From Paenibacillus sp. FSL K6-1330 (GTDB taxonomy: Bacteria; Bacillota; Bacilli; Paenibacillales; Paenibacillaceae): a DNA stretch of 64,000 bases. The translations under genes were made by a program, and so were the position numbers. Below, one piece after another: positions 1 through 64,000 of this stretch. Positions within the stretch are counted from its first letter, which is position 1; the number at the start of each line of letters is the position of its first letter. The notes beneath the pieces were generated by a model. It saw nothing but the letters and a program-made list of their open reading frames with translations, had not been told where the DNA came from and did no database searches. Location of the stretch: the NCBI RefSeq assembly GCF_037976825.1, contig NZ_CP150269.1, positions 5,345,501 through 5,409,500 on the forward strand. The letters run 5' to 3'.

Positions 1-136
1 GAATCTCATCGATTTCGTGCGGCAACCAGGTCGGATCGATGATAATGATACTCTCATCCAGCTGGATTACCGTTGATGTGGTCTGAAATAACGCACTTTG
101 AAAAATCGTCACCTGATCATTAGAATATTGAATCAT
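1..136 (-). CDS. MBL-fold metallo-hydrolase, N-terminal fragment
   Basis: Only the first 45 codons are in the window; the gene runs off the left edge. The start ATG is preceded by a GGAG Shine-Dalgarno eight bases upstream. The visible residues form two beta strands ending in a run of four isoleucines and then DPTWLPHEI, the pattern of the N-terminal strands of metallo-beta-lactamase-fold hydrolases, where an Asp-Pro/Asp-Thr turn follows the second strand. The metal-binding HxHxDH motif would lie beyond the edge and cannot be seen, so the family call is a resemblance only and no substrate can be named. It is divergent from cimA. Confidence 0.5.
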   Translation of the reverse strand, partial: MIQYSNDQVTIFQSALFQTTSTVIQLDESIIIIDPTWLPHEIDEI

Positions 137-319
137 GTCATAAACTCCGTTCCATTATATCTTCTTTAGTCAATGAAGTGTCTTCATGTCATTATCCATG
201 AGGAATCATGAAGGCTTCACCAACGCCTCCAGCATATCGTTACCCTTAACACGGGTCAAGAATAAGCCTCTATAGGTAAGGTTTGTTTTTTACTCTGTTA
301 CTTTCCCGCAAAGAAATGT

Positions 320-325
320 TATAAT
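320..325 (+). promoter_or_regulatory. candidate -10 box for cimA
   Basis: A perfect TATAAT lies about 50 bases before the cimA start. No good -35 hexamer stands 16-18 bases upstream (best is TGTTAC), so this is a weak call resting on the -10 alone. The rest of the 240-base divergent intergenic region holds short imperfect hairpins and no T-box or other leader that I recognise. Confidence 0.35.
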
Positions 326-376
326 ACAAAATTATAAACAATACGGTCCAATCCCGGACACCCAAAGGAGGACATC

Positions 377-1993
377 ATGTCTAAGTCCATTTCCATCTTT
401 GATACGACACTTCGCGACGGAACCCAAGGCGAAGGAATCAGCTTGTCGGCGGACGACAAGGTCAAAATCGCCAAGAAACTCGATGCTCTTGGTGTTCATT
501 ATATTGAAGGCGGTATCCCGGGAAGCAACAGCAAGGACATCGAATTTTTCAAAAGAGTCCAGGATCTCGGCTTAACCTCAAAAGTAACCGCGTTTGGCAG
601 CACTCGCCGCAAAGGCTCCATCGCCGACCAGGATGCCAATCTGCTTCGGATTTTGGAATCCGGCGTTTCTGCGGCCACTTTGGTCGGGAAGTCATGGGAT
701 TTCCACGTCCATACCGCGCTTCAGACGACACTTGAAGAGAATCTGGCGATGATCTATGATTCCATCGCTTTCCTGAAGCAAAAAGGCCTCGAAGTGATTT
801 TTGATGCCGAGCACTTTTTTGACGGCTATAAGAACAATCCCGAGTATGCTGTTGCCGTATTGTCCAAAGCACGAGAGGCAGGCGCTGATTGGCTTGTCAT
901 GTGCGATACGAACGGCGGCAGCCTCCCGCACGAGATCTCGAACATTGTTACATCTTTAGCGGGTCCATTGCCCGGCGCTCCACTCGGCATTCACACCCAC
1001 AACGATTGCGAGCTTGCCGTTGCCAACACCCTGAGTGCCGTACAGGCTGGTGTCCAGCATGTGCAGGGAACGATGAACGGTTACGGGGAACGTTGCGGGA
1101 ATGCCAACCTGTGCTCCATCATCCCGAATCTGCAGTTGAAGCTGGGCTATGAGTGCATCGGAGACGATAACCTACGCACGCTGACAAATACCGCACGGTA
1201 TATCAGTGAAATCGCCAACGTCAATATGCCGGTTAACCAGCCGTATGTGGGTAACGCTGCCTTTGCCCATAAGGGAGGCATCCATGTTTCGGCGATCCTG
1301 CGCGATTCCAGAACGTACGAGCATATCGAACCGGAGAAAGTCGGAAACAAGCAGCGCGTGCTTGTTTCCGAGCTTGCAGGACAGAGCAACATCGTATCGA
1401 AGGCGCAAGACATGGGTCTTGACTTTGATCCGGCTAGTGAACAATCCAAGCATATTATCGGAAAAATCAAGGATCTTGAGCATGAAGGATATCAATTCGA
1501 AGGCGCGGACGCCTCCCTGGAGCTGCTTCTTCGGGAAGCAAACGGAGAGCTTAAGGAGCTGTTTACCTTCGAATCCTTCAAAATGCTGGTAGAGAAATCA
1601 GCCGGGCAACCGGTTGTCTCCGAAGCCTTCGTTAAAGTCAACGTTGCCGGTGAGAGCATCTACACTGCGGCAGAAGGCAACGGTCCGGTCAATGCGCTTG
1701 ACAACGCGCTGCGTAAAGCGCTGGTCCAATACTTCCCGACACTCAAGGAAATGCATCTCGCTGACTATAAGGTACGGGTGCTCGATGACAAGGATGCGAC
1801 GGCAGCCAAAGTACGGGTGCTGATCGAGTCCAAGAACTTTGAGAACTCCTGGAACACCGTCGGGGTCTCCAGCAATGTCATTGAGGCGAGCTGGGAAGCG
1901 CTGGTGGACAGTATGCGCTATGCGCTGCTCGGCCAAATCTCACCGGAACAGGTGCATGAGTCCGCGACTAGACAAGGGTTGGTTAATCACTAA
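377..1993 (+). CDS. cimA: citramalate synthase
   Basis: This 538-residue member of the LeuA/homocitrate synthase family most resembles CimA, which condenses pyruvate and acetyl-CoA to (R)-citramalate, the first step of the threonine-independent route to 2-oxobutyrate and isoleucine. The DTTLRDG metal and substrate motif sits at residues 9-15, a GIHTHND metal-binding motif near 205, and the last ~130 residues form the LeuA-type allosteric domain that normally senses the pathway end product. The start has an AAAGGAGG ribosome site. Length fits the long CimA subgroup. Later pathway genes (leuCD, leuB) are not adjacent, so it probably shares the leucine enzymes encoded elsewhere. 2-isopropylmalate synthase is the alternative, but the N-terminal sequence favours CimA. 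Confidence 0.88.
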   Translation: MSKSISIFDTTLRDGTQGEGISLSADDKVKIAKKLDALGVHYIEGGIPGSNSKDIEFFKRVQDLGLTSKVTAFGSTRRKGSIADQDANLLRILESGVSAATLVGKSWDFHVHTALQTTLEENLAMIYDSIAFLKQKGLEVIFDAEHFFDGYKNNPEYAVAVLSKAREAGADWLVMCDTNGGSLPHEISNIVTSLAGPLPGAPLGIHTHNDCELAVANTLSAVQAGVQHVQGTMNGYGERCGNANLCSIIPNLQLKLGYECIGDDNLRTLTNTARYISEIANVNMPVNQPYVGNAAFAHKGGIHVSAILRDSRTYEHIEPEKVGNKQRVLVSELAGQSNIVSKAQDMGLDFDPASEQSKHIIGKIKDLEHEGYQFEGADASLELLLREANGELKELFTFESFKMLVEKSAGQPVVSEAFVKVNVAGESIYTAAEGNGPVNALDNALRKALVQYFPTLKEMHLADYKVRVLDDKDATAAKVRVLIESKNFENSWNTVGVSSNVIEASWEALVDSMRYALLGQISPEQVHESATRQGLVNH

Positions 1994-2009
1994 GATTGTA
2001 TCCAAATAT

Positions 2010-2057
2010 AAAAAGCGCGTATCCGCCATGTCTTGAACATGGTGGCCGCGCTTTTTT
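2010..2057. terminator. bidirectional terminator between cimA and the TlpA-like gene
   Basis: Arms AAAAAGCGCG and CGCGCTTTTTT enclose an inner hairpin (CCATG/CATGG type). T-runs occur on both strands, and the element lies between two convergent genes. Confidence 0.8.
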
Positions 2058-2085
2058 GGTGTTTCCGCCGCTTTTCGCTTCACAA

Positions 2086-2637
2086 CTAATTCAACAGCTT
2101 GGTTACCTTCTTGCGAAGATCCTTGGGGTCCGGAGCGCCCAGAATGATTTCCTGGATCACGCCGTTTCGATCAATCAGCACATTCGTTGGGAAGACCTGG
2201 CCTTTATACAACTCCTCGAACACTTCTCCTTTGGGATCGAGAAGGATCGGATACCGAAGTTCAAAATCCTTAACGAATTGACGCGCTTTCTTCTCATTGT
2301 CATACTTGGACACGTTCACGCCGTAGATTTCCAGCTCATCTGCATATTCCGCCGCCAACTTGTCGAGTTCCGGGGCTTCTTGCTTGCACGGTTCACACCA
2401 TGATGCCCAAAAATTGACGACCATTGCTTTATCGCGCGCTCCGCCGCCGGCATAGGTCTTGTCGTCCATCCCCTTCAAGGTGAAGGTGGGGGCAAGCAGT
2501 CCAGCCTTGGCGCCTGTCTCCGTCGGGAGCGGCTTCTCCTGCGTGAAGACGGCTTGAATGTTGTCGCCGGCTTGGTTATAGATTACAGCGCCTGCCGCAA
2601 CAACAAGCAGGACGAGAATGATGATATTTCGTTTCAT
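2086..2637 (-). CDS. TlpA/ResA-like membrane-anchored thiol-disulfide oxidoreductase
   Basis: A thioredoxin-fold protein of 183 residues with an uncleaved N-terminal anchor (about residues 4-20) that places the domain outside the membrane. The redox motif is WCEPC at residues 80-84 and the cis-proline is P150 in the VFPTN loop. The AhpC/TSA-redoxin pattern APTFTL near residue 50 marks the TlpA/ResA/StoA group, which reduces extracytoplasmic disulfides, for example in apocytochrome c or spore-cortex proteins. No ccdA or cytochrome maturation gene lies next to it, so the partner cannot be read from context. ResA of B. subtilis has the same length and CEPC motif, but orthology is not proven. Confidence 0.85.
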   Translation of the reverse strand: MKRNIIILVLLVVAAGAVIYNQAGDNIQAVFTQEKPLPTETGAKAGLLAPTFTLKGMDDKTYAGGGARDKAMVVNFWASWCEPCKQEAPELDKLAAEYADELEIYGVNVSKYDNEKKARQFVKDFELRYPILLDPKGEVFEELYKGQVFPTNVLIDRNGVIQEIILGAPDPKDLRKKVTKLLN

Positions 2638-2743
2638 AGGTATAGGTTCCTTTGCTAAACTTAGTTATAGTCCCTATTGTACCCTGAAACCCTGATCTTT
2701 CAAACACGCGATCAACTTCAATTATAGCCCGGGAGGGAAAAAG

Positions 2744-3271
2744 ATGAACCCGTCTGACATGGCCCTGGAGCAGCTTCTGCTGCACGCGGCAGTACAACAG
2801 CATATATCGGACTATACGTACGATTGTCTGCCAGAGGAAGCCTGTGGCGTCCTTATCGGGCACTCTAGCGCAATAAGTCGATCGGTAACTGTTACGCAAT
2901 TTATCCCCGTAAAAAATACAGCGGAGTTTCCCCTGCATTCTTTTCATCTGGACCCTGTTCAATGGACCCGCTTGGTGTTAACTGAAAAAGGAATCATCGG
3001 TTTGTTTCACAGTCACCCGCACACATCCCCTGAGCCGTCCGGCGAGGATCTGCTGCAGCTCCCATCCTTCGGCGGATTGCTTCAGGTGTATGCCATCGGA
3101 TCTCCTGCAGCTCCAAACGCTCCCGGCTTGAAACCATTACAGCTTCATGCCTACAAAATTATGCGGGAAAAAGAAACCGCCGAATTAGACAGCGATCTAC
3201 CGTCAAATTCCTGGGTTCGTCCGGCAGCGGAGTTCTATTCCCTCACCCCGATTCCTTGCCAGATTAAATAG
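2744..3271 (+). CDS. JAMM/MPN-domain metallopeptidase (M67 family)
   Basis: The 175-residue protein carries a complete JAMM zinc motif: catalytic E32 in EACG, then H89-S-H91, S99 and D102, fitting HxHx7Sx2D exactly. It has only the MPN domain, with a short C-terminal tail. Family members cleave isopeptide or peptide bonds, often removing a C-terminal residue from ubiquitin-like sulfur carriers (for example Mec+ with CysO). No ThiS/MoaD/CysO partner, E1-like enzyme or cysteine synthase lies beside it, so the substrate is unknown. The start has a GGGAGG site and opens a single-gene unit divergent from the TlpA-like gene. Confidence 0.82.
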   Translation: MNPSDMALEQLLLHAAVQQHISDYTYDCLPEEACGVLIGHSSAISRSVTVTQFIPVKNTAEFPLHSFHLDPVQWTRLVLTEKGIIGLFHSHPHTSPEPSGEDLLQLPSFGGLLQVYAIGSPAAPNAPGLKPLQLHAYKIMREKETAELDSDLPSNSWVRPAAEFYSLTPIPCQIK

Positions 3272-3307
3272 GGTAATAGGCTATTGCTGCATCCATCATG
3301 TTTGAGG

Positions 3308-4048
3308 TTATGCCTCGCTTAGATAGACATACAAATCTCCCAGGGTGATTGCATGGCCGCGCGCTTGAATTTCTTTCATATAAGCCGCCCACAACCGGGC
3401 AGTCATGCGCGCGTCGGACAGAGCATGATGCCGGCCCTCCACCGGGATGCCGCTGCTCCGCAGCAGCTCATCCAGACTGTAGTCCTTCTGCTCAGGATAT
3501 AATCTCTGTGCGAGCATCATCGTATCGAGGAGCCGATGGGTTAATCGGACCTTCGATGTCTTCCACAAGGCTGCGTTCAGGAATCCACGGTCATGCGCAG
3601 CGGCATGGGCAACAAGCACCCTGCCTCCGATAAATGCCATGAAATCATGCAGCCCCTCCATTAAAGGCGGGGCTGCATCAACCATATGCTGCGTAATTCC
3701 CGTCAGCTCAGCAATGAATGGAGGAATAGGAGCACCGCTGTTAACGATCATATGAAAGGTTTCGTTCTCGATCACTTGCTCGCCGATGACCTTGATAGCA
3801 CCGAATGACAAAATTTCATCACCGTGCTGGTGATTGAACCCCGTCGACTCCAGATCAAATACGACAACCTCCAGCTCGTCCAGCGGGGTACCCAGAACCT
3901 CCGGCCTCCGGTTATCCTTCATCTGGGATCGGATGAAGGCCAGCTGCTGCGCTGTCTGCGCGCCGCGCATGGAGGCGATGGCGGAATTAAAGTCACCCAA
4001 GCGGAGTGATCTCCAGAACCCACCGTTCGATTGTCCCGGTTCAGTCAT
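3308..4048 (-). CDS. DEDDh 3'-5' exonuclease (DnaQ-like)
   Basis: This 246-residue protein has the three DnaQ-superfamily motifs: ExoI with D65 and E67 in FDLESTG, ExoII around AHAAAHDRGFLN, and ExoIII HHALSDARMTA supplying the His and last Asp. It therefore should be a two-metal 3'-5' exonuclease of the polymerase III epsilon type. The first 55 residues form an extra helical segment absent from the minimal domain. Its start overlaps the stop of the upstream DUF294 gene by four bases (ATGA), so the two are translationally coupled. DnaQ-like domains are known to occur next to DUF294/CBS proteins in other bacteria; the substrate is unknown. Confidence 0.85.
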   Translation of the reverse strand: MTEPGQSNGGFWRSLRLGDFNSAIASMRGAQTAQQLAFIRSQMKDNRRPEVLGTPLDELEVVVFDLESTGFNHQHGDEILSFGAIKVIGEQVIENETFHMIVNSGAPIPPFIAELTGITQHMVDAAPPLMEGLHDFMAFIGGRVLVAHAAAHDRGFLNAALWKTSKVRLTHRLLDTMMLAQRLYPEQKDYSLDELLRSSGIPVEGRHHALSDARMTARLWAAYMKEIQARGHAITLGDLYVYLSEA

Positions 4049-5124
4049 GGGTTCCTCCTCTCCGCAAAACGGTGCTCTCGCTGCAATGACCGGTGTATCC
4101 GTCTGACCACACCAAGCGTATCGCGAAGCTCGTACTGCATGGTTTTGTTCTTGAGCTGCTCCTGCGGGATATACCCGCTGCTGATGATCAGCCCGTTCTC
4201 CAGCCTATGGGGCGTGTTATTTCTCAGCCGAAGCGCCGTCAAAAAAGCGCGCTGCACGCTTTCCAGCAGCAGGTTGCCTCCCTCAAGCAGCATCACCTTC
4301 TCCATGCGCTTTTGCGTTGAGGTTTCGATGATGCCTCTTTGCAGCGCCATCGTGCGAATGCTGTTCACAAGCGGAATATAGACGCCATACTTCACGTCAA
4401 ATTCACCGGCATGCTCACCAAACCGCTCCGTCACAATTCGTCCCATGACATTTAGCGTTGCCTTATGCTTGACCGTGTTTCGCAGCACGGCATTGCCGAT
4501 GCTCGGATGCAGCTCGACAGCGCTTCGGAAATGGTCAACCCATTCCTCCGATAGTTTGCCATCTCCTGCTACATGACGGAGATCCGAGGCGATGATGAAA
4601 TTGCGAATCGGCTCCCACTGCTGGTCTTCACACCACTCGCTAATCTGATTTTTCCAATCGCCAAGCTTTTTGCTCCATAATGGTTCCGAACACATTACCT
4701 TTCCCGAACATTTGGGATAGCCTGCATCCTCCAGCAGATTCGCCAGCCGAAGGCCAAATTCCCGAAAAAAAGGGAGCTGATCCTCCTCCAGCTCATCACC
4801 AATGATCAGTCCATTGTCCTGATCACTCCACAACGTAGCTTCCTGCCTTCCACTGCTGCCAAAAGCAACAAACGCATAACGCGCAGGAGGCCGGCCCAAG
4901 CCAGCCTCCCACATGTCCTGCTCACAGATTGCCGCGGCACGCTGTCCAATCAGATCGTGCATCGTATTGACGGATGCGATCCACTCTCTCATCTCCATGT
5001 CATGACGCATCTCGATCAGATGGTTCTGACAAGCGATCCGTTCATCTCGTAATTGCTGGGCTGTTGCTGCTGTCTGGATTTCAGAGAATACCGGAAACAG
5101 ATTGACGGATTTCAGAGGTTTCAT
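4045..5124 (-). CDS. DUF294 GlnD-like nucleotidyltransferase
   Basis: A 359-residue cytoplasmic protein. The nucleotidyltransferase signature is complete: G89-S90 followed by R93 and E95, then D101-x-D103 in SDQDNG, the metal-binding pair. The layout matches the DUF294 domain (related to the PII uridylyltransferase GlnD) followed by the helical DUF294 C-terminal domain over roughly residues 200-350. CBS and cyclic-nucleotide domains that often precede DUF294 are absent. It lies 48 bases downstream of the ammonium transporter and overlaps the exonuclease gene, so it is probably part of the nitrogen-regulated amt unit. A role in nucleotidylating a signalling protein is only an inference; no PII gene is visible here. 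Confidence 0.8.
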   Translation of the reverse strand: MKPLKSVNLFPVFSEIQTAATAQQLRDERIACQNHLIEMRHDMEMREWIASVNTMHDLIGQRAAAICEQDMWEAGLGRPPARYAFVAFGSSGRQEATLWSDQDNGLIIGDELEEDQLPFFREFGLRLANLLEDAGYPKCSGKVMCSEPLWSKKLGDWKNQISEWCEDQQWEPIRNFIIASDLRHVAGDGKLSEEWVDHFRSAVELHPSIGNAVLRNTVKHKATLNVMGRIVTERFGEHAGEFDVKYGVYIPLVNSIRTMALQRGIIETSTQKRMEKVMLLEGGNLLLESVQRAFLTALRLRNNTPHRLENGLIISSGYIPQEQLKNKTMQYELRDTLGVVRRIHRSLQREHRFAERRNP

Positions 5125-5172
5125 GCCGCGGCCTCCTTATTGCATATTCATTAACCATTTCGAGTTTATTAT

Positions 5173-6612
5173 TTATAATGCGGTGTCGCTTCCAGGTAAC
5201 GCTTTGCCTCCGGAACGAAACTCAGGGGAGTTCCCTTCCGATTCCGCCAGAAGTTTCATTTGCTCCGGATATCCGTAAGTTCCGTGTTCACTGATATCAA
5301 GGCCCATCAATTCTTCTTCCTCCGTTACGCGAATACCCATCGTGACTTTCATGATATACAGAATGATGAAAGAGATCACGAGAACGAATGCAAACGTTCC
5401 GATCAGACCCAGAAGCTGAACGCCAAGCTGACCGAAGCCCCCGCCGTAGAACAAACCTTCTTTGCCTACGCCTGTAATTTCAACAAGTCTCGGTGCTGCG
5501 AACAAACCGGTGGATACGGCACCCCACATACCGGCAATACCATGTACGGAGAATGCATATACAGGATCATCAATGCCTTTGCGGTCAAACCACTGAGCCG
5601 TAAAGAAGGTAATCGTACCGGCTACTGCACCGATAACAACAGCCGCCCAAGGTTCCACGAATGCGCAAGCCCCTGTGATGGCAACAAATGCAGCGAGGAT
5701 ACCGTTCAGCATGCTGGGTATATCCGCTTTGCCCAGAACCGCCCAAGAGATCAGCAACGCTGCAAGCGCACCTGCCGCTGCTGCGATATTCGTATTTAAA
5801 GCCACAAACCCGAAGAAGCCGTCCGTGAGTGCGGAGATGGTGCTCCCCGGATTAAATCCGAACCAACCAATCCAGATGATGAACACGCCGAGTACCGATA
5901 ATACCTGGTTGTGACCTGGGATGCTGTTAGGCTTCCCGTCCTTATTATATTTGCCAAGTCGGGGTTTCAGAAGAACGGTAGCCACCAGCGCCGCTGTAGC
6001 ACCTGTCAAGTGAACGACCGTCGATCCGGCAAAGTCCTGCATACCCAAAGCCCCAAGCCAGCCGCCGCCCCACACCCAGTGAGCAACAATCGGGTAAATC
6101 ACGATGGTGAACAGCAATCCGAACACGATATAAACGCTAAGCTTCGCACGTTCGGCCATACCGCCGCAAGCGATAGCTAAGGAGACGGCTGCAAAGGATA
6201 AATGGAACAGAAACATAATGGTCGTTGGCACATCGTAAGCGGACAAGGAATCAAACGAGCCTGATGCATTGTCACCGCTTAAGAAAAAACCTTCAAATCC
6301 GAAAAAGCTGTTCCCGTTACCAAATGCCAGGCCAAATCCTAGCGCCCAGAAGGCCACGATCGAAATGCCGAAGGTCAGGAATGTTTTACCGGCAACGTGG
6401 CCTGCATTCTTCATACGAACCGATCCGGCTTCCAGCAGTGCGAACCCTGCTTGCATGAAGAATACGAGCAATGCTGCCAAGAATACGAACACGGAGTTCA
6501 AACCAGCCGTTAATTCAACATTTGTAGCTCCTCCATCAGCGGCGAACGCGCTCGCCGGGAATGCAAGCAATGCGATTGCTCCCGCCATTAAACCTAGCCA
6601 TCTTTTGTTCAT
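5173..6612 (-). CDS. amt: ammonium transporter Amt
   Basis: The 479-residue protein starts with a cleavable-looking signal (ending near ASAFAA, about residue 25) followed by eleven hydrophobic segments, the normal Amt/MEP/Rh topology. The pore twin histidines are visible in IVAHWVWGG and in YAFSVHGIAG, and the NVMLKN-type gate region is replaced by SVRMKNAGHVAGKTF. It conducts ammonium across the cytoplasmic membrane. The start has an AGGGGAG site. Two GlnR/TnrA-type boxes bracket its promoter, which fits control by nitrogen status. Unlike the common amtB-glnK pair, the downstream gene is a DUF294 protein and not a PII protein. Confidence 0.95.
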   Translation of the reverse strand: MNKRWLGLMAGAIALLAFPASAFAADGGATNVELTAGLNSVFVFLAALLVFFMQAGFALLEAGSVRMKNAGHVAGKTFLTFGISIVAFWALGFGLAFGNGNSFFGFEGFFLSGDNASGSFDSLSAYDVPTTIMFLFHLSFAAVSLAIACGGMAERAKLSVYIVFGLLFTIVIYPIVAHWVWGGGWLGALGMQDFAGSTVVHLTGATAALVATVLLKPRLGKYNKDGKPNSIPGHNQVLSVLGVFIIWIGWFGFNPGSTISALTDGFFGFVALNTNIAAAAGALAALLISWAVLGKADIPSMLNGILAAFVAITGACAFVEPWAAVVIGAVAGTITFFTAQWFDRKGIDDPVYAFSVHGIAGMWGAVSTGLFAAPRLVEITGVGKEGLFYGGGFGQLGVQLLGLIGTFAFVLVISFIILYIMKVTMGIRVTEEEELMGLDISEHGTYGYPEQMKLLAESEGNSPEFRSGGKALPGSDTAL

Positions 6613-6630
6613 GTTTTACACTCCCCTTAA

Positions 6631-6647
6631 TGTTAACTAATATAACA
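6631..6647 (-). promoter_or_regulatory. GlnR/TnrA-type box II (promoter-proximal) of amt
   Basis: TGTTAACTAATATAACA matches the GlnR/TnrA consensus TGTNANAWWWTNTNACA at all fixed positions but one (C for A at position 7). It lies downstream of the predicted transcription start and just upstream of the Shine-Dalgarno, where bound protein would block transcription. Confidence 0.6.
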
Positions 6648-6668
6648 TATACTTGAATTCATATTGTC

Positions 6669-6697
6669 ATTATAGGGGGGTAAATGAATATCTGCAA
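6669..6697 (-). promoter_or_regulatory. sigma-A promoter of amt
   Basis: Read on the minus strand: -35 TTGCAG, a 17-base spacer, and -10 TATAAT. The predicted start of transcription is near 6662, which places one GlnR-type box near -72 and the other near +23. Confidence 0.7.
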
Positions 6698-6725
6698 CGA
6701 TTTTTTTCATGATAAACACCATTTG

Positions 6726-6742
6726 TGTAATATAATCTAACA
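6726..6742 (-). promoter_or_regulatory. GlnR/TnrA-type box I (upstream) of amt
   Basis: On the plus strand TGTAATATAATCTAACA, and its reverse complement, match TGTNANAWWWTNTNACA at every fixed position. It is centred about 72 bases upstream of the predicted amt start of transcription, a position suited to activation. Confidence 0.7.
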
Positions 6743-6831
6743 TTAAGTGCATTCAGTGCAAATTGTCTAACATCATGTAGAGTTAAAAAAGACGACTAAA
6801 CATCCATGTTTTTTTGTCACAACTATGACGT

Positions 6832-6861
6832 TTGACTGTATGGTTCATGATCATGTATCAT
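6832..6861 (+). promoter_or_regulatory. candidate promoter of the MerR-YugP unit
   Basis: TTGACT, an 18-base spacer and TATCAT lie about 70 bases before the MerR start. Each hexamer differs from consensus at one position. Confidence 0.5.
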
Positions 6862-6931
6862 ATTTCTATTAAAATGAAAATATAAATGCATTCATTAATG
6901 TCCAATTCAATGAAAGCTTGTGAGGTGATGA

Positions 6932-7381
6932 ATGATGGGGATCACGAGAGGAAACCTTTTCCGGATCGGTGAGCTGGCCAAGGTTGCCGGAATCAGCGAA
7001 AGAACCATTGACTATTATACGAAGCTGGGTTTAATCTCCCCTGAGAAACGGACGTTAAAAAATTACCGGTTGTATAGTTCTGAAACCTTAAGCACTCTCG
7101 AACGTATTAATCAGTTAAAGCAAGAGAAATATACTCTCGATGAGATTAAGGAGAGACTGGATCGCTGGAAGTCGGTACCCGATGATTCCGAAATGACGGA
7201 GAAGCTAACCAAGCTCGAAATACAGATGAGACAGCTGGAACGGGATGTGAAGGAACTCAACCCGCTTCTGCGTGAATTAAAACCAAGTCAAGCCCGGGAA
7301 GTACTTGCTAACATCCTTCCTAAAGGAGCTGCCTGTATCGAGTCGATTCAAATTTTGTTGAACCAGTTCACTTCGATGTAA
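6932..7381 (+). CDS. MerR-family transcriptional regulator
   Basis: The 149-residue protein has an N-terminal MerR winged helix-turn-helix (FRIGELAKVAGISERTIDYYTKLGLISP, about residues 10-37, then an NYRLY wing) and a long coiled coil over about residues 70-110. There is no recognisable effector domain and only one cysteine near the C terminus, so a metal-sensing role is not supported. It is not GlnR, whose recognition helix reads ARQIRYYE. A GAGGTGAT site precedes two adjacent ATG codons; either could be used. The YugP protease gene follows by 42 bases, so the two are probably co-transcribed. Confidence 0.85.
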   Translation: MMGITRGNLFRIGELAKVAGISERTIDYYTKLGLISPEKRTLKNYRLYSSETLSTLERINQLKQEKYTLDEIKERLDRWKSVPDDSEMTEKLTKLEIQMRQLERDVKELNPLLRELKPSQAREVLANILPKGAACIESIQILLNQFTSM

Positions 7382-7423
7382 TGGTGAAGAACCAAACGAC
7401 AACTTTGTATGGGGGTATGATAT

Positions 7424-8104
7424 ATGTATTCTGACTGGATGTTCATTCTCATTATTATCGCTTTTATATTCTCGCTCTGGGCTCAGTTCCGGGTCAAAGG
7501 CACATTTAATAAATGGGCCAAGGTTGAGAACAGCACAGGCATGACTGGATACGATGCTGCCCGGCACATGCTGGATGCGAGCGGTCTCCACGATGTTCCG
7601 ATTGAACCGGTGCCAGGCACACTCTCCGACCACTATGATCCGACTAAGCGCGTTGTGCGTTTGTCCGAGCCCGTTTATTATGAACGTTCCATCTCGGCTG
7701 TCTCTGTTGCTTGTCACGAGGTCGGCCATGCGATCCAGCATGCGGAACACTATCCGATGCTTGTCGCCCGGCACAAGATGTTCCCTGTCGTAAATTTCGC
7801 ATCGGGTATCGCTCCGTTTCTCTTGATTGCGGGATTCCTGTTCCAAGCCATGAATCTGGTCGGTCTCGGCATTCTCTTCTTCTCTTGCGCCGTTGCCTTC
7901 CAGCTTGTCACCCTGCCGGTCGAGTTTAACGCAAGTAACCGTGCCCGTCAGCTGATGGTTCAAGAAGGCTATATCGCCAATGACGAAGAGCGCGGAGTGG
8001 CTAAAGTATTGAACGCCGCAGCTCTGACCTATGTCGCTGCCGCCTTGATCTCTCTGCTTGAGCTGATCCGTTATATCATGATCTTTACAAGCAACCGGGA
8101 ATAA
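7424..8104 (+). CDS. YugP-family zinc metallopeptidase, membrane bound
   Basis: A 226-residue integral membrane protein of the Zn_peptidase_2 (YugP) family. A hydrophobic segment covers residues 7-20, the zinc motif HEVGH lies at 98-102 in the expected CHEVGHAIQHAE context, and two or three further membrane segments follow (about 115-150 and 195-215). Substrates of this family are unknown. It is preceded by a MerR regulator and followed by a strong terminator, making a two-gene unit. The length matches the family. Confidence 0.9.
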   Translation: MYSDWMFILIIIAFIFSLWAQFRVKGTFNKWAKVENSTGMTGYDAARHMLDASGLHDVPIEPVPGTLSDHYDPTKRVVRLSEPVYYERSISAVSVACHEVGHAIQHAEHYPMLVARHKMFPVVNFASGIAPFLLIAGFLFQAMNLVGLGILFFSCAVAFQLVTLPVEFNASNRARQLMVQEGYIANDEERGVAKVLNAAALTYVAAALISLLELIRYIMIFTSNRE

Positions 8105-8125
8105 TTTAATAAAGCGTAACAACAA

Positions 8126-8176
8126 AGGGCTTTCCTCTCTACCATGGTTTGGCGGAGAAGGAAAGCCCTCTTTTTG
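8126..8176 (+). terminator. terminator after yugP-like gene
   Basis: Arms AGGGCTTTCC and GGAAAGCCCT enclose a 24-base loop and are followed by CTTTTTG. It also reads as an A-rich stem on the minus strand, so it may serve the LysR gene poorly or not at all. Confidence 0.75.
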
Positions 8177-8207
8177 TATTAGGTTATTCTTGATGAATGA
8201 AGCCAGG

Positions 8208-9143
8208 TTAGGGAGTTGTTGTGGAATCCGCCTTCCCTTCCTTTTTCGGTGACGGATCAATACCAAAATATTGAAGCAGAAACGCACGGAAGGCTTGCGC
8301 AACCGGTGGCAGCTTCTCGTCCGCGCGGTGAATCAGACCGATGGAACGCGTTACCTTCGGCTCCGAGATCCGGACGCGTGCCGGCTGCAGCGGATTCGTC
8401 TGGAATAGCGCCATTTCAGGAAGCAAGCTGACCCCCATGCCGGCTGCAACCAGCCCGCGGATCGTATCCGTTTCCTCGCCTTCAAAAGCAATTTTCGGCG
8501 TGAACCCGGCTTCCAGGCAAGCATGCCACACAATCGGACGCAAGGAGTAACCTTTGCTGAACAGCACAAAGCGCTCCTCTTTCAACTGCTCCAGCTTGAT
8601 GGACTGCTCCCCCGCAAGCGGGTGATTCGGCGGCAGGATCGCAAACAACTCCTCTGTCAAGACGATATCTCCGTCCACTTGATCATGACGATCCGGAAAC
8701 GGCGACACAAATGCCAAATCCACTTCAGCCCCAACCACGTCCCGGATCAAAGTCGGGAACATCCCCTGCTTGAACCGGAACTTCACGTTCGGGTATTTCT
8801 TCCGGAATTCAGCCACAATGGACGGAATCAAATGGATGCCCAGGCTGTGCGGGAATCCGATGCGGATCTCCCCCTGCTCCGGGTCCAGAAATTCATGTAT
8901 CTCGACGACCGCACGGTCCAAGTCCTTCATAATGCTCTCCACCCGTTTGCAAAAAAGCTGACCTACCGGGGTTAACTGCAGATTCCGGCCTTTTTGCATG
9001 AACAAATTAACACCAAGCTCTTCTTCCAACTGATGTATTTGACGGCTGACGGCTGACTGAGCCACATGAAGTTCTTCTGCCGCTTGGGTAACGTGTTCCT
9101 TTTGCGCAACCTTTACAAAGTATTGCAACTGTCGTAATTCCAC
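8208..9143 (-). CDS. LysR-family transcriptional regulator
   Basis: A LysR activator of 311 residues if the GTG start is used (MELRQLQYFVKVAQ, the usual family opening). The winged helix-turn-helix spans about residues 2-60 (HVTQAAEELHVAQSAVSRQI) and a periplasmic-binding-like effector domain fills the rest. An in-frame ATG 60 bases upstream exists, but a TATAAT on the same strand lies only about ten bases before it, so that ATG would sit at the start of transcription and lack a ribosome site. The GTG has GGAG eleven bases upstream, which is loose. The ligand and target genes are not evident; the upstream neighbour is a rhomboid protease on the same strand. Confidence 0.85.
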   Translation of the reverse strand: MELRQLQYFVKVAQKEHVTQAAEELHVAQSAVSRQIHQLEEELGVNLFMQKGRNLQLTPVGQLFCKRVESIMKDLDRAVVEIHEFLDPEQGEIRIGFPHSLGIHLIPSIVAEFRKKYPNVKFRFKQGMFPTLIRDVVGAEVDLAFVSPFPDRHDQVDGDIVLTEELFAILPPNHPLAGEQSIKLEQLKEERFVLFSKGYSLRPIVWHACLEAGFTPKIAFEGEETDTIRGLVAAGMGVSLLPEMALFQTNPLQPARVRISEPKVTRSIGLIHRADEKLPPVAQAFRAFLLQYFGIDPSPKKEGKADSTTTP

Positions 9144-9234
9144 GCCTTTTATCGCTCCATTCTTATTCCCTAGAAGACTTGAAGACTTTATCAAATCATC
9201 CAATTCTATTATAACAGACCCCTCTAAGGTCCGA

Positions 9235-9849
9235 TTATGTTCGACGTTTAAATAATCGAATCATGAGACCGTAGAGGAAAAATCCGCCTACCAATCCGCC
9301 GACATGTGCTACAAGGCTGACCCCTGGGGTAAACGAGAACAGAATCCCCAAAATAAGCAGGGTGAACAGCGTCTTGCGGGACGACTCATCAATGACATGC
9401 CGCTGGAACAGGGCAATATACAGATAAGCGCCATATGCACCGTATATGGCTCCAGAAGCGCCGACAAGAAAGTGGTAACCCTCAATGCGCTCATAATATG
9501 CCAATCCGATGATATTGCCGAGCAGACCACTGAGCAAATACAGGATCGCAAATTTCCAACTCCCCATGATTCTCTCCAGCGGGGGAACAAACACCAGTAG
9601 TGCAAAGCTATTAAACAACAAATGATCAAATCCATTATGGAGAAACATCGCGGCAAAATATCGCCAAGCTTCATCAACAAACTGCGGCAAATCCGATAAA
9701 GCCCCGTATTTCATCAGGGTCAATGGATTTCTCGATCCGCCGTCAATCGACGTCAGGACGAACATCACCAGGTTGATCACGAGCAGCAGCGATGTAACAG
9801 GATAATAACGCAAATAACTTTTCCAATTTTCATAACGTACGAATATCAT
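9235..9849 (-). CDS. rhomboid-family intramembrane serine protease
   Basis: The 204-residue protein has six predicted membrane segments and the rhomboid catalytic dyad: Ser132 in GASGAIYG and His182 in AHVGGLVGG. The HNGFDHLLFN segment at residues 71-80 supplies the conserved His/Asn of the oxyanion region. It cuts membrane proteins within or near the bilayer; substrates are unknown. It lacks the TPR extension of GluP-type rhomboids, so it is a minimal bacterial rhomboid. The next gene on the strand (LysR) begins about 90 bases on. Confidence 0.92.
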   Translation of the reverse strand: MIFVRYENWKSYLRYYPVTSLLLVINLVMFVLTSIDGGSRNPLTLMKYGALSDLPQFVDEAWRYFAAMFLHNGFDHLLFNSFALLVFVPPLERIMGSWKFAILYLLSGLLGNIIGLAYYERIEGYHFLVGASGAIYGAYGAYLYIALFQRHVIDESSRKTLFTLLILGILFSFTPGVSLVAHVGGLVGGFFLYGLMIRLFKRRT

Positions 9850-9891
9850 AGCATCCTCCTCATCCTAAATCAGGCCAGGGATGCCCCTTAG

Positions 9892-9921
9892 TGGACATTC
9901 CCTTTTTAAAAAGATTATAAT
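9892..9921 (+). promoter_or_regulatory. promoter of tpx
   Basis: TGGACA, an 18-base spacer and TATAAT lie about 50 bases before the tpx start. Confidence 0.55.
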
Positions 9922-9971
9922 GTACCATGAACCTGATCACCAAACTTTGATATCCAAGGAGGAGATTTCTC

Positions 9972-10490
9972 ATGGCTCAAGAACGTTCAGGAGCTGCCAC
10001 TTTCAAAGGCAATCCTATTACACTCATCGGACCACAGCTCAAGGCTGGTGATGCCGCGCCGGATTTTACAGTGAGCAAAAACCTGCTCGAAGACGCATCT
10101 CTTAAGGATTATGCTGGTAAAATCAAGCTAATCAGTGTCGTTCCTTCCCTCGACACCGGGGTATGCGACGCACAGACTCGCCGTTTCAATGAAGAAGCCG
10201 CCGGTCTAGGCGATGATGTGGTGATCCTTACAATCAGTGCCGACCTTCCGTTCGCCCAAGCTCGCTGGTGCGGAGCTGCAGGCGTTGACCGGGTCATTAC
10301 GCTGTCCGACTATAAATCGCGTTCTTTCGGTGAAGCGTATGGCGTGCTCATCAAGGAATTCCAGCTCGACATGCGTTCGATCTTCGTCGTGGATACTAAC
10401 GATACCATCACCTATGTAGAATACCTTGGTGAGATGACGGAGCACCCGAATTACGAAGCCGCGATCGATGCAGTAAAATCTTTGCGGTAA
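9972..10490 (+). CDS. tpx: thiol peroxidase (atypical 2-Cys peroxiredoxin)
   Basis: The 172-residue protein reduces hydroperoxides in the cytoplasm using thioredoxin. The peroxidatic cysteine is C65 in PSLDTGVCD and the resolving cysteine is C100 in ARWCG. Their spacing of 35 residues is that of Tpx and not of AhpC or BCP. Length and N-terminal [11 protein letters not shown] pattern are standard. A strong AAGGAGGAG ribosome site and a consensus-like promoter suggest good expression. It is monocistronic, ending in a strong terminator. Confidence 0.96.
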
Positions 10491-10522
10491 CACGCCAAAG
10501 GCTACATACACTGCACACTTTT

Positions 10523-10554
10523 AAAAAGCGGGAGAGCAGCTCTCCCGCTTTTTC
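10523..10554. terminator. bidirectional terminator between tpx and the DUF1499 gene
   Basis: AAAAGCGGGAGAGC and its complement form a near-perfect hairpin with A- and T-runs on opposite sides. Confidence 0.85.
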
Positions 10555-10562
10555 TTATTCTA

Positions 10563-10955
10563 CTAAGCATCCACTTTATACTTGCTCAGTTTCTTATCCA
10601 GAACAGCGTACAGGTTCAAGATAACCCGGTAGTTCGCTCCCAGATCCCCTAGAGAACCGCGGGACGCCGAATACATATCAACTGCGCTGCGAACCGGACT
10701 GATGCCAAGCACGGATACGGTAATGTCCAGTGTACGTCCAAACGAGGTTCTTTTCTCGAGCGTAATTTCTCCCACGGATTTAACCTCATGCAGAACTTTG
10801 TAACCCGGAATTTTTTTTAGTGTCGAGGAAACCTCTTCAAAACACTTTTCTTTTGAAAGATTGTAATAACGCGTCTTCAGCTTGGGATCTTTAGCACGGT
10901 CGCTTGTGCCGTCATAGCTGCGCACGATACCAATTAGAACTCGTTTTAATGACAA
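10563..10955 (-). CDS. DUF1499-family protein
   Basis: I place the start at a TTG with AAAGGAGG seven bases upstream; the longer frame from an ATG 33 bases earlier would run through this ribosome site. The resulting 130-residue protein resembles the DUF1499 family: an N-terminal YYNLSKEKCFEEVSSTL segment, a central EITLEKRT strand and a C-terminal DLGANYRVILNLYAVLDKKL helix. The family has no established function. There is no signal peptide or membrane segment. It is probably monocistronic, between the 6S RNA and tpx terminators. Confidence 0.72.
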   Translation of the reverse strand: MSLKRVLIGIVRSYDGTSDRAKDPKLKTRYYNLSKEKCFEEVSSTLKKIPGYKVLHEVKSVGEITLEKRTSFGRTLDITVSVLGISPVRSAVDMYSASRGSLGDLGANYRVILNLYAVLDKKLSKYKVDA

Positions 10956-11039
10956 AGACCGTTCCTCCTTTATAAATGACCGTTCCATCCATACTCTAGT
11001 TTAACATTGTTTATGCTTTCAGCAAACCTTTATATATAG

Positions 11040-11084
11040 CAAAAAGGCACCTCTTTCACTTCAAATTCGAAATGAAAGAGGTGC
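11040..11084 (-). terminator. terminator downstream of the 6S RNA
   Basis: On the minus strand GGGCACCTCTTTCA pairs with TGAAAGAGGTGCC across a short loop and is followed by TTTTT. Confidence 0.8.
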
Positions 11085-11104
11085 CCATTCATTGGTTTAA
11101 CGAA

Positions 11105-11290
11105 ACCCGCCTATGCCGTCCGGTAAACATTGTCTTCGAACCTGCATTAGCAGGTGGGTGACCGCAGAACCGCTTATGAATTCCCCTTGTCATATAGACA
11201 GGGCATTTCAGCCACGATTACGTATAGATCTCCCTAGACATCGTCATTGGTTCAAAACAACGGAAAACCGAAACGAACATCGCAGGATGT
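11105..11290 (-). ncRNA. ssrS: 6S RNA
   Basis: A transcript of about 185 bases that should mimic an open promoter and bind the housekeeping RNA polymerase. The 5' CCUGCGAUG pairs with 3' CAUAGGCGGG to form the closing stem; the 3' side also carries GGUUCGAAG and GGACGGCAU, closely like the 3' half of E. coli 6S RNA. Between them lies a long, weakly paired region expected for the central bubble. It has its own promoter immediately upstream and a terminator about 20 bases downstream, and contains no plausible reading frame. The ends are estimates: the 5' end comes from the promoter and the 3' end from the closing stem. Confidence 0.75.
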
Positions 11291-11296
11291 AGTCTT

Positions 11297-11325
11297 ATTA
11301 TAGGGGGTTTTGCCGGAAAAGTAAA
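11297..11325 (-). promoter_or_regulatory. promoter of the 6S RNA
   Basis: On the minus strand: TTTACT, 17 bases, TATAAT, placing the start of transcription near 11290. It sits immediately downstream of the yesL-like stop codon, so the RNA is independent of that gene. Confidence 0.7.
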
Positions 11326-11334
11326 CCTCGTATA

Positions 11335-12138
11335 TTAAGGTTTCGATCCATTATCTCCCTTTTGGGCAGCATCCATGCTTTCCAGAAGAGCTTGTTCGGT
11401 TTCAGACTCCTCTTCCTCGGCTTTCTTCATCTTCTCCTGCTGTTCCTGCATTTTGGTAAAGGTAGCATAGAAGTTAAAGAACGCGAACAATGCCATCAGG
11501 CAGAACAGGAAGAACACGAACAGCACCGGCATCTGCGTGCCGATATATGCCAAGACAGCGCTTCCGATCAACGTCGAAAATACCCGGAACGGGCGAATCA
11601 ATGTCAGCAGTACGGCATTTTTCAACAGCTGTATCGTTTTCATCTCATAATGGACAGTCATGGAGAAGAAATTAAACAGGGAAACAAACAGCACGATAAG
11701 CAGCACGAGCATCACAATGCCGACAAGCTGGAAACCATCAAGCTGCGTCATATAAACCGTGTAATCCACATACATAATCACGAACAGCAGCGTATAAAAA
11801 ATGCCGCCGATCATGCTCTGCTTGTAATTTTCCTTATAACCCTTAAAGAACGTTTTGAATACGGACACATCCGGATTGCCCATGACCCACTTACGTACAA
11901 CGGTAAATAAAGCCGCCGTAGCCGGAAACAGAACAAACGGTGATAATATTCCGAGAACCCAGTTGGACAGCAGCTGCTCATTATGCGCATCCGGTGTCTG
12001 AACGGCCATCAGGAATTTAGTTAGAACAATAAACAGGAAAGGCGATGTACAAATAACCCACAAGATGTTCGAAAAAGCAATACGGGTAATCCACTCGGTG
12101 AGCTTGTATAAGCCACCCATGGCTCCTTTCATTTCCAA
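11335..12138 (-). CDS. YesL-family (DUF624) membrane protein
   Basis: A 267-residue protein with about six membrane segments and a charged C-terminal tail rich in Glu, Lys and Gln (coiled-coil-like, MQEQQEKMKKAEEEE). The N-terminal LYKLTEWITRIAFSNILWV pattern is the DUF624/YesL signature. The chosen TTG start has AGGAGG eight bases upstream; an in-frame ATG two codons later is too far from it, and upstream ATGs lie before this ribosome site. YesL proteins often accompany carbohydrate ABC importers, but none is adjacent here. Function unknown. Confidence 0.8.
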   Translation of the reverse strand: MEMKGAMGGLYKLTEWITRIAFSNILWVICTSPFLFIVLTKFLMAVQTPDAHNEQLLSNWVLGILSPFVLFPATAALFTVVRKWVMGNPDVSVFKTFFKGYKENYKQSMIGGIFYTLLFVIMYVDYTVYMTQLDGFQLVGIVMLVLLIVLFVSLFNFFSMTVHYEMKTIQLLKNAVLLTLIRPFRVFSTLIGSAVLAYIGTQMPVLFVFFLFCLMALFAFFNFYATFTKMQEQQEKMKKAEEEESETEQALLESMDAAQKGDNGSKP

Positions 12139-12326
12139 ATCCGTTTCCTCCTCACTCAAATCATGCATGTATCTATTAATATACCTTATTTTGTACATGC
12201 ATTGCCAGAGCCTAATTTATACGCACCTGGGTGAATGTCCAATCCAGCGCCATCGTTTTTCCATACGATATCTCGTAATCCGTTCAACAAGCTTGAATTT
12301 CCAAATTAAAAGAGGAGGGATTATGT

Positions 12327-12428
12327 ATGTCTTGTGAAGGTGGCGGGTACGGCTACGGATCAAATGTCGGTATTGTCTTGGTTCTGTTCATTCTCCTTGT
12401 AATTATTCTCAGCACATTCTATATCTAA
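12327..12428 (+). CDS. YjcZ-family sporulation small membrane peptide
   Basis: A 33-residue frame with an AGAGGAGG site ten bases upstream. The peptide opens with MSCEGGGYGYGS and continues as a single hydrophobic helix (VGIVLVLFILLVIILSTFYI). This Gly/Tyr-rich head plus one membrane segment is the hallmark of the YjcZ family of very short sporulation proteins in Bacillales. It is divergent from the yesL-like gene. Any spore-specific sigma factor dependence is inferred from the family and not from a promoter I can see. Confidence 0.8.
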   Translation: MSCEGGGYGYGSNVGIVLVLFILLVIILSTFYI

Positions 12429-12485
12429 TGACTCCTTGAATCATTCAGTGAAACAGATCAGCTGTTACTGATCTAAAACTGCAAG

Positions 12486-12522
12486 TTTAAAGGGGATGCA
12501 CCCAGGGTGCATCCCCTTTAAA
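12486..12522. repeat. perfect 18-base palindrome
   Basis: TTTAAAGGGGATGCACCC and its exact reverse complement flank a single A. It has no T-run longer than three, so it may be a processed hairpin or weak terminator after the yjcZ-like gene. Confidence 0.6.
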
Positions 12523-12527
12523 CACAA

Positions 12528-12579
12528 ACAAAAGACGAAGCGGGCTTCACTTAGCGTGGGCAACTGCTTCGTCTTTTGT
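12528..12579. terminator. bidirectional terminator between yjcZ-like gene and cshA
   Basis: ACAAAAGACGAAGC and GCTTCGTCTTTTGT are exact 14-base complements around a 24-base loop that itself can pair partly. Confidence 0.75.
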
Positions 12580-12617
12580 GCTCGGTTACTTCAGTCAGAT
12601 AAAGTTAACCGTAAATA

Positions 12618-14234
12618 CTATTCGTCTCCGTTCCGGTTAGGACGACGTTCGCCGCCGCTGTAGGAACGCGGTTTACGGTCACCGCTATTGTTGCGGTCAC
12701 GGTTGTAGCCACCGCCATCGCGGTTGCCATAACTGCTGCCGCCGCCATCACGGTTGTATCCGCCTTTGGAGTAGCCGCCACGGTTACCACCGCTGCCACT
12801 TCCGCTTCCACCATCACGGCGATATCCGCCGCCGCTGCTGCGGCCACCATAGCCGCCGCTTGGCTTGCGACCATTGCGGATGTCCGGCTTCCGGCGTTTT
12901 GCGCGGATTGGATCTTCTGGAGTCAAGTGAATATCGGATCCTTCCTTCTTGTCTCCAGTAAGGATTTTCATTGCAGCTGCCAGCAATTGTACGGAATCGT
13001 ATTGTTCCAGCAATTGAATGGCAAGACCTTTATACTCGGTCAATTCACCTTGCTCAATAATTTCAAGCACACGTTCAGCGATGATACGTTGTTTGCCTTC
13101 AATCGCTTCGGCAATCGTTGGCAACGGCTTGCGTGGAATACGGTGACGAGTCACACGCTCGATGAAGTACAGATGATCCATCTCACGAGGAGTTACGAAG
13201 GACCAAGCTGTACCTTCTTTACCAGCACGGCCTGTACGTCCAATACGGTGTACATAACTTTCCGGATCTTGCGGCAAGTCAAAGTTCACAACATGGGTAA
13301 CGCCCGATACGTCGAGACCACGTGCAGCCACATCTGTCGCTACGAGAACATCAATGCTGCCGTCACGGAATTTACGCATAACGGTATCACGTTGATGCTG
13401 AGAAAGGTCACCATGGAGACCGTCTGCAGAGTAACCGCGTTTTTGCAGGGCTTCTGCCAGTTCGTCTACCCGGCGCTTCGTGCGTCCGAATACAATCGCA
13501 AGCTCAGGCGATTCCATATCCAGAAGGCGGCTCAGCGCTTCAAACTTTTGACGCTCAGGAACTTCAATGTACGCTTGATCAATCAGAGGTGCACTAACGT
13601 GCTTAGGAATAACGGATACATGCTCAGGGTCTTTCAGGAACTGAGAAGCCAGTTTCTGAATGTTAGCTGGCATAGTTGCGGAGAACAGCAGTGTTTGACG
13701 TTCTTCAGGAACAAGCTTAAGGATCGACTGGATGTCTTCCATGAAGCCCATATCCAGCATTTCATCCGCTTCATCGAGTACAACGGTTTGGACATCATCA
13801 AGACGAATGGTTTTTCTGTTGATGTGGTCAAGTAATCGACCTGGTGTACCGATAATAATTTGAGGCTTCTTTTTCAAAGCGCGGATCTGACGACCGATAT
13901 CCTGTCCACCATAAATAGCCAAGGAACGGATTCCTTTAAAGCGGGACAGTTTACCGATTTCTTCAGCAACCTGGATGGCAAGTTCACGGGTCGGTGTCAT
14001 AATGAGAGCGACGATACGTTCCTCTTCCTTGGCGATCTTGTGGATAAGAGGAAGGCCGAATGCCGCTGTCTTACCCGTACCCGTCTGTGCTTGTCCAATC
14101 ATATCCTTGCCGGTAAGAGCAATCGGAATCGATTGGGATTGGATCGGTGTGGCTTCCTCAAAGCCAAGTTCAGTAATTGCTTGCAGCACGCGCGGCTCCA
14201 AGCCAAAATCTGCGAAATTTTTCAATAGGTTCAT
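12618..14234 (-). CDS. cshA: DEAD-box RNA helicase, CshA-like
   Basis: The 538-residue ATP-dependent RNA helicase shows all core motifs in order: Q motif (TPIQSQSIP), AQTGTGKT (Walker A), [41 protein letters not shown] and HRIGRTGR. A CshA-like linker ([14 protein letters not shown]) follows, then an extremely Gly/Arg/Tyr/Ser-rich tail of about 90 residues likely to bind RNA without order. CshA works in cold adaptation, ribosome assembly and the RNA degradosome. A long leader precedes it. The alternative frame over the tail is a compositional shadow. Confidence 0.9.
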
Positions 14235-14448
14235 ACTCCTTCTATACTGTGGACTTCCACTTTCTTCTCTGTATTCTTAAGTAGTGGTAACGTTTATAGG
14301 CTTTCCCGGCCAGCAGGATTTTCTGCACGAGGTGAACCGGTATATTTCTCTTATCACCAGTATGTTGACTGGATAATGTATAATCATCCTGATAAGCTTG
14401 CAAAGTTATCAATGTAACGGACTACTCAAGAATATCCAATACATTATA
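14235..14448 (-). promoter_or_regulatory. promoter and ~200-base 5' leader of cshA
   Basis: An extended -10 (TGATATAAT, with TATAAT at 14443-14448 on the minus strand) lies about 210 bases before the start codon, with no good -35. The leader contains a hairpin pairing TTATCCAGT with ACTGGTGATAA near 14352-14381. Long structured leaders are typical of cold-induced genes; this role is an inference. Confidence 0.5.
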
Positions 14449-14512
14449 TCACAAAACATTTCTGGAATACCAGCAAGCTTAAAGAAGTCATAATAACCGG
14501 GAGGTGATTCCT

Positions 14513-15334
14513 ATGTTGAAGCGTCTATGGACCTATTTCGCGATCGTATTCGGCGGCATCATTATCGCCGGCGGATTTAATTTATTTCTGATTCCCCATC
14601 ATCTGCTTAGCGGTGGCGTTTCCGGCGTGGCTCTGATTATCGGCTATTTCACGCCGCTAAATATCAGCATCATGTATTTTGTGCTTAATATCCCGATTCT
14701 TATAACCGGTTGGTTCAAGCTTGGCAAAAGATTCGTTGGTCTCAGCGTGATCTCGGTTATTGTTACTACCCTGTTCCTTGAGCTCATTCCAGTTACTCCG
14801 GTTGCAACCGATATGCTGCTCTCCTCCGTTTTCGGCGGCGTGCTTGTCGGATTCGGCACCGGCCTCTCCTTTCGGGTTGGCGGTTCTACCGGGGGCTTTG
14901 ATATCATCGGCTCCCTCGTTACGAAATATCGGGACTTCCCCGTTGGAAGTGTACTCGTGACGCTGAACGCCATCGTCATTATGGCGGTTGCTTATTTGGA
15001 AGACGACTGGAATCTGGCCCTCGCCTCGATGGCTTCCATCTATGTTGCCGGAAAAATGGTGGATATGCTCCACGTCAGTCATATCAAGGTTACCGTCTTT
15101 ATTGTCACGAACCAGACGGAAGCCCTGCTGGAGAAACTGCTCAAGCGCCCCCGCGGCATAACCAAGATCAAAACCGAGGGAGCCTTCAGTCATAAAGAAA
15201 AGGATATGCTTATGACCGTCACGACGCGATATGAGCTGGCTGAGCTAAAACAAATTATTACAGAAACAGACCCCCTGGCCTTTGTTAATATCGTGGAAAC
15301 CACGGCTGTCATGGGTCAATTCCGCAAGAACTAA
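14513..15334 (+). CDS. YitT-family membrane protein
   Basis: The 273-residue protein has five or six N-terminal membrane segments (about residues 5-190) followed by a cytoplasmic DUF2179 domain (about 200-273, ITKIKTEGAFSHKEKDMLMTV). The pattern GGSTGGFDIIG is characteristic of the YitT/YqfU group. The ATG has a GGGAGGTGAT site; an in-frame GTG nine bases upstream lies inside that site and is rejected. The biochemical role of the family is not known. It is divergent from cshA. Confidence 0.9.
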   Translation: MLKRLWTYFAIVFGGIIIAGGFNLFLIPHHLLSGGVSGVALIIGYFTPLNISIMYFVLNIPILITGWFKLGKRFVGLSVISVIVTTLFLELIPVTPVATDMLLSSVFGGVLVGFGTGLSFRVGGSTGGFDIIGSLVTKYRDFPVGSVLVTLNAIVIMAVAYLEDDWNLALASMASIYVAGKMVDMLHVSHIKVTVFIVTNQTEALLEKLLKRPRGITKIKTEGAFSHKEKDMLMTVTTRYELAELKQIITETDPLAFVNIVETTAVMGQFRKN

Positions 15335-15370
15335 ATATTTACCACCTGTGAGGGGTTGGTAAATATGTGG

Positions 15371-15376
15371 TATAAT
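15371..15376 (+). promoter_or_regulatory. candidate -10 box of the small gene at 15507
   Basis: TATAAT preceded by TGTGG; no good -35. A hairpin pairing ATATTTACC with GGTAAATAT lies just upstream (15335-15365) and may terminate the yitT-like gene. Confidence 0.4.
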
Positions 15377-15506
15377 ATTTGTGCGCGGTTCCTACAATAT
15401 TCATGAGCTCTGTTTCCCGGGCATCGCTTTGGCCCAATTTTAATTGTTTTTCCGTTTTACAAAAGAACGTCCTGCCTAACCAATTTGGAAGGAAAGGGTG
15501 ATTTTT

Positions 15507-15701
15507 ATGGAAATGGAAACGGTAAAATTGTCACAAATCGTCATGAAGTGGTTCCCGGAAATGATACCGTTCTTTAGACAGAAGGAACTAAATTCCATGA
15601 TCGTTCTAAGGGACGGGCTGAGTATTCTGGAGCAGGAGGATGCTCTTGAAATCATTCAGTTCAGCATTTGCGAGCATCAGAATCAAACGCCGCTTCATTA
15701 A
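15507..15701 (+). CDS. small hypothetical protein, 64 residues
   Basis: An ATG with a GGAAAGGGTGAT ribosome site opens a 64-residue acidic frame (METVKLSQIVMKWFPEMIPF...) with no membrane segment or cysteine cluster other than one C near the end. I do not recognise a family. Its own -10 box upstream and a strong terminator downstream make it a plausible monocistronic gene. An upstream in-frame GTG is rejected because it lies within the ribosome site. Confidence 0.65.
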   Translation: MEMETVKLSQIVMKWFPEMIPFFRQKELNSMIVLRDGLSILEQEDALEIIQFSICEHQNQTPLH

Positions 15702-15734
15702 TTTTAATGCAACACGTGAATATCGCACGACAAG

Positions 15735-15782
15735 TGCCGTTATTCACCGGTAAAATTCACCGGTGAATAACGGCATTTTTTT
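15735..15782 (+). terminator. terminator after the 64-residue gene
   Basis: TGCCGTTATTCACCGGT pairs perfectly with its complement across a short loop, then seven Ts follow. Confidence 0.88.
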
Positions 15783-16047
15783 ATGGAGAAATGTAAATTC
15801 TATAAGCACGTCTTTCCCCACCATGCAGATCAAGCTGTAAGTAAACGCTATCACCTTCTTATGCTCATTATTTCCGATGCTTGTCACTCCCCATGTTCAC
15901 AAGTTGTTCACGGCCAGCGCCGAGAAATGTCGATATTTAGCGTTTAAAACGCCCTTGACCCGTTTAATGAACTAGGTACGCTCACCCCCGTTTCCAATTT
16001 ATTGTCGATTGTAACAATCCTGTTCTTTTTGAAGGCATCCGTTCCTT
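15783..16047. other. 265-base stretch without recognised features
   Basis: No reading frame with a ribosome site, repeat, riboswitch or terminator was recognised. It carries several short direct motifs (GTTCAC-AAGTTGTTCAC) and presumably contains the promoter of the secreted protein gene that follows; a TATAAT at 16048-16053 is the best -10. Confidence 0.4.
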
Positions 16048-16087
16048 TATAATCATGATGTGAATGTACACAAGGGAGAGAGTAATT

Positions 16088-17275
16088 ATGAATATCATCT
16101 TGGCTTTATTCATCTTAGCGTCCGCGGGCTTCGGTGGTTCCAGTCCGCAAGATAGCAGCCTTACCGCCAAACTTCAGGCTTCATTAAATACCGCTATGAT
16201 TCAGGGCATGCACCAAAACAACAACCAAGGTCAGGGCCACAGCGGCATCAAATCAAACACAACAGAGATCGATCCGCAGATTGAAGCGCCTAAAGTCAAG
16301 GGCATTTATGTAACGGCTTATAGCGCAGGCGGCTCCAGAATGAATCAACTCGTAGATCTTATGGACAAGACCGATCTCAATGCCATGGTCATTGACATCA
16401 AGGACGATGAAGGATACATAACGTATAAAACCGAGAATCCGAAGCTGAAGGAACTCGGTAAATCTCAGCCTTTTATCAAAGACATCAAGCAATTGATGAA
16501 GCGGCTGGAGAAACACGATATTTATCCGATCGCCAGAATTGTCGTGTTCAAGGACACGATTCTTGCCAAGAAAAACCCGGAGCTTTCCTTCCGTAAAGGA
16601 GACGGCAGCGTCTGGACCAATGGCGGGGGCGACAGCTTCGTGAACCCGTACAGTAAAGAGGTTTGGGATTACAACATCGAAATCGCCAAGGAAGCTGCAA
16701 AACTTGGATTCAAGGAAATCCAGTTTGATTATGTTCGTTTTCCGGAGGGCTTCGAGAAACGCGCCGATTCCCTGAAATATACCAAGACGGATCAATCGCG
16801 CGTGGACGTGGTATCCGACTTTGTACAATACGCCCGGGAAGAACTAGCACCGCTCGGCATACGCGTATCCGTTGACATCTTCGGGTATGCTGCTTCGGTA
16901 CCCGCGGCAGAAGGGATCGGCCAAGACTTCGTCAAAATTTCCAAGAACGTCGACATCATCAGTCCGATGGTATACCCTAGCCATTACACGGCAGGCTGGT
17001 TCGGCTCTCCTGTACCGGATAAGGCTCCTTACCAGACCATCAAAGGCTCCATGGAAGCTACCCACAAAAAGCTGGATGAGCTGGGGGATCAAAAACCGAT
17101 CATTCGGCCTTGGATTCAGGACTTTACTGCGAGTTGGCTCGGAAGCGGAAATTATGCCAAGTACGGCAAAAAGGAAATCGAGGAGCAGATTCGCGCCCTC
17201 AAAGATACAAACGTCGATGAGTATTTACTCTGGAATGCTTCCAACCGTTATACGGAAGGCGTCACTCATAAATAA
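16088..17275 (+). CDS. secreted putative glycoside hydrolase (DUF4015)
   Basis: A 395-residue exported protein with an N-terminal signal-like segment (IILALFILASAGFGG, about residues 3-17) and a low-complexity Asn/Gln linker before the domain. From VKGIYVTAYSAGG onward it matches the DUF4015 putative glycoside hydrolase family, a TIM-barrel domain; the conserved FDYVRFPEG and DIFGYAA motifs are present and probably hold acidic catalytic residues. The substrate is unknown. The ATG has a GGGAGAG site; an upstream in-frame ATG lacks one. Confidence 0.85.
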   Translation: MNIILALFILASAGFGGSSPQDSSLTAKLQASLNTAMIQGMHQNNNQGQGHSGIKSNTTEIDPQIEAPKVKGIYVTAYSAGGSRMNQLVDLMDKTDLNAMVIDIKDDEGYITYKTENPKLKELGKSQPFIKDIKQLMKRLEKHDIYPIARIVVFKDTILAKKNPELSFRKGDGSVWTNGGGDSFVNPYSKEVWDYNIEIAKEAAKLGFKEIQFDYVRFPEGFEKRADSLKYTKTDQSRVDVVSDFVQYAREELAPLGIRVSVDIFGYAASVPAAEGIGQDFVKISKNVDIISPMVYPSHYTAGWFGSPVPDKAPYQTIKGSMEATHKKLDELGDQKPIIRPWIQDFTASWLGSGNYAKYGKKEIEEQIRALKDTNVDEYLLWNASNRYTEGVTHK

Positions 17276-17293
17276 TTCAATTATCAGTCGCGA

Positions 17294-17326
17294 AGGGTCG
17301 GCCAACAACAGGGCCGGCCCTTTCTG
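17294..17326 (+). terminator. terminator after the DUF4015 gene
   Basis: AGGGTCGGCC pairs with GGCCGGCCCT (one G-U) across seven bases, then TTTCT; the T-run is short. Confidence 0.6.
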
Positions 17327-17351
17327 CGTTCAAACCGTTCGGTGAACTCTC

Positions 17352-17357
17352 TTGACA
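17352..17357 (+). promoter_or_regulatory. candidate -35 box for the MATE gene
   Basis: A perfect TTGACA lies about 190 bases before the MATE start; the best -10 (GATAGG at an 18-base spacing) is poor. Confidence 0.35.
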
Positions 17358-17378
17358 GCAGATGCTATGATGATGGAT

Positions 17379-17481
17379 AGGGCTGGTTTCCCCCCCAATC
17401 TTTGAAATTGACGTACTCCAATTCAACCGCTGGTTGAGTTCTGGCTTGCCGCTCAATAAGCCAGTTATTGTTCCCAGCCTT
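17379..17481 (+). other. foldable leader of the MATE gene
   Basis: The RNA can form a closed three-stem shape: AGGGCTGG (17379-17386) pairs with CCAGCCTT (17474-17481), enclosing a hairpin TCAACC-GCT-GGTTGA and a hairpin CTGGCTT/AAGCCAG with a 10-base loop. This was found by hand; it matches no riboswitch family I recognise and its regulatory role is unproven. Confidence 0.35.
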
Positions 17482-17544
17482 AGCAGGACCCTACAGTATG
17501 GGGACAGCGTCATAAAAACTACAATAAGAAAGGCACAAACGCAC

Positions 17545-18921
17545 ATGCAACCGACCACAACAACACGGGGAAAGCTGAAGCAATTCGCGATCATTCTGAT
17601 CCCCATTCTGATTACGCAGCTAGCTTTATCGGCCATTACTTTTTTTGACACCAACATGTCCGGAAAATTCAGCTCGGCCGACTTGGCAGGCGTAGCTATC
17701 GCTACAAGCATTTGGATCCCGGTCCAAACCGGCCTTAGCGGAATTCTAATGGGGATAACCCCCATCGTTTCGCAGCTCGTTGGCGGGCGACAGGAAAATA
17801 AAGTCGCTTACCAAGTGAACCAGGCGCTCTGGCTGTCCATCTTACTCGCCATCGTCGTACTTGCGATCGGGTATGCCGTTGTACCGGGCATTCTCGGAGC
17901 CATGAGCCTGGAGCCGGAAGTTCGGCGGATTGCTTCCCAGTTTCTCGCCGCCATATCGATTGGCATCATCCCGCTGTTCGCATATACCGTGCTCCGCAGC
18001 TTTATTGATGCCCTTGGGCAAACTAAAATTTCTATGGTGATCACGCTGATTACCCTGCCGGTGAACGTAGGCTTGAACGCTCTCTTCATTTATGGATTCT
18101 GGGGCTTTCCAAGAATGGGAGGCGTAGGTGCCGGCATCGCTTCCGCGATTACATACTGGACCGTTCTCATCATCGCGATCGTAATCATCCATAAAAATCA
18201 GCCCTTCTCTTCATTCAGCATCTTCAGGCAGCTTCAAGGTGTTTCCTTGAGCGCATGGAAAAGCCTGTTAAACATCGGCGTGCCGATCGGGTTCTCCATC
18301 TTCCTCGAGACCGCCGTCTTCGCAGCGGTGACGCTGCTTATGAGCAGCTTTGATACGGCGACCATTGCCGCACATCAAGCGGCCCTGAATTTCGCTACGA
18401 CACTGTATATGCTTCCATTAAGCATATGCATGAGTCTGACGATCCTGGTTGGCTTCGAGGCCGGCTCTGGACGCATGAAAGATGCCTGGAAGTACGCTAA
18501 ACTTGGCATTAGCACAGCCGTTATCCTATCGCTGATCACGGCGGTCATCCTATTTATGGCCGGCAGACAGGTCGCCGGATTATATTCTAACGAGCCTGCA
18601 GTCGTCGCGCTGATCCAGCAGTTCCTGCTGTTCGCGATTTTCTTCCAGATCTCGGACGCGATCGCCACGCCGACTCAAGGGGCGCTGCGAGGCTATAAAG
18701 ACGTGAATGTCGCTTTCATGCTCGCTTTTCTGTCTTTCTGGGTCATTGGCCTGCCTGTAGGATATGTGCTCGCCAACTACACCGATTGGGAAGCCTTCGG
18801 CTACTGGATCGGATTAATCACAGGCCTTGCCGTCGGCGCTGCCCTGATGCTTATGCGTCTGGTCAAAGTTCAACGCAAGTACACACGACAGGTAGATGCT
18901 TCATCTCGACCCGTATCCTAA
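17545..18921 (+). CDS. MATE-family efflux transporter
   Basis: A 458-residue inner membrane protein with about twelve hydrophobic segments arranged in two homologous halves, as in the MATE/NorM multidrug and toxin exporters. Typical motifs are LSAITFFDTNMSGKFSSADLAGVAIATSIW in the first half and AAHQAALNFAT in the second. It exports cationic compounds in exchange for Na+ or H+. The start is uncertain: the ATG chosen has only a weak AAAGG site, and the frame stays open 111 bases further upstream to a TTG inside the leader. A bidirectional terminator separates it from pfkA. Confidence 0.88.
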   Translation: MQPTTTTRGKLKQFAIILIPILITQLALSAITFFDTNMSGKFSSADLAGVAIATSIWIPVQTGLSGILMGITPIVSQLVGGRQENKVAYQVNQALWLSILLAIVVLAIGYAVVPGILGAMSLEPEVRRIASQFLAAISIGIIPLFAYTVLRSFIDALGQTKISMVITLITLPVNVGLNALFIYGFWGFPRMGGVGAGIASAITYWTVLIIAIVIIHKNQPFSSFSIFRQLQGVSLSAWKSLLNIGVPIGFSIFLETAVFAAVTLLMSSFDTATIAAHQAALNFATTLYMLPLSICMSLTILVGFEAGSGRMKDAWKYAKLGISTAVILSLITAVILFMAGRQVAGLYSNEPAVVALIQQFLLFAIFFQISDAIATPTQGALRGYKDVNVAFMLAFLSFWVIGLPVGYVLANYTDWEAFGYWIGLITGLAVGAALMLMRLVKVQRKYTRQVDASSRPVS

Positions 18922-18943
18922 ACGTCTATCGACGTACCTTCTT

Positions 18944-18998
18944 AAAAAAAGACCGCCTCCATGCAGAATGCGTTCTGCAATGAGAGACGGTCTTTTTG
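18944..18998. terminator. bidirectional terminator between the MATE gene and pfkA
   Basis: AAAAAGACCG and CGGTCTTTTT flank an inner hairpin (GCAGAA/TTCTGC). Confidence 0.82.
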
Positions 18999-19029
18999 CT
19001 TATCATCAAAAATTAGGCAGCAGCCTAAT

Positions 19030-20001
19030 TTATTGGGACAATCGCAATGCCAAATCGTAAAGCTCACGGTTAAATTCTTTCTTCGTGTTAACGACCTTGT
19101 CAATATCCGTGAGGACCAGCTCGCCCTTGATGATGCCGCATCCTTTATCGGATTGGCCGTCAATCAGACTGCGAACCGCAAAATCGCCAAGACGGCTGGC
19201 CAGGTTGCGGTCAAACGGAGTCGGAGCTCCACCGCGCTGGATATGTCCAAGCACCGTTACTCGTGCATCGATTGAGGCATGGCACTCTTTAAGATCACAT
19301 ACGATGTCCTCGCCGCGTCCAACGCCTTCCGCTACGATGATGATACTGTGGCGTTTACCTTTTGCAAAATTCTCGCGCAAGCGGGTTGCCACTTCATCAA
19401 GGTTATATTCTACTTCCGGCACCAGAATGGTTTCTGCGCCTGATGCAAGACCTGCATGGAGCGCAATGTCGCCGCAGTGGCGTCCCATAACCTCTACAAC
19501 GGACGAGCGAGCATGGGAAGACATTGTGTCGCGCAGTTTATTAACGGCGTCTACAACGACGCTAACGGCTGTATCAAAGCCGATCGTATAATCGGTAAAT
19601 GAAATATCGTTATCAATCGTTCCTGGAAGGCCCATCGTTTTGATTCCGAGTTTACTGAGCTTGTTCGCCCCATGGTAAGAGCCGTCTCCTCCAATAACGA
19701 CCAATCCGTCGATGCCATGCTGATTCAGAATGTCGGCACCCTTCTGCTGCCCTTCCGCCGTCTTGAATTCTTCACAGCGGGCGGAACGAAGGATTGTGCC
19801 TCCACGCTGGATGATATCCCCTACGCTGCGAAGATCCATTTTAATAATATCGTTCTCGAGAAGTCCTTGGTAACCGCGCTGAATCCCATATACTTCAAGA
19901 CCATAATACATACCGCTGCGTACAACGGCGCGAAGCGCTGCGTTCATCCCTTGGGAATCGCCACCACTTGTAAGAACTGCAATTTTTTTAACCTCTGCCA
20001 T
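19030..20001 (-). CDS. pfkA: ATP-dependent 6-phosphofructokinase
   Basis: The 323-residue enzyme phosphorylates fructose 6-phosphate in glycolysis. Motifs include TSGGDSQGMN at the N terminus, the ATP-type GGDGS (glycine, not the aspartate of PPi-dependent enzymes), the catalytic PGTIDND loop, and EVMGRHCGDIA. Length fits bacterial PfkA. The ATG has GAAGGAGG upstream. Most Firmicutes carry pfkA beside accA or pyk; here its upstream neighbour on the same strand is ytpB, 25 bases away, so this may be a relocated or second copy. Confidence 0.93.
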   Translation of the reverse strand: MAEVKKIAVLTSGGDSQGMNAALRAVVRSGMYYGLEVYGIQRGYQGLLENDIIKMDLRSVGDIIQRGGTILRSARCEEFKTAEGQQKGADILNQHGIDGLVVIGGDGSYHGANKLSKLGIKTMGLPGTIDNDISFTDYTIGFDTAVSVVVDAVNKLRDTMSSHARSSVVEVMGRHCGDIALHAGLASGAETILVPEVEYNLDEVATRLRENFAKGKRHSIIIVAEGVGRGEDIVCDLKECHASIDARVTVLGHIQRGGAPTPFDRNLASRLGDFAVRSLIDGQSDKGCGIIKGELVLTDIDKVVNTKKEFNRELYDLALRLSQ

Positions 20002-20026
20002 GTTTCGTTTCCTCCTTCAATGTCAC

Positions 20027-21106
20027 TCATGCTTTATGCTTACGAATCCATCGGCTGTTGACGTAGAAAAAGATCCGGGTCATCGGACTCTTCTTCATCA
20101 AACGTTTGGATACGGAGCGAACCAGCTGCTGCTCGCTGACTTTTGGATCGGATAAATATAACGCCAGTAACCCCTCAATGATCATACGATGAAAAGGGGT
20201 CGAGGGAATTGTTCTGACATCCTTCCGGGCCCACTCAACTATGGAAGCTATACGGTTCAGCATCGTATCGGCATCTTCGTAATAATTACAAAAGTTCAGA
20301 TCGCCACCCAGCCTGTCTTCGTCTTGATCAATAAGATAATCCAGCATAATGTGGAGACTGCATACATTCGGAAAATAAGACGCATGAATGGACGATGCAT
20401 CCTCGTCATCCAGAAACGGATCAGTTGCAGCCAAGAATAGCATGAACACACCCAAGGTTGATCCCGTTGCAGCCGCAAACTCGTTCCACCGCAGATGCGG
20501 TGTCCGATGAGCATGCTGGGACCACCATTCAAGCAATGCTGCTTCTCTCTTATCCGGATGGATGTGCTTGTGTACCTGCAAATCGGTATACAGCCCAGCC
20601 AAATCCCTTATGTAGGGCTTTGCCGCTTCATATCCTGATAATTGACCGATGCAATCCCGGCATTTCTGCACAAGACGGAGAAGGTAACCTCCATCCTCCC
20701 TTTCGGTCCGGAGAGCGTAATAATCGGCCGGCTCAGTCTCAGGCGTAACGGCATCCAACATCGACTGATGGAGCTGTCTGAAATCCGCTGGATCCAGCGA
20801 AGTACTACGGTCACATAAATTATCGAGATAATCGCTAATTGTCTGGTAAGCTACAATCAATGGAATGAGAATATGCTTCTCCGGCAAATTGGCTGCGGCA
20901 TACACCGCTCCGCCCTGGCAGTGAAATCTTTTGTTATCTATACTGGCCAGTGCCTGCTTTCGTAGCTCCTCATCCGGAATTTGCTCAGCCTCCCGGCGCC
21001 ACTTCTCCAATTCGATCCGCACTTCCGGAAGTATGAATTTATACACCCGGCTCATCAGCCCAACCGGACTGCGCGGAACTTTGCGGCTTAGCTCTTGATT
21101 ATTCAA
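20027..21106 (-). CDS. ytpB: tetraprenyl-beta-curcumene synthase (YtpB, DUF2600)
   Basis: This 359-residue protein resembles YtpB, the terpene synthase without a classical DDxxD motif that converts heptaprenyl or tetraprenyl diphosphate to beta-curcumene-type products, precursors of sesquarterpenes in Bacillus. Acidic candidates for Mg2+ binding are the ISDYLDNLCD stretch near residue 93 and LDYLIDQDEDR near 255. I place the start at a TTG with TGGAGG nine bases upstream; the usual ATG 18 bases earlier lacks a ribosome site. It probably heads a unit with pfkA. Confidence 0.82.
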   Translation of the reverse strand: MNNQELSRKVPRSPVGLMSRVYKFILPEVRIELEKWRREAEQIPDEELRKQALASIDNKRFHCQGGAVYAAANLPEKHILIPLIVAYQTISDYLDNLCDRSTSLDPADFRQLHQSMLDAVTPETEPADYYALRTEREDGGYLLRLVQKCRDCIGQLSGYEAAKPYIRDLAGLYTDLQVHKHIHPDKREAALLEWWSQHAHRTPHLRWNEFAAATGSTLGVFMLFLAATDPFLDDEDASSIHASYFPNVCSLHIMLDYLIDQDEDRLGGDLNFCNYYEDADTMLNRIASIVEWARKDVRTIPSTPFHRMIIEGLLALYLSDPKVSEQQLVRSVSKRLMKKSPMTRIFFYVNSRWIRKHKA

Positions 21107-21157
21107 TGAACTCTGCCTCCACATGGTTGTCTTTTTATACCTATCCAAATCAAACCT

Positions 21158-21186
21158 ATTATAATATGATCGTTCATTTTGCACAA
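21158..21186 (-). promoter_or_regulatory. promoter of ytpB-pfkA
   Basis: On the minus strand: TTGTGC, 17 bases, TATAAT. The predicted start of transcription near 21151 lies upstream of the TTG start and excludes the longest open frame. Confidence 0.55.
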
Positions 21187-21349
21187 ATAACACAAATCAT
21201 TGACGGCGTACGGTAGTTGGACGCGTCCTATAATCCATCTATCTCCATTATGCGATATGTTATATACTAGTCGGAGCTGAATAACAGACCATGAACCTCA
21301 TAAATAGCGTTATCTATACGGGCTCATGAAAAGAACGGAGATCCCCAGC

Positions 21350-22540
21350 ATGAAACTTCCCGCTACGCCCAGACCGGATCAGAATTGGCTGCGCGCCTTT
21401 ATGTTTACGATTTTTGGCACGACAGCCCTCGTCATTTCCTATTTCCCGCTATATTTCAAAGAAATCGGCTTCAGCAGCGCGCAGATCGGTTATCTGTATG
21501 CCATCGGCCCGCTTATATCCATGTTCTCCAATATGATTTGGAGTTACACCAGCGACAAATACCAGACTATCAAACGTATTATGAACATTCTGATTATCGG
21601 ACAGCTCGTCACGATGCTTGTGTTGTGGCAGGTTGCAAGCTTCGGCGTTGTATTGTTCACGATCAGTCTGTTTTATTTTTTCTACTATCCGGTCTATCCC
21701 CTGGCGGATACGATGGCCATCCAAACGGCACAGAGGTACGGACGCAGCTTTACCGTCATTCGCGTATTCGGCTCACTCGGCTATGCGTTCTTCGCGCTTG
21801 CCATTGGATATGCCATCGGTGCTGCAGGCGCATCGGCCACACTGGCGATCGGCATTGGAATCGGCGTGTTCACACTGCTCTGCTCGTTTCTTCTCCGCGA
21901 CGGAGTTGCTGTCAAGTCAGAGCCTGTTGAGCTGGGAGCCCTCCTCAAAATATTGCGTTCCAAAGAAATATTGTGGTTCTTCGGCTGCACGTTCTGCCTT
22001 GCCATCGCCCACCGTATGAATGAAGCCTTTCTTACGCTTACCTTATCCGAGCTCGGTGCGGGCGAAGGACTCATCGGCTGGTCCTTAATGGTCTCGGCTG
22101 GCAGCGAGATCCCGATTTTCTTCCTGCTGAGCAAGTATGGCGACAAGATAAAGGAGCTGCCGCTGCTGACCTTTGCAAGCCTAATGTTTGCGCTCCGTTT
22201 CCTGCTCATGGCCCTGGCAGCTGATCCGTTGTCCGTGCTCGCGGTTCAGTCGCTTCACAGCATTACTTTCGGCGTGTTCTATGTAACCGCCGTGCGTTAT
22301 ATTACAAGGATCATTCCTTGGCAGTACCGCGCGACCGGCATGGCTCTATTCATTATCTTCTGGTCAAGCGTTTCAGGACTTCTCAGCGGAGCCTTCGGCG
22401 GTTTGCTGTTCGAAGCGGCAGGAAGACCGGCCTTCTACCAGCTTGCAGCCCTCCTGGCCTTAATCGCTGGTCTCGGGTTTCTTTACCGGCACCTCTTTGC
22501 CAAGCCGGAGGATATGAATGTCGGCGGAATCAGCGCTTAG
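21350..22540 (+). CDS. MFS transporter (MFS_1-like family)
   Basis: A 396-residue membrane protein with twelve predicted helices. The N-terminal LRAFMFTIFGTTALVISYFPLYFKEIGFSSAQIGYL segment and the short GPLISMFSNMIWSYTSDKYQ loop resemble the MFS_1-like/PPP transporter group (HcaT, YwbF) more than sugar or drug exporters. The substrate is unknown. The chosen ATG has CGGAG ten bases upstream; an in-frame ATG eight codons earlier would place that site inside the coding region. Monocistronic with its own terminator. Confidence 0.82.
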   Translation: MKLPATPRPDQNWLRAFMFTIFGTTALVISYFPLYFKEIGFSSAQIGYLYAIGPLISMFSNMIWSYTSDKYQTIKRIMNILIIGQLVTMLVLWQVASFGVVLFTISLFYFFYYPVYPLADTMAIQTAQRYGRSFTVIRVFGSLGYAFFALAIGYAIGAAGASATLAIGIGIGVFTLLCSFLLRDGVAVKSEPVELGALLKILRSKEILWFFGCTFCLAIAHRMNEAFLTLTLSELGAGEGLIGWSLMVSAGSEIPIFFLLSKYGDKIKELPLLTFASLMFALRFLLMALAADPLSVLAVQSLHSITFGVFYVTAVRYITRIIPWQYRATGMALFIIFWSSVSGLLSGAFGGLLFEAAGRPAFYQLAALLALIAGLGFLYRHLFAKPEDMNVGGISA

Positions 22541-22579
22541 AGGATCCGCTTGGATATCCCTCGCTTGCTCCAAAACAAT

Positions 22580-22625
22580 AAAGGCAAGTACGGACCAAAA
22601 ATCATCCGTACTTGCCTTTGCTTTC
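22580..22625 (+). terminator. terminator after the MFS gene
   Basis: AAAGGCAAGTACGGA and its exact complement, followed by a short pyrimidine run. Confidence 0.78.
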
Positions 22626-22654
22626 TAATGACACTGGCTTGACCCATCAGAATA

Positions 22655-22691
22655 CAAAAAAGCACAGTTCTCAAAACCGAGAACTGTGCTT
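22655..22691 (-). terminator. terminator of the cold-shock gene
   Basis: AAGCACAGTTCTC pairs with GAGAACTGTGCTT; on the minus strand it is followed by six Ts. Confidence 0.85.
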
Positions 22692-22734
22692 CATGCCTTG
22701 GTAATTCTATAAGATCTCCGTATTGGGAGCTAAC

Positions 22735-22932
22735 TTACAGTTTTGTTACGTTGGCTGCTTGAGGACCACGGTTACCTTCAGTGATGTCGAACTCAACCGC
22801 TTGACCTTCTTCCAAACTCTTGAAGCCTTCTTCTTGAATTGCGGAGAAGTGTACGAATACATCCTCGCCACCTTCAACGGAAATGAAGCCGTAACCTTTT
22901 TCTGCGTTAAACCATTTAACTGTACCTTTCAA
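22735..22932 (-). CDS. cold-shock protein (CspB/CspD type)
   Basis: A 65-residue single cold-shock domain that binds single-stranded RNA and DNA. The RNP1 motif KGYGFISV and RNP2 motif VFVHFSAI are intact, and the ending [14 protein letters not shown] is standard. It starts with TTG, which has AGGAGG eight bases upstream. It is monocistronic, with its own promoter and terminator. Which Bacillus paralog it matches cannot be decided from sequence alone. Confidence 0.96.
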
Positions 22933-22977
22933 ATGAACAACCTCCTAAAAATACCGCCATCTATGGCGAATATCCAT

Positions 22978-23006
22978 ATTATATCCCATGTTTTCTGACA
23001 ATGCAA
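22978..23006 (-). promoter_or_regulatory. promoter of the cold-shock gene
   Basis: On the minus strand: TTGCAT, 17 bases including TGGGA, then TATAAT. The roughly 40-base leader contains a hairpin CGCCAT/ATGGCG. Confidence 0.6.
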
Positions 23007-23127
23007 TCCGTCAATTCGCCCTAAGAGGCTTTTTTTGAACCACTATTTAACAGAAGATTATTTGCTTTTACGCCCACGAGTGCGTTATCATTTACCCAAA
23101 AGCCTAAGTAGCAAACGGAGAATGCAT

Positions 23128-23361
23128 ATGATCAAAAAACATGAAATATACAAAAAAGACAAGTGGAACATGATGACGGTTGAAGTTCAGGGCCGGTACA
23201 TCGTTCTACGCGAGATTTCTGACCAGTGGGGCGAAGAGACCCATACCTTTATGAGTCGGCCAGCCTTGATGCACTGGGCTCAAAACCGTTTCCCCAAAGC
23301 AGATTTTGAAGGCCGGGAAGATGAGTGGAGAGAAATGATGGCTGCTTTTAAGCAGGTGTAG
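23128..23361 (+). CDS. hypothetical protein, 77 residues
   Basis: The ATG has CGGAG seven bases upstream; the longer frame starting 93 bases earlier lacks a ribosome site. The protein is charged and soluble, rich in Lys, Glu, Trp and Met (WGEETHTFMSRPALMHWAQNRF), with no motif I recognise. The next gene begins three bases after its stop, so the two are translationally linked. Confidence 0.7.
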   Translation: MIKKHEIYKKDKWNMMTVEVQGRYIVLREISDQWGEETHTFMSRPALMHWAQNRFPKADFEGREDEWREMMAAFKQV

Positions 23362-23364
23362 AGC

Positions 23365-23547
23365 ATGGATTATACAAATATTGTCATCTTCATTATTCTC
23401 GCGTTCAGTCTCGGTGCCGTCATGATCATGTACCGGGATAAGATACCGCCAAGACTGAGGAAGGGGATGGCCCTGATTGCCGTCGCCTTCATCTTGTTTG
23501 CCTTTTACCTTATTGTATACAGTTTCTTGAATCCAGGTTCCTCGTAA
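23365..23547 (+). CDS. small membrane protein, 60 residues
   Basis: Two hydrophobic helices (about residues 5-22 and 34-55) separated by a short basic loop (MYRDKIPPRLRKG), suggesting a helical hairpin with the loop in the cytoplasm. Function and family are not recognised. It is coupled to the preceding 77-residue gene. Confidence 0.7.
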   Translation: MDYTNIVIFIILAFSLGAVMIMYRDKIPPRLRKGMALIAVAFILFAFYLIVYSFLNPGSS

Positions 23548-23746
23548 ATTTATAGGATGAAATTGGCGGGTACGCGGCATACTATCGCTCGGATGCTTCA
23601 ATTCGAGGAGGTATTATGCCATGAGAGGCGCCAAGGTGCTCAGCATGACAATTGCAATCTGCCTGATCGCTCTAACTACCCGCAACGAAGTCTTATCTGA
23701 AGGAACCCGGACTCCAACTAATACATATCATTCAAGGAGGATTTCC

Positions 23747-25537
23747 ATGGAACAATTGTTAAAACGCGCTGATGTCCCTAAAGAGCATCAATGGAAGCTT
23801 GAAGATTTATTCGCTGACCAGAAGGCATGGGATGCGAGCTTTGCGGAGCTGAAGAATCTTCTGAAACGCACAGCCGATTATCAAGGCAAGTTAACCAACG
23901 CGGCTTCCATCAAGGAATGCTTCGAGCTTGAAGACGAAATCTCATATCATGCCGAACGTTTATATGTTTATGCTCATATGCATCATGATGAGGATACAGC
24001 AAACCCTACATATCAGGCGCTATCTGCCAAAGCCAAAAAATTGAATGTCGAAGCCGGAGAAGCCCTCTCTTTCATCACGCCGGAAATTCTGTCCTTGTCC
24101 GAAGCGGAGCTTGACAAACTCATTGAAGACCCTTCCCTCAAGGAATTCAAATTTACGCTGTCCGAGATGAAACGGGAGAAAGCGCATGTTCTGTCCAAGA
24201 CCGAAGAAGCGCTGCTGGCTCAAGTCGGCAACCTCTCCTCTGCGCCGCAGACCATTTTCGGTATGCTTAACAATGCGGATATGAAATTCCCGAAAATCAA
24301 AAACGAGGACGGCAAGGAAGTCGAGCTCACGCACGGCAACTATATTCAATTCTTGGAGAGCCCGAACCGCGAAGTTCGTGAGCGTGCTTTCAAAGCCGTG
24401 TACGAAACCTATGGCAAGCAGAAAAACACGATTGCGGCTACGCTGAATGCCAATGTAAACAAAAATATGTTCTATTCCCGCGTACGCAAGTACCCTTCCG
24501 TACTGGAAATGGCGCTCTATGGCGATAACATTCCGAAGGAAGTCTACACCAACCTGATCGACACCATTCACGAGAGCCTGCCGCTCCTCCACCGGTACAT
24601 GGAGCTCCGCAAGAAGCTGCTGGGCGTGGATGAACTTCACATGTACGATTTGTTCGCACCGCTCGTAGAAGAGTACAAGTGGGACATCACTTACGAAGAA
24701 GCAAAACAAATGACCAAGGAAGGCCTTACGCCGCTTGGTGAAGATTATCTCAGCAGCCTGCAAGCCGGATATGACAACGGCTGGATCGATGTATATGAGA
24801 ATGAGAACAAACGGACTGGCGCATACAGCTGGGGCGCTTACGGCACCCATCCTTATGTGCTGCTGAATCATAAAGATAACCTGAACAGCATGTTTACCCT
24901 TGCTCATGAGATGGGTCATGCGCTTCACTCTTACTATTCCGACAACGCCCTGAAATACCGTGATGCCCAGTACACCATCTTCCTGGCTGAAGTGGCATCC
25001 ACTACGAACGAAGCGTTGTTGATGGATTACTTGCTGAAAAACGCCAAAGATCCGAAGCAAAAAATGTACCTGCTCACCTACTATGCCGATCAATTCCGGA
25101 CCACGGTATTCCGTCAAACGATGTTTGCCGAGTTCGAGAAGATTGTGCACGAACGCGCGGAGAGCGGCGAATCCCTGACTCCTCAAGACCTATCCGACAT
25201 CTACTATGAGCTGAACGTGAAATATCACGGCAAGGGCATGCAGGTGGATAAGGAGATCGGCATGGAATGGGCACGGATTCCTCATTTCTACAACAGCTTC
25301 TATGTGTACAAATACGCCACTGGCTTCTCGGCTGCGACCAGCTTCTCCAAGCAAATCCTTGAAGAAGGCCAGCCTGCCGTTGACCGCTACCTCGGCTTCC
25401 TGAAGAGCGGCGGCAGCGATTACTCCATTAACATTCTCAAGAAGGCCGGCGTGGATATGTCCTCACCAGAGCCGATTCGTGAGGCGATGAGCGTGTTTGA
25501 AGACATCATCAGCCAAATGGAGCAATTGACGAAATAA
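23747..25537 (+). CDS. pepF: oligoendopeptidase F (M3B family)
   Basis: The 596-residue zinc peptidase hydrolyses oligopeptides in the cytoplasm. HEMGH sits at residues 387-391 in LAHEMGHALHS, and the downstream Glu of the M3 site is in FLAEVASTTNEAL. Length and start (MEQLLKRADVPKEHQWKLEDLF) match PepF, and AAGGAGG stands upstream. Unusually, the frame is open 126 bases further upstream to a second ATG that has its own AGGAGG site and adds a 42-residue hydrophobic extension; see the finding. A terminator follows. Confidence 0.93.
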   Translation: MEQLLKRADVPKEHQWKLEDLFADQKAWDASFAELKNLLKRTADYQGKLTNAASIKECFELEDEISYHAERLYVYAHMHHDEDTANPTYQALSAKAKKLNVEAGEALSFITPEILSLSEAELDKLIEDPSLKEFKFTLSEMKREKAHVLSKTEEALLAQVGNLSSAPQTIFGMLNNADMKFPKIKNEDGKEVELTHGNYIQFLESPNREVRERAFKAVYETYGKQKNTIAATLNANVNKNMFYSRVRKYPSVLEMALYGDNIPKEVYTNLIDTIHESLPLLHRYMELRKKLLGVDELHMYDLFAPLVEEYKWDITYEEAKQMTKEGLTPLGEDYLSSLQAGYDNGWIDVYENENKRTGAYSWGAYGTHPYVLLNHKDNLNSMFTLAHEMGHALHSYYSDNALKYRDAQYTIFLAEVASTTNEALLMDYLLKNAKDPKQKMYLLTYYADQFRTTVFRQTMFAEFEKIVHERAESGESLTPQDLSDIYYELNVKYHGKGMQVDKEIGMEWARIPHFYNSFYVYKYATGFSAATSFSKQILEEGQPAVDRYLGFLKSGGSDYSINILKKAGVDMSSPEPIREAMSVFEDIISQMEQLTK

Positions 25538-25584
25538 ACAGCCTCTATAGCAGGATGAGCGATTCTTAAATTGACCAGTGGAAT

Positions 25585-25620
25585 AAAATCCCTTGCCCTT
25601 TACAGGCAAGGGATTTTATA
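25585..25620 (+). terminator. terminator after pepF
   Basis: AAAATCCCTTGCC pairs with GGCAAGGGATTTT across seven bases. Confidence 0.8.
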
Positions 25621-25646
25621 CTGTTTGGAGGAAGGAGGTGTTCCCC

Positions 25647-25976
25647 ATGAAAATTCAATGGTCGCTAATCGCAGCCTTATTATTTGCCCTGATTACGGCT
25701 GTATTCGCCGTCATCAACGTCAATCCGGTTGAAGTGAATCTGTTATTCGGCACAGTCAATGTACCGCTGATTCTGCTGATTATCGGGTGCTCACTGATCG
25801 GGGGACTGATTGTCGGCACGTTCGGCATTTACCGTCAATATCAAATGCAGAAGGAAATCCGTTCGTTAGCGGAGCAACTTATACATATCCGTGAAGTAAC
25901 GGGATACACCCCTGAAGTACAAGCTGCCGAAGAGGAAAGCAAGAAAGAAGAGAAGGACGCCCCCGCTGCTGAATAG
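25647..25976 (+). CDS. LapA-domain membrane protein
   Basis: A 109-residue protein with two membrane helices (about residues 5-24 and 39-62) separated by the NVNPVEVNLLFGTVNVPL segment typical of the LapA/DUF1049 family, followed by a basic then acidic coiled-coil tail (EEESKKEEKDAPAAE). The ATG has AAGGAGGTG upstream; a longer frame overlaps the pepF terminator and is rejected. In proteobacteria LapA acts in LPS assembly; the function in Gram-positives is unknown. Confidence 0.82.
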   Translation: MKIQWSLIAALLFALITAVFAVINVNPVEVNLLFGTVNVPLILLIIGCSLIGGLIVGTFGIYRQYQMQKEIRSLAEQLIHIREVTGYTPEVQAAEEESKKEEKDAPAAE

Positions 25977-26015
25977 GGAGGGCGGTTCGTTTGAAACAAG
26001 GAGGCTTAACAATTC

Positions 26016-27050
26016 GTGTCGATACAACCGAATGAAACTTATGTGCTGGACCTGCTAAAAGAACTGCTCGATACACCGAGCCCTACCGGATATACCCAAG
26101 ACATTATGAAGCGGATCGAACAAGAAGCCGCTTCGCTGAATGTCTCGCTGGAATGGAATGAAAAAGGCGGTGCCATCCTGTCCGTTCCTGGACAAGACGG
26201 CAGCCGTACAGTTGGACTGAGCGCCCATGTGGACACGCTTGGCGCGATGGTTCGTGCCGTGAAATCAGAGGGCACACTCCGGCTTACCTCCGTTGGCGGA
26301 TACATGATGAACAGCATTGAGAATGAATACTGTATCATCCACACGCGCAGCGGCAAGAAATATACAGGCACCATCCTGTCCACGCATCCTTCCGTTCACG
26401 TGTACAGCGATGCTCGTGATTTCAAGCGCCAGGAAGCCCATATGGAGGTCCGGATCGACGAGCTGGTGGAGTCAGCCGATGATGTGAAGAAACTCGGCAT
26501 TGGGGTTGGCGATTTTGTTTCCTTTGATGCTCGTCCGGTCATTACACCAAGCGGGTACATCAAATCGCGCCATCTGGATGACAAAGCCAGCGTTGCCGCC
26601 CTCTTCGGCTTGCTCGAAAGCATGAAGCGGGATAACTGGAAACCTAAACACAATGTGAAGCTTCTCATCTCGAACTATGAAGAAGTGGGACATGGCGCAG
26701 CCTACATTCCTGCCGACATCAATGAAATGATTGCGGTTGATATGGGCTGCATCGGGGATGACCTGAGCTGCAAGGAAACCGATGTATCCATCTGCGCGAA
26801 GGATTCATCCGGTCCCTATGACTATGACATGACCAGCCGTTTGATCCAGCTGGCCGAGAGCGAAGGCATTGCTTATGCGGTGGATGTCTACCCTCATTAC
26901 GGCTCTGACGCTTCTGCGGCGCTTTCCGCGGGCAGCAACATCAAGGCCGCGCTGATCGGTCCCGGCGTTCATGCATCCCATGCCATGGAAAGAACACATA
27001 AACAAGCCGTTCTTAACACCGTTAAGCTGCTGGCAGCCTACGTCAGGTAA
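26016..27050 (+). CDS. M42-family metallo-aminopeptidase
   Basis: The 344-residue enzyme belongs to the M42 (glutamyl aminopeptidase/FrvX) family of dinuclear metal peptidases that form large tetrahedral assemblies. Metal ligands are recognisable in SAHVDTLGAM, the bridging Asp in SRHLDDKAS, the catalytic Glu pair in EEVGHG, and the last His in GVHASHAMERTH. It starts with GTG, with AAGGAGG eleven bases upstream. It lies 39 bases after the lapA-like gene, probably in one unit. Confidence 0.9.
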   Translation: MSIQPNETYVLDLLKELLDTPSPTGYTQDIMKRIEQEAASLNVSLEWNEKGGAILSVPGQDGSRTVGLSAHVDTLGAMVRAVKSEGTLRLTSVGGYMMNSIENEYCIIHTRSGKKYTGTILSTHPSVHVYSDARDFKRQEAHMEVRIDELVESADDVKKLGIGVGDFVSFDARPVITPSGYIKSRHLDDKASVAALFGLLESMKRDNWKPKHNVKLLISNYEEVGHGAAYIPADINEMIAVDMGCIGDDLSCKETDVSICAKDSSGPYDYDMTSRLIQLAESEGIAYAVDVYPHYGSDASAALSAGSNIKAALIGPGVHASHAMERTHKQAVLNTVKLLAAYVR

Positions 27051-27160
27051 ATCATTCATAAACACGTCTATTTACGTACTTTTATAGAGGACCGTCCACG
27101 TTTAGAGGATGTTGTTCTTACGAATATCACAATTGTTCAGCTTCGCTGAAACCTCGATCT

Positions 27161-27210
27161 AACAAAGGGGCGTCCCGCCAAGGCATTATGCCTGGGGACG
27201 CCCCTTTGTT
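27161..27210. terminator. bidirectional terminator between the M42 and ABC-F genes
   Basis: AACAAAGGGGCGTCCC and GGGACGCCCCTTTGTT are exact complements. Confidence 0.85.
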
Positions 27211-27234
27211 ATTGATATGGATCGCTTAGAATCA

Positions 27235-29181
27235 TTACGATTTCTTGCTCTGTTCAATCTTCTCCGCGAGCTCGTTTAGATAGGTCCAGCGTTCCATCAG
27301 ATGCTCCAGCTCACGTTCCGTTTCCTCTTGAGCCTTCATCAGCTCCTGAAGCCTGGCTGCATCGCTGCCGGCGGTCTCCATCTCCGATTGAATGGATGCC
27401 AGCTTGCTCTCTGCTGCTTCAATTAGGCCGTCAATCTGCTCATACTCCCGCTGTTCTTTGTAACTAAATTTCAAACGCTCTCGCGGTGCTTCTTTAGCTG
27501 AATCGCTATCCGTGCGATCATTGCTCCCCGAGGCAGACTTGGAACTGGATGCTTCCATTTTACTCGCGGCAGCTTCACCACCATGGCGCTGCATCCATTC
27601 CGCATATTCGCTGTAAGAGCCGACATGGACACGAATCTCTCCGTTGCCCTCAAACGCCATAATCTTGTCTACCGTTCGATCCAGGAAAAAGCGATCATGG
27701 GATACCACGATACAGACGCCCGGAAACTCATCCAAATACTGCTCCAAGACGGACAATGTCTGGATGTCCAAATCATTCGTCGGTTCATCCAGCAGCAGCA
27801 CATTCGGTGCGCTCATCAGCACCCGAAGCAGATACAACCGTCGCTTCTCTCCTCCGGACAGCTTCGCAATCGGCGTCCACTGCAGCGCGGGCGGGAACAG
27901 GAACCGCTCCAGCATCTGGGCCGCGGTAATCGCCGAGCCGTCCGCCGTGCGGATAACCTCTGCTTCATCCTTGATATACTCAATCACGCGCTGACTACCA
28001 TCCATCTCCTGATGCTCCTGCGTGAAATAACCGAGCTTGACCGTCGGTCCCAGCACGACTTCCCCGCCATCTGGCTGAATCAGCCCGGCAATCAGATTGA
28101 GCAGCGTGGATTTGCCGCTGCCGTTGGGGCCTACGATGCCAATTCGATCTTCGGGAACTGCGATGTAGGAAAGGTCCTGAATTAACGTTTTGTCGTCGAT
28201 CTTCTTCCGGAGACCTTCGATCTCCAGAATTTTGCGTCCCAAGCGGGTGGAAGCGACTGAGACGTCAAGCTCACCAGAGCTGTGCAACATTTCCTGATCC
28301 TTGAGTTTCTCAAAGCGCTCAATTCTCGCCTTCTGCTTGGTCGTACGGGCCTTGGCACCTCTGCGAATCCAGGCAAGCTCGCTCCGCAGCAAATTCTGAC
28401 GCTTTTGTTCGGAAGCAGCCTCGCGCTCCTCGCGTTCTGCCTTCAGCTCCAGAAAACGGCTGTAATTCGCCTCATATCGGAACAACCGTCCATGATCCAG
28501 CTCCAGCATGACATTCGCCACCCGGTCCAGAAAATACCGGTCATGCGTAATCATGAGCAGCGCACCGCGGCGCTTCTGCAAATACTGCTCCAGCCAAGCG
28601 ACGGATTCATTATCAATATGGTTTGTCGGCTCGTCCAAAATGAGCAAATCGGAAGGCTGAATCAAAGCGGCGGCTAATGCCACTCGCTTACGCTGGCCGC
28701 CCGACAGCGTACCCATCTTCGCTTCATAATTCCGAATCCCCAGCTTGGACAGGATGGTTTTCGCATCGCTTTCAAGCTGCCACGCCTGCAGTGTATCCAG
28801 CGTCTGATTGAGCTTCAGCAGTTTCTGCTGCAGCTCCTCATGACTCGGATGCAGCTCCAGCAGCTCCATCGTTTCGGTGTACTCCCGCACCGCCTTCATC
28901 TCCGGAAGATCGCCCTCAAACACCTGCTGGAGGACGGTTTTGTCCGGATCAAACTCCGGGTTCTGTGCCAGGTAACGCACCCGGATGCGATTGCCCATCG
29001 ATATTTTACCGGAGTCGGGCGGCTCGAGCCCTGCGATGACGCGCATAAACGTGGATTTCCCCGTGCCGTTAACACCGATAATGCCGACTTTATCCTGATC
29101 CTCCATTCCGAAGGACGCATCTTGAAACAAAATTTTATCTCCATAGCTTTTTGTTACCTGTTCGACGGTCAAAATATTCAT
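27235..29181 (-). CDS. ABC-F translation factor, Uup/YfmR type
   Basis: A soluble 648-residue protein with two ATP-binding domains and no membrane segment. Walker A motifs are GVNGTGKST (about 36) and GPNGSGKST (about 353); signatures LSGGQRKR and LSGGEKRR and two LDEPTNH/LDEPTND Walker B boxes are present. An interdomain helical linker (ELKAEREEREAASEQ) and a C-terminal Ser/Lys-rich spacer with an anti-parallel coiled coil identify the Uup/YfmR branch, which acts on ribosomes. A resistance-type ABC-F is less likely given the coiled-coil tail. Confidence 0.88.
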   Translation of the reverse strand: MNILTVEQVTKSYGDKILFQDASFGMEDQDKVGIIGVNGTGKSTFMRVIAGLEPPDSGKISMGNRIRVRYLAQNPEFDPDKTVLQQVFEGDLPEMKAVREYTETMELLELHPSHEELQQKLLKLNQTLDTLQAWQLESDAKTILSKLGIRNYEAKMGTLSGGQRKRVALAAALIQPSDLLILDEPTNHIDNESVAWLEQYLQKRRGALLMITHDRYFLDRVANVMLELDHGRLFRYEANYSRFLELKAEREEREAASEQKRQNLLRSELAWIRRGAKARTTKQKARIERFEKLKDQEMLHSSGELDVSVASTRLGRKILEIEGLRKKIDDKTLIQDLSYIAVPEDRIGIVGPNGSGKSTLLNLIAGLIQPDGGEVVLGPTVKLGYFTQEHQEMDGSQRVIEYIKDEAEVIRTADGSAITAAQMLERFLFPPALQWTPIAKLSGGEKRRLYLLRVLMSAPNVLLLDEPTNDLDIQTLSVLEQYLDEFPGVCIVVSHDRFFLDRTVDKIMAFEGNGEIRVHVGSYSEYAEWMQRHGGEAAASKMEASSSKSASGSNDRTDSDSAKEAPRERLKFSYKEQREYEQIDGLIEAAESKLASIQSEMETAGSDAARLQELMKAQEETERELEHLMERWTYLNELAEKIEQSKKS

Positions 29182-29246
29182 TGTTATGATCCCTACTTAC
29201 ATCTATAGATTTCGTTGAGCGTTGTTTCATCGGTAAGATGGATACA

Positions 29247-30053
29247 TTATAACGCAATCAGCACTGCAATCCCATAAGCTGCCGCGCCGCCGAGAAGTGA
29301 ACTGACCAGATTAACTGCATCGTTGGACATCCAAGCATATCCGCGCATGCGCACCGTATCTTGGCCGCAGTGTTGAGATACTTCCACTGATTTGCCGCAC
29401 GCACGGCACCGATACATCACCTGTAAAGTCGCTCCGAGGTACGAATCGGCAAAAGCCCCAACCAATCCGCCCGCAAGGGCTGCCAGGACATACGGCCATA
29501 TCTCTGCATCCATGCCGCTCCATCCAGCAAGTAACCATCCGCCTGCCCCAATCAGTATGCTCCCTACCGCTGCAGCCGTGGAGCCGACCCAGGAGACGCC
29601 GCCGGATTCGCCGGCGGTCAGTACCTTGCCGTTCAGAACGGAACGCGGAGGCTTCCGGCTAAGGCTGCCTAACTCCGTGGCCCAGGTATCCGCTGTTACG
29701 GTAGCCATAACACCTATAAACAGGAATACCCACAGATCGGACGGGAACCATGCGTTTATCAGACACAGCACCATACCGATGCCGCCATTGGCGAATACCT
29801 GGCCTGCATCCCGTCGGCCTGTCTTGGCATAGGATTTCTCCAGGTCGGCCTTCCGCTGTTTCCCGTACCGGGAGAGAAGTGTAGACGTTATGAAAAAAAG
29901 AAGCAGGGTTCCGAACCAAAACACGTTCCCTGCTCCGTAATATATGGTACCCATCAGAATAGCGGCCGCGGCTCCGGATTCCGATAGCGATCGTTTCCTG
30001 TATGCGGCTCCTGCCACGATAAGGGCACCTGCCGCTCCGATCAGCCAATCCAT
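29247..30053 (-). CDS. DUF92-family membrane protein
   Basis: The 268-residue protein has about seven membrane helices and the DUF92/TMEM19 motifs RKRSLSESGAAAAI, DTWATELGSLS and GAFADSYLGATLQ. Relatives include plant VTE6, a phytyl-phosphate kinase. Two CxxC-like cysteines occur in YRCRACGKSVE and QHCGQDT, which might bind metal. The ribosome site is GGAGGGG. It lies in a run of closely spaced minus-strand genes from capA to the ABC-F gene. Confidence 0.85.
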   Translation of the reverse strand: MDWLIGAAGALIVAGAAYRKRSLSESGAAAAILMGTIYYGAGNVFWFGTLLLFFITSTLLSRYGKQRKADLEKSYAKTGRRDAGQVFANGGIGMVLCLINAWFPSDLWVFLFIGVMATVTADTWATELGSLSRKPPRSVLNGKVLTAGESGGVSWVGSTAAAVGSILIGAGGWLLAGWSGMDAEIWPYVLAALAGGLVGAFADSYLGATLQVMYRCRACGKSVEVSQHCGQDTVRMRGYAWMSNDAVNLVSSLLGGAAAYGIAVLIAL

Positions 30054-30085
30054 CTGTGACCCCTCCCATGATAAAGCATATCAGA

Positions 30086-30709
30086 TTACCCGATTTCGCA
30101 GCGGCCCAGACGGACATCTCCCCAGAACAATTCGAATACGTCACCGGATTCCGTCGGACCTACGCCAGCCGGTGTACCCGTAAAGATTAAATCACCTTGA
30201 CCAAGGCCATAATGTTCGCCGATGTAATCGATGATGCGCTGAAGGGAGAAGATCATATCCTTCACATTCCCGCGCTGTACCTCTTCGCCGTTCTTCCTTA
30301 CGATAAAATCAATATCCGCCAGCTTCGCGGTTCCGGGAAACGCTATGGATGGCGTAAGCGGTGCGGAAGATTTAAACGCTTTTGCCGCAGTCCAAGGATG
30401 TCCCTTCTCCTTAATGACCGACTGTACATCACGCAGCGTGAAGTCGATGCCAAGAGCCATCGTTTTTACAAGCTCGTCAACACTTTTGCCTGGCGCGTAA
30501 TCCTCTGCGAGCTGTATAACAAACTCACCTTCAAAATGAAGACTGCCGCGGTCCATCGGCAGCTTCAGCACGCTGCCATCCAGCGGAACGACGGCATGCG
30601 AGGGTTTAAGAAAAATCATCGGCTCTTCCGGTACGGCATTGCCGAGCTCCGCCGCATGCAATTGATAATTACGACCTACACAGTAAACGTTATTCACTAA
30701 GGCACACAT
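30086..30709 (-). CDS. fumarylacetoacetate hydrolase-family protein
   Basis: A 207-residue FAH-fold protein. The metal-binding acidic residues are visible in HFEGEFVIQLAED and in the GIDFTLRDVQ stretch, and GDLIFTGTPAGVGP is the conserved C-terminal loop. Members hydrolyse or decarboxylate C-C bonds of 2-oxo acids (fumarylpyruvate hydrolase, oxaloacetate decarboxylase). The substrate cannot be read from context. It starts four bases after the GDPD stop region, with GGAGG nine bases before the ATG. Confidence 0.88.
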   Translation of the reverse strand: MCALVNNVYCVGRNYQLHAAELGNAVPEEPMIFLKPSHAVVPLDGSVLKLPMDRGSLHFEGEFVIQLAEDYAPGKSVDELVKTMALGIDFTLRDVQSVIKEKGHPWTAAKAFKSSAPLTPSIAFPGTAKLADIDFIVRKNGEEVQRGNVKDMIFSLQRIIDYIGEHYGLGQGDLIFTGTPAGVGPTESGDVFELFWGDVRLGRCEIG

Positions 30710-30712
30710 ACA

Positions 30713-31486
30713 TTAAAACCTCCATTTTCTTCGCCAGAATGGAACTTTAGGTGCAATTTTATGGATAAAAATCTGCCCCCATGTATCGGGGCGGTTCGTA
30801 CAGATCATGATGGCAGGATTCATTCTGGCCAGCGATCTCATGCTCTTCGCATCATCCACCGTCCAGGCCATCGGCGTAATGCCATTCTTCACCAAATCCG
30901 ACGCGAAGGCCGCATCCAGATGGGAGTAGCCGATGGATAAAAAGGAGCATTTCATTTGCTTCAGGCGTGCTACCAAATTGCGAGGATGCGCATCAATAAT
31001 AAGTCCGGTTCTCACATTAGGTTCCAATTCCTTCGCTTTCATCAAGGCTTTTGGCTCAAAGGAAGTGAGCACCACATCCGGAAGCATCCGGTGGGCATGA
31101 ATCCGTTCCAGAACGGCCTTCTCAAGGCCGGGATACATATCTCCGCTTGTTTTAAGTTCGATATTAAGTTTCAATCGGCCTTTGACAAGCTGCAGGACTT
31201 CATCGAGCGATGGAACCTGCTCTCCCCTGAATTGGCGTCCCTTCCATTCTCCGGCGTCCATCCTCCGGATTTGCTGCCAGGTCAGATCCTTCACCTTGCC
31301 CTTCCCGGTCGTCGTACGATCCACGCTGAAGTCATGTATCACTACAGGGACCCCGTCCTGAGTCAATTGCACATCAATTTCCATCCAATGCACGAAGGGC
31401 TCATCCATCGCCATCTGAATGGCTGCGCGCGTATTTTCAGGTGCTTTACCGGAAAATCCCCGGTGAGCCACACATAAATTGTTCAT
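30713..31486 (-). CDS. glycerophosphodiester phosphodiesterase
   Basis: The 257-residue protein has the GDPD TIM-barrel motifs: H8-R9 in AHRG with PENT, E36 and D38 in MEIDVQLT, and H51-D52. It lacks a signal peptide, so it is cytoplasmic and UgpQ-like. It cleaves glycerophosphodiesters from lipid turnover to glycerol 3-phosphate and an alcohol. The FAH-family gene follows at once and capA precedes it by about 30 bases, consistent with an operon. Confidence 0.92.
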   Translation of the reverse strand: MNNLCVAHRGFSGKAPENTRAAIQMAMDEPFVHWMEIDVQLTQDGVPVVIHDFSVDRTTTGKGKVKDLTWQQIRRMDAGEWKGRQFRGEQVPSLDEVLQLVKGRLKLNIELKTSGDMYPGLEKAVLERIHAHRMLPDVVLTSFEPKALMKAKELEPNVRTGLIIDAHPRNLVARLKQMKCSFLSIGYSHLDAAFASDLVKNGITPMAWTVDDAKSMRSLARMNPAIMICTNRPDTWGQIFIHKIAPKVPFWRRKWRF

Positions 31487-31518
31487 GGTGGGACCTCCTT
31501 GCTGTAACGTTTAACGAA

Positions 31519-32835
31519 TTATTCCACAGCCTTGCCTGCAATTACTTCACCATCAAGCGCTATTTTGACGCCGCCAACGGATCGCTTCTCCACCTCTTTC
31601 AGCAAGGCCTCAGCTTCTTTGCCTTCAAGCGGGATGACCTGTCCGATCTCCGTACGATAAGGCGTCAGCTTCAAGTCACAATCTCCTTGCTTGCTGCATG
31701 ACGCCTGGAATACGGCTGTTTTCCACGTATCTTCATTCGACGATTTAGTAAATATAAAATTGCCGGTACTATAGGCAATCCACTTGCCTTTGTACTGCTC
31801 CAATCCCTGCAGCACATGGGAGTGCCCGCCGATAATCAGGTCAGCCCCGCCGTCAATGAACGCGCGTGAGAGATTGATCTGATGGACATTTGGCGTCTTA
31901 TGAAGCTCCTCGCCCCAATGGGCAATCACGACCACCAGATCGGCCTTGGAACGCGCTGCCTGGATCGCTTCAACCGCCTTGGGCAGCACATGGTCATACG
32001 CCCCGGCCACCCCCGGCCTGTTCTCCAGCGCGTACCAGGTCGTTTCCGGGAGCACACGGCTGAATCCAAGCAATGCAACCTTCATGCCCTGAAGCTCGAA
32101 ATACTGGGCCGCGAAGGCTTCTTCCTCATTCCGTCCCGCTCCCACATAACGGATATCCTGGTCCTTCAAGTGCTTCAAGGTATCCAAAAGTCCTTCTTGG
32201 CCTTGATCCAGGATGTGATTGTTAGCCAGATTAACGGCCTCTACTCCCGCATCTCGGAGAGCCGGCAATACGTCCGGTGAGGACTTGAATACGAATTTCT
32301 TATTGGCCGCGCCAACGCCTCCGGTCGTAACCGGCGTTTCCAGATTAAGCACGGTTAGATCGTCCTCCAGGAATGCGGTGCCCAGATGCTTGAAGGGATA
32401 ATCATATCCGTGCTTCTTCAGCTCAGCCTCCACCTTGCCCGAGAACAAGGTATCCCCTGCAAAATGCATAACCACCCGCTTTGCCATCGCGGAATCGGTA
32501 GGATCATCTGTTGCGCTGCCTTCTGGCTCGGTCCTATCGGAACCTGGGGGTTCGCCAGTCTCCGTCGTCTTCGGAGGCTTCGAATCCGCCCCCTCCCCGT
32601 CAGCTTGTTGTCCGGAGCCGGGGCTATCCGCCTGATCCCCTTCCATGCCAAAGTCCGGCATACCAAGCGGATAAGCCGTTTGCTGAACAGGATTTTCCTT
32701 AAATTTAAAATGATAGACAAGCAAAGCAGCGATCATAAAAATCAAACATAAGTTAAGCATGATCCAAACCCGTCCGGTTCGCTGCTTACGGGCCTTCTTC
32801 TCGGCCTTGCTTTTCTCTGATCGTGACAGATGCAT
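31519..32835 (-). CDS. CapA-family protein (PGA_cap metallophosphatase fold)
   Basis: A 438-residue protein with a basic N terminus, one membrane anchor (about residues 24-44), a Pro/Ser/Glu/Gly-rich linker to about 115, and an extracytoplasmic PGA_cap domain. Domain motifs include FAGDTLFSG, LNLETPVT, LANNHILDQG, HWGEEL and GGHSHVLQG, the last giving calcineurin-like metal ligands. Relatives work in poly-gamma-glutamate capsule synthesis, but no capBC genes are nearby, so the role here is open. Confidence 0.88.
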   Translation of the reverse strand: MHLSRSEKSKAEKKARKQRTGRVWIMLNLCLIFMIAALLVYHFKFKENPVQQTAYPLGMPDFGMEGDQADSPGSGQQADGEGADSKPPKTTETGEPPGSDRTEPEGSATDDPTDSAMAKRVVMHFAGDTLFSGKVEAELKKHGYDYPFKHLGTAFLEDDLTVLNLETPVTTGGVGAANKKFVFKSSPDVLPALRDAGVEAVNLANNHILDQGQEGLLDTLKHLKDQDIRYVGAGRNEEEAFAAQYFELQGMKVALLGFSRVLPETTWYALENRPGVAGAYDHVLPKAVEAIQAARSKADLVVVIAHWGEELHKTPNVHQINLSRAFIDGGADLIIGGHSHVLQGLEQYKGKWIAYSTGNFIFTKSSNEDTWKTAVFQASCSKQGDCDLKLTPYRTEIGQVIPLEGKEAEALLKEVEKRSVGGVKIALDGEVIAGKAVE

Positions 32836-32910
32836 AGGTCACTCCTTTATTCACTTATGAGCTCGCGTTATAAGTCGCTTCCCCCATTATACCAGCTTCC
32901 ATATAAAGAA

Positions 32911-32938
32911 TAGAACCCCCCGTCACCGGGGAGTTCTA
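32911..32938 (-). terminator. terminator after hemH
   Basis: TAGAACTCCCCGG pairs with CGGGGGGTTCTA on the minus strand, followed by a pyrimidine-rich TTCTTT. Confidence 0.6.
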
Positions 32939-32976
32939 TATCTAAGCTTCTATTCGAATTTCCGGTAATAACGGAT

Positions 32977-33918
32977 TTACAGACCTATCAAGGTGATCAC
33001 GGAATCGCTGAGCGCTTCCATGTAAAGCGGGTCACTGTTCAAGGAGTCGATACGCTCAAGCCGCATATCCATTTCCTTGGCAATGCTTTTGGCTTCAATA
33101 TCCAGATCGTACAGGACCTCAAGATGATCCGAGACGAAACCGACCGGCGCAACCAGTACATCCTCGACCTGCTCTTCTTTATTCAACGTTTGCAGCGTAT
33201 CCAGAATGTCAGGACCGAGCCAAGGCTCCGCCGTCCGACCAGCACTTTGCCATGTGAACTGCCACTTCTTGACGCCGGCCTGTTCGGCTACGGCTTTGGA
33301 TGTCTCGAGCAGCTGCTCCTGATAGGGATCTCCGATGGACAAAATGCGTTCCGGGAGGCTGTGAGCACTGAACAGCACTCTCACGCTGTCCCGGTCAGCC
33401 CCTGCTTCCTCGAACTGGTTCAGCTTGGCGGACACCCGATCGGCAAAGGCCTCGATCAGTTTCGGATGCATGTGATAGCTCTCCACAAACGAGATCTCAA
33501 GTCCCAACTCATCCGCTTTGGCTTGAGCGCGCTTCACGTAGGATCCGATGCTCATGGTGGAGTAATGAGGTGCCAGCACGATGCCGACGGCTTCCTTAAT
33601 GCCGTCCCGCACCATTTGCTCAACACCATCTTCGATGTACGGTGCTGCGTGCTTTAGTCCCTGATAGCATACAAACTCAAGATCGATCGCGCGAGGATCC
33701 GCATTTAATGTATCCTCCAGCGTGCGTACCTGTCGGTCCGTATTCTCCCGGAGTGGAAAGACCCCCCCAACAATCGCCTCATAGCGGTCAGTAAGCTCCT
33801 TGAGCTGCTCCTCCGACGGCTTGTTCCCGCGACGGATGTGGGTATAATAACTCTCGATTCCTTCCATGTTCTCCGGAGTACCGTAGGACATAACCAACAC
33901 GCCAATCTTGTTCTTCAT
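32977..33918 (-). CDS. hemH: coproporphyrin III ferrochelatase
   Basis: The 313-residue soluble enzyme inserts iron into coproporphyrin III in the Gram-positive heme pathway. The active-site His is in LFSAHSLPERI and the acidic partner in the QSAGRTAEPWLGPD segment, typical of Bacillus-type CpfC. It lies 35 bases downstream of hemE and ends in a terminator. The usual third gene, hemY, is absent; capA follows instead. Confidence 0.94.
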   Translation of the reverse strand: MKNKIGVLVMSYGTPENMEGIESYYTHIRRGNKPSEEQLKELTDRYEAIVGGVFPLRENTDRQVRTLEDTLNADPRAIDLEFVCYQGLKHAAPYIEDGVEQMVRDGIKEAVGIVLAPHYSTMSIGSYVKRAQAKADELGLEISFVESYHMHPKLIEAFADRVSAKLNQFEEAGADRDSVRVLFSAHSLPERILSIGDPYQEQLLETSKAVAEQAGVKKWQFTWQSAGRTAEPWLGPDILDTLQTLNKEEQVEDVLVAPVGFVSDHLEVLYDLDIEAKSIAKEMDMRLERIDSLNSDPLYMEALSDSVITLIGL

Positions 33919-33953
33919 ACCAACTCACCTCTGACTAATAAAATATTCAACAT

Positions 33954-35012
33954 TTAAGAGCGTTGTGCACCTGCGTGCAGTGCCTGAGCGGAGTATTCGT
34001 GAATATACGATGTCAACTCACGCAGTTTCTCTAGCGAAGCCTCCGGGAATAAACCGTGCCCTAGATTAAACACAAAGCCGGGCTCCTGAATCCCTTGATC
34101 GATAATCTCCTTCGCATACTGCTGGATGACCGGCATCGGTCCGGTCAGAACGGTCGGGTCCAGATTGCCCTGAACAGCATACTTATGCTCTAAACGGCTG
34201 CGTCCTTCTGCAATGGACACTCGCCAGTCGAGACCGATGACATCCGTGCTGAGATGCGTAAGCGTAGGGAGCAGCTCACCCGAGCTCACGCCTGGAAAAT
34301 AAATTTTCGGAACACTCAGGTCCTGAAGCTCCGCAAAAATACGCGTAATCGTTGGTAGGACAAACGTTTGGAAATCCTGTGGAGACAATGCCCCCACCCA
34401 GCTGTCGAACAATTGAAACGCTTTCCCGCCGTTAGCGACGTGGGCACGCAAATAAGCGATCACCATATCCCCAAGTTTGTCCATCAGCGAGAACCATACC
34501 TTCGGCTCACTGTACATGAGCTCTTTCGTGCGAAGATAATTTTTGGATGGTCTGCCTTCGATCAGGTAGCTGGCAATCGTGAACGGAGCGCCGGCAAATG
34601 TGATAAGCGGCACTTCCAGCTCCTTATCCAGGATACGGATCGTCTCCAGGACATGTCCAAGATCCCCCTCGACATCAATCGGGCGTAGTTTCTCTACATC
34701 CGCCGCAGATCGGATCGGATTATCAATCACCGGGCCGATATTTTTCACGATATCGAAGTCTACCCCGATTGAGGCAACGGGATTCATAATATCGGAATAT
34801 AAAATAGCCGCGTCTACACCAAGCTTCCGTACGGGCATCAAGGTTACCTCTGCCGCCAGCTCCGGTTGACTGCATATTTCCAGTAAGGAGTACTTTTCTT
34901 TAATCTTTCGATACTCCGGGTCGTAGCGTCCCGCTTGACGCATGTACCACACAGGAACATGATTCACTTCCTGCTTACGGCAAGCGCGAATGAATTGATC
35001 GTTATAGGTCAT
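33954..35012 (-). CDS. hemE: uroporphyrinogen decarboxylase
   Basis: The 352-residue enzyme decarboxylates uroporphyrinogen III to coproporphyrinogen III in the cytoplasm. N-terminal PVWYMRQAGRYDPEYR and central FAGAPFTIASYLIEG are the two family signatures, and the substrate-binding Asp is in ILYSDIMNP. hemH follows on the same strand, so the pair matches the Bacillus hemEH order. Confidence 0.95.
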   Translation of the reverse strand: MTYNDQFIRACRKQEVNHVPVWYMRQAGRYDPEYRKIKEKYSLLEICSQPELAAEVTLMPVRKLGVDAAILYSDIMNPVASIGVDFDIVKNIGPVIDNPIRSAADVEKLRPIDVEGDLGHVLETIRILDKELEVPLITFAGAPFTIASYLIEGRPSKNYLRTKELMYSEPKVWFSLMDKLGDMVIAYLRAHVANGGKAFQLFDSWVGALSPQDFQTFVLPTITRIFAELQDLSVPKIYFPGVSSGELLPTLTHLSTDVIGLDWRVSIAEGRSRLEHKYAVQGNLDPTVLTGPMPVIQQYAKEIIDQGIQEPGFVFNLGHGLFPEASLEKLRELTSYIHEYSAQALHAGAQRS

Positions 35013-35200
35013 GATTAGGCCCCCATCAATGTGTATAAAGTTTCCTAAATTTCATTATGCCCTTTTTAAAAGTAAGTAACAACCGTCTTACATGGACATC
35101 CTATGAAAATCACATGACAATCTTATGACATTGTTAGCTTTTGGCACTTTTTAAATATGTTATACTGAAAGAACGGCATTTTTAGGGTACTCCCGCAATT

Positions 35201-35219
35201 CGCCCGGTCATTCCGGGCT
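35201..35219 (+). other. small hairpin in the MFS leader
   Basis: GCCCGG pairs with CCGGGC across five bases upstream of the ribosome site. A -10-like TATACT lies about 40 bases before it. No T-run, so not a terminator. Confidence 0.35.
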
Positions 35220-35249
35220 CGACAGCTTAGAAAGGAAGTGAAGGGCACA

Positions 35250-36461
35250 TTGACCAATTGGAAAATCAATCTCATTGTGCTTTGGTTCGGACAGTTTTTG
35301 GTCAACTCCGGGATGACAATGATCACCCCGTTCCTGACATTATACCTGGCGCAAGACCTGAATGTTGTTGGAGACCGGGAAATAGGACTATGGGCAGGAT
35401 TGATATTCGCCGCCAACTTCCTGACATCATTCATTTTTCAACCGATCTGGGGAAAAGTCGCAGATAAATACGGACGCAAAATCATGCTGCTGCGCTCCGG
35501 CTTCGGCATGGCGCTGGTCATTGCCTGCATGGGCTTTGCTACCCATCCATGGCATCTGCTGGTTCTGCGTTTGCTGAACGGTACCATATCGGGATTTAAT
35601 CCTGCGGCGATATCGCTCGTATCAAGCACGACGCCAAAGAATCGAATGGGATTTGCGATGGGCATCATGCAGTCGGGACAAGTTGCAGGCACCATTCTCG
35701 GTCCGTTGATCGGCGGACTCATGGCCAGTTGGGTCGGATTCCGGCCAATCTTCTATATCACCGGCGGACTGATCTTTGCCGCTTCGATGCTTGCCTTGTT
35801 CCTGGTTAAAGAAAACTTCAACCGCGAGCAGGCAGCCAAGGCGCCGCAGCCCTCGGTTATTGCCGGGCTTAAAGAGCTGAGCCACATTCCGCAGCTGCCG
35901 GCGTTATTCGCCGTCACGTTCCTGCTGCAATTCGCCATGATTAGTCCCATGGCACTGCTCCCGCTGTACGTTCAGAAACTGCATGGAACCGCGGTGGATA
36001 TTGCGATATGGGCCGGGTTCGTTGTAGCCGTAACGGGGCTGTCAAACATGATCGCCTCCCCGATTCTCGGCAAGCTCAGCGACAAGGTCGGTGCGCACCG
36101 CATCTTGACCTACGCCTTGATCGGTACGGGACTTACGCTGATCCCGCAAGCCTTCGTTCAATCGGTGTGGCAGTTGATTATTGTGCGGTTCATGATGGGC
36201 GTCTTCATGGGCGGGCTGCTGCCGAGTGTCAACGCGCTGATTCGCTCTTACACGCCGGACGGCATGGAAAGCCGCTCCTTTGGTTTCAATACAAGCTCGC
36301 TTGCGCTTGGCAACATGCTGGGCGCGGTGATCGGCGGATTCTTATCCGGTTTCATCGGAATCGAAGGATTGTTTATTACTTCCGGCTGCCTGCTGATCAT
36401 CAATATGATGTGGGTGAGACGAAAGCTGTTCTCGCAAAAGCCTTCGCCCAAATATCGTTGA
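35250..36461 (+). CDS. multidrug-type MFS transporter
   Basis: The 403-residue protein has twelve helices and motif A GKVADKYGRKIMLLRS after helix 2, with the drug-exporter motif C-like MQSGQVAGTILGPLIGG in helix 5. This places it in the DHA1 (MdtG/NorA-like) group. The start is ambiguous: TTG (MTNWKINLIVLWFG) fits relatives, while a GTG four codons earlier overlaps the AAGGAAG site. Substrates are unknown. Divergent from hemE and ended by a strong terminator. Confidence 0.85.
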   Translation: MTNWKINLIVLWFGQFLVNSGMTMITPFLTLYLAQDLNVVGDREIGLWAGLIFAANFLTSFIFQPIWGKVADKYGRKIMLLRSGFGMALVIACMGFATHPWHLLVLRLLNGTISGFNPAAISLVSSTTPKNRMGFAMGIMQSGQVAGTILGPLIGGLMASWVGFRPIFYITGGLIFAASMLALFLVKENFNREQAAKAPQPSVIAGLKELSHIPQLPALFAVTFLLQFAMISPMALLPLYVQKLHGTAVDIAIWAGFVVAVTGLSNMIASPILGKLSDKVGAHRILTYALIGTGLTLIPQAFVQSVWQLIIVRFMMGVFMGGLLPSVNALIRSYTPDGMESRSFGFNTSSLALGNMLGAVIGGFLSGFIGIEGLFITSGCLLIINMMWVRRKLFSQKPSPKYR

Positions 36462-36508
36462 TCCCCCTGGGTCTGTCATCTAGATGGAGCGAGTCTCCCA
36501 AACCAAAC

Positions 36509-36558
36509 AACAAAGGGCTGTCCCGTGGTCTACATCGACCCGTGGACAGCCCTTTGTT
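36509..36558. terminator. bidirectional terminator between the MFS and O-methyltransferase genes
   Basis: AACAAAGGGCTGTCC and GGACAGCCCTTTGTT are exact complements. Confidence 0.82.
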
Positions 36559-36694
36559 ATATTCATGTACCCGTCAAATCACCTACATCCATGGGCCATG
36601 CGCCGGATTATACCAGGCGGCAAGCTACAAAATGACCCGATGCACTCCTTCCAATGGTTATCTGATCGTCCAGCACATCTCGCTATTGATTGTT

Positions 36695-37354
36695 TCATCC
36701 TTTAACTCGTGCAAGGATCAGCCCGTCATAAGCGGGCAGCAGCGTGCTGATCAGCCTCTTGTCCGTCGCGATGACTTCATTAAACCGGCGTACCGCTTGA
36801 ACCGAAGGACCGTTCTTCTCCGAGTTCAGTGTTCTGCCGCGCAAAAAGCAGTTATCCCCAGCTATAAGCGCACCCGGATTCGCAAGCTCCAAGGCATATT
36901 CCAAGTACAGAGGATAGTTCTCCTTATCCGCATCAATAAAGAAAAAATCGAATGTCCGCCCTTCCTGCTTCAAAGCTTCCAGACTATCCGCCGCCGGACC
37001 GATGCGGTACTCCACCTGATCCTTGAATCCGGCCTTCTCCAGATGCCTGCCTGCAAGTTGCGCATATTCTTCCTTCAGCTCGAGTGAGGTGAGTTTGCCG
37101 TCCGCAGGAAGCCCTCGGCACAGACAGATGCCGCTATAACCGCCAAGGGCACCGATTTCGAGAATATTTCTAGCGCCGGCCGTCTGTACCAGCATGGTCA
37201 GCAGTCGGCCATATACCGGTGCCACCGAAACCTCCGGCATCCCATGCTCGCGGATGACCTCTATCACGAACTGAAGCTCTTCATCTTCAGGGTATAATTG
37301 GTTAACATAATCATCAGGGGTCGTAAGCAATGAATCCGCCTCCTTTGTCTTCAT
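36695..37354 (-). CDS. O-methyltransferase (class I SAM, YrrM/catechol type)
   Basis: A 219-residue SAM-dependent enzyme. The SAM-binding loop is LEIGALGGYSGICL, the acidic ribose contact is SLELKEEYAQ, and the metal/substrate Asp is in FIDADKENYPLY, all standard for the catechol O-methyltransferase-like family. B. subtilis YrrM (TrmR) of this family methylates tRNA 5-hydroxyuridine, so a tRNA target is possible, although YrrM normally sits beside peptidase genes absent here. Confidence 0.88.
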   Translation of the reverse strand: MKTKEADSLLTTPDDYVNQLYPEDEELQFVIEVIREHGMPEVSVAPVYGRLLTMLVQTAGARNILEIGALGGYSGICLCRGLPADGKLTSLELKEEYAQLAGRHLEKAGFKDQVEYRIGPAADSLEALKQEGRTFDFFFIDADKENYPLYLEYALELANPGALIAGDNCFLRGRTLNSEKNGPSVQAVRRFNEVIATDKRLISTLLPAYDGLILARVKG

Positions 37355-37492
37355 AAGATGCGTTGTTTCCCGTTAAACCTAACGAGAACTATCATATGAT
37401 AATTGTCTTAGTCAATGCAATCGCCTATACTATATAGATTGAACCGGCGGCGACTATCGCCGTACACATGTTAAATGGAGTTGACGTCGTTA

Positions 37493-38641
37493 ATGCCTCG
37501 ATTACAATTGATCGCGACGGCCCCGATGGGGCTGGAAGCTGTCGTTGCCCGCGAGTTGAAAGAGCTCGGGTACACCGACATGGAAGTAGAGAATGGTAGA
37601 GTTACCTTTTCAGGTGACCTGATTGATATTTGCCGCTGCAATCTGTGGCTCCGGACGTCGGACCGTATTCTCGTCAAGATGGGTGAGTTTAAAGCCTTTA
37701 CCTTCGACGAACTCTTTGAAGGAACCAAAGCTCTTCCATGGGAAGAGTGGATTCCGGCGGATGGCGAATTTCCTGTGGAAGGGCGTTCCCATAAATCGCA
37801 GCTTAGCAGCGTTCCCGCCTGTCAGGGCATCGTGAAAAAAGCAATCGTGGAGAAGCTGAAGCTCTCGCACCGTACGGAATGGTTTCCCGAGGACGGCCCC
37901 CGTTATGTAGTCGAGGTTTCTCTCTTGAAGGATCGAGCCATACTGACCCTTGATACTACAGGACCAGCCCTTCATAAACGTGGCTACCGCAAGCTGGTTA
38001 CGGAAGCTCCGCTGAAGGAAACCATGGCTTCCGCCCTGCTGCAATTAAGCCGCTGGGGCCCGCATCGTCCGCTGTATGACCCATGCTGCGGTTCGGGCAC
38101 CATTCTGATCGAAGCCGCCATGATGGCCTGGAATATTGCGCCCGGCCTGCGCCGCTCGTTCCCGTCCGAGCATTGGGATATCATCGGAGACAACCTCTGG
38201 GAAGATGCGCGCGAGGAGGCTTTTGACGCTGTGAAGGACGATATTCCGCTGCATATCGCCGGAAGCGATATCGACCCGAAAGCGATCGAAGTAGCCAAAG
38301 CCGCCGCCAAAAGTGCGGGACTTGCCGGCGAAATCGACTTTAGAGTCCTCCCTGCTGCCAAAGCCATACCTGAAGGTGAATATGGTTGTATTATCACCAA
38401 TCCACCCTATGGCGAGCGGTTAAGCGAGAAAGAAGAGGTTGAACGTCTCATTCGCCAGCTCGGATCCGTAACGCATTCACTCCCGACCTGGTCCTTCTTC
38501 GCGCTTAGCCCGACCAAGCAATTCGAGCATTACTTCGGCCGCAAGGCGGACAAGCGCCGCAAGCTGTTCAATGGCCGGATCGAATGCCAGTATTATCAAT
38601 ACCTGGGCCCCTTGCCGCCGCGTAACAAATCGGCGGAATAA
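37493..38641 (+). CDS. THUMP-domain class I RNA methyltransferase (RlmL/YpsC type)
   Basis: The 382-residue protein has an N-terminal ferredoxin-like plus THUMP region (about residues 1-155) and a Rossmann methyltransferase domain with LYDPCCGSGTILIEAA, the acidic AGSDIDPKAIEVA and the amine-methylating NPPYGERL motif, so it should make N2-methylguanosine in rRNA or tRNA. YpsC is the Bacillus equivalent. The ATG used has GGAG twelve bases upstream; an in-frame ATG six codons earlier lacks any site. Confidence 0.9.
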   Translation: MPRLQLIATAPMGLEAVVARELKELGYTDMEVENGRVTFSGDLIDICRCNLWLRTSDRILVKMGEFKAFTFDELFEGTKALPWEEWIPADGEFPVEGRSHKSQLSSVPACQGIVKKAIVEKLKLSHRTEWFPEDGPRYVVEVSLLKDRAILTLDTTGPALHKRGYRKLVTEAPLKETMASALLQLSRWGPHRPLYDPCCGSGTILIEAAMMAWNIAPGLRRSFPSEHWDIIGDNLWEDAREEAFDAVKDDIPLHIAGSDIDPKAIEVAKAAAKSAGLAGEIDFRVLPAAKAIPEGEYGCIITNPPYGERLSEKEEVERLIRQLGSVTHSLPTWSFFALSPTKQFEHYFGRKADKRRKLFNGRIECQYYQYLGPLPPRNKSAE

Positions 38642-38663
38642 CGAAATGACGCTTCCTGCAATC

Positions 38664-38685
38664 GCCGCCCTTGGGCGGCTTTTTT
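38664..38685 (+). terminator. terminator after the RlmL-like gene
   Basis: GCCGCCC-TT-GGGCGGC followed by six Ts. Confidence 0.88.
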
Positions 38686-38712
38686 GCTCGGTCATCCAGG
38701 CCAAGCTATAAT
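38684..38712 (+). promoter_or_regulatory. promoter of the LTA synthase-like gene
   Basis: TTGCTC, 17 bases, TATAAT. The -35 overlaps the T-run of the preceding terminator. Confidence 0.5.
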
Positions 38713-38746
38713 AAAAAGATGTTTTTGAAAAAAGGAGGATACCCAC

Positions 38747-40732
38747 GTGCTCTCATCCCCATCATGGAGCGATATCCGAAGCCGGGTCTCCAAAGGGCTG
38801 CATTACCGATACACCGCATATTTATTATTCCTTATCCTCATGATGTACAAGCTGATCATGCTTGATCATCATCTCCATATTACCAACATGAAGCTGGATC
38901 AGACAGACTATGTGATCGCTGTTGGCTCGCTCCTGCTGATCTCCTTCTGGACCTTGTGGCTTCCGGCAAGAGGCCGGCTTGCGGCCTTAACTTTCTTAAA
39001 TCTCTTATGGACGGGGATTCTGTACGCCGATTTGATCTATTATCGCTACTTCGATGATTTCATTACAGTGCCGGTACTTATGCAGGCCGGACAAGTCGGT
39101 TCCCTCGGGGATAGCATTCGTTCCCTGATTCATGCGTCCGATCTGTTCTTTTTTATCGATTGGCTTATGATCGTCCCATTTACTGCCGTGATGGTGTTCC
39201 GCAAACGGAGATCCACCTTGGGAACTTACACTCTCCCGGGTGAAAATCGCCAGCATCGGCGGAACCGGATCATTCGCCGTTTGGTAACAGGCACACTTGT
39301 GTTCATCCTCGGCATGGTCATGACTTTCATTCCGATCAAGAAAGCGTCCAATACATGGGCCGTTGGCCTCTTTGAAGGCAATTGGTGGAATATTACGCTG
39401 TATAATGTGACGGGACTGATCGGCTTTCACGGTTATGATATCTACCGTTATGGACGAGATCATCTCGTGGGGCAGCCCAAGCTTCCGGAAGAGGAAATCA
39501 ATCAGATCAAGGCATGGTTTGATGCTAAACGTATGGAGCCGTCCGATACGGACGCCTTGTTTGGCAAGTATAAAGGCAGCAATGTCATCATGATTCAGAC
39601 GGAGGCCTTCATGAATTTTGTCATCGGCCAGTCGATCGGGGGGCAGGAAATCACCCCTAACTTCAACCGTTTGATGAAGGACAGTATGTATTTCAGCAAT
39701 TTTTATCATCAAACCGGTCAAGGGCGAACGTCCGACGCGGACTTTGTCACGCACAGCTCCTTGCTTCCGCTGCCTACAGGTTCCGTATTTACGCGATATG
39801 CTGATCGCGAGTACGATACCCTTCCGGAGATTCTGAAAGAACAGGGCTATGGCGCAAACGTGTTCCATGCCTATGACAGCAGCTTCTGGAACCGTACCAC
39901 AATGTACCGAGAAATGAATTACGACCGGTTTTACAGCAAGAAAGATTTTGAAATGAACGATGTGCAGGGATGGTCATTGAGCGACAAAGCGTTCTTCGCG
40001 CAATCGCTGGATGCGATGAAAGGCATCAAAGAGCCCTTCTATTCCTTCCTGATTACGTTAACGAGCCATCATCCGTATTATGTCCCCAAGGATGGGGTGA
40101 AGCTGGATACAGGGGCTTTTGAAGGCTCAATATTCGGGAACTATTTGCAGTCGATCCACTATGTTGACGAAGCATTCGGCCAGTTTGTCGAGCAGATGAA
40201 ACAGCAAGGACTGTGGGATAACACCATATTGATCATCTATGGGGATCACGACAATTCGATCAAAGAAAAAGCGGACTATGAGAAATTCCTGGGACGAGAA
40301 CTGAATGCACTCGACATGGAGCAAATCATGAATCAGGTTCCCCTGCTCATCCGCCTGCCTGATGGGAAGCAAGCCGGAGTATATCCGGAAGCCGCTGGCA
40401 TGATGAACGTGACACCAAGTATTCTTCATCTTCTCGGCGTGCCAAAAGAACCGTATTACTGGATCGGAAGCCATCTGTTGGATAACAAGCCGCGTCTAAT
40501 TCCGCTGCGCAGCGGCGCATTCTCCGATGAGAAAGTGTTCTACCTGCCAACCGAAACGGCCGGACTTGAAGGGGGAACCTGCTACGATCTTGCGACGCGT
40601 CAGCCGACCGATATTCAGGCCTGCCGTGAAGGTTATGATAAGACACAGGAGCAGCTGCGTATTTCCGATCAAGTGATCACGTATGACCTGCTGAAGTTAT
40701 TTAAATCACAGGGCGAAGCGAATGCCCGATAA
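38747..40732 (+). CDS. lipoteichoic acid synthase-family sulfatase-fold protein
   Basis: A 661-residue protein with five N-terminal membrane helices (about residues 20-200) and an extracellular alkaline-phosphatase/sulfatase domain. The nucleophile Thr is in GQGRTSDADF, the first metal-binding Glu in MIQTEAFMNF, and the later metal ligands in IYGDHDNS. This is the LtaS layout: it transfers glycerol phosphate from phosphatidylglycerol or primes the polymer. It starts with GTG after AAGGAGG. Which LtaS paralog it is cannot be settled here. Confidence 0.9.
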   Translation: MLSSPSWSDIRSRVSKGLHYRYTAYLLFLILMMYKLIMLDHHLHITNMKLDQTDYVIAVGSLLLISFWTLWLPARGRLAALTFLNLLWTGILYADLIYYRYFDDFITVPVLMQAGQVGSLGDSIRSLIHASDLFFFIDWLMIVPFTAVMVFRKRRSTLGTYTLPGENRQHRRNRIIRRLVTGTLVFILGMVMTFIPIKKASNTWAVGLFEGNWWNITLYNVTGLIGFHGYDIYRYGRDHLVGQPKLPEEEINQIKAWFDAKRMEPSDTDALFGKYKGSNVIMIQTEAFMNFVIGQSIGGQEITPNFNRLMKDSMYFSNFYHQTGQGRTSDADFVTHSSLLPLPTGSVFTRYADREYDTLPEILKEQGYGANVFHAYDSSFWNRTTMYREMNYDRFYSKKDFEMNDVQGWSLSDKAFFAQSLDAMKGIKEPFYSFLITLTSHHPYYVPKDGVKLDTGAFEGSIFGNYLQSIHYVDEAFGQFVEQMKQQGLWDNTILIIYGDHDNSIKEKADYEKFLGRELNALDMEQIMNQVPLLIRLPDGKQAGVYPEAAGMMNVTPSILHLLGVPKEPYYWIGSHLLDNKPRLIPLRSGAFSDEKVFYLPTETAGLEGGTCYDLATRQPTDIQACREGYDKTQEQLRISDQVITYDLLKLFKSQGEANAR

Positions 40733-40805
40733 CCGGGCCTAACATTAACAAATTCCAAATTTTATTCAGCCTCTGATCGCTGTTGACTGGGGCTGCTTTA
40801 AACCA

Positions 40806-40848
40806 AACCAACCAGGCTGATCATATCCATCAGCCTGGTTGGTTTTTC
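40806..40848 (+). terminator. terminator after the LTA synthase-like gene
   Basis: AACCAACCAGGCTGA and its complement around nine bases, then TTTTC. Confidence 0.85.
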
Positions 40849-40850
40849 GA

Positions 40851-40880
40851 GCTAGGCGTGTCCGAAGAGGCACGCCTAGC
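40851..40880 (-). terminator. hairpin after the serine hydrolase operon
   Basis: GCTAGGCGTG pairs exactly with CACGCCTAGC around ten bases. No T-run follows on the minus strand, so termination is uncertain. Confidence 0.5.
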
Positions 40881-40924
40881 TGCATTTATGAAGAATCATC
40901 TTTTTACTGGTAACATTTCTTATA

Positions 40925-42385
40925 TCAAGCCCGGCGGGTAACCGACTCAAGATGTTTTCTCCGATTGACAAGCGTTCCGTACATCAGCACAAGCCCCATC
41001 CATGCCAGGCTAGCAACAATCCCGAGTGTCATATAGGCAATGTCAGGTGCAAAGAGTCGTATGGAATTCCAAGGGGAGCTTGTCAGACGCGTGAAGAGCG
41101 GAATGATGCCAGCTGACATCGCAAATAGAACCAAACTCAGCGGAAGCGTGAGATATAACTTCAAGTTGCGTTTCTTCATTCTTAGCAGCAACCATATCAG
41201 AATAGCGAGCAGGATGAACAAAGTTCCCGCCAATCCCCAAATCATCGGATGGACTCCAGCGGAAGGAGGTTTCGGGTCTTGTCCGTCTAGTATCCCCCTC
41301 AAATCCTTTGAGACCTGAGACAATCTGGCTTCCTCCAAAATGTGATTCTTGTTGGTTAAAATAACGGCCCCTACGCCCCGATCAGGGATGAAGAAGATTT
41401 CCGCCCGTGCCTCCGGCGTTGATCCGGAATGCCATACCAGAGTCTCGCCTTGGTCCGTCTCGCTTATTCTCCAGCCAAAACCATAGGCGCGATCCGGTCG
41501 ATGCTGAACTAGAGGCGACAGGAGCAGCTCCTTATATTCTCGACGAAGCAACATGTCGTTATCTTGGAGCAAAAATTGGAGATACCGTGCCATATCGTCG
41601 ATACTCGCCGTGATATAACCATAAGAAGCACCGCTATTGTCATAGGGAACGCTGCTCACTCGCGGATAGCCGAACCAGGATTGATACCCTTGTTCAAACC
41701 CGGATCGAACCGCCCGCTCCTCATCGGCTGCAGCTGTACTCATGCCCAGCGGGCCAAACACATGCTGCTCCATATAATCGGCATAGGATTGACCCGACAC
41801 CTCCTCCAGAACTGCACCCAGGATCATATAATTGGCGTTACTGTATTGATGTTGTTCCCCTGGCGCTCTGCTAAGCTTCGCGTGGGAGAGATTGCGCACA
41901 TTCTCTTTCAGGGCAGAAGCATCCTTCGCACCCACATCGGAATACTCCATGCCCGTATATGTACTATATCCGCTCGTCTGAGCAAGCAATTGCCTTATCG
42001 TTATTGACGACGCCTCGGAAGACGCTTCGGCCGCAAACCATGGCAGATAGGTCCCAATGGACTCATCCAAGTCGACCTGGCCCGACTCCACAAGCTGGAC
42101 AATCCCTAACGCCGTCATGGATTTGGAGATGGATCCGAGGAAAAATGGAGTATTGGAGCTGACCGTGCTGCCTTCTGCTGTAACGCCATAACTGTTTGTA
42201 TACAGCGTGTCCCCATCCTGTACGATGGCAACGGAAAGGCCCGGAATTTGATATTCCTCCATCATCGCTTTCATGTAGAGGGCAACCTTATCGGTCATGC
42301 CTTCATCCGCTTCGACAACGTTCCCCCATGTCGGAAGTAGAAATGCTAGAACGGTTACAACGACATACGTCCACTTCTTTCTCAT
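40925..42385 (-). CDS. beta-lactamase-fold serine hydrolase with membrane tail
   Basis: A 486-residue exported protein: signal sequence (residues 1-26), a class C/PBP4*-like domain with SxxK at S85-K88 (SISK), a YSN motif near residue 178 and an HSGSTPE motif near 320, then about three membrane helices from residue 380 on. The helices would anchor it with the catalytic domain outside. Such proteins are D-peptidases or esterases of unclear substrate. Its start overlaps the HAAS-domain gene by four bases. Confidence 0.88.
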   Translation of the reverse strand: MRKKWTYVVVTVLAFLLPTWGNVVEADEGMTDKVALYMKAMMEEYQIPGLSVAIVQDGDTLYTNSYGVTAEGSTVSSNTPFFLGSISKSMTALGIVQLVESGQVDLDESIGTYLPWFAAEASSEASSITIRQLLAQTSGYSTYTGMEYSDVGAKDASALKENVRNLSHAKLSRAPGEQHQYSNANYMILGAVLEEVSGQSYADYMEQHVFGPLGMSTAAADEERAVRSGFEQGYQSWFGYPRVSSVPYDNSGASYGYITASIDDMARYLQFLLQDNDMLLRREYKELLLSPLVQHRPDRAYGFGWRISETDQGETLVWHSGSTPEARAEIFFIPDRGVGAVILTNKNHILEEARLSQVSKDLRGILDGQDPKPPSAGVHPMIWGLAGTLFILLAILIWLLLRMKKRNLKLYLTLPLSLVLFAMSAGIIPLFTRLTSSPWNSIRLFAPDIAYMTLGIVASLAWMGLVLMYGTLVNRRKHLESVTRRA

Positions 42386-42936
42386 AACACGCTTCCTCCT
42401 TTTGTAAAACGGAGGGCACGTCTATGTTTTCTTTTACCAAAGACGTAGACCAGAATCGTAACGAGCACCGATATCGAAAGGCTGGATACGATCAACATCA
42501 TATTCCACCACATCTGATCGGATATCCGGTACAACAGATTGAAGCCGGTTATCTCAAACCCCTTCACCCATGCCGTCGTTAATGAGAAGGAAAACAACAG
42601 CTGACATAGGATATAAACGGCCGCAAAGACCAGTGGATATTTCATAAAGCCCCATACACTAAGCCGCCCGCTACGCGGTTCCGGTTCTTCAGGAACAGAC
42701 TCGAGATCCCTGGCGTCTTGTACTCTAACCAAACCTTGCACCTCTGCATAATCCCTGACATACATATTGGGAGAGCCCAGATCTTCAAGACCATTCTCCC
42801 CGTGCTCCCTGCTTGCCTCCAGATGCTCCTGGATCTGTTCGACAACGGCCTCGACCTGGCTTGACGTCATTTCGTATCGTTTCAACTCGCGGCGAACGGC
42901 CGCGATAAATTGTTCTTCTTCATAGGATAATATCAT
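42382..42936 (-). CDS. HAAS-domain membrane protein
   Basis: The 184-residue protein opens with a helical HAAS-type domain (about residues 1-70; FIAAVRRELKRYEMTSSQVEAVVEQIQEHL) and ends with two or three membrane helices (about 100-170). HAAS proteins typically pair with PadR regulators and act as membrane signal transducers. Both gene boundaries are ATGA overlaps, so PadR, HAAS protein and serine hydrolase are made together. Confidence 0.78.
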   Translation of the reverse strand: MILSYEEEQFIAAVRRELKRYEMTSSQVEAVVEQIQEHLEASREHGENGLEDLGSPNMYVRDYAEVQGLVRVQDARDLESVPEEPEPRSGRLSVWGFMKYPLVFAAVYILCQLLFSFSLTTAWVKGFEITGFNLLYRISDQMWWNMMLIVSSLSISVLVTILVYVFGKRKHRRALRFTKGGSVL

Positions 42937-43298
42937 GATCTCTGGCTCTCCTGTTCCACGCCATCTTCAAAACGCTGCACATTCGATGAAAGCAATGATC
43001 GAATATCCTGCTGCAGCTCCTGCCACTCCTGAATTTTCTTATCCAGAAACAAATCTCCGCTAGGCGTTATTTCGTAATACACTCTGGCTTTACCGCTCTC
43101 GCTAAACTCCCTCGTATCCGTCACCCATCCCTGATCTTTCAGCTTGGACAGGATTGGATAAATGCTTCCTACTCCCTTCAATTTCAGTCGGTGTTTCTCC
43201 AGCTCCTTCATAATCTCGTAACCATAACTCTTTCCATGACTCAGAATGGCCAATACGCACATTTCCAAATGCCCTTTAATTAAACTTGTTCTATCCAT
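42933..43298 (-). CDS. PadR-family transcriptional regulator
   Basis: A 121-residue PadR repressor: winged helix in GHLEMCVLAILSHGKSYGYEIMKELEKHRLKLKGVGSIYPILSKLKDQGWV, then a C-terminal dimerisation helix (LDKKIQEWQELQQDI). Length matches the short PadR-s2 class. It is first in the three-gene unit and probably represses it; the ligand is unknown. Confidence 0.92.
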   Translation of the reverse strand: MDRTSLIKGHLEMCVLAILSHGKSYGYEIMKELEKHRLKLKGVGSIYPILSKLKDQGWVTDTREFSESGKARVYYEITPSGDLFLDKKIQEWQELQQDIRSLLSSNVQRFEDGVEQESQRS

Positions 43299-43364
43299 GA
43301 CAACAATTTAACAAAAATATATATCGGAATCAAGTATATAATTCAAATACGTATATCAATATGT

Positions 43365-43402
43365 AAAAAAGCCCGTTCATTAGCTCGAAAGCTATTGAAC
43401 GG
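43365..43402 (-). terminator. terminator after the 88-residue gene
   Basis: On the minus strand CCGTTCAATAGCT pairs with AGCTAATGAACGG around a TTCG loop, then GCTTTTTT. Confidence 0.85.
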
Positions 43403-43420
43403 ACTGCACAGGATCATAAA

Positions 43421-43687
43421 CTACTTTTTAGCTGAACGAAGCTTGGACAGACGTTCCTTCTCATCGCCTAACAACTCTTCCGCCAATTCCACCGCGTTCC
43501 GATTTCCCTGCTCAATCACCTGGGAAACCGCTTGCTCCGTATGGGATAACGAATTCTCCGCTTGCTGAATCAGCTGTTCCGTCGGATGGGACATTGCCGA
43601 GGATACGGCACGGTGCAGCTTCTCCACGGAATCTAGCGCGCTGTTGCTGGGACTGTTGGAGTGTAGACTGGAATCGTGACTGTTCAT
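43421..43687 (-). CDS. hypothetical protein, 88 residues
   Basis: A hydrophilic helical protein with a Ser/Asn-rich head and long amphipathic helices (SHTEQAVSQVIEQGNRNAVE). No membrane segment, cysteine or recognised domain. The ATG has GGGAG nine bases upstream and a clear terminator follows, so it is a real single gene. Function unknown. Confidence 0.72.
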   Translation of the reverse strand: MNSHDSSLHSNSPSNSALDSVEKLHRAVSSAMSHPTEQLIQQAENSLSHTEQAVSQVIEQGNRNAVELAEELLGDEKERLSKLRSAKK

Positions 43688-43816
43688 GACGGATGCTCCC
43701 TTCTAAAGTTGTTGTTCCCGTTGCCCTCTTAGCATGGATGGCTGAGCCAGGAACTATACCCGTAGAATGGGAATTCCACTTTAACTTCAATGCAGATGTG
43801 TTAAACAGCCTGTTTG

Positions 43817-44038
43817 TTATTTCACAAAAGGCAGCGCCTTTGCCAGCACTTCATCCTCTGTAGGCGCGCTGACATAACGGCCATTGATATACATAAATGC
43901 TCGTTTGCCGCAAGGACCGCAATAGGATTTACAGCCGATCTTAATGTCGGCATCCGGTACCATTTTCTTAATTTTCGGGATCATTGTCTTCAACTTCGTA
44001 TGTCTGCACTTCTCGCAGACTCGAATATCATTAGCCAT
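43817..44038 (-). CDS. DUF1450-family protein
   Basis: The 73-residue protein matches the DUF1450 (YuzB-like) pattern: CEKCRH at the N terminus and CKSYCGPCGKRAFMYINGRYV in the middle, with five cysteines that may hold a metal or Fe-S cluster. It lies about 30 bases downstream of the HesB-like gene on the same strand. Function not established. Confidence 0.85.
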   Translation of the reverse strand: MANDIRVCEKCRHTKLKTMIPKIKKMVPDADIKIGCKSYCGPCGKRAFMYINGRYVSAPTEDEVLAKALPFVK

Positions 44039-44068
44039 TGTTCATTACCTTCTTTATTCTGAAGTAAC

Positions 44069-44371
44069 CTAGTGGTCGCCGTGATTGCCTTGGGACGGAT
44101 TCGTAATTACAAAGCCTTCCTCAGGAAAATAAAGATAGTCGATTTTGACGCCGTCCAGGAAAGGTTGTCCTGCCTCCAAAATGACGTCGATCTCTTTATC
44201 TGTGGATACGATGACATCATTTTCCTTAGGCGTGTCCAGATCCAGGCCGTAGTGGGCATGATCGCCATGCGCATGGGTAACCAGCACGCGGAGTTTCTTA
44301 TTCTTGTTCTCTTCCTTGTCCAGCTCTCGCTTTAACACCTTGGCGGCATTACGGGTAATTTTACATTTCAC
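44069..44371 (-). CDS. HesB/IscA-fold protein without the cluster cysteines
   Basis: The 100-residue protein follows the A-type carrier fold: ITRNAAKVLKRELDKEE helix, LRVLVTHAHGDHAHYGLDLD strands, and the ending DYLYFPEEGFVITNPSQG. The three cysteines that bind Fe-S clusters in IscA are missing; HGDH appears at the position of the first one and again at the very C terminus in place of CGCG. The only cysteine is C3. It might bind another metal. Function unknown. Confidence 0.75.
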   Translation of the reverse strand: MKCKITRNAAKVLKRELDKEENKNKKLRVLVTHAHGDHAHYGLDLDTPKENDVIVSTDKEIDVILEAGQPFLDGVKIDYLYFPEEGFVITNPSQGNHGDH

Positions 44372-44474
44372 GTATATTCATCTCCTCACGGATGTTTCAT
44401 TCAATATGTTATTGTAGACCCCTGCCAACTTTTTCGCAAGGGTCCGAGCCGTATTGTTACCGCCCGAAGCTCAT

Positions 44475-44750
44475 TTACCGTACGCGCTTGGCGGGGCCCT
44501 GGTCCTCACCGATCAGACCTGGATATTTCCGTTCGACACGGGATACGAACCAGTTCATCAGCAGCATCGTGACTCCGATGTCATCGATCGGCAGCAAAGG
44601 CATAAAGTCCGGCAGCACCCAGTACAGCACAACGGGGACCAGAAATAAAAGCTTGTCCCCGAGTGCAACCCGGGAAGAGGCTAAATACCCGAATATCCGC
44701 TGGAATACATGCGACCAGCGCCGAAGCGACCATAATCTTCTCCACTTCAT
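44475..44750 (-). CDS. DUF1232 (YkvA-like) small membrane protein
   Basis: A 91-residue protein whose LGDKLLFLVPVVLYWVLPDFMPLLPIDDIG segment matches the DUF1232 signature (DFIP...DD), followed by a second amphipathic helix. Relatives such as YkvA are small membrane-associated proteins of unknown function. The ribosome site is GGAGGGAA. Confidence 0.8.
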   Translation of the reverse strand: MKWRRLWSLRRWSHVFQRIFGYLASSRVALGDKLLFLVPVVLYWVLPDFMPLLPIDDIGVTMLLMNWFVSRVERKYPGLIGEDQGPAKRVR

Positions 44751-44851
44751 ATTGTTCCCTCCATTCCAGGCAGCATGTCTATATCATTACCCAATTAGCA
44801 AATCTCTAAGAAATCCCGGAAACACGGTATTCCGGTGGCTGCAGCAATAAA

Positions 44852-44897
44852 AGCGCGAAAAGAGGCCACTGCCTTGTGATCCATTAAAGCAGCGGCC
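44852..44897 (-). terminator. terminator after the LysM-M14 peptidase gene
   Basis: GGCCGCTGC pairs with GCAGTGGCC on the minus strand (one G-U), then TCTTTT. Confidence 0.6.
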
Positions 44898-44948
44898 GTA
44901 TTCTTCTATATTTTATACGTTGAATAGACCTATTCGTTTCAAACGATC

Positions 44949-46151
44949 TTATTCCAAAGACATAAACGCAGCTAGAATAGAACCCACCTCGACGCACAGA
45001 TCCTCGAAATCCTCAAGCGGCAGCGGATTCATCCCATAACCAATCTCCACGGTAAAGCCCGGCCTCCGGTAATGCTGAATGAACCAATCCTTGTATCCTG
45101 CATCGCTGCCCTGCAGCTTCACCGGCCTGTAACCGCCGGCCTGACCTAATCTTCGGGCCATGTCCTCACTCTCCGGAGGTTCGTAGTCTCTATAATTCCA
45201 ATAGATTTCCCTGCCTTGGCTGTGCAGGGAAATGGCCCGTTCCGGAGATATCGATAAAGTATGCTGATAGACGGCCTCGGCTTCTGGCTCACTTAGCGGC
45301 TTTGTCCCCGCATAATCCTGCGGCGACGGATGGATCTTGCCCCTCCGTGCGACTTCCTCATTCCAATGCGCAGGGAATTGATCCCCCAAATCCACGCCGT
45401 TAATATTAGCCTTCCAGCGGCGAAAGTCCTCGCGCCCGCCATTCCATTCGAGCAGACGCTCATAATATGGATGAGAAGGGGTAACGCCTTCTTGGACAAG
45501 CTCTACCCCATCCGGGTTCGCCATCGGCACGATCCATAACGTATAGTTCCGGTACCACGCATTCGGATCCTGAAAATAAACCGGTGACTCTTGCGATAAA
45601 GCCTTGCTATATTCCTCCATGAATCGCATCAGACAAGGGGTTGTGATCCATTCATTGGCATGCAGTGCTGCATTGATGTGAAGGTTTTTAGGGCCTTTGC
45701 CGATTTTGGCCGCATAAATGGGTTTGCCGAGCACACTTCGGCCGATGACACTCCACTCGATAACAGGGTAGCGAAGCTGCATCTCTTGTATATCACGTTC
45801 CAGATCCCCCGGTCCGTATTCGCCGGTTAATCGTATCATGCGCCTATGCGTGGTACCCGGCAGAACGATCGTTTTTCCCTGTGGCAGATGATGAGCTGAT
45901 AATCCGGGATTCAGTTCTTCCAAGGCTTCCTTCCGAAACCGGAACGTACTGGCAATACTATCAAAGGTATCATGTTCCTGAATGACATACCTTCGGCGCA
46001 ACGATGCAGGAAGATAGAGCATTTGCCCCTGCTGGAGATACGGCTGCTGCGCCGCCCATGGATTCGCCGTAATCAGCTGTTCATACGCCAGACTATATCT
46101 GGCAGCCACGCGTCTTAGCGTGTCGCCTTTCTGTACGACATATTGCTGCAT
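44949..46151 (-). CDS. LysM-containing M14 peptidase (gamma-D-glutamyl-diaminopimelate type)
   Basis: A 400-residue protein with two N-terminal LysM repeats (about residues 3-48 and 52-97) that bind peptidoglycan, then an M14 carboxypeptidase domain. Zinc ligands are in ALHANEWITT (HxxE) and the later His in SLHSQGREIYW; the catalytic Glu is in FTVEIGYGMNP. The layout matches Lysinibacillus endopeptidase I, which cuts gamma-D-Glu-mDAP bonds in cortex or wall peptides. No signal peptide is evident; the ATG with AAAGGA removes an earlier spurious start. Confidence 0.88.
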   Translation of the reverse strand: MQQYVVQKGDTLRRVAARYSLAYEQLITANPWAAQQPYLQQGQMLYLPASLRRRYVIQEHDTFDSIASTFRFRKEALEELNPGLSAHHLPQGKTIVLPGTTHRRMIRLTGEYGPGDLERDIQEMQLRYPVIEWSVIGRSVLGKPIYAAKIGKGPKNLHINAALHANEWITTPCLMRFMEEYSKALSQESPVYFQDPNAWYRNYTLWIVPMANPDGVELVQEGVTPSHPYYERLLEWNGGREDFRRWKANINGVDLGDQFPAHWNEEVARRGKIHPSPQDYAGTKPLSEPEAEAVYQHTLSISPERAISLHSQGREIYWNYRDYEPPESEDMARRLGQAGGYRPVKLQGSDAGYKDWFIQHYRRPGFTVEIGYGMNPLPLEDFEDLCVEVGSILAAFMSLE

Positions 46152-46299
46152 AATGGATTCCTTTCCGCGGCAAAGCCGCTTCAATTAGCGTCCATTCCAT
46201 GTATATGAGCAGCCGGTTGTCCAACATGTATGATGCAAAAGATCAAAAAAGGCTCCGATATCCCTATCCTTTTGGAAACTTAGCACTGGAAATAATGAA

Positions 46300-46332
46300 G
46301 GCAGAACAAGGTGTTATCCCTTGTCCTGCCTG
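46300..46332 (-). terminator. hairpin after racE
   Basis: GGCAGGACAAGGG pairs with CCTTGTTCTGCC; only a weak T-rich tract follows. Confidence 0.5.
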
Positions 46333-46383
46333 CGCTTGCTTGCTCTTATTCATTCCAGATAAGCTCTAAGGTATGAACGTGAA

Positions 46384-47190
46384 TTATAGCTTCGTAATTT
46401 GCCAGACAACAGGTGTCCGCTTGATATGCTCTCCGAGCCATTCGGTCGCAATGCTCTGAAAAATGACCGGATCTCCTGTACAGAAAAATTGATGCACCGG
46501 GCTCTCCATGCTGCTCGCGAGCTGGCCCTTATCGTACAGAATCGTGCTAACCTCGCGAGCCGTTTCATCGGCGGAGCTGATCAGTTTCACGGACGGTCCC
46601 ATAACTGTCTGGATCGTATTCATCAGGAACGGATAGTGAGTACAGCCCAGGATCAGGCAATCAATGGAGGTATCCTTGATGCCTCTCAAGGATTCTTGCA
46701 CCACCTGCAAGGCATCCTTGGATCGGAACAATCCGTGTTCGACGAGCGGTACCAGTTCGGGACAGGCTTGACTTTGCACCTCGACGTAAGGCGAGAGCTG
46801 TTTCAGAGCCGCTGTATATGCTCCGCTGCCAATGGTTCCGACAGTACCGATGACGCCGACGTTACCGGTCTTCGTTGCGCTTATGGCGGCACGCGCCCCT
46901 GGGTGAATGACACCGATGACCGGTACAGGCACTTTGGACGAAATATAATCAAGCGCCGCCGCCGTAGCCGTATTACAGGCGATCACAATCATTTTAGGAT
47001 CATACTGAATTAAATAATCTACAATTTGCTCCGTAAATAAACGGACTTCTTCCGGCGTACGGGGTCCGTAGGGTGCGCGGGCTGTATCTCCGAAGTAAAT
47101 AATTTTCTCTCTCGGGAGCTGTCTCATCACTTCTTTAGCGACAGTCAGCCCGCCGACACCCGAGTCTAGTATTGCGATTGCTTGCTGCAC
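46384..47190 (-). CDS. racE: glutamate racemase
   Basis: The 268-residue enzyme makes D-glutamate for peptidoglycan and poly-gamma-glutamate. The two catalytic cysteines are C72 in IACNTATAAAL and C183 in LGCTHYPFL; DSGVGGLTV opens the protein. Length is standard. It is divergent from nos. Confidence 0.95.
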   Translation of the reverse strand: MQQAIAILDSGVGGLTVAKEVMRQLPREKIIYFGDTARAPYGPRTPEEVRLFTEQIVDYLIQYDPKMIVIACNTATAAALDYISSKVPVPVIGVIHPGARAAISATKTGNVGVIGTVGTIGSGAYTAALKQLSPYVEVQSQACPELVPLVEHGLFRSKDALQVVQESLRGIKDTSIDCLILGCTHYPFLMNTIQTVMGPSVKLISSADETAREVSTILYDKGQLASSMESPVHQFFCTGDPVIFQSIATEWLGEHIKRTPVVWQITKL

Positions 47191-47386
47191 GAACCCACCG
47201 CTTCCTTCTTGTCAAATTCATGGTTTACAGTGATACCATATGTCATTTCGGATCGAAATGTACCTTAAATCTTACCCCAATTCCCCCCTATCTTCAACAA
47301 GGGTGCCGCTCCCAAAAGACTGTTGGTTAATTGTTCAAGTAATTGTAGGACTCTTGCGCCGGTCGCTGACCGTAGGTAGTTTATAC

Positions 47387-47392
47387 TATAAT
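47387..47392 (+). promoter_or_regulatory. candidate -10 box of nos
   Basis: TATAAT about 30 bases before the GTG start; no clear -35 at the right distance. It lies inside the longest open frame and supports the shorter start. Confidence 0.4.
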
Positions 47393-47422
47393 AAGCGCGC
47401 GTATAGTAAAGGAGAATTCTAC

Positions 47423-48520
47423 GTGAATGACAACATACATCATACCGACCTTATGGAAGCTGCGAAGCCGTTTATCGAGCTTTGTTATGCTGAATTAAAC
47501 CGCACCCCGGAAGAAGCCGAGGACCGGCTCATGAACATCCGCTCACAGATCGAGCTGACAGGTACATATGAGCATACGCTTGAGGAACTGACGCATGGAG
47601 CCAAAATGGCTTGGCGAAACAGCAACCGCTGTATCGGCAGACTGTTTTGGGATCGCCTCAAGGTATTCGATGCCAGGCACTTAACGGAGACCTCTGACAT
47701 TTTCTCGGCACTCCTTCACCATATCGAGAGTGCCACCAATGGCGGGAAAATCATGCCTACGATTACGATTTTCAAGGCTGCACGTCCAGGGGAGGCCCCG
47801 CTTATTATCAAAAACCACCAGTTGATTCGGTATGCCGGTTACGAAACGGCCGAGGGGACGATTGGCGATCCGGCTTCCCTATCCTTCACGAAGGAATGCA
47901 TGGAGCTGGGGTGGCAGGGAGACTTGACCGACTATGATGTGCTGCCGCTGGTTGTGCAGCAGGGGAATGAGCCGCCGGAGTGGCTCGCGATACCGAAATC
48001 CTACGTGCTGGAAGTCCCTTTGGAGCATCCCGAACTTCCTGCTCTTAAAGCGGAAGGGATAAAATGGTATGGGGTGCCTCTCATCTCAGACATGCTGCTT
48101 GAAATCGGCGGCATTATGTATACGGCCGCACCGTTCAACGGCTGGTATATGGGAACCGAAATCGGAGCCCGTAACCTTGCAGATGAAGGGCGCTACAACA
48201 AGCTTCCGCTTATTGCCAAGCTGATGGGGCAGGATACTTCCAGCGAAACTACCTTATGGAGGGATCGCGCATTGGTTGAACTCAATGCTGCCGTGCTCTA
48301 TTCCTACAAAAAAGCGGGCGTCAGCATAGTGGACCATCATTCGGCAGCAGCCCAATTCGGTTTGTTTGAACAGCGCGAACAGCAAGCCGGGCGGGAGCTC
48401 ACAGGGGATTGGAGTTGGTTGATTCCTCCGGTCTCGCCGGCTACAACCCATATTTTCCACACCTCTTATCATAACGACATCCGTTCGCCGAATTTCCATT
48501 ACAGGAGCAAAGGGCAGTAA
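47423..48520 (+). CDS. nos: bacterial nitric oxide synthase (oxygenase domain)
   Basis: A 365-residue heme enzyme that oxidises arginine to citrulline and NO, using cellular flavodoxin-type reductases because no reductase domain is attached. The proximal heme ligand is C70 in [12 protein letters not shown]; the substrate Glu is in [13 protein letters not shown]. The GTG start has AAAGGAG eight bases upstream; the open frame continues about 180 bases further upstream, through the -10 box, and that part is rejected. NO protects Bacillus from oxidants and some antibiotics. Confidence 0.95.
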
Positions 48521-48553
48521 TCGGGGCTTTATTTCGAATCGTTTATACACAAC

Positions 48554-48584
48554 AAAGCCGGGGCTCATTGCCGCCCCGGCCTTC
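48554..48584 (+). terminator. hairpin after nos
   Basis: AAAGCCGGGGC pairs with GCCCCGGCCTT; T-run short. Confidence 0.55.
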
Positions 48585-48646
48585 ATGTATTTTGATATGA
48601 TCCTTATCCTCGTAAATGAGTGCTGAAGCGGTCATCTGATCCCGGA

Positions 48647-49009
48647 TTAATCGTTGACCTTCACTTCGGCAGCAGTGGACACATAAACCTCTTCTTCAAA
48701 ATCCTCGTCAAACGCGGAGACCTGCGCAATTTCCTCATCTGCCATCCAGCTTTCTTGCCGGTTGCGCCAGGACTGAATGTCGGAGATCACATTCTCTGCC
48801 CGATCCGTCATAATGCCGATCAGGTTAACGCCCTGCTCTCCTACCTTCTCTGCTGCCTCCTGCACCTTGCTGCCGATGCCGCGGGCGCCGTCGGCAATGT
48901 CATTCCGAAGCTCTTTGCCGGATTTTGGAGCCAGAAGAAGTGCGGTAACAGAACCTGCAACACTGCCGATCAATACTCCCCAGAGGAGCCCTTTGCTCTT
49001 CTCTTTCAT
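48647..49009 (-). CDS. ytxH: YtxH-family general stress protein
   Basis: A 120-residue protein with one N-terminal membrane segment (GLLWGVLIGSVAGSVTALLLAPKSGKELR, the YtxH signature) and an acidic tail. In B. subtilis ytxG, ytxH and ytxJ form a SigB/SigH-controlled operon. Here it follows the DUF948 gene by 15 bases; ytxJ is missing. Confidence 0.88.
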   Translation of the reverse strand: MKEKSKGLLWGVLIGSVAGSVTALLLAPKSGKELRNDIADGARGIGSKVQEAAEKVGEQGVNLIGIMTDRAENVISDIQSWRNRQESWMADEEIAQVSAFDEDFEEEVYVSTAAEVKVND

Positions 49010-49024
49010 ATTCCATCTCTCCTT

Positions 49025-49477
49025 CTATTTGGCTTGCCCTTCGTCGGACTTGGAGGTGTATTTGTTCCATGAATGCCAAAGCGTCATTCCGGCATCAACC
49101 CACCGGAACACCTCCCCGATCTGCCGTTCATTATCGAGGCGAGCACGTTCCAGATGCTCAATGGCAGTTATGGAAGCTTTTTTCCCTACAGCATGAACCG
49201 CATCGGCCGTCTTGGCTACCGCTGACGCAGCATCGGACATGGAAGCGGCAATAGCTTCGCTCGCTGCCAGCTGACGCTGAATCATCTCTAACGAGACCGA
49301 TGCCTGCTCCAGCACCTGCGAGGCTTCTTGACTCAATCGGCTACTGTCTTCCTCAAGCCTGCCCAGCGTGGTCTCGGCCCGCCCGATCAGCTTTTTAACC
49401 GACAGCATCATGATCACCGCCGCAACCGCGATCAGAACGATGCCGATAGCAGCGGCCAGCGCACTCCATTCTGTCAT
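49025..49477 (-). CDS. ytxG: YtxG-like DUF948 protein
   Basis: A 150-residue protein with one N-terminal membrane helix (about residues 6-26) and a long coiled coil (LSQEASQVLEQASVSLEMIQRQL). This matches DUF948/YtxG and its position before ytxH supports that. The function is unknown beyond stress association in Bacillus. Confidence 0.85.
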   Translation of the reverse strand: MTEWSALAAAIGIVLIAVAAVIMMLSVKKLIGRAETTLGRLEEDSSRLSQEASQVLEQASVSLEMIQRQLAASEAIAASMSDAASAVAKTADAVHAVGKKASITAIEHLERARLDNERQIGEVFRWVDAGMTLWHSWNKYTSKSDEGQAK

Positions 49478-49646
49478 CGGGAACTCCTCCTTTCGTCCGA
49501 CCGGGCGAATGCCTAGTCGCTTGATGCATTATAAGCAGTATGGGCTTGTCTTGACACAACATCGGCGATTTTTTTATTCCAGCAGAGAAAAACCACGAGT
49601 ATCCCCTACAACTTCGGAACATCCCAGCCGCTTGAGATAAAGACAA

Positions 49647-49687
49647 CAAAAAAACAGACCGTTCAGGGATTACCTGAACGGTCTGTT
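49647..49687 (-). terminator. terminator after the DUF86 gene
   Basis: AACAGACCGTTCAGG and its complement around five bases, followed on the minus strand by seven Ts. Confidence 0.88.
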
Positions 49688-49754
49688 ATGGATGAATCGT
49701 ATGGAAGAGCCCATGGCGCGTCATGGATATCTCTTTTTTAAAACTATACAAGCC

Positions 49755-50177
49755 TCAGTACATCTCGTTCTTTAAATACTCACGGACATTTCCCGCAAAC
49801 TGCTCCAGCACATCAGGCAAAATCGTGGTTAAAGAATGAAGCGCATGCCTGTCCCAATCATAGTAGTCCTGCACGAGCGGTTTACGCAATCGAACCAGCT
49901 CCAGCAGCACCTTATGAACCTCTTCAGGGAACACCTTTTCCTCATGATTAATATCCATGATATCTTCATAACTGCTGGCATCCCGCATAATAAATCCGTC
50001 AATCAAGTAGCTGCCGACATCCGTTACGACTTCGATCGCCAGATGAAGCGCACGCTCCTGAACCAAGCCCAGCACCAGGCCTCCGTCCCATGATTGTGCC
50101 GCAGCACGCAATCCTTCCGCGATTTCGGGAATCGCGCTCAGACGCCGTTCAATTTGTTCTTGATTCACATAATACAC
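49755..50177 (-). CDS. DUF86 (HepT-like) protein
   Basis: The 140-residue all-helical protein matches DUF86/HepT (B. subtilis YutE): RALHLAIEVVTDVGSYLI helix and the LRKPLVQDYYDWDRHAL segment, where HepT toxins carry an RxxxHxY RNase-like motif. The exact motif is not seen, and no MntA-type nucleotidyltransferase partner is adjacent, so toxin activity is doubtful. Single-gene unit. Confidence 0.78.
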   Translation of the reverse strand: MYYVNQEQIERRLSAIPEIAEGLRAAAQSWDGGLVLGLVQERALHLAIEVVTDVGSYLIDGFIMRDASSYEDIMDINHEEKVFPEEVHKVLLELVRLRKPLVQDYYDWDRHALHSLTTILPDVLEQFAGNVREYLKNEMY

Positions 50178-50221
50178 CGCAAATCTCCTCCAGCCTGTTG
50201 TTGTAAAGTCTATATCATTGC

Positions 50222-50509
50222 CTACACTTCAAAATCAACGCTAAGCGTATGATCTTTCACCGTATTGATGTATTGGATCACTTCCTGGTGAACAGGATGA
50301 ACGGCATATGCTTGTAAATCTTCAAGATTGTCCACTTCAACGATCAAAGCCAAATCATAAGAGCGCTCGGAGCGAATAACATCGGCACCCGCCTCAAGGG
50401 ATCTTAGCATCGGAATCTTGCCATCCATATCACGCAGCACCTGCACCGTCTTCTCAATATTCTCGGCGGATGAATCCTTCAATTTGAAAAAAACAATATG
50501 TTTAATCAT
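50222..50509 (-). CDS. Dabb-family (stress-responsive A/B barrel) protein
   Basis: A 95-residue dimeric ferredoxin-like fold protein: MIKHIVFFKLKD opening, YDLALIVEVDNLEDLQAYAVHPVHQEV core. The ATG with GGAGG eight bases upstream is used; an in-frame ATG 24 bases earlier lacks a site. Function unknown; relatives include stress proteins and olivetolic-acid-cyclase-like enzymes. Confidence 0.86.
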   Translation of the reverse strand: MIKHIVFFKLKDSSAENIEKTVQVLRDMDGKIPMLRSLEAGADVIRSERSYDLALIVEVDNLEDLQAYAVHPVHQEVIQYINTVKDHTLSVDFEV

Positions 50510-50634
50510 CGTCCGTTCCTCCATCTCTAGCATTTATGTAAATCTTTCGTATCTATCATACCCCGTTCGTCCGGAAAAAGAAATCGCTACCACCAACATA
50601 GCGGACATATCAGCTGCGCCAGATCTAGCCAAAT

Positions 50635-50670
50635 AGGAGCACGTTCTGACTTACGCCAGAACGCGCTCCT
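50635..50670. terminator. hairpin between the Dabb and oxidoreductase genes
   Basis: AGGAGCACGTTCTG pairs with CAGAACGCGCTCCT (one mismatch); no long T-run. Confidence 0.5.
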
Positions 50671-50706
50671 GAAATCGAATTCTATTTAAGGGAACAACCG
50701 CTAAAA

Positions 50707-52143
50707 TCACGACCCTAATTGGTTCAGCATGTTCTGGGCAATCCAGACGCCGGCGGCTCCTGCCTGAGCAAGACCCCTGGTAATTCCGGCACCATCCCCG
50801 CCACAATAAAGACCCTTGATTTCCGTCTCGAAAGACTCCGACAGCTTCGGTCTTGCGGAGTAGAACTTGGCCTCCACCCCGTAGAACAGCGTGTGCTCTG
50901 ACGCAATCCCCGGCGTGACTTTATCAAGCGCTTCGACCATCTCGATCAGGCTTTTCATAGTGTTGTACGGCAGCACCAAGCCAAGATCTCCAGGAACCGC
51001 TTCCTTCAGCGTCGGCTCCAGAAACCCTTCACGAATTCGGCCTTCGGTGGATCTCCGGCCGCGGAGCACGTCACCGTATTTCTGTACAATGACCCCGCCG
51101 CTGGATAGATCGTTAGCCCGCTTGCATATTTCACGCGCATATTCGTTAGGCTTGTCAAACGGCTCCGTAAACTTATGGGATACGAGCAGCGCAAAGTTCG
51201 TATTGGCTGATCCCAAAGCCGGATCTTTGTAGGAATGGCCATTGGCTGCCATAACTCCACTATGGTTCTCAACCACAACATGACCGGAAGGATTGCTGCA
51301 GAACGTACGCACCCGGGTTCCAACCGAGGTGTTAAAGATGAATTTGCCTTCATACAAATGCTCATTGATCTCGCGCATGACCACATCCGAGGTTTCCACC
51401 CGAACGCCCACGTCCACTTGGTTATTATGCATTTTCAATCTGCGTTTTTTTAATATACCGGTCAACCAGGCTGAGCCGTCACGCCCAGGGGCAACCATCA
51501 CTAAATTCGCCTCATGGACCTCCCCGCCTTTCATTGTGATACCGGTAATACGGTGGGTTCCGTCTTCTTTGACGGTGACAATGTCCTCGACTTCCGCCCG
51601 GAAAGCCATATCAATTCTTGTCTTCAAATATTCATATATCGACTTTAGAATCTCCAAATTCTGCTCAGTTCCAAGATGTCTTACCTGAGCGCGAAGCAGC
51701 TTCAGGCCCGCTGCGTATCCACGGTGTTCAATATCCCGAATCGCATGGGTTGTCGGGTCCGTAATGGCAGGTGTCGCTCCATGCTCCAGATTGATGGCGT
51801 CGACATATTGGATGAGCTCCATGACTTTGGAGCCAGGCAAATAATCGGTCATCCAGCCGCCAAACTCCGTGGTGATGTTGAATTTGCCGTCGCTGTATGC
51901 TCCCGCCCCACCAAACCCGGCTGTAATCGAACAAGCCGGCAAACAACCGGCAAATTCCTTGCGTCCTACTGCCGGTGGACAGAGCTTAATCTTCTCTTCC
52001 AGGATCGGGCAGCTTCTCCGGTAAATATCATGTCCCTTGTCAACCAGCAGCACCTTGCTTCCTGGTGACTTCAATGTCAGTTCATAACAAGCGAAAATGC
52101 CAGCCGGACCGGCACCAACAACGATAACATCATATTTGCTCAT
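50707..52143 (-). CDS. FAD-dependent oxidoreductase (COG2509-like)
   Basis: A 478-residue flavoprotein. The FAD dinucleotide fold is at the N terminus (VVGAGPAGIFACYEL), an Arg-linked CP motif appears in KIKLCPPAVGRKEFAGC, and a second nucleotide-facing segment ends GLYCGGDGAGITRGLAQAGAAG. This resembles the uncharacterised FAD-dependent dehydrogenase group COG2509. The substrate is unknown. The start ATG has AGGGGGG six bases upstream. It is controlled by the purine-family riboswitch described next, so its substrate or product probably relates to purine state. Confidence 0.85.
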   Translation of the reverse strand: MSKYDVIVVGAGPAGIFACYELTLKSPGSKVLLVDKGHDIYRRSCPILEEKIKLCPPAVGRKEFAGCLPACSITAGFGGAGAYSDGKFNITTEFGGWMTDYLPGSKVMELIQYVDAINLEHGATPAITDPTTHAIRDIEHRGYAAGLKLLRAQVRHLGTEQNLEILKSIYEYLKTRIDMAFRAEVEDIVTVKEDGTHRITGITMKGGEVHEANLVMVAPGRDGSAWLTGILKKRRLKMHNNQVDVGVRVETSDVVMREINEHLYEGKFIFNTSVGTRVRTFCSNPSGHVVVENHSGVMAANGHSYKDPALGSANTNFALLVSHKFTEPFDKPNEYAREICKRANDLSSGGVIVQKYGDVLRGRRSTEGRIREGFLEPTLKEAVPGDLGLVLPYNTMKSLIEMVEALDKVTPGIASEHTLFYGVEAKFYSARPKLSESFETEIKGLYCGGDGAGITRGLAQAGAAGVWIAQNMLNQLGS

Positions 52144-52195
52144 CATATCCCCCTGTGTGTTTGACTGTCGCTTTGCGCACAACACTTCCGGGCAC

Positions 52196-52249
52196 AAAAA
52201 AAATCCTGCTCCGAATAGGTATGCTTGCGCATCCTATTCGTAGTCAGGA
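52196..52249 (-). terminator. riboswitch expression platform (ligand-disrupted terminator)
   Basis: On the minus strand CGAATAGG-ATGC-GCAA-GCAT-A-CCTATTCG forms a strong hairpin, extended by TCCTG/CAGGA and followed by eight Ts. Its 5' arm reuses the P1 3' strand and part of P3 of the aptamer, so aptamer and terminator exclude each other. Confidence 0.8.
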
Positions 52250-52303
52250 ATTTAAGGTCCCTTGTAGAAACCCCTGAACCTTATTTTCAGGGATATACGA
52301 ATA
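52235..52303 (-). promoter_or_regulatory. purine-family (guanine-type) riboswitch aptamer
   Basis: Read on the minus strand, P1 is TATTCGTA/TACGAATA (8 perfect pairs), P2 CCCTGAA/TTCAGGG with loop AATAAGG, J2/3 GTTTCTAC, P3 with loop CCTTAAA, and J3/1 GAC. In xpt numbering the ligand contacts U22, U47, U51 and C74 are all present; C74 predicts guanine-type and not adenine-type recognition. Departures are U instead of A at 24 and A instead of C at 54, which breaks the usual 54-72 pair. The loop-loop GG/CC kissing pairs are kept. Confidence 0.85.
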
Positions 52304-52332
52304 AGCATCATTTTTCTTTATCAACCGTAGTT

Positions 52333-52361
52333 AATATAAAACGAATTCACGAATGAGTCAA
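52333..52361 (-). promoter_or_regulatory. promoter of the riboswitch-oxidoreductase transcript
   Basis: On the minus strand: TTGACT, 17 bases, TATATT, with transcription starting about 25 bases upstream of the aptamer. Confidence 0.7.
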
Positions 52362-52553
52362 GTTAAATAATGTTTATCGTTCGTGTTTATCCTCTTATAT
52401 TCTGGTTTTACATGCGATTCTCCCCGAGTAAAAACATCAAAAGACGAACAATACATTATAATAATCAAATAAACGAGTAGGTCCATCGGACCATTACATC
52501 GGACTTATAAATCATGTAACAACGAAATGGAAACAATTGTTTTATGTTTGGCT

Positions 52554-52583
52554 ATTGAAAAGTGAGTGTCGAATATTGTAGTA
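52554..52583 (+). promoter_or_regulatory. candidate promoter of the double-HTH regulator
   Basis: TTGAAA, an 18-base spacer and TAGTAT lie about 30 bases before the start codon. The preceding 150 bases are AT-rich with no other feature seen except a short GGTCCATCGGACC palindrome near 52482. Confidence 0.4.
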
Positions 52584-52608
52584 TTGTGTTAAAAAAATCG
52601 GAGGAATT

Positions 52609-53205
52609 ATGCCTACAAAACTGCAGCAAGAAAAACACTCCATTGAGGCGTGGTCCCTGATCAATCGTAAATATTTGGGGAAAGGTGTGCGAGTCAAGCG
52701 CTTTCGCCGGCCGACCCGCTGCCAAATTCGCAACCGCGTCCTACTAGCCGTACTTATGGCCAACGATATCAAGTTGTCGCAATTGGCCGAGGAACTGGGA
52801 GTATCCTCCCGTAGTGTCAGCGCCTGGGTATATGAGGGACGCGTTCCCGGAAAAAACAACCTGGAGAAGGCTTGTGACTACTTGGGTTATCCCCGCCACA
52901 TACTCTTCAGAGAGGAACTGCTGGACAAGTCACCTTTAATCTGTCAGCCGGCACCTTCCCGCTTCATGAAACGCACCCTGACACGCTCACCGGTTAGCAA
53001 CCGGATTCTGACAGGTCTGTGCATGGTTCATGATTTGTCGGTAAGCGATGTAAGCCGCTGGATCGGCGTGCATCCTGGCACATTCCGCAAATGGCTGCAC
53101 CAGGGCACCGTACCATCCCCAGCGTTCCAGGAAAAAGCGGAGCAGTTCTTCCGTATCCCTAAATCTGTTCTATTCGCAGATTGCGCATTAAAGCAAAATT
53201 CCTAA
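52609..53205 (+). CDS. double helix-turn-helix (XRE-like) regulator
   Basis: A basic 198-residue protein with two similar halves. Each has a helix-turn-helix (about residues 45-85, LSQLAEELGVSSRSVSAWVYEG, and about 135-175, VSDVSRWIGVHPGTFRKWLHQG) followed by the same ...P....EKA..(Y/F)(L/F)..P..(I/V)LF pattern, pointing to internal duplication. The basic N terminus (VRVKRFRRPTRCQIRNR) may also touch DNA. Targets are unknown. It starts after AGGAGG, divergent from the riboswitch gene. Confidence 0.78.
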   Translation: MPTKLQQEKHSIEAWSLINRKYLGKGVRVKRFRRPTRCQIRNRVLLAVLMANDIKLSQLAEELGVSSRSVSAWVYEGRVPGKNNLEKACDYLGYPRHILFREELLDKSPLICQPAPSRFMKRTLTRSPVSNRILTGLCMVHDLSVSDVSRWIGVHPGTFRKWLHQGTVPSPAFQEKAEQFFRIPKSVLFADCALKQNS

Positions 53206-53372
53206 TCGAAGTTGCCGTAATGCCATAACCATACTATTATTTCAACCCATGCTCAGCTTGTCGGATCGCTCCGGCTAAGCCGGGCTTATTTTCTGTCATG
53301 GCATATTTCTAGACGATCAGGGAATACAAGTAACATTCAGACCGCAATACTTAACTTTGAGGTGACAGACAT

Positions 53373-53564
53373 ATGACGTTACGTCATAAACAAATTGGCG
53401 CTGCACTGGGATTGCTCACCGGAACAACCATGGGAAGCGGCATTGGATTCCTGCTCGGCTGGCACTCCTTTAATCTGATCGTCTTGGTAACCCTCTTCGG
53501 CTTATTCGGAGTTGCGGCTGGTCTTTGGCTAGGCTCCCGAATGATATTCAAAGAGCTCCCTTAA
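53373..53564 (+). CDS. small membrane protein, 63 residues
   Basis: Two glycine-rich membrane helices (about residues 8-28 and 33-55) joined by a short loop. GAGGTGAC precedes the ATG. No family recognised; the Gly spacing resembles small helical-hairpin proteins. Confidence 0.7.
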   Translation: MTLRHKQIGAALGLLTGTTMGSGIGFLLGWHSFNLIVLVTLFGLFGVAAGLWLGSRMIFKELP

Positions 53565-53623
53565 TGAATGATATGATATTCATCGTTCTGCCTCTTCCTC
53601 GCTGAGAATGGAGGCATAACCAC

Positions 53624-53657
53624 ACAAAGAAGACCGGAGGTTTCCGGTCTTCTTTGT
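53624..53657. terminator. bidirectional terminator
   Basis: ACAAAGAAGACCGG and CCGGTCTTCTTTGT are exact complements around six bases, between convergent genes. Confidence 0.88.
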
Positions 53658-53663
53658 TATGAA

Positions 53664-54392
53664 TTAGTTATGGGTCCTTGTATTAACAACATACAATGGT
53701 CCAGACACAGCGCCTACGTTCTTGGGAGCTTCAGCAGCTCCATCGGTGATAGCTCCCGTGGCAGGGCTGCTGGCGGTCGTATCCGGTATATCCTGGTCGC
53801 TCCAGGTTTTACCTCCGTCCTCGGTTTTGGCTTGACCGCTGAATCCCGTTTCAGGCGAGATGAAATGGAGAAATCCGGCATTCGGCGTGCTTCCAATCCG
53901 AATCCACGTCTCCCCGCCATCCGTGGTGCGATACAGATCGTTATTCTCCATCACGGTCCAGGCCTGTTTGCCATTCAGCGCAAAGATTTGGCGTACCGTG
54001 CCTTTCGGCTGAGCCTGAACCTCCCATTCCGTACCACCGTTATCACTAAAAGCAATCCAGCCTTCCCCGCCAATCCAGCCCGAGCTATGATTAATGAGCC
54101 GGACCGCCGTCACATCCGCTAAATCCACATCGGGTTCAGCGGTCTGATGATCGGGCGATACGTCCGTATCCTCTACTGCAACGACACTGCTTCCCGCGGT
54201 GTCATCACCTCCTGAAGCTGAGCCGGAAGGGAGCTCTGTCTCCGGGGTATTCTCATTCGAAGAAATCACCGATTGCTCAGGTACCGGATGCTGAGCCACA
54301 TTCCCCTCATCCGTTGGTTGACATCCAACAGACAAACTCACAACAACGAGCATCGACAACATAAAGCTAAACCCTATTCGAGGTTTTATCAC
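53664..54392 (-). CDS. lipoprotein with BNR/YCF48-like repeats
   Basis: A 242-residue exported lipoprotein: signal sequence with lipobox LSVGC (Cys at about 24), an acidic Ser/Thr/Asp-rich linker to about residue 85, then three repeats of the SDNGGTEWEV, TTDGGETWIRI, TEDGGKTWSD type that form beta-propeller blades. Only three blades are present, fewer than a closed propeller, so it may dimerise or be partial. It starts with GTG after AGGGGTG. Function unknown. Confidence 0.8.
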   Translation of the reverse strand: MIKPRIGFSFMLSMLVVVSLSVGCQPTDEGNVAQHPVPEQSVISSNENTPETELPSGSASGGDDTAGSSVVAVEDTDVSPDHQTAEPDVDLADVTAVRLINHSSGWIGGEGWIAFSDNGGTEWEVQAQPKGTVRQIFALNGKQAWTVMENNDLYRTTDGGETWIRIGSTPNAGFLHFISPETGFSGQAKTEDGGKTWSDQDIPDTTASSPATGAITDGAAEAPKNVGAVSGPLYVVNTRTHN

Positions 54393-54540
54393 AAGATCAC
54401 ACCCCTTGTATTCAAAATAACTCGCCCATAACTCCCGCTAACAGGTCTTATATTATAAATCCAACTCCATTGAATTCACCTTAAAGCTGAACGGTTCCTC
54501 CTGTTTAGTATAACGCGAGTTCTGCATGAAGAGGAACGAA

Positions 54541-54590
54541 AAAAAGCTGTTCTCCAAGTTAAATTTCCACTTGAAAAACAGCTTTGCTTC
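54541..54590 (-). terminator. terminator downstream of the tRNA fragment
   Basis: On the minus strand AAAGCTGTT...AACAGCTTT with inner AAGT/ACTT pairing, then a run of seven Ts. It directly follows the tRNA 3' fragment and probably served the original tRNA gene. Confidence 0.75.
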
Positions 54591-54595
54591 ATAGA

Positions 54596-54632
54596 AGCGG
54601 TCGAGAGGACTCGAACCTCCACTGGGTTTAGC
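54596..54632 (-). tRNA. displaced 3' fragment of a tRNA gene (partial, probably tRNA-Leu)
   Basis: On the minus strand: a remnant of a variable arm, the T arm GGAGG-TTCGAGT-CCTCT, and a 3' acceptor strand CGACCGC with a following T. No 5' half exists: no GCGGTCG acceptor, D arm or anticodon arm lies upstream, where the end of a coding region stands instead. The long variable region and acceptor suggest tRNA-Leu; the identity is uncertain. It is not a functional tRNA. Confidence 0.65.
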
Positions 54633-54635
54633 CTG

Positions 54636-55367
54636 CTAATTCAAATACTTGATAAGCTTGGACCAAAAGGCCGAATAGTGCTCCCAGTTCATAAACTCCA
54701 ACGATCCCCAGTGCGGCGAACAATCGCTTGCAAAGGCTGCCGTCTTGCCGGCTCCGTAGGTTCCAACCGTCAGAATGGCATCGCCTTCATGGCTTAGCAA
54801 TTCCTCTGCCCCCGGCTTGGCTGACAGTTTATTATAACCCAGCAGCCTAGGCCATTCCCCCAAATCATTTACCAGTGGATGCGGCTGCGATACGACAGGC
54901 GAGAAGCCGCTCGGCATCTCTACCCGATCATCTTTGTCCATCATGACTACCGGCAGCACATCGGCCAATATCGTATTTCTATAATTGGCTTTTCCTTCGA
55001 TTCCCATGAAGGTCAGGTAACCGCCAACCATCAGCAAGCCGCCCCCTTCAGCGACATACTGCTTCATTAGCTCAAGGGCGTTCGGAATGATTTGCATTTG
55101 ATAGAAGGTTGGATTTTGGAGCAGGAATGTGTTGGCCCCTACGTCACTAAGTACAATCGCATCATAGGCCTTTAGCTCTTCCAACGATTGAGGGAAGCGC
55201 ACCTGTACTTCATGCGCAGGCATATAGGTGACGTCAATTCCCTCCTGACGCAGACAGGAGAGCAAATAGGTTGCTCCCTCCTCGTACTTGGTCGAGGTAA
55301 AGCTGTCATAACCTTTCGTATGAATCATATGCACAACCCAAGATTCGCCAACAAATAAGATTTTCAT
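54636..55367 (-). CDS. GATase1-like (ThuA/COG5426-type) protein
   Basis: The 243-residue protein has a class I glutamine-amidotransferase-like fold: opening MKILFVGESWVVHMIHTKG, LKAYDAIVLSDVGANTFL, and GGGLLMVGGYLTFMG where the nucleophile loop would lie. The catalytic cysteine of real amidotransferases is absent there, so it is more likely a binding or hydrolase-like relative. The ATG with GGAGG eleven bases upstream is used. It is last in the operon and ends at the tRNA fragment. Confidence 0.75.
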   Translation of the reverse strand: MKILFVGESWVVHMIHTKGYDSFTSTKYEEGATYLLSCLRQEGIDVTYMPAHEVQVRFPQSLEELKAYDAIVLSDVGANTFLLQNPTFYQMQIIPNALELMKQYVAEGGGLLMVGGYLTFMGIEGKANYRNTILADVLPVVMMDKDDRVEMPSGFSPVVSQPHPLVNDLGEWPRLLGYNKLSAKPGAEELLSHEGDAILTVGTYGAGKTAAFASDCSPHWGSLEFMNWEHYSAFWSKLIKYLN

Positions 55368-55433
55368 CAGTTCAAGCACCTCCGTATTGTATATCACCAG
55401 GCCCTATACCTACAGGCCGTCTTGATCCCGTTT

Positions 55434-56744
55434 TTACGCTTCCGCGATTTCACACCAGTCCACAATCGTTTTGGCAATCATCTTGACCGCTTGAATCACT
55501 TCATCGACAGGTGTAAATTCGTCGCTATGATGGGCAAGGCTTGGGTCGCCTGGTCCAAAGTTAACGGTCGGAATGCCGACGTTCACCGGCCAGCCCATAT
55601 CGGTATGGAAGCCCAATCCTTCGATCTTCCCTTCCTCTCCAATAGCCTTCAAGGATTGTACACAAGTCTGAACAAAGGGATGAGACACATCCGTTTCTGC
55701 ACAATCGGCATCCACCAGCCATTCGATTTCCGGCATATGCTCACGCAGCCAAGGATCTGATTCCGATACCTCGCGCAGAAAGTCCGTCAATTCCTTCTTT
55801 ACGTTGCCGCCTACAAGCTTCTCGTCACGCTCCGATGGCAAGTATTGCGCGTTAAATACGATTTCCGCCTCATTCGCGAAGGAGGTCGGATATTCCCCAG
55901 CGTTTAATTGCGCGACATGCACCTGACAAGGGATCGCCAAGTAGGGATGAGTCTTGCTGACAGCCCATTGCTCATTCAAGCGGTCCAAATGCTCCAGAAT
56001 ATATCTCGCTTTCTTAATCGCATCCACCGCGCCGCCGTCCTGCCAATCCGCTTGCGGCATCTCAATATGACCGCTGCGGCCTTGGATTTTGATCTTCCCC
56101 CATAAAATCCCACGGCACAGCGGGGCGATCGTTAGCGAGGTCGGTTCTGTCAAAATGCATGCATCTGCTCGATATCCATGGTGGATGAAATCAAGCGCCC
56201 CCATGCCTCCCGCTTCTTCATCGACGACCGTGCCGACAACAACCGGACCTTTAAGCTTAAACCCGCTGCGAAGAATAGCTTCGACGGCCATAATCATGGC
56301 TGCGACTCCGCCCTTCATATCAACGGTGCCGCGGCCGTACATCTTCCCGTCAATCACTTTGCCCTCGAACGGATCGACCGTCCACTTTGAGCCTGCCATG
56401 ACGACATCAATATGGCCAAATAAGAGCAAGGACTTGCCTTCCGTTCCTTTGCCAAACGTAGCCGCCAGATTGGGTCTGCCCGTAAAATCTCTTCCCGCAT
56501 AATAGCCCGCCATGCCTTCATATTGCTTCAGTTCATCAGCGACGGGCTCCCAAATCTCGATGTCCGCACCCAGTTTCTCCAGCTTGCCGGCAATAAATTG
56601 TTGCAGGTCCTTCTCTTTCGATGGCCCTGGCTCCTCGAAGAACCAGGGGTTCACGCTCGGAATTTGAATAAGCTGCTGTAAAAATTGAATAATTTCATCT
56701 TGATGATTCTCGATCCAATCCATCACTCTTTGTTCTTGGTTCAT
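55434..56744 (-). CDS. M20-family (ArgE/DapE-type) amidohydrolase
   Basis: A 436-residue dinuclear zinc hydrolase: LLFGHIDVV, GRGTVDMKGG and the catalytic Glu pair in VVDEEAGG, with a lid domain between. Family members deacylate amino acids or hydrolyse ureido and N-carbamoyl compounds. The substrate is unknown; neighbours suggest a ureide or amide derived from an imported sugar-like compound. AAAGGAG precedes the ATG. Confidence 0.88.
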   Translation of the reverse strand: MNQEQRVMDWIENHQDEIIQFLQQLIQIPSVNPWFFEEPGPSKEKDLQQFIAGKLEKLGADIEIWEPVADELKQYEGMAGYYAGRDFTGRPNLAATFGKGTEGKSLLLFGHIDVVMAGSKWTVDPFEGKVIDGKMYGRGTVDMKGGVAAMIMAVEAILRSGFKLKGPVVVGTVVDEEAGGMGALDFIHHGYRADACILTEPTSLTIAPLCRGILWGKIKIQGRSGHIEMPQADWQDGGAVDAIKKARYILEHLDRLNEQWAVSKTHPYLAIPCQVHVAQLNAGEYPTSFANEAEIVFNAQYLPSERDEKLVGGNVKKELTDFLREVSESDPWLREHMPEIEWLVDADCAETDVSHPFVQTCVQSLKAIGEEGKIEGLGFHTDMGWPVNVGIPTVNFGPGDPSLAHHSDEFTPVDEVIQAVKMIAKTIVDWCEIAEA

Positions 56745-56834
56745 CTCTCTCTCTCCTTTGTGGCAGCACTCTCCTGATACCGCATGAATCCGCAGCTGCC
56801 GTAAGCAAGAGTATCAGGAGCCGTGCCTGCTCCC

Positions 56835-57344
56835 TTATTCGAATCGAACAGTGCTTCCGTTCATAAAATCAACCCACGGATTGATCATCTCATCCCCGAA
56901 TTTATCCTTTTTCTTCTCGATGCCGAACATATAACGGGCGTCGTCCGCAGCCGGGTAGGCCGGGCTATGCCAGACCCCCCGATGGATGACGATAGCTTGT
57001 CCGGGCTTGATTCGGAAGCACTTGACGGTGGAAGCATCAGGGCTTTCATCCGGATTGTCAATATCCATGCACAATGCTACAGGCTGCACAATCTCACGAT
57101 CAAAGGTAAGCAGAAGCTCTTCACGACTGACATGCCTCTCCATAGCCGTGACGACAAATTCACGTCGCTTGGTGATCACAAGGCCAAATCCGATGGGCTC
57201 CCATACGTCCAGCATTTGAACATAGCTCCAGCAATCCCACCCGTCACCGGATTTGGAAGGGTCAATCGCCGGCACATCCACCACTTTGCCATAGGGAGCA
57301 AAAGCCTCCTCCGTTAAATCTTCTATCTGCACCTTATACTCCAT
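56835..57344 (-). CDS. ureidoglycolate lyase-like (AllA-family) protein
   Basis: A 169-residue cupin-like protein following AllA: EEAFAPYGKVV, MERHVSREELLLTF and IKPGQAIVIHRGVWHSPAYP, with His residues placed as in the AllA active site. AllA splits ureidoglycolate into glyoxylate and urea in purine catabolism. No other allantoin gene is nearby, so it may act on a related ureide. It lies between the ABC importer genes and the M20 gene. Confidence 0.78.
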   Translation of the reverse strand: MEYKVQIEDLTEEAFAPYGKVVDVPAIDPSKSGDGWDCWSYVQMLDVWEPIGFGLVITKRREFVVTAMERHVSREELLLTFDREIVQPVALCMDIDNPDESPDASTVKCFRIKPGQAIVIHRGVWHSPAYPAADDARYMFGIEKKKDKFGDEMINPWVDFMNGSTVRFE

Positions 57345-57368
57345 TAAGGCCGCCTCCTAAGGGTGTTA

Positions 57369-58409
57369 TTAGAAATCAAAACTGTCCACATTATCGTTCG
57401 TGACTTCAAGCGTGCCAATAAAGACGCTTTGTCCGTCTACCTTCACTGTTCCAATCGTCGGAATCTCCATGCCGTCTTTGATTTCCTTGCCTTGAGCCAG
57501 TTGATCCATAATATAGACCGTTACGTAAGCCAGCTTGCCCGGATCCCAAATAATATCTGTTTTGATCGTGCCGTTCTTGATGTAATTTTTCACGACGCTC
57601 GGCACGGCAATGCCTGTAATGGCCACTTGGTTCTTCTCCAAAGTGCCTGCCTTTACAGCTTGCTCCACGACCTCCGCGGCTGCAGGAGGTTCGCCGCCTG
57701 CAAATCCGATTATGCCTTTCAGATCAGGGTAGGTTTGAAGCAGGTTTTGCGCATTGGCATACGCCTTCTGTTGATCGTCGTCGCTCGCGACAGTCGTTAC
57801 GACCTCAATCTCCGGATAGTTGGCTGCAAAATAAGCTTTAGCCGCATTGGATTTGGCAATCTGGTTTTGCGAGCCCAGACCGGCTACCATGAACGCGACC
57901 TGTCCTTTGCCGCCGATTTCCTCTCCGATCGTTTTGGCCAGAAGCTCCCCGATTTCTTGGTCTGTAGCCGGAGCTACATAATATTGGCGGTCTGTATCCG
58001 GCGCGTCACTGTCCCAGGTCACAATATTGACGCCTTGGCCTGCCGCCTTCTTGAACACAGGGCCTACCGCTTTCGCATCATTGGGCGATACGCCGATGCC
58101 GCTTACTTTGCGGGTCAGCATATCCTGAATCATATTAATTTGCTTGGAGGAATCCGCCTCTGTCGGCGCATTGAACAGAACCTTTACCTTCAAATCGGCC
58201 TCCGCCTTCTTCGCGCCCTTCTCAGCCGCCGCCCAATAAGCAGGGCCGATGGACTTTGGATTCATAAAGTAAGTTCTGGATCCCGAAGCTCCCTGGTTCG
58301 TTTTGCCTCCGTTATCCGTTTGATTCCCGCTTGTACTTCCGCATGCTGCCAAATTCAAAGCCAATACGCCCGTCAGTAACGTCAATGCCAGCTTTTTCAT
58401 AGGTTTCAC
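57369..58409 (-). CDS. sugar-type ABC substrate-binding lipoprotein (LsrB/RhaS-like)
   Basis: A 346-residue lipoprotein (lipobox LAACGST, Cys near residue 23). The two-domain periplasmic-binding fold is close to LsrB/RhaS: TWDSDAPDTDRQYYVAPATDQEIG, NLLQTYPDLKGIIGF and an ending DNVDSFDF. Such proteins bind AI-2, rhamnose or related furanose/pyranose sugars. The 4-base overlap with the permease gene shows coupling. Confidence 0.88.
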   Translation of the reverse strand: MKPMKKLALTLLTGVLALNLAACGSTSGNQTDNGGKTNQGASGSRTYFMNPKSIGPAYWAAAEKGAKKAEADLKVKVLFNAPTEADSSKQINMIQDMLTRKVSGIGVSPNDAKAVGPVFKKAAGQGVNIVTWDSDAPDTDRQYYVAPATDQEIGELLAKTIGEEIGGKGQVAFMVAGLGSQNQIAKSNAAKAYFAANYPEIEVVTTVASDDDQQKAYANAQNLLQTYPDLKGIIGFAGGEPPAAAEVVEQAVKAGTLEKNQVAITGIAVPSVVKNYIKNGTIKTDIIWDPGKLAYVTVYIMDQLAQGKEIKDGMEIPTIGTVKVDGQSVFIGTLEVTNDNVDSFDF

Positions 58410-59350
58410 TCTCCATTGAATTTTTTGTTTCCTACAGCAAGCAGAAGCAATGCCCCTAATATGACTGCCTGGTAAAGCACGGATACACCTAACAGATTCA
58501 ATCCATTACGCAAAAACACGATGATTAGCAGCCCGACAAATGTGCCTGAAAGACTCCCCCTTCCTCCAAAAATATGTGTGCCCCCTATCAGAGTCGCTGT
58601 AATGACATCGAGCTCTATATTGGTACCCGATGTCGCCTCTGCGCTTGCCAGACGCGACACCAGAAATATACCCGCCAAGGCCGAAAACAATCCGCTAAGC
58701 ATAAAGAGGATAAACCGGATGCGTACGACCGAGATACCTGAGTAGCGGACAACCTCTTCATTGTTGCCAATGCCGTACACATAAGTGCTGAATCTTGTTT
58801 TCTTCATGACAAAGCTGGCCAGAAGGAACATCACCACTAGGAAAATCGCATTAACCGGAATGCCGCCGACATACTGCTGGCCCATAAAGTAGAATGCATC
58901 CGGAAAGCCGCTAATGGGTCTGCCCTGATTGATTACGTAGACCAGACCCCGCAGCATCACGAGCATGCCAATGGTGACAACGATCGCCTGCATTCGGTGC
59001 CTTGCGATCAGATAGCCGTTAACCGCCCCGCACAGCAAGCCAGCCAGCAGCCCAATGATCACGCTGATCCATATATCGAGGCCCCGCTCAAAGGCAACTC
59101 CCATACTTACAGCGGAGAAAGCGAGAATTGAGCCTACCGAAAGATCCATGGCACCGGATATGATGATCATGGTCATCGGTATGGCGATCAGCCCTACTTC
59201 AACCATCTGGTTCAGCACATTCATAAAGTTAGTGACGGTCAGGAAATAGGGAGACAAGAAGCTGAACAGCACGATAATGACGAGCAGCAGCAGCATTTGA
59301 ACGATCAGCTTATTTCCCCTAAGCGGGAACCGGCTTGTCCATGTACTCAT
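58406..59350 (-). CDS. sugar ABC permease (second, LsrD/RhaQ-like)
   Basis: The 314-residue permease has eight to ten helices and the BPD_transp_2 pattern (MTMIIISGAMDLSVGSILAFSAV, GGTHIFGGRGSLSGTFVG). With the other permease it makes a heterodimer. Start and stop overlap neighbours by four bases. Confidence 0.9.
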   Translation of the reverse strand: MSTWTSRFPLRGNKLIVQMLLLLVIIVLFSFLSPYFLTVTNFMNVLNQMVEVGLIAIPMTMIIISGAMDLSVGSILAFSAVSMGVAFERGLDIWISVIIGLLAGLLCGAVNGYLIARHRMQAIVVTIGMLVMLRGLVYVINQGRPISGFPDAFYFMGQQYVGGIPVNAIFLVVMFLLASFVMKKTRFSTYVYGIGNNEEVVRYSGISVVRIRFILFMLSGLFSALAGIFLVSRLASAEATSGTNIELDVITATLIGGTHIFGGRGSLSGTFVGLLIIVFLRNGLNLLGVSVLYQAVILGALLLLAVGNKKFNGE

Positions 59351-60309
59351 ACCAAATCCCCCTCTTTTCCTTTGTTTTGCCTTATACGCTGCAGCGTATT
59401 AATGACAATTGCCAGAATAATCAGAAAACCGGTTGCAGCATCAACCCAGAACGGTGAAACCTTGGATATAATGAGCCCATTTTTGACAATGCCCATAAAG
59501 AGCACACCCAGCATCGTTCCGGCTATGGTGCCGACTCCTCCAAAGATGCTTCCCCCGCCGATAAGAACGGCTGCCATGACTTCAAACGCTAAACCGCTGC
59601 CTGCTGTCGAGGCTTGCACACTGCCTACCTTTGCTGCGAAAATAACCGAGGCGATCCCGACTAGCAAGCCAGTTAATACATAGACCTTAAACTTGGTTCG
59701 GGCTACGCTGATTCCCGCCAGCTTGGCTGCTGGTCCATTCCCGCCAATGGAGTAGATTCTTCGGCCCTCACGGGCGAATTTCATTAAATAAATGAAGACC
59801 GCGATAAGAATGACGGCTATTAGCAGCGGGAAGGAAATGCCGAGCAAATACCCTTGTCCGAAGAATCGAAATCCTCCCGGAAAGTTCGTCATCCAGGTTC
59901 CTCCGCTGATCCCTACCGCAATGCCCCGGAAGATATACATGGTGGCCAAGGTGACGATGATGTCCGGTATTTTCCTAACCGCAATGAAATAACCATTGAC
60001 CAGGCCGCATAGAACCCCGATGCATATCCCCATAGCGGCTGCAATCCATGGATGGATGCCATGGCTGAGAAACAATCCGACAGAAGTCGCTGTCACTGCC
60101 AGCACGGAGCCGACGGATAAATCCATGCCCCCCAGCAGAATGACCATCGTCATCCCGATCGCCACGATGAACATGGAGATGTTCTGATCCAGAATCAGCC
60201 TTATATTTTCGAATTGCAAGAAGTCAGGAGATATAATGGAAAACAACAGCGTAACGAGAATGGTAAATAAAATAATAGGCGCTTCATGCACATTTAGTAG
60301 GCGTTTCAT
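59347..60309 (-). CDS. sugar ABC permease (first, LsrC/RhaP-like)
   Basis: A 320-residue BPD_transp_2 permease with the MTMVILLGGMDLSVGSVLAV and GGGSIFGGVGTIAGTMLGV motifs. The presence of two different permeases, in place of one RbsC, is typical of Lsr and Rha systems. Confidence 0.9.
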   Translation of the reverse strand: MKRLLNVHEAPIILFTILVTLLFSIISPDFLQFENIRLILDQNISMFIVAIGMTMVILLGGMDLSVGSVLAVTATSVGLFLSHGIHPWIAAAMGICIGVLCGLVNGYFIAVRKIPDIIVTLATMYIFRGIAVGISGGTWMTNFPGGFRFFGQGYLLGISFPLLIAVILIAVFIYLMKFAREGRRIYSIGGNGPAAKLAGISVARTKFKVYVLTGLLVGIASVIFAAKVGSVQASTAGSGLAFEVMAAVLIGGGSIFGGVGTIAGTMLGVLFMGIVKNGLIISKVSPFWVDAATGFLIILAIVINTLQRIRQNKGKEGDLV

Positions 60310-61817
60310 ATGCGGCCTCCTTCTGAAAGCGGATGTGAAGCACGCTGCAGCAATTGTTCCTGATCAGCCTCGCCATGTGCAAATTCATGCACGATCGTGC
60401 CTTTGTATAGCACCAGGATCCGATCACAGAGTCCAATCACCTCCGGCATTTCGGACGAAATCAGCAGGATGCTCAAGCCTTCCTGGGCCAGTTGATGAAT
60501 AATATTGTAGATCTCCGCCTTCGCTCCGACGTCAACTCCCCGGGTCGGCTCCTCCAGAATAAGAATATCGGGATTCGCTGCAAGCCATTTGCCAATCACA
60601 ACCTTTTGCTGGTTGCCGCCACTCAGAAAGTCTACGCTTTGGCCATCGTTGGGCGCTTTTATTCGAAGCTTCTCCATATACTCCTTGCTCATCTCTTTAA
60701 TCCGCGCCTCGTCCAGCACCGTATACTTTGAAAGCTGCGGCAGCATCGGAATGGACAGATTTTGCCGAATTGACATCGGTTTAATGATGCCTTGACGGTG
60801 ACGATCCGGCGGAACATAAGCAATCTTCTTTGCTTTGGCCTGACTCGGATTATTGATTTTCACCGCTGCGTCACGAATAGTGATTTCACCCGTTCCCCGC
60901 TTTAGACCGAATAAACGCTCGGCAATCGTGTGCGTGCCCGAACCCGGAACGCCGAACAGCCCTAATATCTCTCCTTTTCGCAGCTCAAAAGATACACAGT
61001 GTGCGGAATCGAGCGACAACTGCTCGACCTTCAGCACAACCTCTTGATCGTGCTTCTGTTCCCTGACCGGATATAGCTGGCCAACCTCTTTGCCCACCAT
61101 CATTTGAATCAAGCTCTGTTCGGTAACCTCTTCGATTCCACGGGTATCAATCTTGGCTCCATCCCGCAGCACCGTTACCTTATCCGCAATTTCAAATATT
61201 TCCTTCATGCGGTGAGAGACATACACGATGGCTACGCCCTGCGCCCGGAGCCGGTTGACCACATCAAACATTTTTTTCACTTCGTTTTCCGGAAGCGCCG
61301 CTGACGGTTCATCCATAATGAGCACATCCGCCTGAAAAGACAGCGCTTTCGCAATTTCGATTACTTGCTGGCTGTGAACGCCAAGATGCCGGACCTCCTG
61401 GCGGACATCAATTTCACCTCCCCCTATGGAATCAACCAAACGCTGCGCCTCGTCATACATTTTGGACCACTGTATCCGGCCGAATTTGCCCACCATTTCC
61501 GGACGGTCGATAAATATATTTTCCGCGGCTGTCAAATTAGAAAACAAATTGAATTCCTGGTGGATAATGGACACTCCTTGCCGCTGGGCGTCAAGCGGGT
61601 TGCCGAATGTCACTTCTTTGCCCTTCAGTCTGATCGTTCCTTGCGTCGGTGAATATACGCCGGACAAAATTTTCATCAGCGTGGATTTCCCTGCTCCGTT
61701 CTCCCCCATAAGCGCATGGACTTCGCCCGGATAGAGCTCAAAGCTAACATCTGATAACGCTTTGACCCCTGGGAATTCCTTGCTGATGCCTTCCATTTTC
61801 AAAACCGGATGCCTCAT
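60306..61817 (-). CDS. sugar ABC ATPase with two nucleotide-binding domains
   Basis: The 503-residue CUT2-type ATPase has two fused domains. In the N half, GENGAGKST and LIMDEPSAALPENEV are intact, with an HLGVHSQQ variant in place of the ABC signature. In the C half, Walker A is degenerate (GVPGSGTHT), yet FLSGGNQQK and LEEPTRGVDVG are kept, as is usual for RbsA-type proteins. The ATG has AGGAGG upstream. Confidence 0.92.
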   Translation of the reverse strand: MRHPVLKMEGISKEFPGVKALSDVSFELYPGEVHALMGENGAGKSTLMKILSGVYSPTQGTIRLKGKEVTFGNPLDAQRQGVSIIHQEFNLFSNLTAAENIFIDRPEMVGKFGRIQWSKMYDEAQRLVDSIGGGEIDVRQEVRHLGVHSQQVIEIAKALSFQADVLIMDEPSAALPENEVKKMFDVVNRLRAQGVAIVYVSHRMKEIFEIADKVTVLRDGAKIDTRGIEEVTEQSLIQMMVGKEVGQLYPVREQKHDQEVVLKVEQLSLDSAHCVSFELRKGEILGLFGVPGSGTHTIAERLFGLKRGTGEITIRDAAVKINNPSQAKAKKIAYVPPDRHRQGIIKPMSIRQNLSIPMLPQLSKYTVLDEARIKEMSKEYMEKLRIKAPNDGQSVDFLSGGNQQKVVIGKWLAANPDILILEEPTRGVDVGAKAEIYNIIHQLAQEGLSILLISSEMPEVIGLCDRILVLYKGTIVHEFAHGEADQEQLLQRASHPLSEGGRI

Positions 61818-61971
61818 CGTTCGACCTCCTATTCACCTTACTGAGCTGCTTTTTGGATAACTTTAACAAGACTAAGCGTTAACTCACCAAAGTCTGAGAA
61901 TACAGGTGTCCCTTTCCAGGAAAGAAACCCCGTATATTACCTTTTTATAACGGTCTTATTAACCTATTGTT
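61818..61971 (-). other. gap between kinase and importer genes
   Basis: 154 bases with a CTTTCCTGGAAAG palindrome and a GTTAACGCTTA element that loosely resembles the LacI/cre half-site pattern. A second promoter or operator is possible; the matches are weak. Confidence 0.35.
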
Positions 61972-62880
61972 CTACACCGTAAGAAACGATTGTACCTGTT
62001 CTTCTGTCGGAATCGAGCTTTGGGCACCTGGTACAGATACAGCCAGCGCCGATGCCGCTGTCGCGTAGCACAGACAATCGCGCAGCTCCGCTCCCGTTAC
62101 ATATTTAGCTGCGAACGCTCCGATGAAGGTGTCTCCGGCCGCTGTCGTATCCACTACGTCAACCGAAAATGCGGTTAATGTGATTTGCCTTCCGGATTGG
62201 TCCATATAGATAGAGCCTTTGCTTCCCAAAGTAATAATGAGATGAGGAATGCCGTCATTAAGCAGTTTCTTTCCGGCCTCCAGGGCCTGGCTGCTTCCTT
62301 CAATACGGATGCCGCTCAGCTCCTCCGCCTCGACCTCATTCAGAATGAGGAAAGTGACCTTGCTCAGTTGGCTCTGGTCAAACCCGTCAATTGGAGCTGG
62401 ATTCATAAATACCGGAATACGTTGCTCTGCCGCTTTATCCAGCACCCTTTGATTGGCTGCCGATGATATTTCATTTTGCAGCAAAATGACGTCGAAACCA
62501 GAGAGGTCCAATTTATCTACCTCGTCTGCACCATACCTTCCATTAGCGCCTGAGGATAAAATAATGTTGTTCTCCCCTGCTCCATCGATTGTAATCAAAG
62601 CAAGCCCCGTCATACACGGCTTCTCGATAACATGATCAAGATCAATCCTAGCCTCCGCCAATTCCCTGCGTATGTCGATCCCAAAGGAATCCGAGCCCAG
62701 TGCACCCGCCATAGCGACCGAAGCTCCGGAGCGAGACGCGGCAACCGCCTGGTTAGCCCCCTTGCCCCCAATAAAGAAACGGGTCTCGTTGCCCTGTATC
62801 GTTTCGCCGGGAATGGGGTGACGCTCAACCTGTGTGACAATGTCCATATTCATGCTGCCCACTACCAAGATTTTCGCCAT
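61972..62880 (-). CDS. rbsK: ribokinase-family (PfkB) sugar kinase
   Basis: A 302-residue cytoplasmic kinase: GGKGANQAVAASR near residue 40, the FMNPAP segment and the catalytic loop DTTAAGDTFIGAFAA. The sequence is closest to ribokinases, so ribose or a related sugar is the likely substrate. It sits between the LacI regulator and the importer. In Lsr systems the kinase is of another family (FGGY), so the pathway is not a standard AI-2 one. Confidence 0.88.
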   Translation of the reverse strand: MAKILVVGSMNMDIVTQVERHPIPGETIQGNETRFFIGGKGANQAVAASRSGASVAMAGALGSDSFGIDIRRELAEARIDLDHVIEKPCMTGLALITIDGAGENNIILSSGANGRYGADEVDKLDLSGFDVILLQNEISSAANQRVLDKAAEQRIPVFMNPAPIDGFDQSQLSKVTFLILNEVEAEELSGIRIEGSSQALEAGKKLLNDGIPHLIITLGSKGSIYMDQSGRQITLTAFSVDVVDTTAAGDTFIGAFAAKYVTGAELRDCLCYATAASALAVSVPGAQSSIPTEEQVQSFLTV

Positions 62881-62898
62881 AGCGCTCTCCCCCCAGTA

Positions 62899-63915
62899 TT
62901 ACTCCTTCAGTCTTTTGACTGAGCCGAATTTCTTCAATTCAACATCCAATATCATTTTTTTCAGCTTCGTCCGCTCTTTAGGCTCTCTCTTGATTTTTTG
63001 AATGAGCATTTCCGCCGCTTGAATTCCCATCTCTCTTGTCGGTCTGCTGACCACGGTCACTCTTGGCTGCACGAACTGGGCAAGCTCGTTATCATCAAAG
63101 CCAATTAAAGAAATATCCTCTCCGATTCGGAGATTCAAATCGCGTATCGCTTTAATCGCACCCGTACAGATGACGTTGTTAGCCGCAAATATAGCTGTCG
63201 GTGGCTGCTCGGATTGCATAAGCTCCGTCGTAAATCGGTAGCCGTCCTCTTCCAGCCAATTCCCCTGCTTGTGATAGGCAGGATCGGGTGTCAGGCCCCT
63301 CTCATGCATAGCTTGACGATATCCCCAATAACGGTCCTTGCCATCGTTAAAATCATGCGCCCCATCTATAATGGCAATGCGTTCATGACCATAGTCCACG
63401 AAATGCTTGGTCGCTTCGTACGCGCCGCGGAAGTTGTCGATTAAGACACCATCGTGGCCGCAATCGTTGATATAACGGTCGACAAGGATGGTAGGCTTGC
63501 GAATGTTCCGGTAAAACTCTGCATCCTTATGCGTACCGATTAAGATGATTCCATCCACATTTTTCCCTAGGAAGCTTTCAAAAAATTCTTCCTCCTCTGC
63601 CTCATCGCTATTCGTGGAGACTACTAGAGTAAAGAAGCCTTCCTTCTTGGCCACCTCTACCATGCCGCCAATGACTGCGGTGTAGAAGGGATTCTGAATC
63701 TCCGGCACCACGACGGACAGCATGTTGGTTTTTTTATTGACCATCGATGCAGCCATCGTATTCGGAACGAAGTTCATCTCTTCTATTATTTTGAGTATTT
63801 TCTTGCGAGTGGCTTCACTTACGCGATCTCGTCCATTCATCACTCGGGATACCGTAGCTACAGATACATTTGCTTGCTTGGCTACGTCCTTAATTGTAAT
63901 TTCCTTGTTCGTCAT
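62899..63915 (-). CDS. LacI-family transcriptional regulator
   Basis: A 338-residue repressor with an N-terminal helix-turn-helix (ITIKDVAKQANVSVATVSRVMNG) and a periplasmic-binding-like effector domain. It probably represses the operon it heads and responds to the imported sugar or its phosphate. The ATG with AGGAAGGGGGG upstream is chosen over a GTG two codons earlier that lies in the site. The operon promoter is at the window edge. Confidence 0.92.
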   Translation of the reverse strand: MTNKEITIKDVAKQANVSVATVSRVMNGRDRVSEATRKKILKIIEEMNFVPNTMAASMVNKKTNMLSVVVPEIQNPFYTAVIGGMVEVAKKEGFFTLVVSTNSDEAEEEEFFESFLGKNVDGIILIGTHKDAEFYRNIRKPTILVDRYINDCGHDGVLIDNFRGAYEATKHFVDYGHERIAIIDGAHDFNDGKDRYWGYRQAMHERGLTPDPAYHKQGNWLEEDGYRFTTELMQSEQPPTAIFAANNVICTGAIKAIRDLNLRIGEDISLIGFDDNELAQFVQPRVTVVSRPTREMGIQAAEMLIQKIKREPKERTKLKKMILDVELKKFGSVKRLKE

Positions 63916-63942
63916 AGCCACCCCCCTTCCTTTAGTTTAAAG

Positions 63943-63956
63943 TCATAACGTTTTCT
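63943..63956 (-). promoter_or_regulatory. candidate LacI/CcpA operator (cre-like)
   Basis: On the minus strand AGAAAACGTTATGA matches the cre consensus TGWAARCGYTWWCA at 12 of 14 positions. Located about 30 bases before the LacI start, it could be an autoregulatory operator or a catabolite site. Confidence 0.5.
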
Positions 63957-64000
63957 CAATATTTCCCTTTGATAATAAACGATATGAGTTCATTTCCCAC

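Follow-up and report, generated by a model that had tools for sequence, protein, structure and literature searches.

The locus described here raises the question of why a guanine-type riboswitch should precede the gene of an FAD-dependent protein, and of which purine reaction such a protein would serve. It lies in a window of 64,000 nucleotides (contig NZ_CP150269.1, positions 5,345,501 to 5,409,500) from the soil bacterium Paenibacillus sp. FSL K6-1330, and all coordinates below count from the first base of this window. A preliminary description had suggested turnover or detoxification of a purine, which was right in direction and too vague; the comparative evidence points to the conversion of GMP to IMP. 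It is probable that the aptamer, which overlaps a terminator, forms a guanine-ON switch for a likely non-orthologous GMP reductase, as predicted from comparative analysis of the locus. With less assurance, we also favour the wider proposal that the flavoprotein family constitutes a second type of GMP reductase, one that depends on flavin and has replaced guaC across much of Bacillota, the guanine-ON riboswitch marking the GMP-to-IMP step under either enzyme and the RNA control staying in place.

The FAD-dependent protein, a candidate non-orthologous GMP reductase of 479 amino acids, is encoded on the minus strand at 50707-52146, with the start at 52146 and the stop codon ending at 50707. It carries the C-terminal domain PF21688 (37.7 bits, with a cut-off of 27), and its N-terminal FAD-binding motif, GxGPxG, is invariant in 46 sequences. 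Cysteines 46, 56, 68 and 72 of the protein are conserved. The IMPDH/GMPR domain PF00478 was not among its Pfam matches, and NCBIfam gave no match over the cut-off. The nearest solved structure, VP0956 (PDB entry 3nlc), comes from Vibrio and is itself functionally uncharacterised; its identity to the window protein is 23-26%, and the fold search returned general FAD reductases and dehydrogenases among the matches listed. To our knowledge, no activity has been assigned to this flavoprotein family. COG2509 is mentioned once in PMC10432406, and the open-licence literature searched yielded nothing on the function of the FAD gene of the window or on a flavin GMP reductase. Two genomes of a phylum-wide draw, G506 and G537, each contain two full-length copies of the FAD gene, with 71-72% identity to the window protein.

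The regulatory span on the minus strand runs from the -35 element through the last base of a run of eight U (52361-52196). The proposed order of promoter, purine aptamer, terminator and gene on this strand is borne out by the promoter scan and the sequence. The sigma-70-type promoter (52333-52361) consists of a -35 element TTGACT (52361-52356) and a -10 element TATATT (52338-52333), with 10 of 12 matches and a spacer of 17 nt, and ranked first of nine sites in a 4-kb scan in which shuffled sequences averaged 5.2 sites. A ribosome-binding site, AGGGGG, can be read at 52149-52154 (minus strand).

The Rfam purine-model search that had been proposed as a check gave a match to RF00167 of 76.2 bits (52221-52320, minus strand), well over the gathering score of 37 and covering the full length of the model. 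The three-way junction of P1, P2 and P3 with the conserved core of this family is present: the 5' strand of P1, UUAUUCGUA, lies at 52304-52296, its 3' strand, UACGAAUAG, which is common to the terminator, lies at 52242-52234, the P2 hairpin (52272-52292) pairs 52292-52286 with 52278-52272, and the P3 hairpin (52246-52262) pairs 52262-52258 with 52250-52246. The strands of P1 and P2 follow from the Rfam match and the fold, those of P3 from the fold, and covariation accords with the 3' strand of P1 and with both hairpins. The earlier call of a guanine type held, in that U22, U47, U51 and C74 are all present. Since the specificity base is C74 (52243, minus strand, within the 5' arm of the terminator) and not the U74 of adenine riboswitches, the aptamer is of the guanine type, and guanine is its predicted ligand.

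Together with C74, an eight-nucleotide J2/3 without insertion places the aptamer with the guanine-I class. It shares the core nucleotides and RF00167 with the xpt, purE and pbuG type, whereas those switches turn off genes for synthesis, salvage and uptake and the window RNA is laid out as an ON switch. In the adenine riboswitch of B. subtilis pbuE (ydhL), which controls an efflux pump, the terminator overlaps the aptamer: the 3' strands of P3 and P1 lie in the 5' arm of the terminator, giving predicted ligand-ON control of transcription. The window RNA has the same layout, with the 3' strand of P1 inside the 5' arm, but it carries C74 and precedes an FAD enzyme. The host genome contains six RF00167 matches, the window riboswitch among them, of which a relative of the pbuE type (L005) carries U74. 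According to PMC9295807, ON guanine riboswitches (guanine-II) with an insertion in J2-3 have already been predicted in Paenibacillus, mostly ahead of phosphoribosyltransferase genes, and the genus also has variant purine classes with other ligands. The window RNA resembles guanine-II in genus, in ligand and in its predicted ON direction; membership in guanine-II was nevertheless rejected because its plain J2/3 lacks the one-nucleotide insertion. Among the 58 leaders aligned (see below), one, L075, has an extra C following A52. Membership in xanthine-II, which is defined by U51G, was likewise rejected, U51 being present in all 58 leaders.

The overlapping intrinsic terminator (52196-52250, minus strand) was traced from the sequence, the fold and covariation. 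Its lower stem pairs UCCUG (52249-52245) with CAGGA (52208-52204), its upper part pairs CGAAUAGG (52240-52233) with CCUAUUCG (52219-52212), the apex is an AUGC/GCAU pairing closed by a GCAA loop, and the eight U (52203-52196) follow CAGGA immediately. The 5' arm thus reads UCCUG, ACUA (A73, C74, U75 and A76) and CGAAUAGG, opposite CCUAUUCG, GAG and CAGGA, so that A73 of the window leader is unpaired in an ACUA/GAG internal loop. UCCUG is mostly the 3' strand of P3 and includes G72, and the CGAAUAGG arm contains seven of the nine bases of the 3' strand of P1. The preliminary description was therefore correct about the overlap and in error about its size, given there as six of eight bases; the hairpin that it drew stands as well, but its limit does not, as the 5' arm can extend upstream to UCCUG. 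Without the UCCUG/CAGGA stem, 8 nt would separate the hairpin from the U run. The terminator was absent from the output of the consensus terminator scan. When folded, the leader (129 nt, with the last U omitted) has a stability z score of -5.3, with none of 200 shuffles as good, and the CGAAUAGG hairpin takes the place of P1; the UCCUG/CAGGA stem is confined to the centroid, the minimum-energy structure retaining P3. The aptamer alone (81 nt) folds as P1/P2/P3. On these models, the terminator and the ligand-bound aptamer would be mutually exclusive and could not coexist. Because the 5' arm includes the 3' strand of P3, C74 and the 3' strand of P1, ligand-ON is the natural reading of the layout, and this is the direction that we infer.

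The leader is present by motif in all 80 of the closest named orthologues retrieved (82-99% identity), 121-417 nt upstream of the gene, the best being the P. lautus protein at 99% identity; the host thus seems to be P. lautus or closely related to it. These loci come from Paenibacillus, Brevibacillus, Cohnella, Saccharibacillus, Ammoniphilus, Caldalkalibacillus, Chengkuizengella and one strain named Bacillus. The ligand-ON layout of the preliminary description gains from the fact that the overlap was found in all 80 and that both folds covary, the direction itself being predicted. The motif expression was used for initial screening: three of its hits, L148, L228 and L229, were not confirmed by Rfam, L213 was flagged on the expression only, and L199 and L200, both of which were found by Rfam, escaped it. 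The Rfam gathering score was passed by all 17 of the 80 leaders tested, in one case (L030) barely, at 37.1. The alignment of 58 leaders comprised the window, 53 of the 80 and four guaC leaders; leaders more than 93% alike were dropped, and L042 was excluded for an insertion in the terminator. The latter (P. zeisoli, 3803-3949 of its locus) has about 45 additional nucleotides within the 3' arm.

U22, U47, U51 and C74 are invariant in the 58 leaders. In the aptamer fold, 91.4% of the alignment cells are paired and 89 show double changes, where shuffles give 25.1; in the terminator fold, 84.8% are paired and 68 show double changes, where shuffles give 19.9. Controls in which the partners were slid reached at most 22 and 19 double-change cells, respectively. 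The middle of the terminator is weak, two of its pairs being unpaired in 26 and 22 leaders. No neighbouring family is common to more than 19 of the 80 close loci, and the leader and the gene therefore move as a unit; the genes downstream in the window itself (a Dabb protein and others) gave no functional lead.

Farther away, among other Bacilli (about 49-78% identity), an Rfam purine riboswitch stands at the gene in one of 42 orthologues (L163), a 35% paralogue (L184) having been left out of the set without a riboswitch. In the family of L163 (f36), a riboswitch is found at the FAD gene in five of the six genomes examined (L163, L196, L197, L199 and L200, with L198 lacking it). The f36 aptamers have C74 and score 53-62 bits, without an overlapping P1/P3 terminator, and apparently use a different expression platform; judged by eye, the 5' strand of P3 could pair in L199 and L200 with a GGGAGCC-U stretch farther along the leader. 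At one further locus, L151, a purine riboswitch lies about 3 kb away from the FAD gene.

The step from GMP to IMP is normally catalysed by the GMP reductase GuaC. GuaC (sought in other genomes as the TIGR01306 type) is IMPDH-like, with PF00478, whereas the window protein is an FAD-binding flavoprotein with PF21688, yet the same metabolic step is predicted for both, PurR-type boxes stand at many of both genes and the riboswitch is shared by some guaC genes. Of 299 Bacilli genomes, 104 gave a match to the FAD gene and 113 one to guaC, and a single genome has both where 39.3 would be expected from counts that ignore kinship. In this sole double genome (G287), the FAD gene begins at residue 32, and no FAD-binding motif was found within the 900 nt before it. 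A draw of 100 genomes of the genus gave 74 full-length FAD genes and nine guaC genes without overlap, against an expected 6.7, again ignoring kinship; this count leaves aside a broken copy in G070 and, in G035, a paralogue of 32% identity. The G070 copy (same species as the host; contig 16, about 120289-123122) is split into three fragments, with a gap of some 1.8 kb, and is apparently broken; the search for guaC in G070 found none. Both genes occur, in different genomes, within families f1, f19 and f29 and within genera g1 and g4, and their presence in g1, g4, f19 and f29 indicates that the exchange has probably happened repeatedly. Neither gene was found in 83 of the 299 genomes, so that the GMP-to-IMP step is dispensable. 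In the phylum-wide draw, a member of the FAD family was found in 151 of 199 genomes at E 1e-60 and guaC in only two, both without the FAD gene; with so few guaC genes, the zero overlap there says little. Guanine deaminase (guaD), used as a control, shows no exclusivity of the guaC kind with the FAD gene in counts that ignore kinship: over the cut-off, the overlap is two of 12 genomes, where 4.2 would be expected (nine of the 12 being guaC genomes), and at E 1e-60 it is 20 of 52, against an expectation of 18.1. In the host genome, no guaC was found, the IMPDH/GMPR family giving one strong match of IMPDH size (559 bits) and two more at 26 bits. The host has one guanine deaminase, through which guanine can also exit as xanthine.

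The same switch is found on guaC. RF00167 was matched ahead of guaC in four of the 28 leaders run through Rfam (67-78 bits; L189 was left out), two of them from Paenibacillus genomes without the FAD gene (L194 and L195) and two from two other families (L225 and L226); the remaining 24 had no riboswitch by Rfam. All four have the overlapping terminator and can be aligned with the FAD leaders, and their aptamer cores are 80-84% identical to the nearest FAD cores and 74-78% identical to that of the adenine-type L005, the cores of L004, L006 and L151 being badly trimmed in this comparison. No guanine riboswitch ahead of guaC was reported in the open-licence literature searched. ON guanine riboswitches were previously known in Paenibacillus, as guanine-II, but, as far as this literature goes, not on the FAD gene or guaC.

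Two PurBox-like sites can be read at the promoter on the minus strand, one at 52375-52388 with a central CGAA (52383-52380) and the other at 52345-52358, between the -35 and -10 elements, with a central TTCG (52353-52350). In PMC8789054, the PurBoxes of B. subtilis are 14-bp elements with a central CGAA or TTCG, 16-17 bp apart; the cores in the window are separated by 26 nt, within the 26-27 nt by which a CGAA/TTCG pair was recognized, a spacing that agrees with the B. subtilis arrangement. Such pairs occur at the FAD gene in 50 of 80, 25 of 42 and 14 of 19 leaders, against shuffle means of 0.2-0.8, among related loci that are not independent, and at guaC in nine of nine Paenibacillus leaders and 12 of 20 others. 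The shuffles preserved base composition, with means of 0.1-0.8 across the FAD and guaC sets, and the truncated gene of G287 (L201) was excluded. Other spacings of the pair were found in at most nine of the 80 leaders. The pair was not found in 30 of the 80 close loci and was present in only nine of 60 loci of the phylum draw, and many orthologues without a riboswitch keep it, as do those that bear one. The host genome has a purR gene (380 bits). From the box pairs and this gene, the FAD gene is predicted to be a member of the PurR regulon. In B. subtilis, according to PMC8789054 and PMC4223553, this regulon covers purine synthesis, salvage and interconversion and includes both guaC and purA. 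With the riboswitch and the PurR boxes on guaC too, two unrelated enzymes can share both controls. The divergent gene at 52609-53205 (plus strand) has helix-turn-helix matches and stands beside the PurR-type promoter in five of the 80 loci.

Among 49 distant loci (43-53% identity, for the most part a single locus per family), 18 have purA directly behind the FAD gene in the same orientation, at a distance of 14-113 nt, and four of the 18 downstream proteins (L252, L255, L281 and L293) were confirmed as adenylosuccinate synthase by the family model. In the other 31, purA was not directly next, and it adjoins the FAD gene in none of 155 closer loci. Such an arrangement would form a guanine-to-adenine shunt in which the FAD protein converts GMP to IMP and PurA then converts IMP to adenylosuccinate. 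We infer a GMP reductase activity from the mutual exclusion of the FAD gene and guaC, the occurrence of the riboswitch ahead of some guaC genes, the PurR boxes and the purA operons. As the fold suggests, the nascent leader would form the terminator when no ligand is present, and transcription would halt ahead of the FAD gene. Guanine, once paired to C74, would hold P1 and P3 in place, and with the terminator arm thus occupied RNA polymerase may read on. The PurR-type operator pair would add a second condition, allowing initiation only at high PRPP, when purine nucleotides are wanted. The FAD gene would then be expressed at times of plentiful guanine and a shortage of other purines, and GMP would be converted to IMP and onward to AMP through PurA.

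Other readings of the switch have to be weighed against this one. The ligand might be a different purine whose Watson-Crick face resembles that of guanine, such as hypoxanthine, xanthine, 8-oxoguanine or 2'-deoxyguanosine. Position 73, an A in the Rfam consensus, is unusually free, being G, A and U in 32, 22 and four leaders, respectively, position 54 is A in 48 of the 58, leaving the aptamer pair 54-72 unpaired in 49, and variant classes with other ligands exist in the genus, as noted above from PMC9295807. The contacting bases are nevertheless invariant, J2/3 of the window has no insertion, and the variation at position 73 mostly follows the terminator partner (G-C in 26 leaders, A-U in 17, U-A in two, G-U type in six and other in seven), position 73 being a base with two jobs; a change of specificity through G73 is weakened by this, and another ligand seems rather improbable. 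G73 also seems, by eye, to be present in a pbuG-like riboswitch of the same genome (L006). The switch could alternatively be an OFF switch, the ligand promoting the terminator as in the xpt type and the overlap being incidental. Other guanine riboswitches of the host precede purE-like and xpt-like genes (named by reading protein starts), and purE and xpt are OFF targets in B. subtilis. A 5' arm holding C74 and the ligand-stabilized strands, with no separate antiterminator visible and with covariation backing the overlap, makes an OFF direction very improbable indeed.

With the guanine-ON switch accepted as described, the flavoprotein might still have another role in the supply of guanine or adenine nucleotides, such as the oxidation or reduction of a different purine intermediate or the making of a cofactor, and replace guaC indirectly. 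A family with no known activity, an uncharacterised nearest structure and the fold of general FAD reductases and dehydrogenases leave room for such a role, and an enzyme encoded beside purA could act anywhere near IMP or AMP; it is the near-total exclusivity with guaC, together with the same ON switch on guaC, that singles out the GMP reductase step, and we regard another role as unlikely, if deserving of attention. The exclusivity could in turn be a lineage effect without functional meaning, as most families have just one of the two genes and the counts ignore kinship. Against this stand the occurrence of both kinds in different genomes of g1, g4, f19 and f29, the truncation of the FAD gene in the sole double genome and the same kind of leader on four guaC genes, and we give a lineage effect little credence.

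If the GMP reductase reading is correct, it would provide a function for a large uncharacterised flavoprotein family, matched in three-quarters of the phylum draw as given above, would close what seems to be a gap in the interconversion of purines where guaC is missing and would represent a chemically new route for the reductive deamination of GMP. It would also give a reason for a guanine riboswitch to be an ON switch, surplus guanine nucleotides being disposed of towards adenine nucleotides.

Elsewhere in the window, a cluster on the minus strand (54636-63921) encodes a LacI-type regulator, a ribokinase-like PfkB protein, an ABC transporter, a PF04115 ureidoglycolate lyase-like protein, an M20 peptidase and a GATase1-like protein, and possibly forms an operon for the breakdown of a ureide or a nucleoside-like compound. 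A bacterial nitric oxide synthase oxygenase domain (PF02898, 529.6 bits) is encoded at 47240-48520 on the plus strand, and a 6S RNA (85.4 bits) lies at 11100-11291 on the minus strand.
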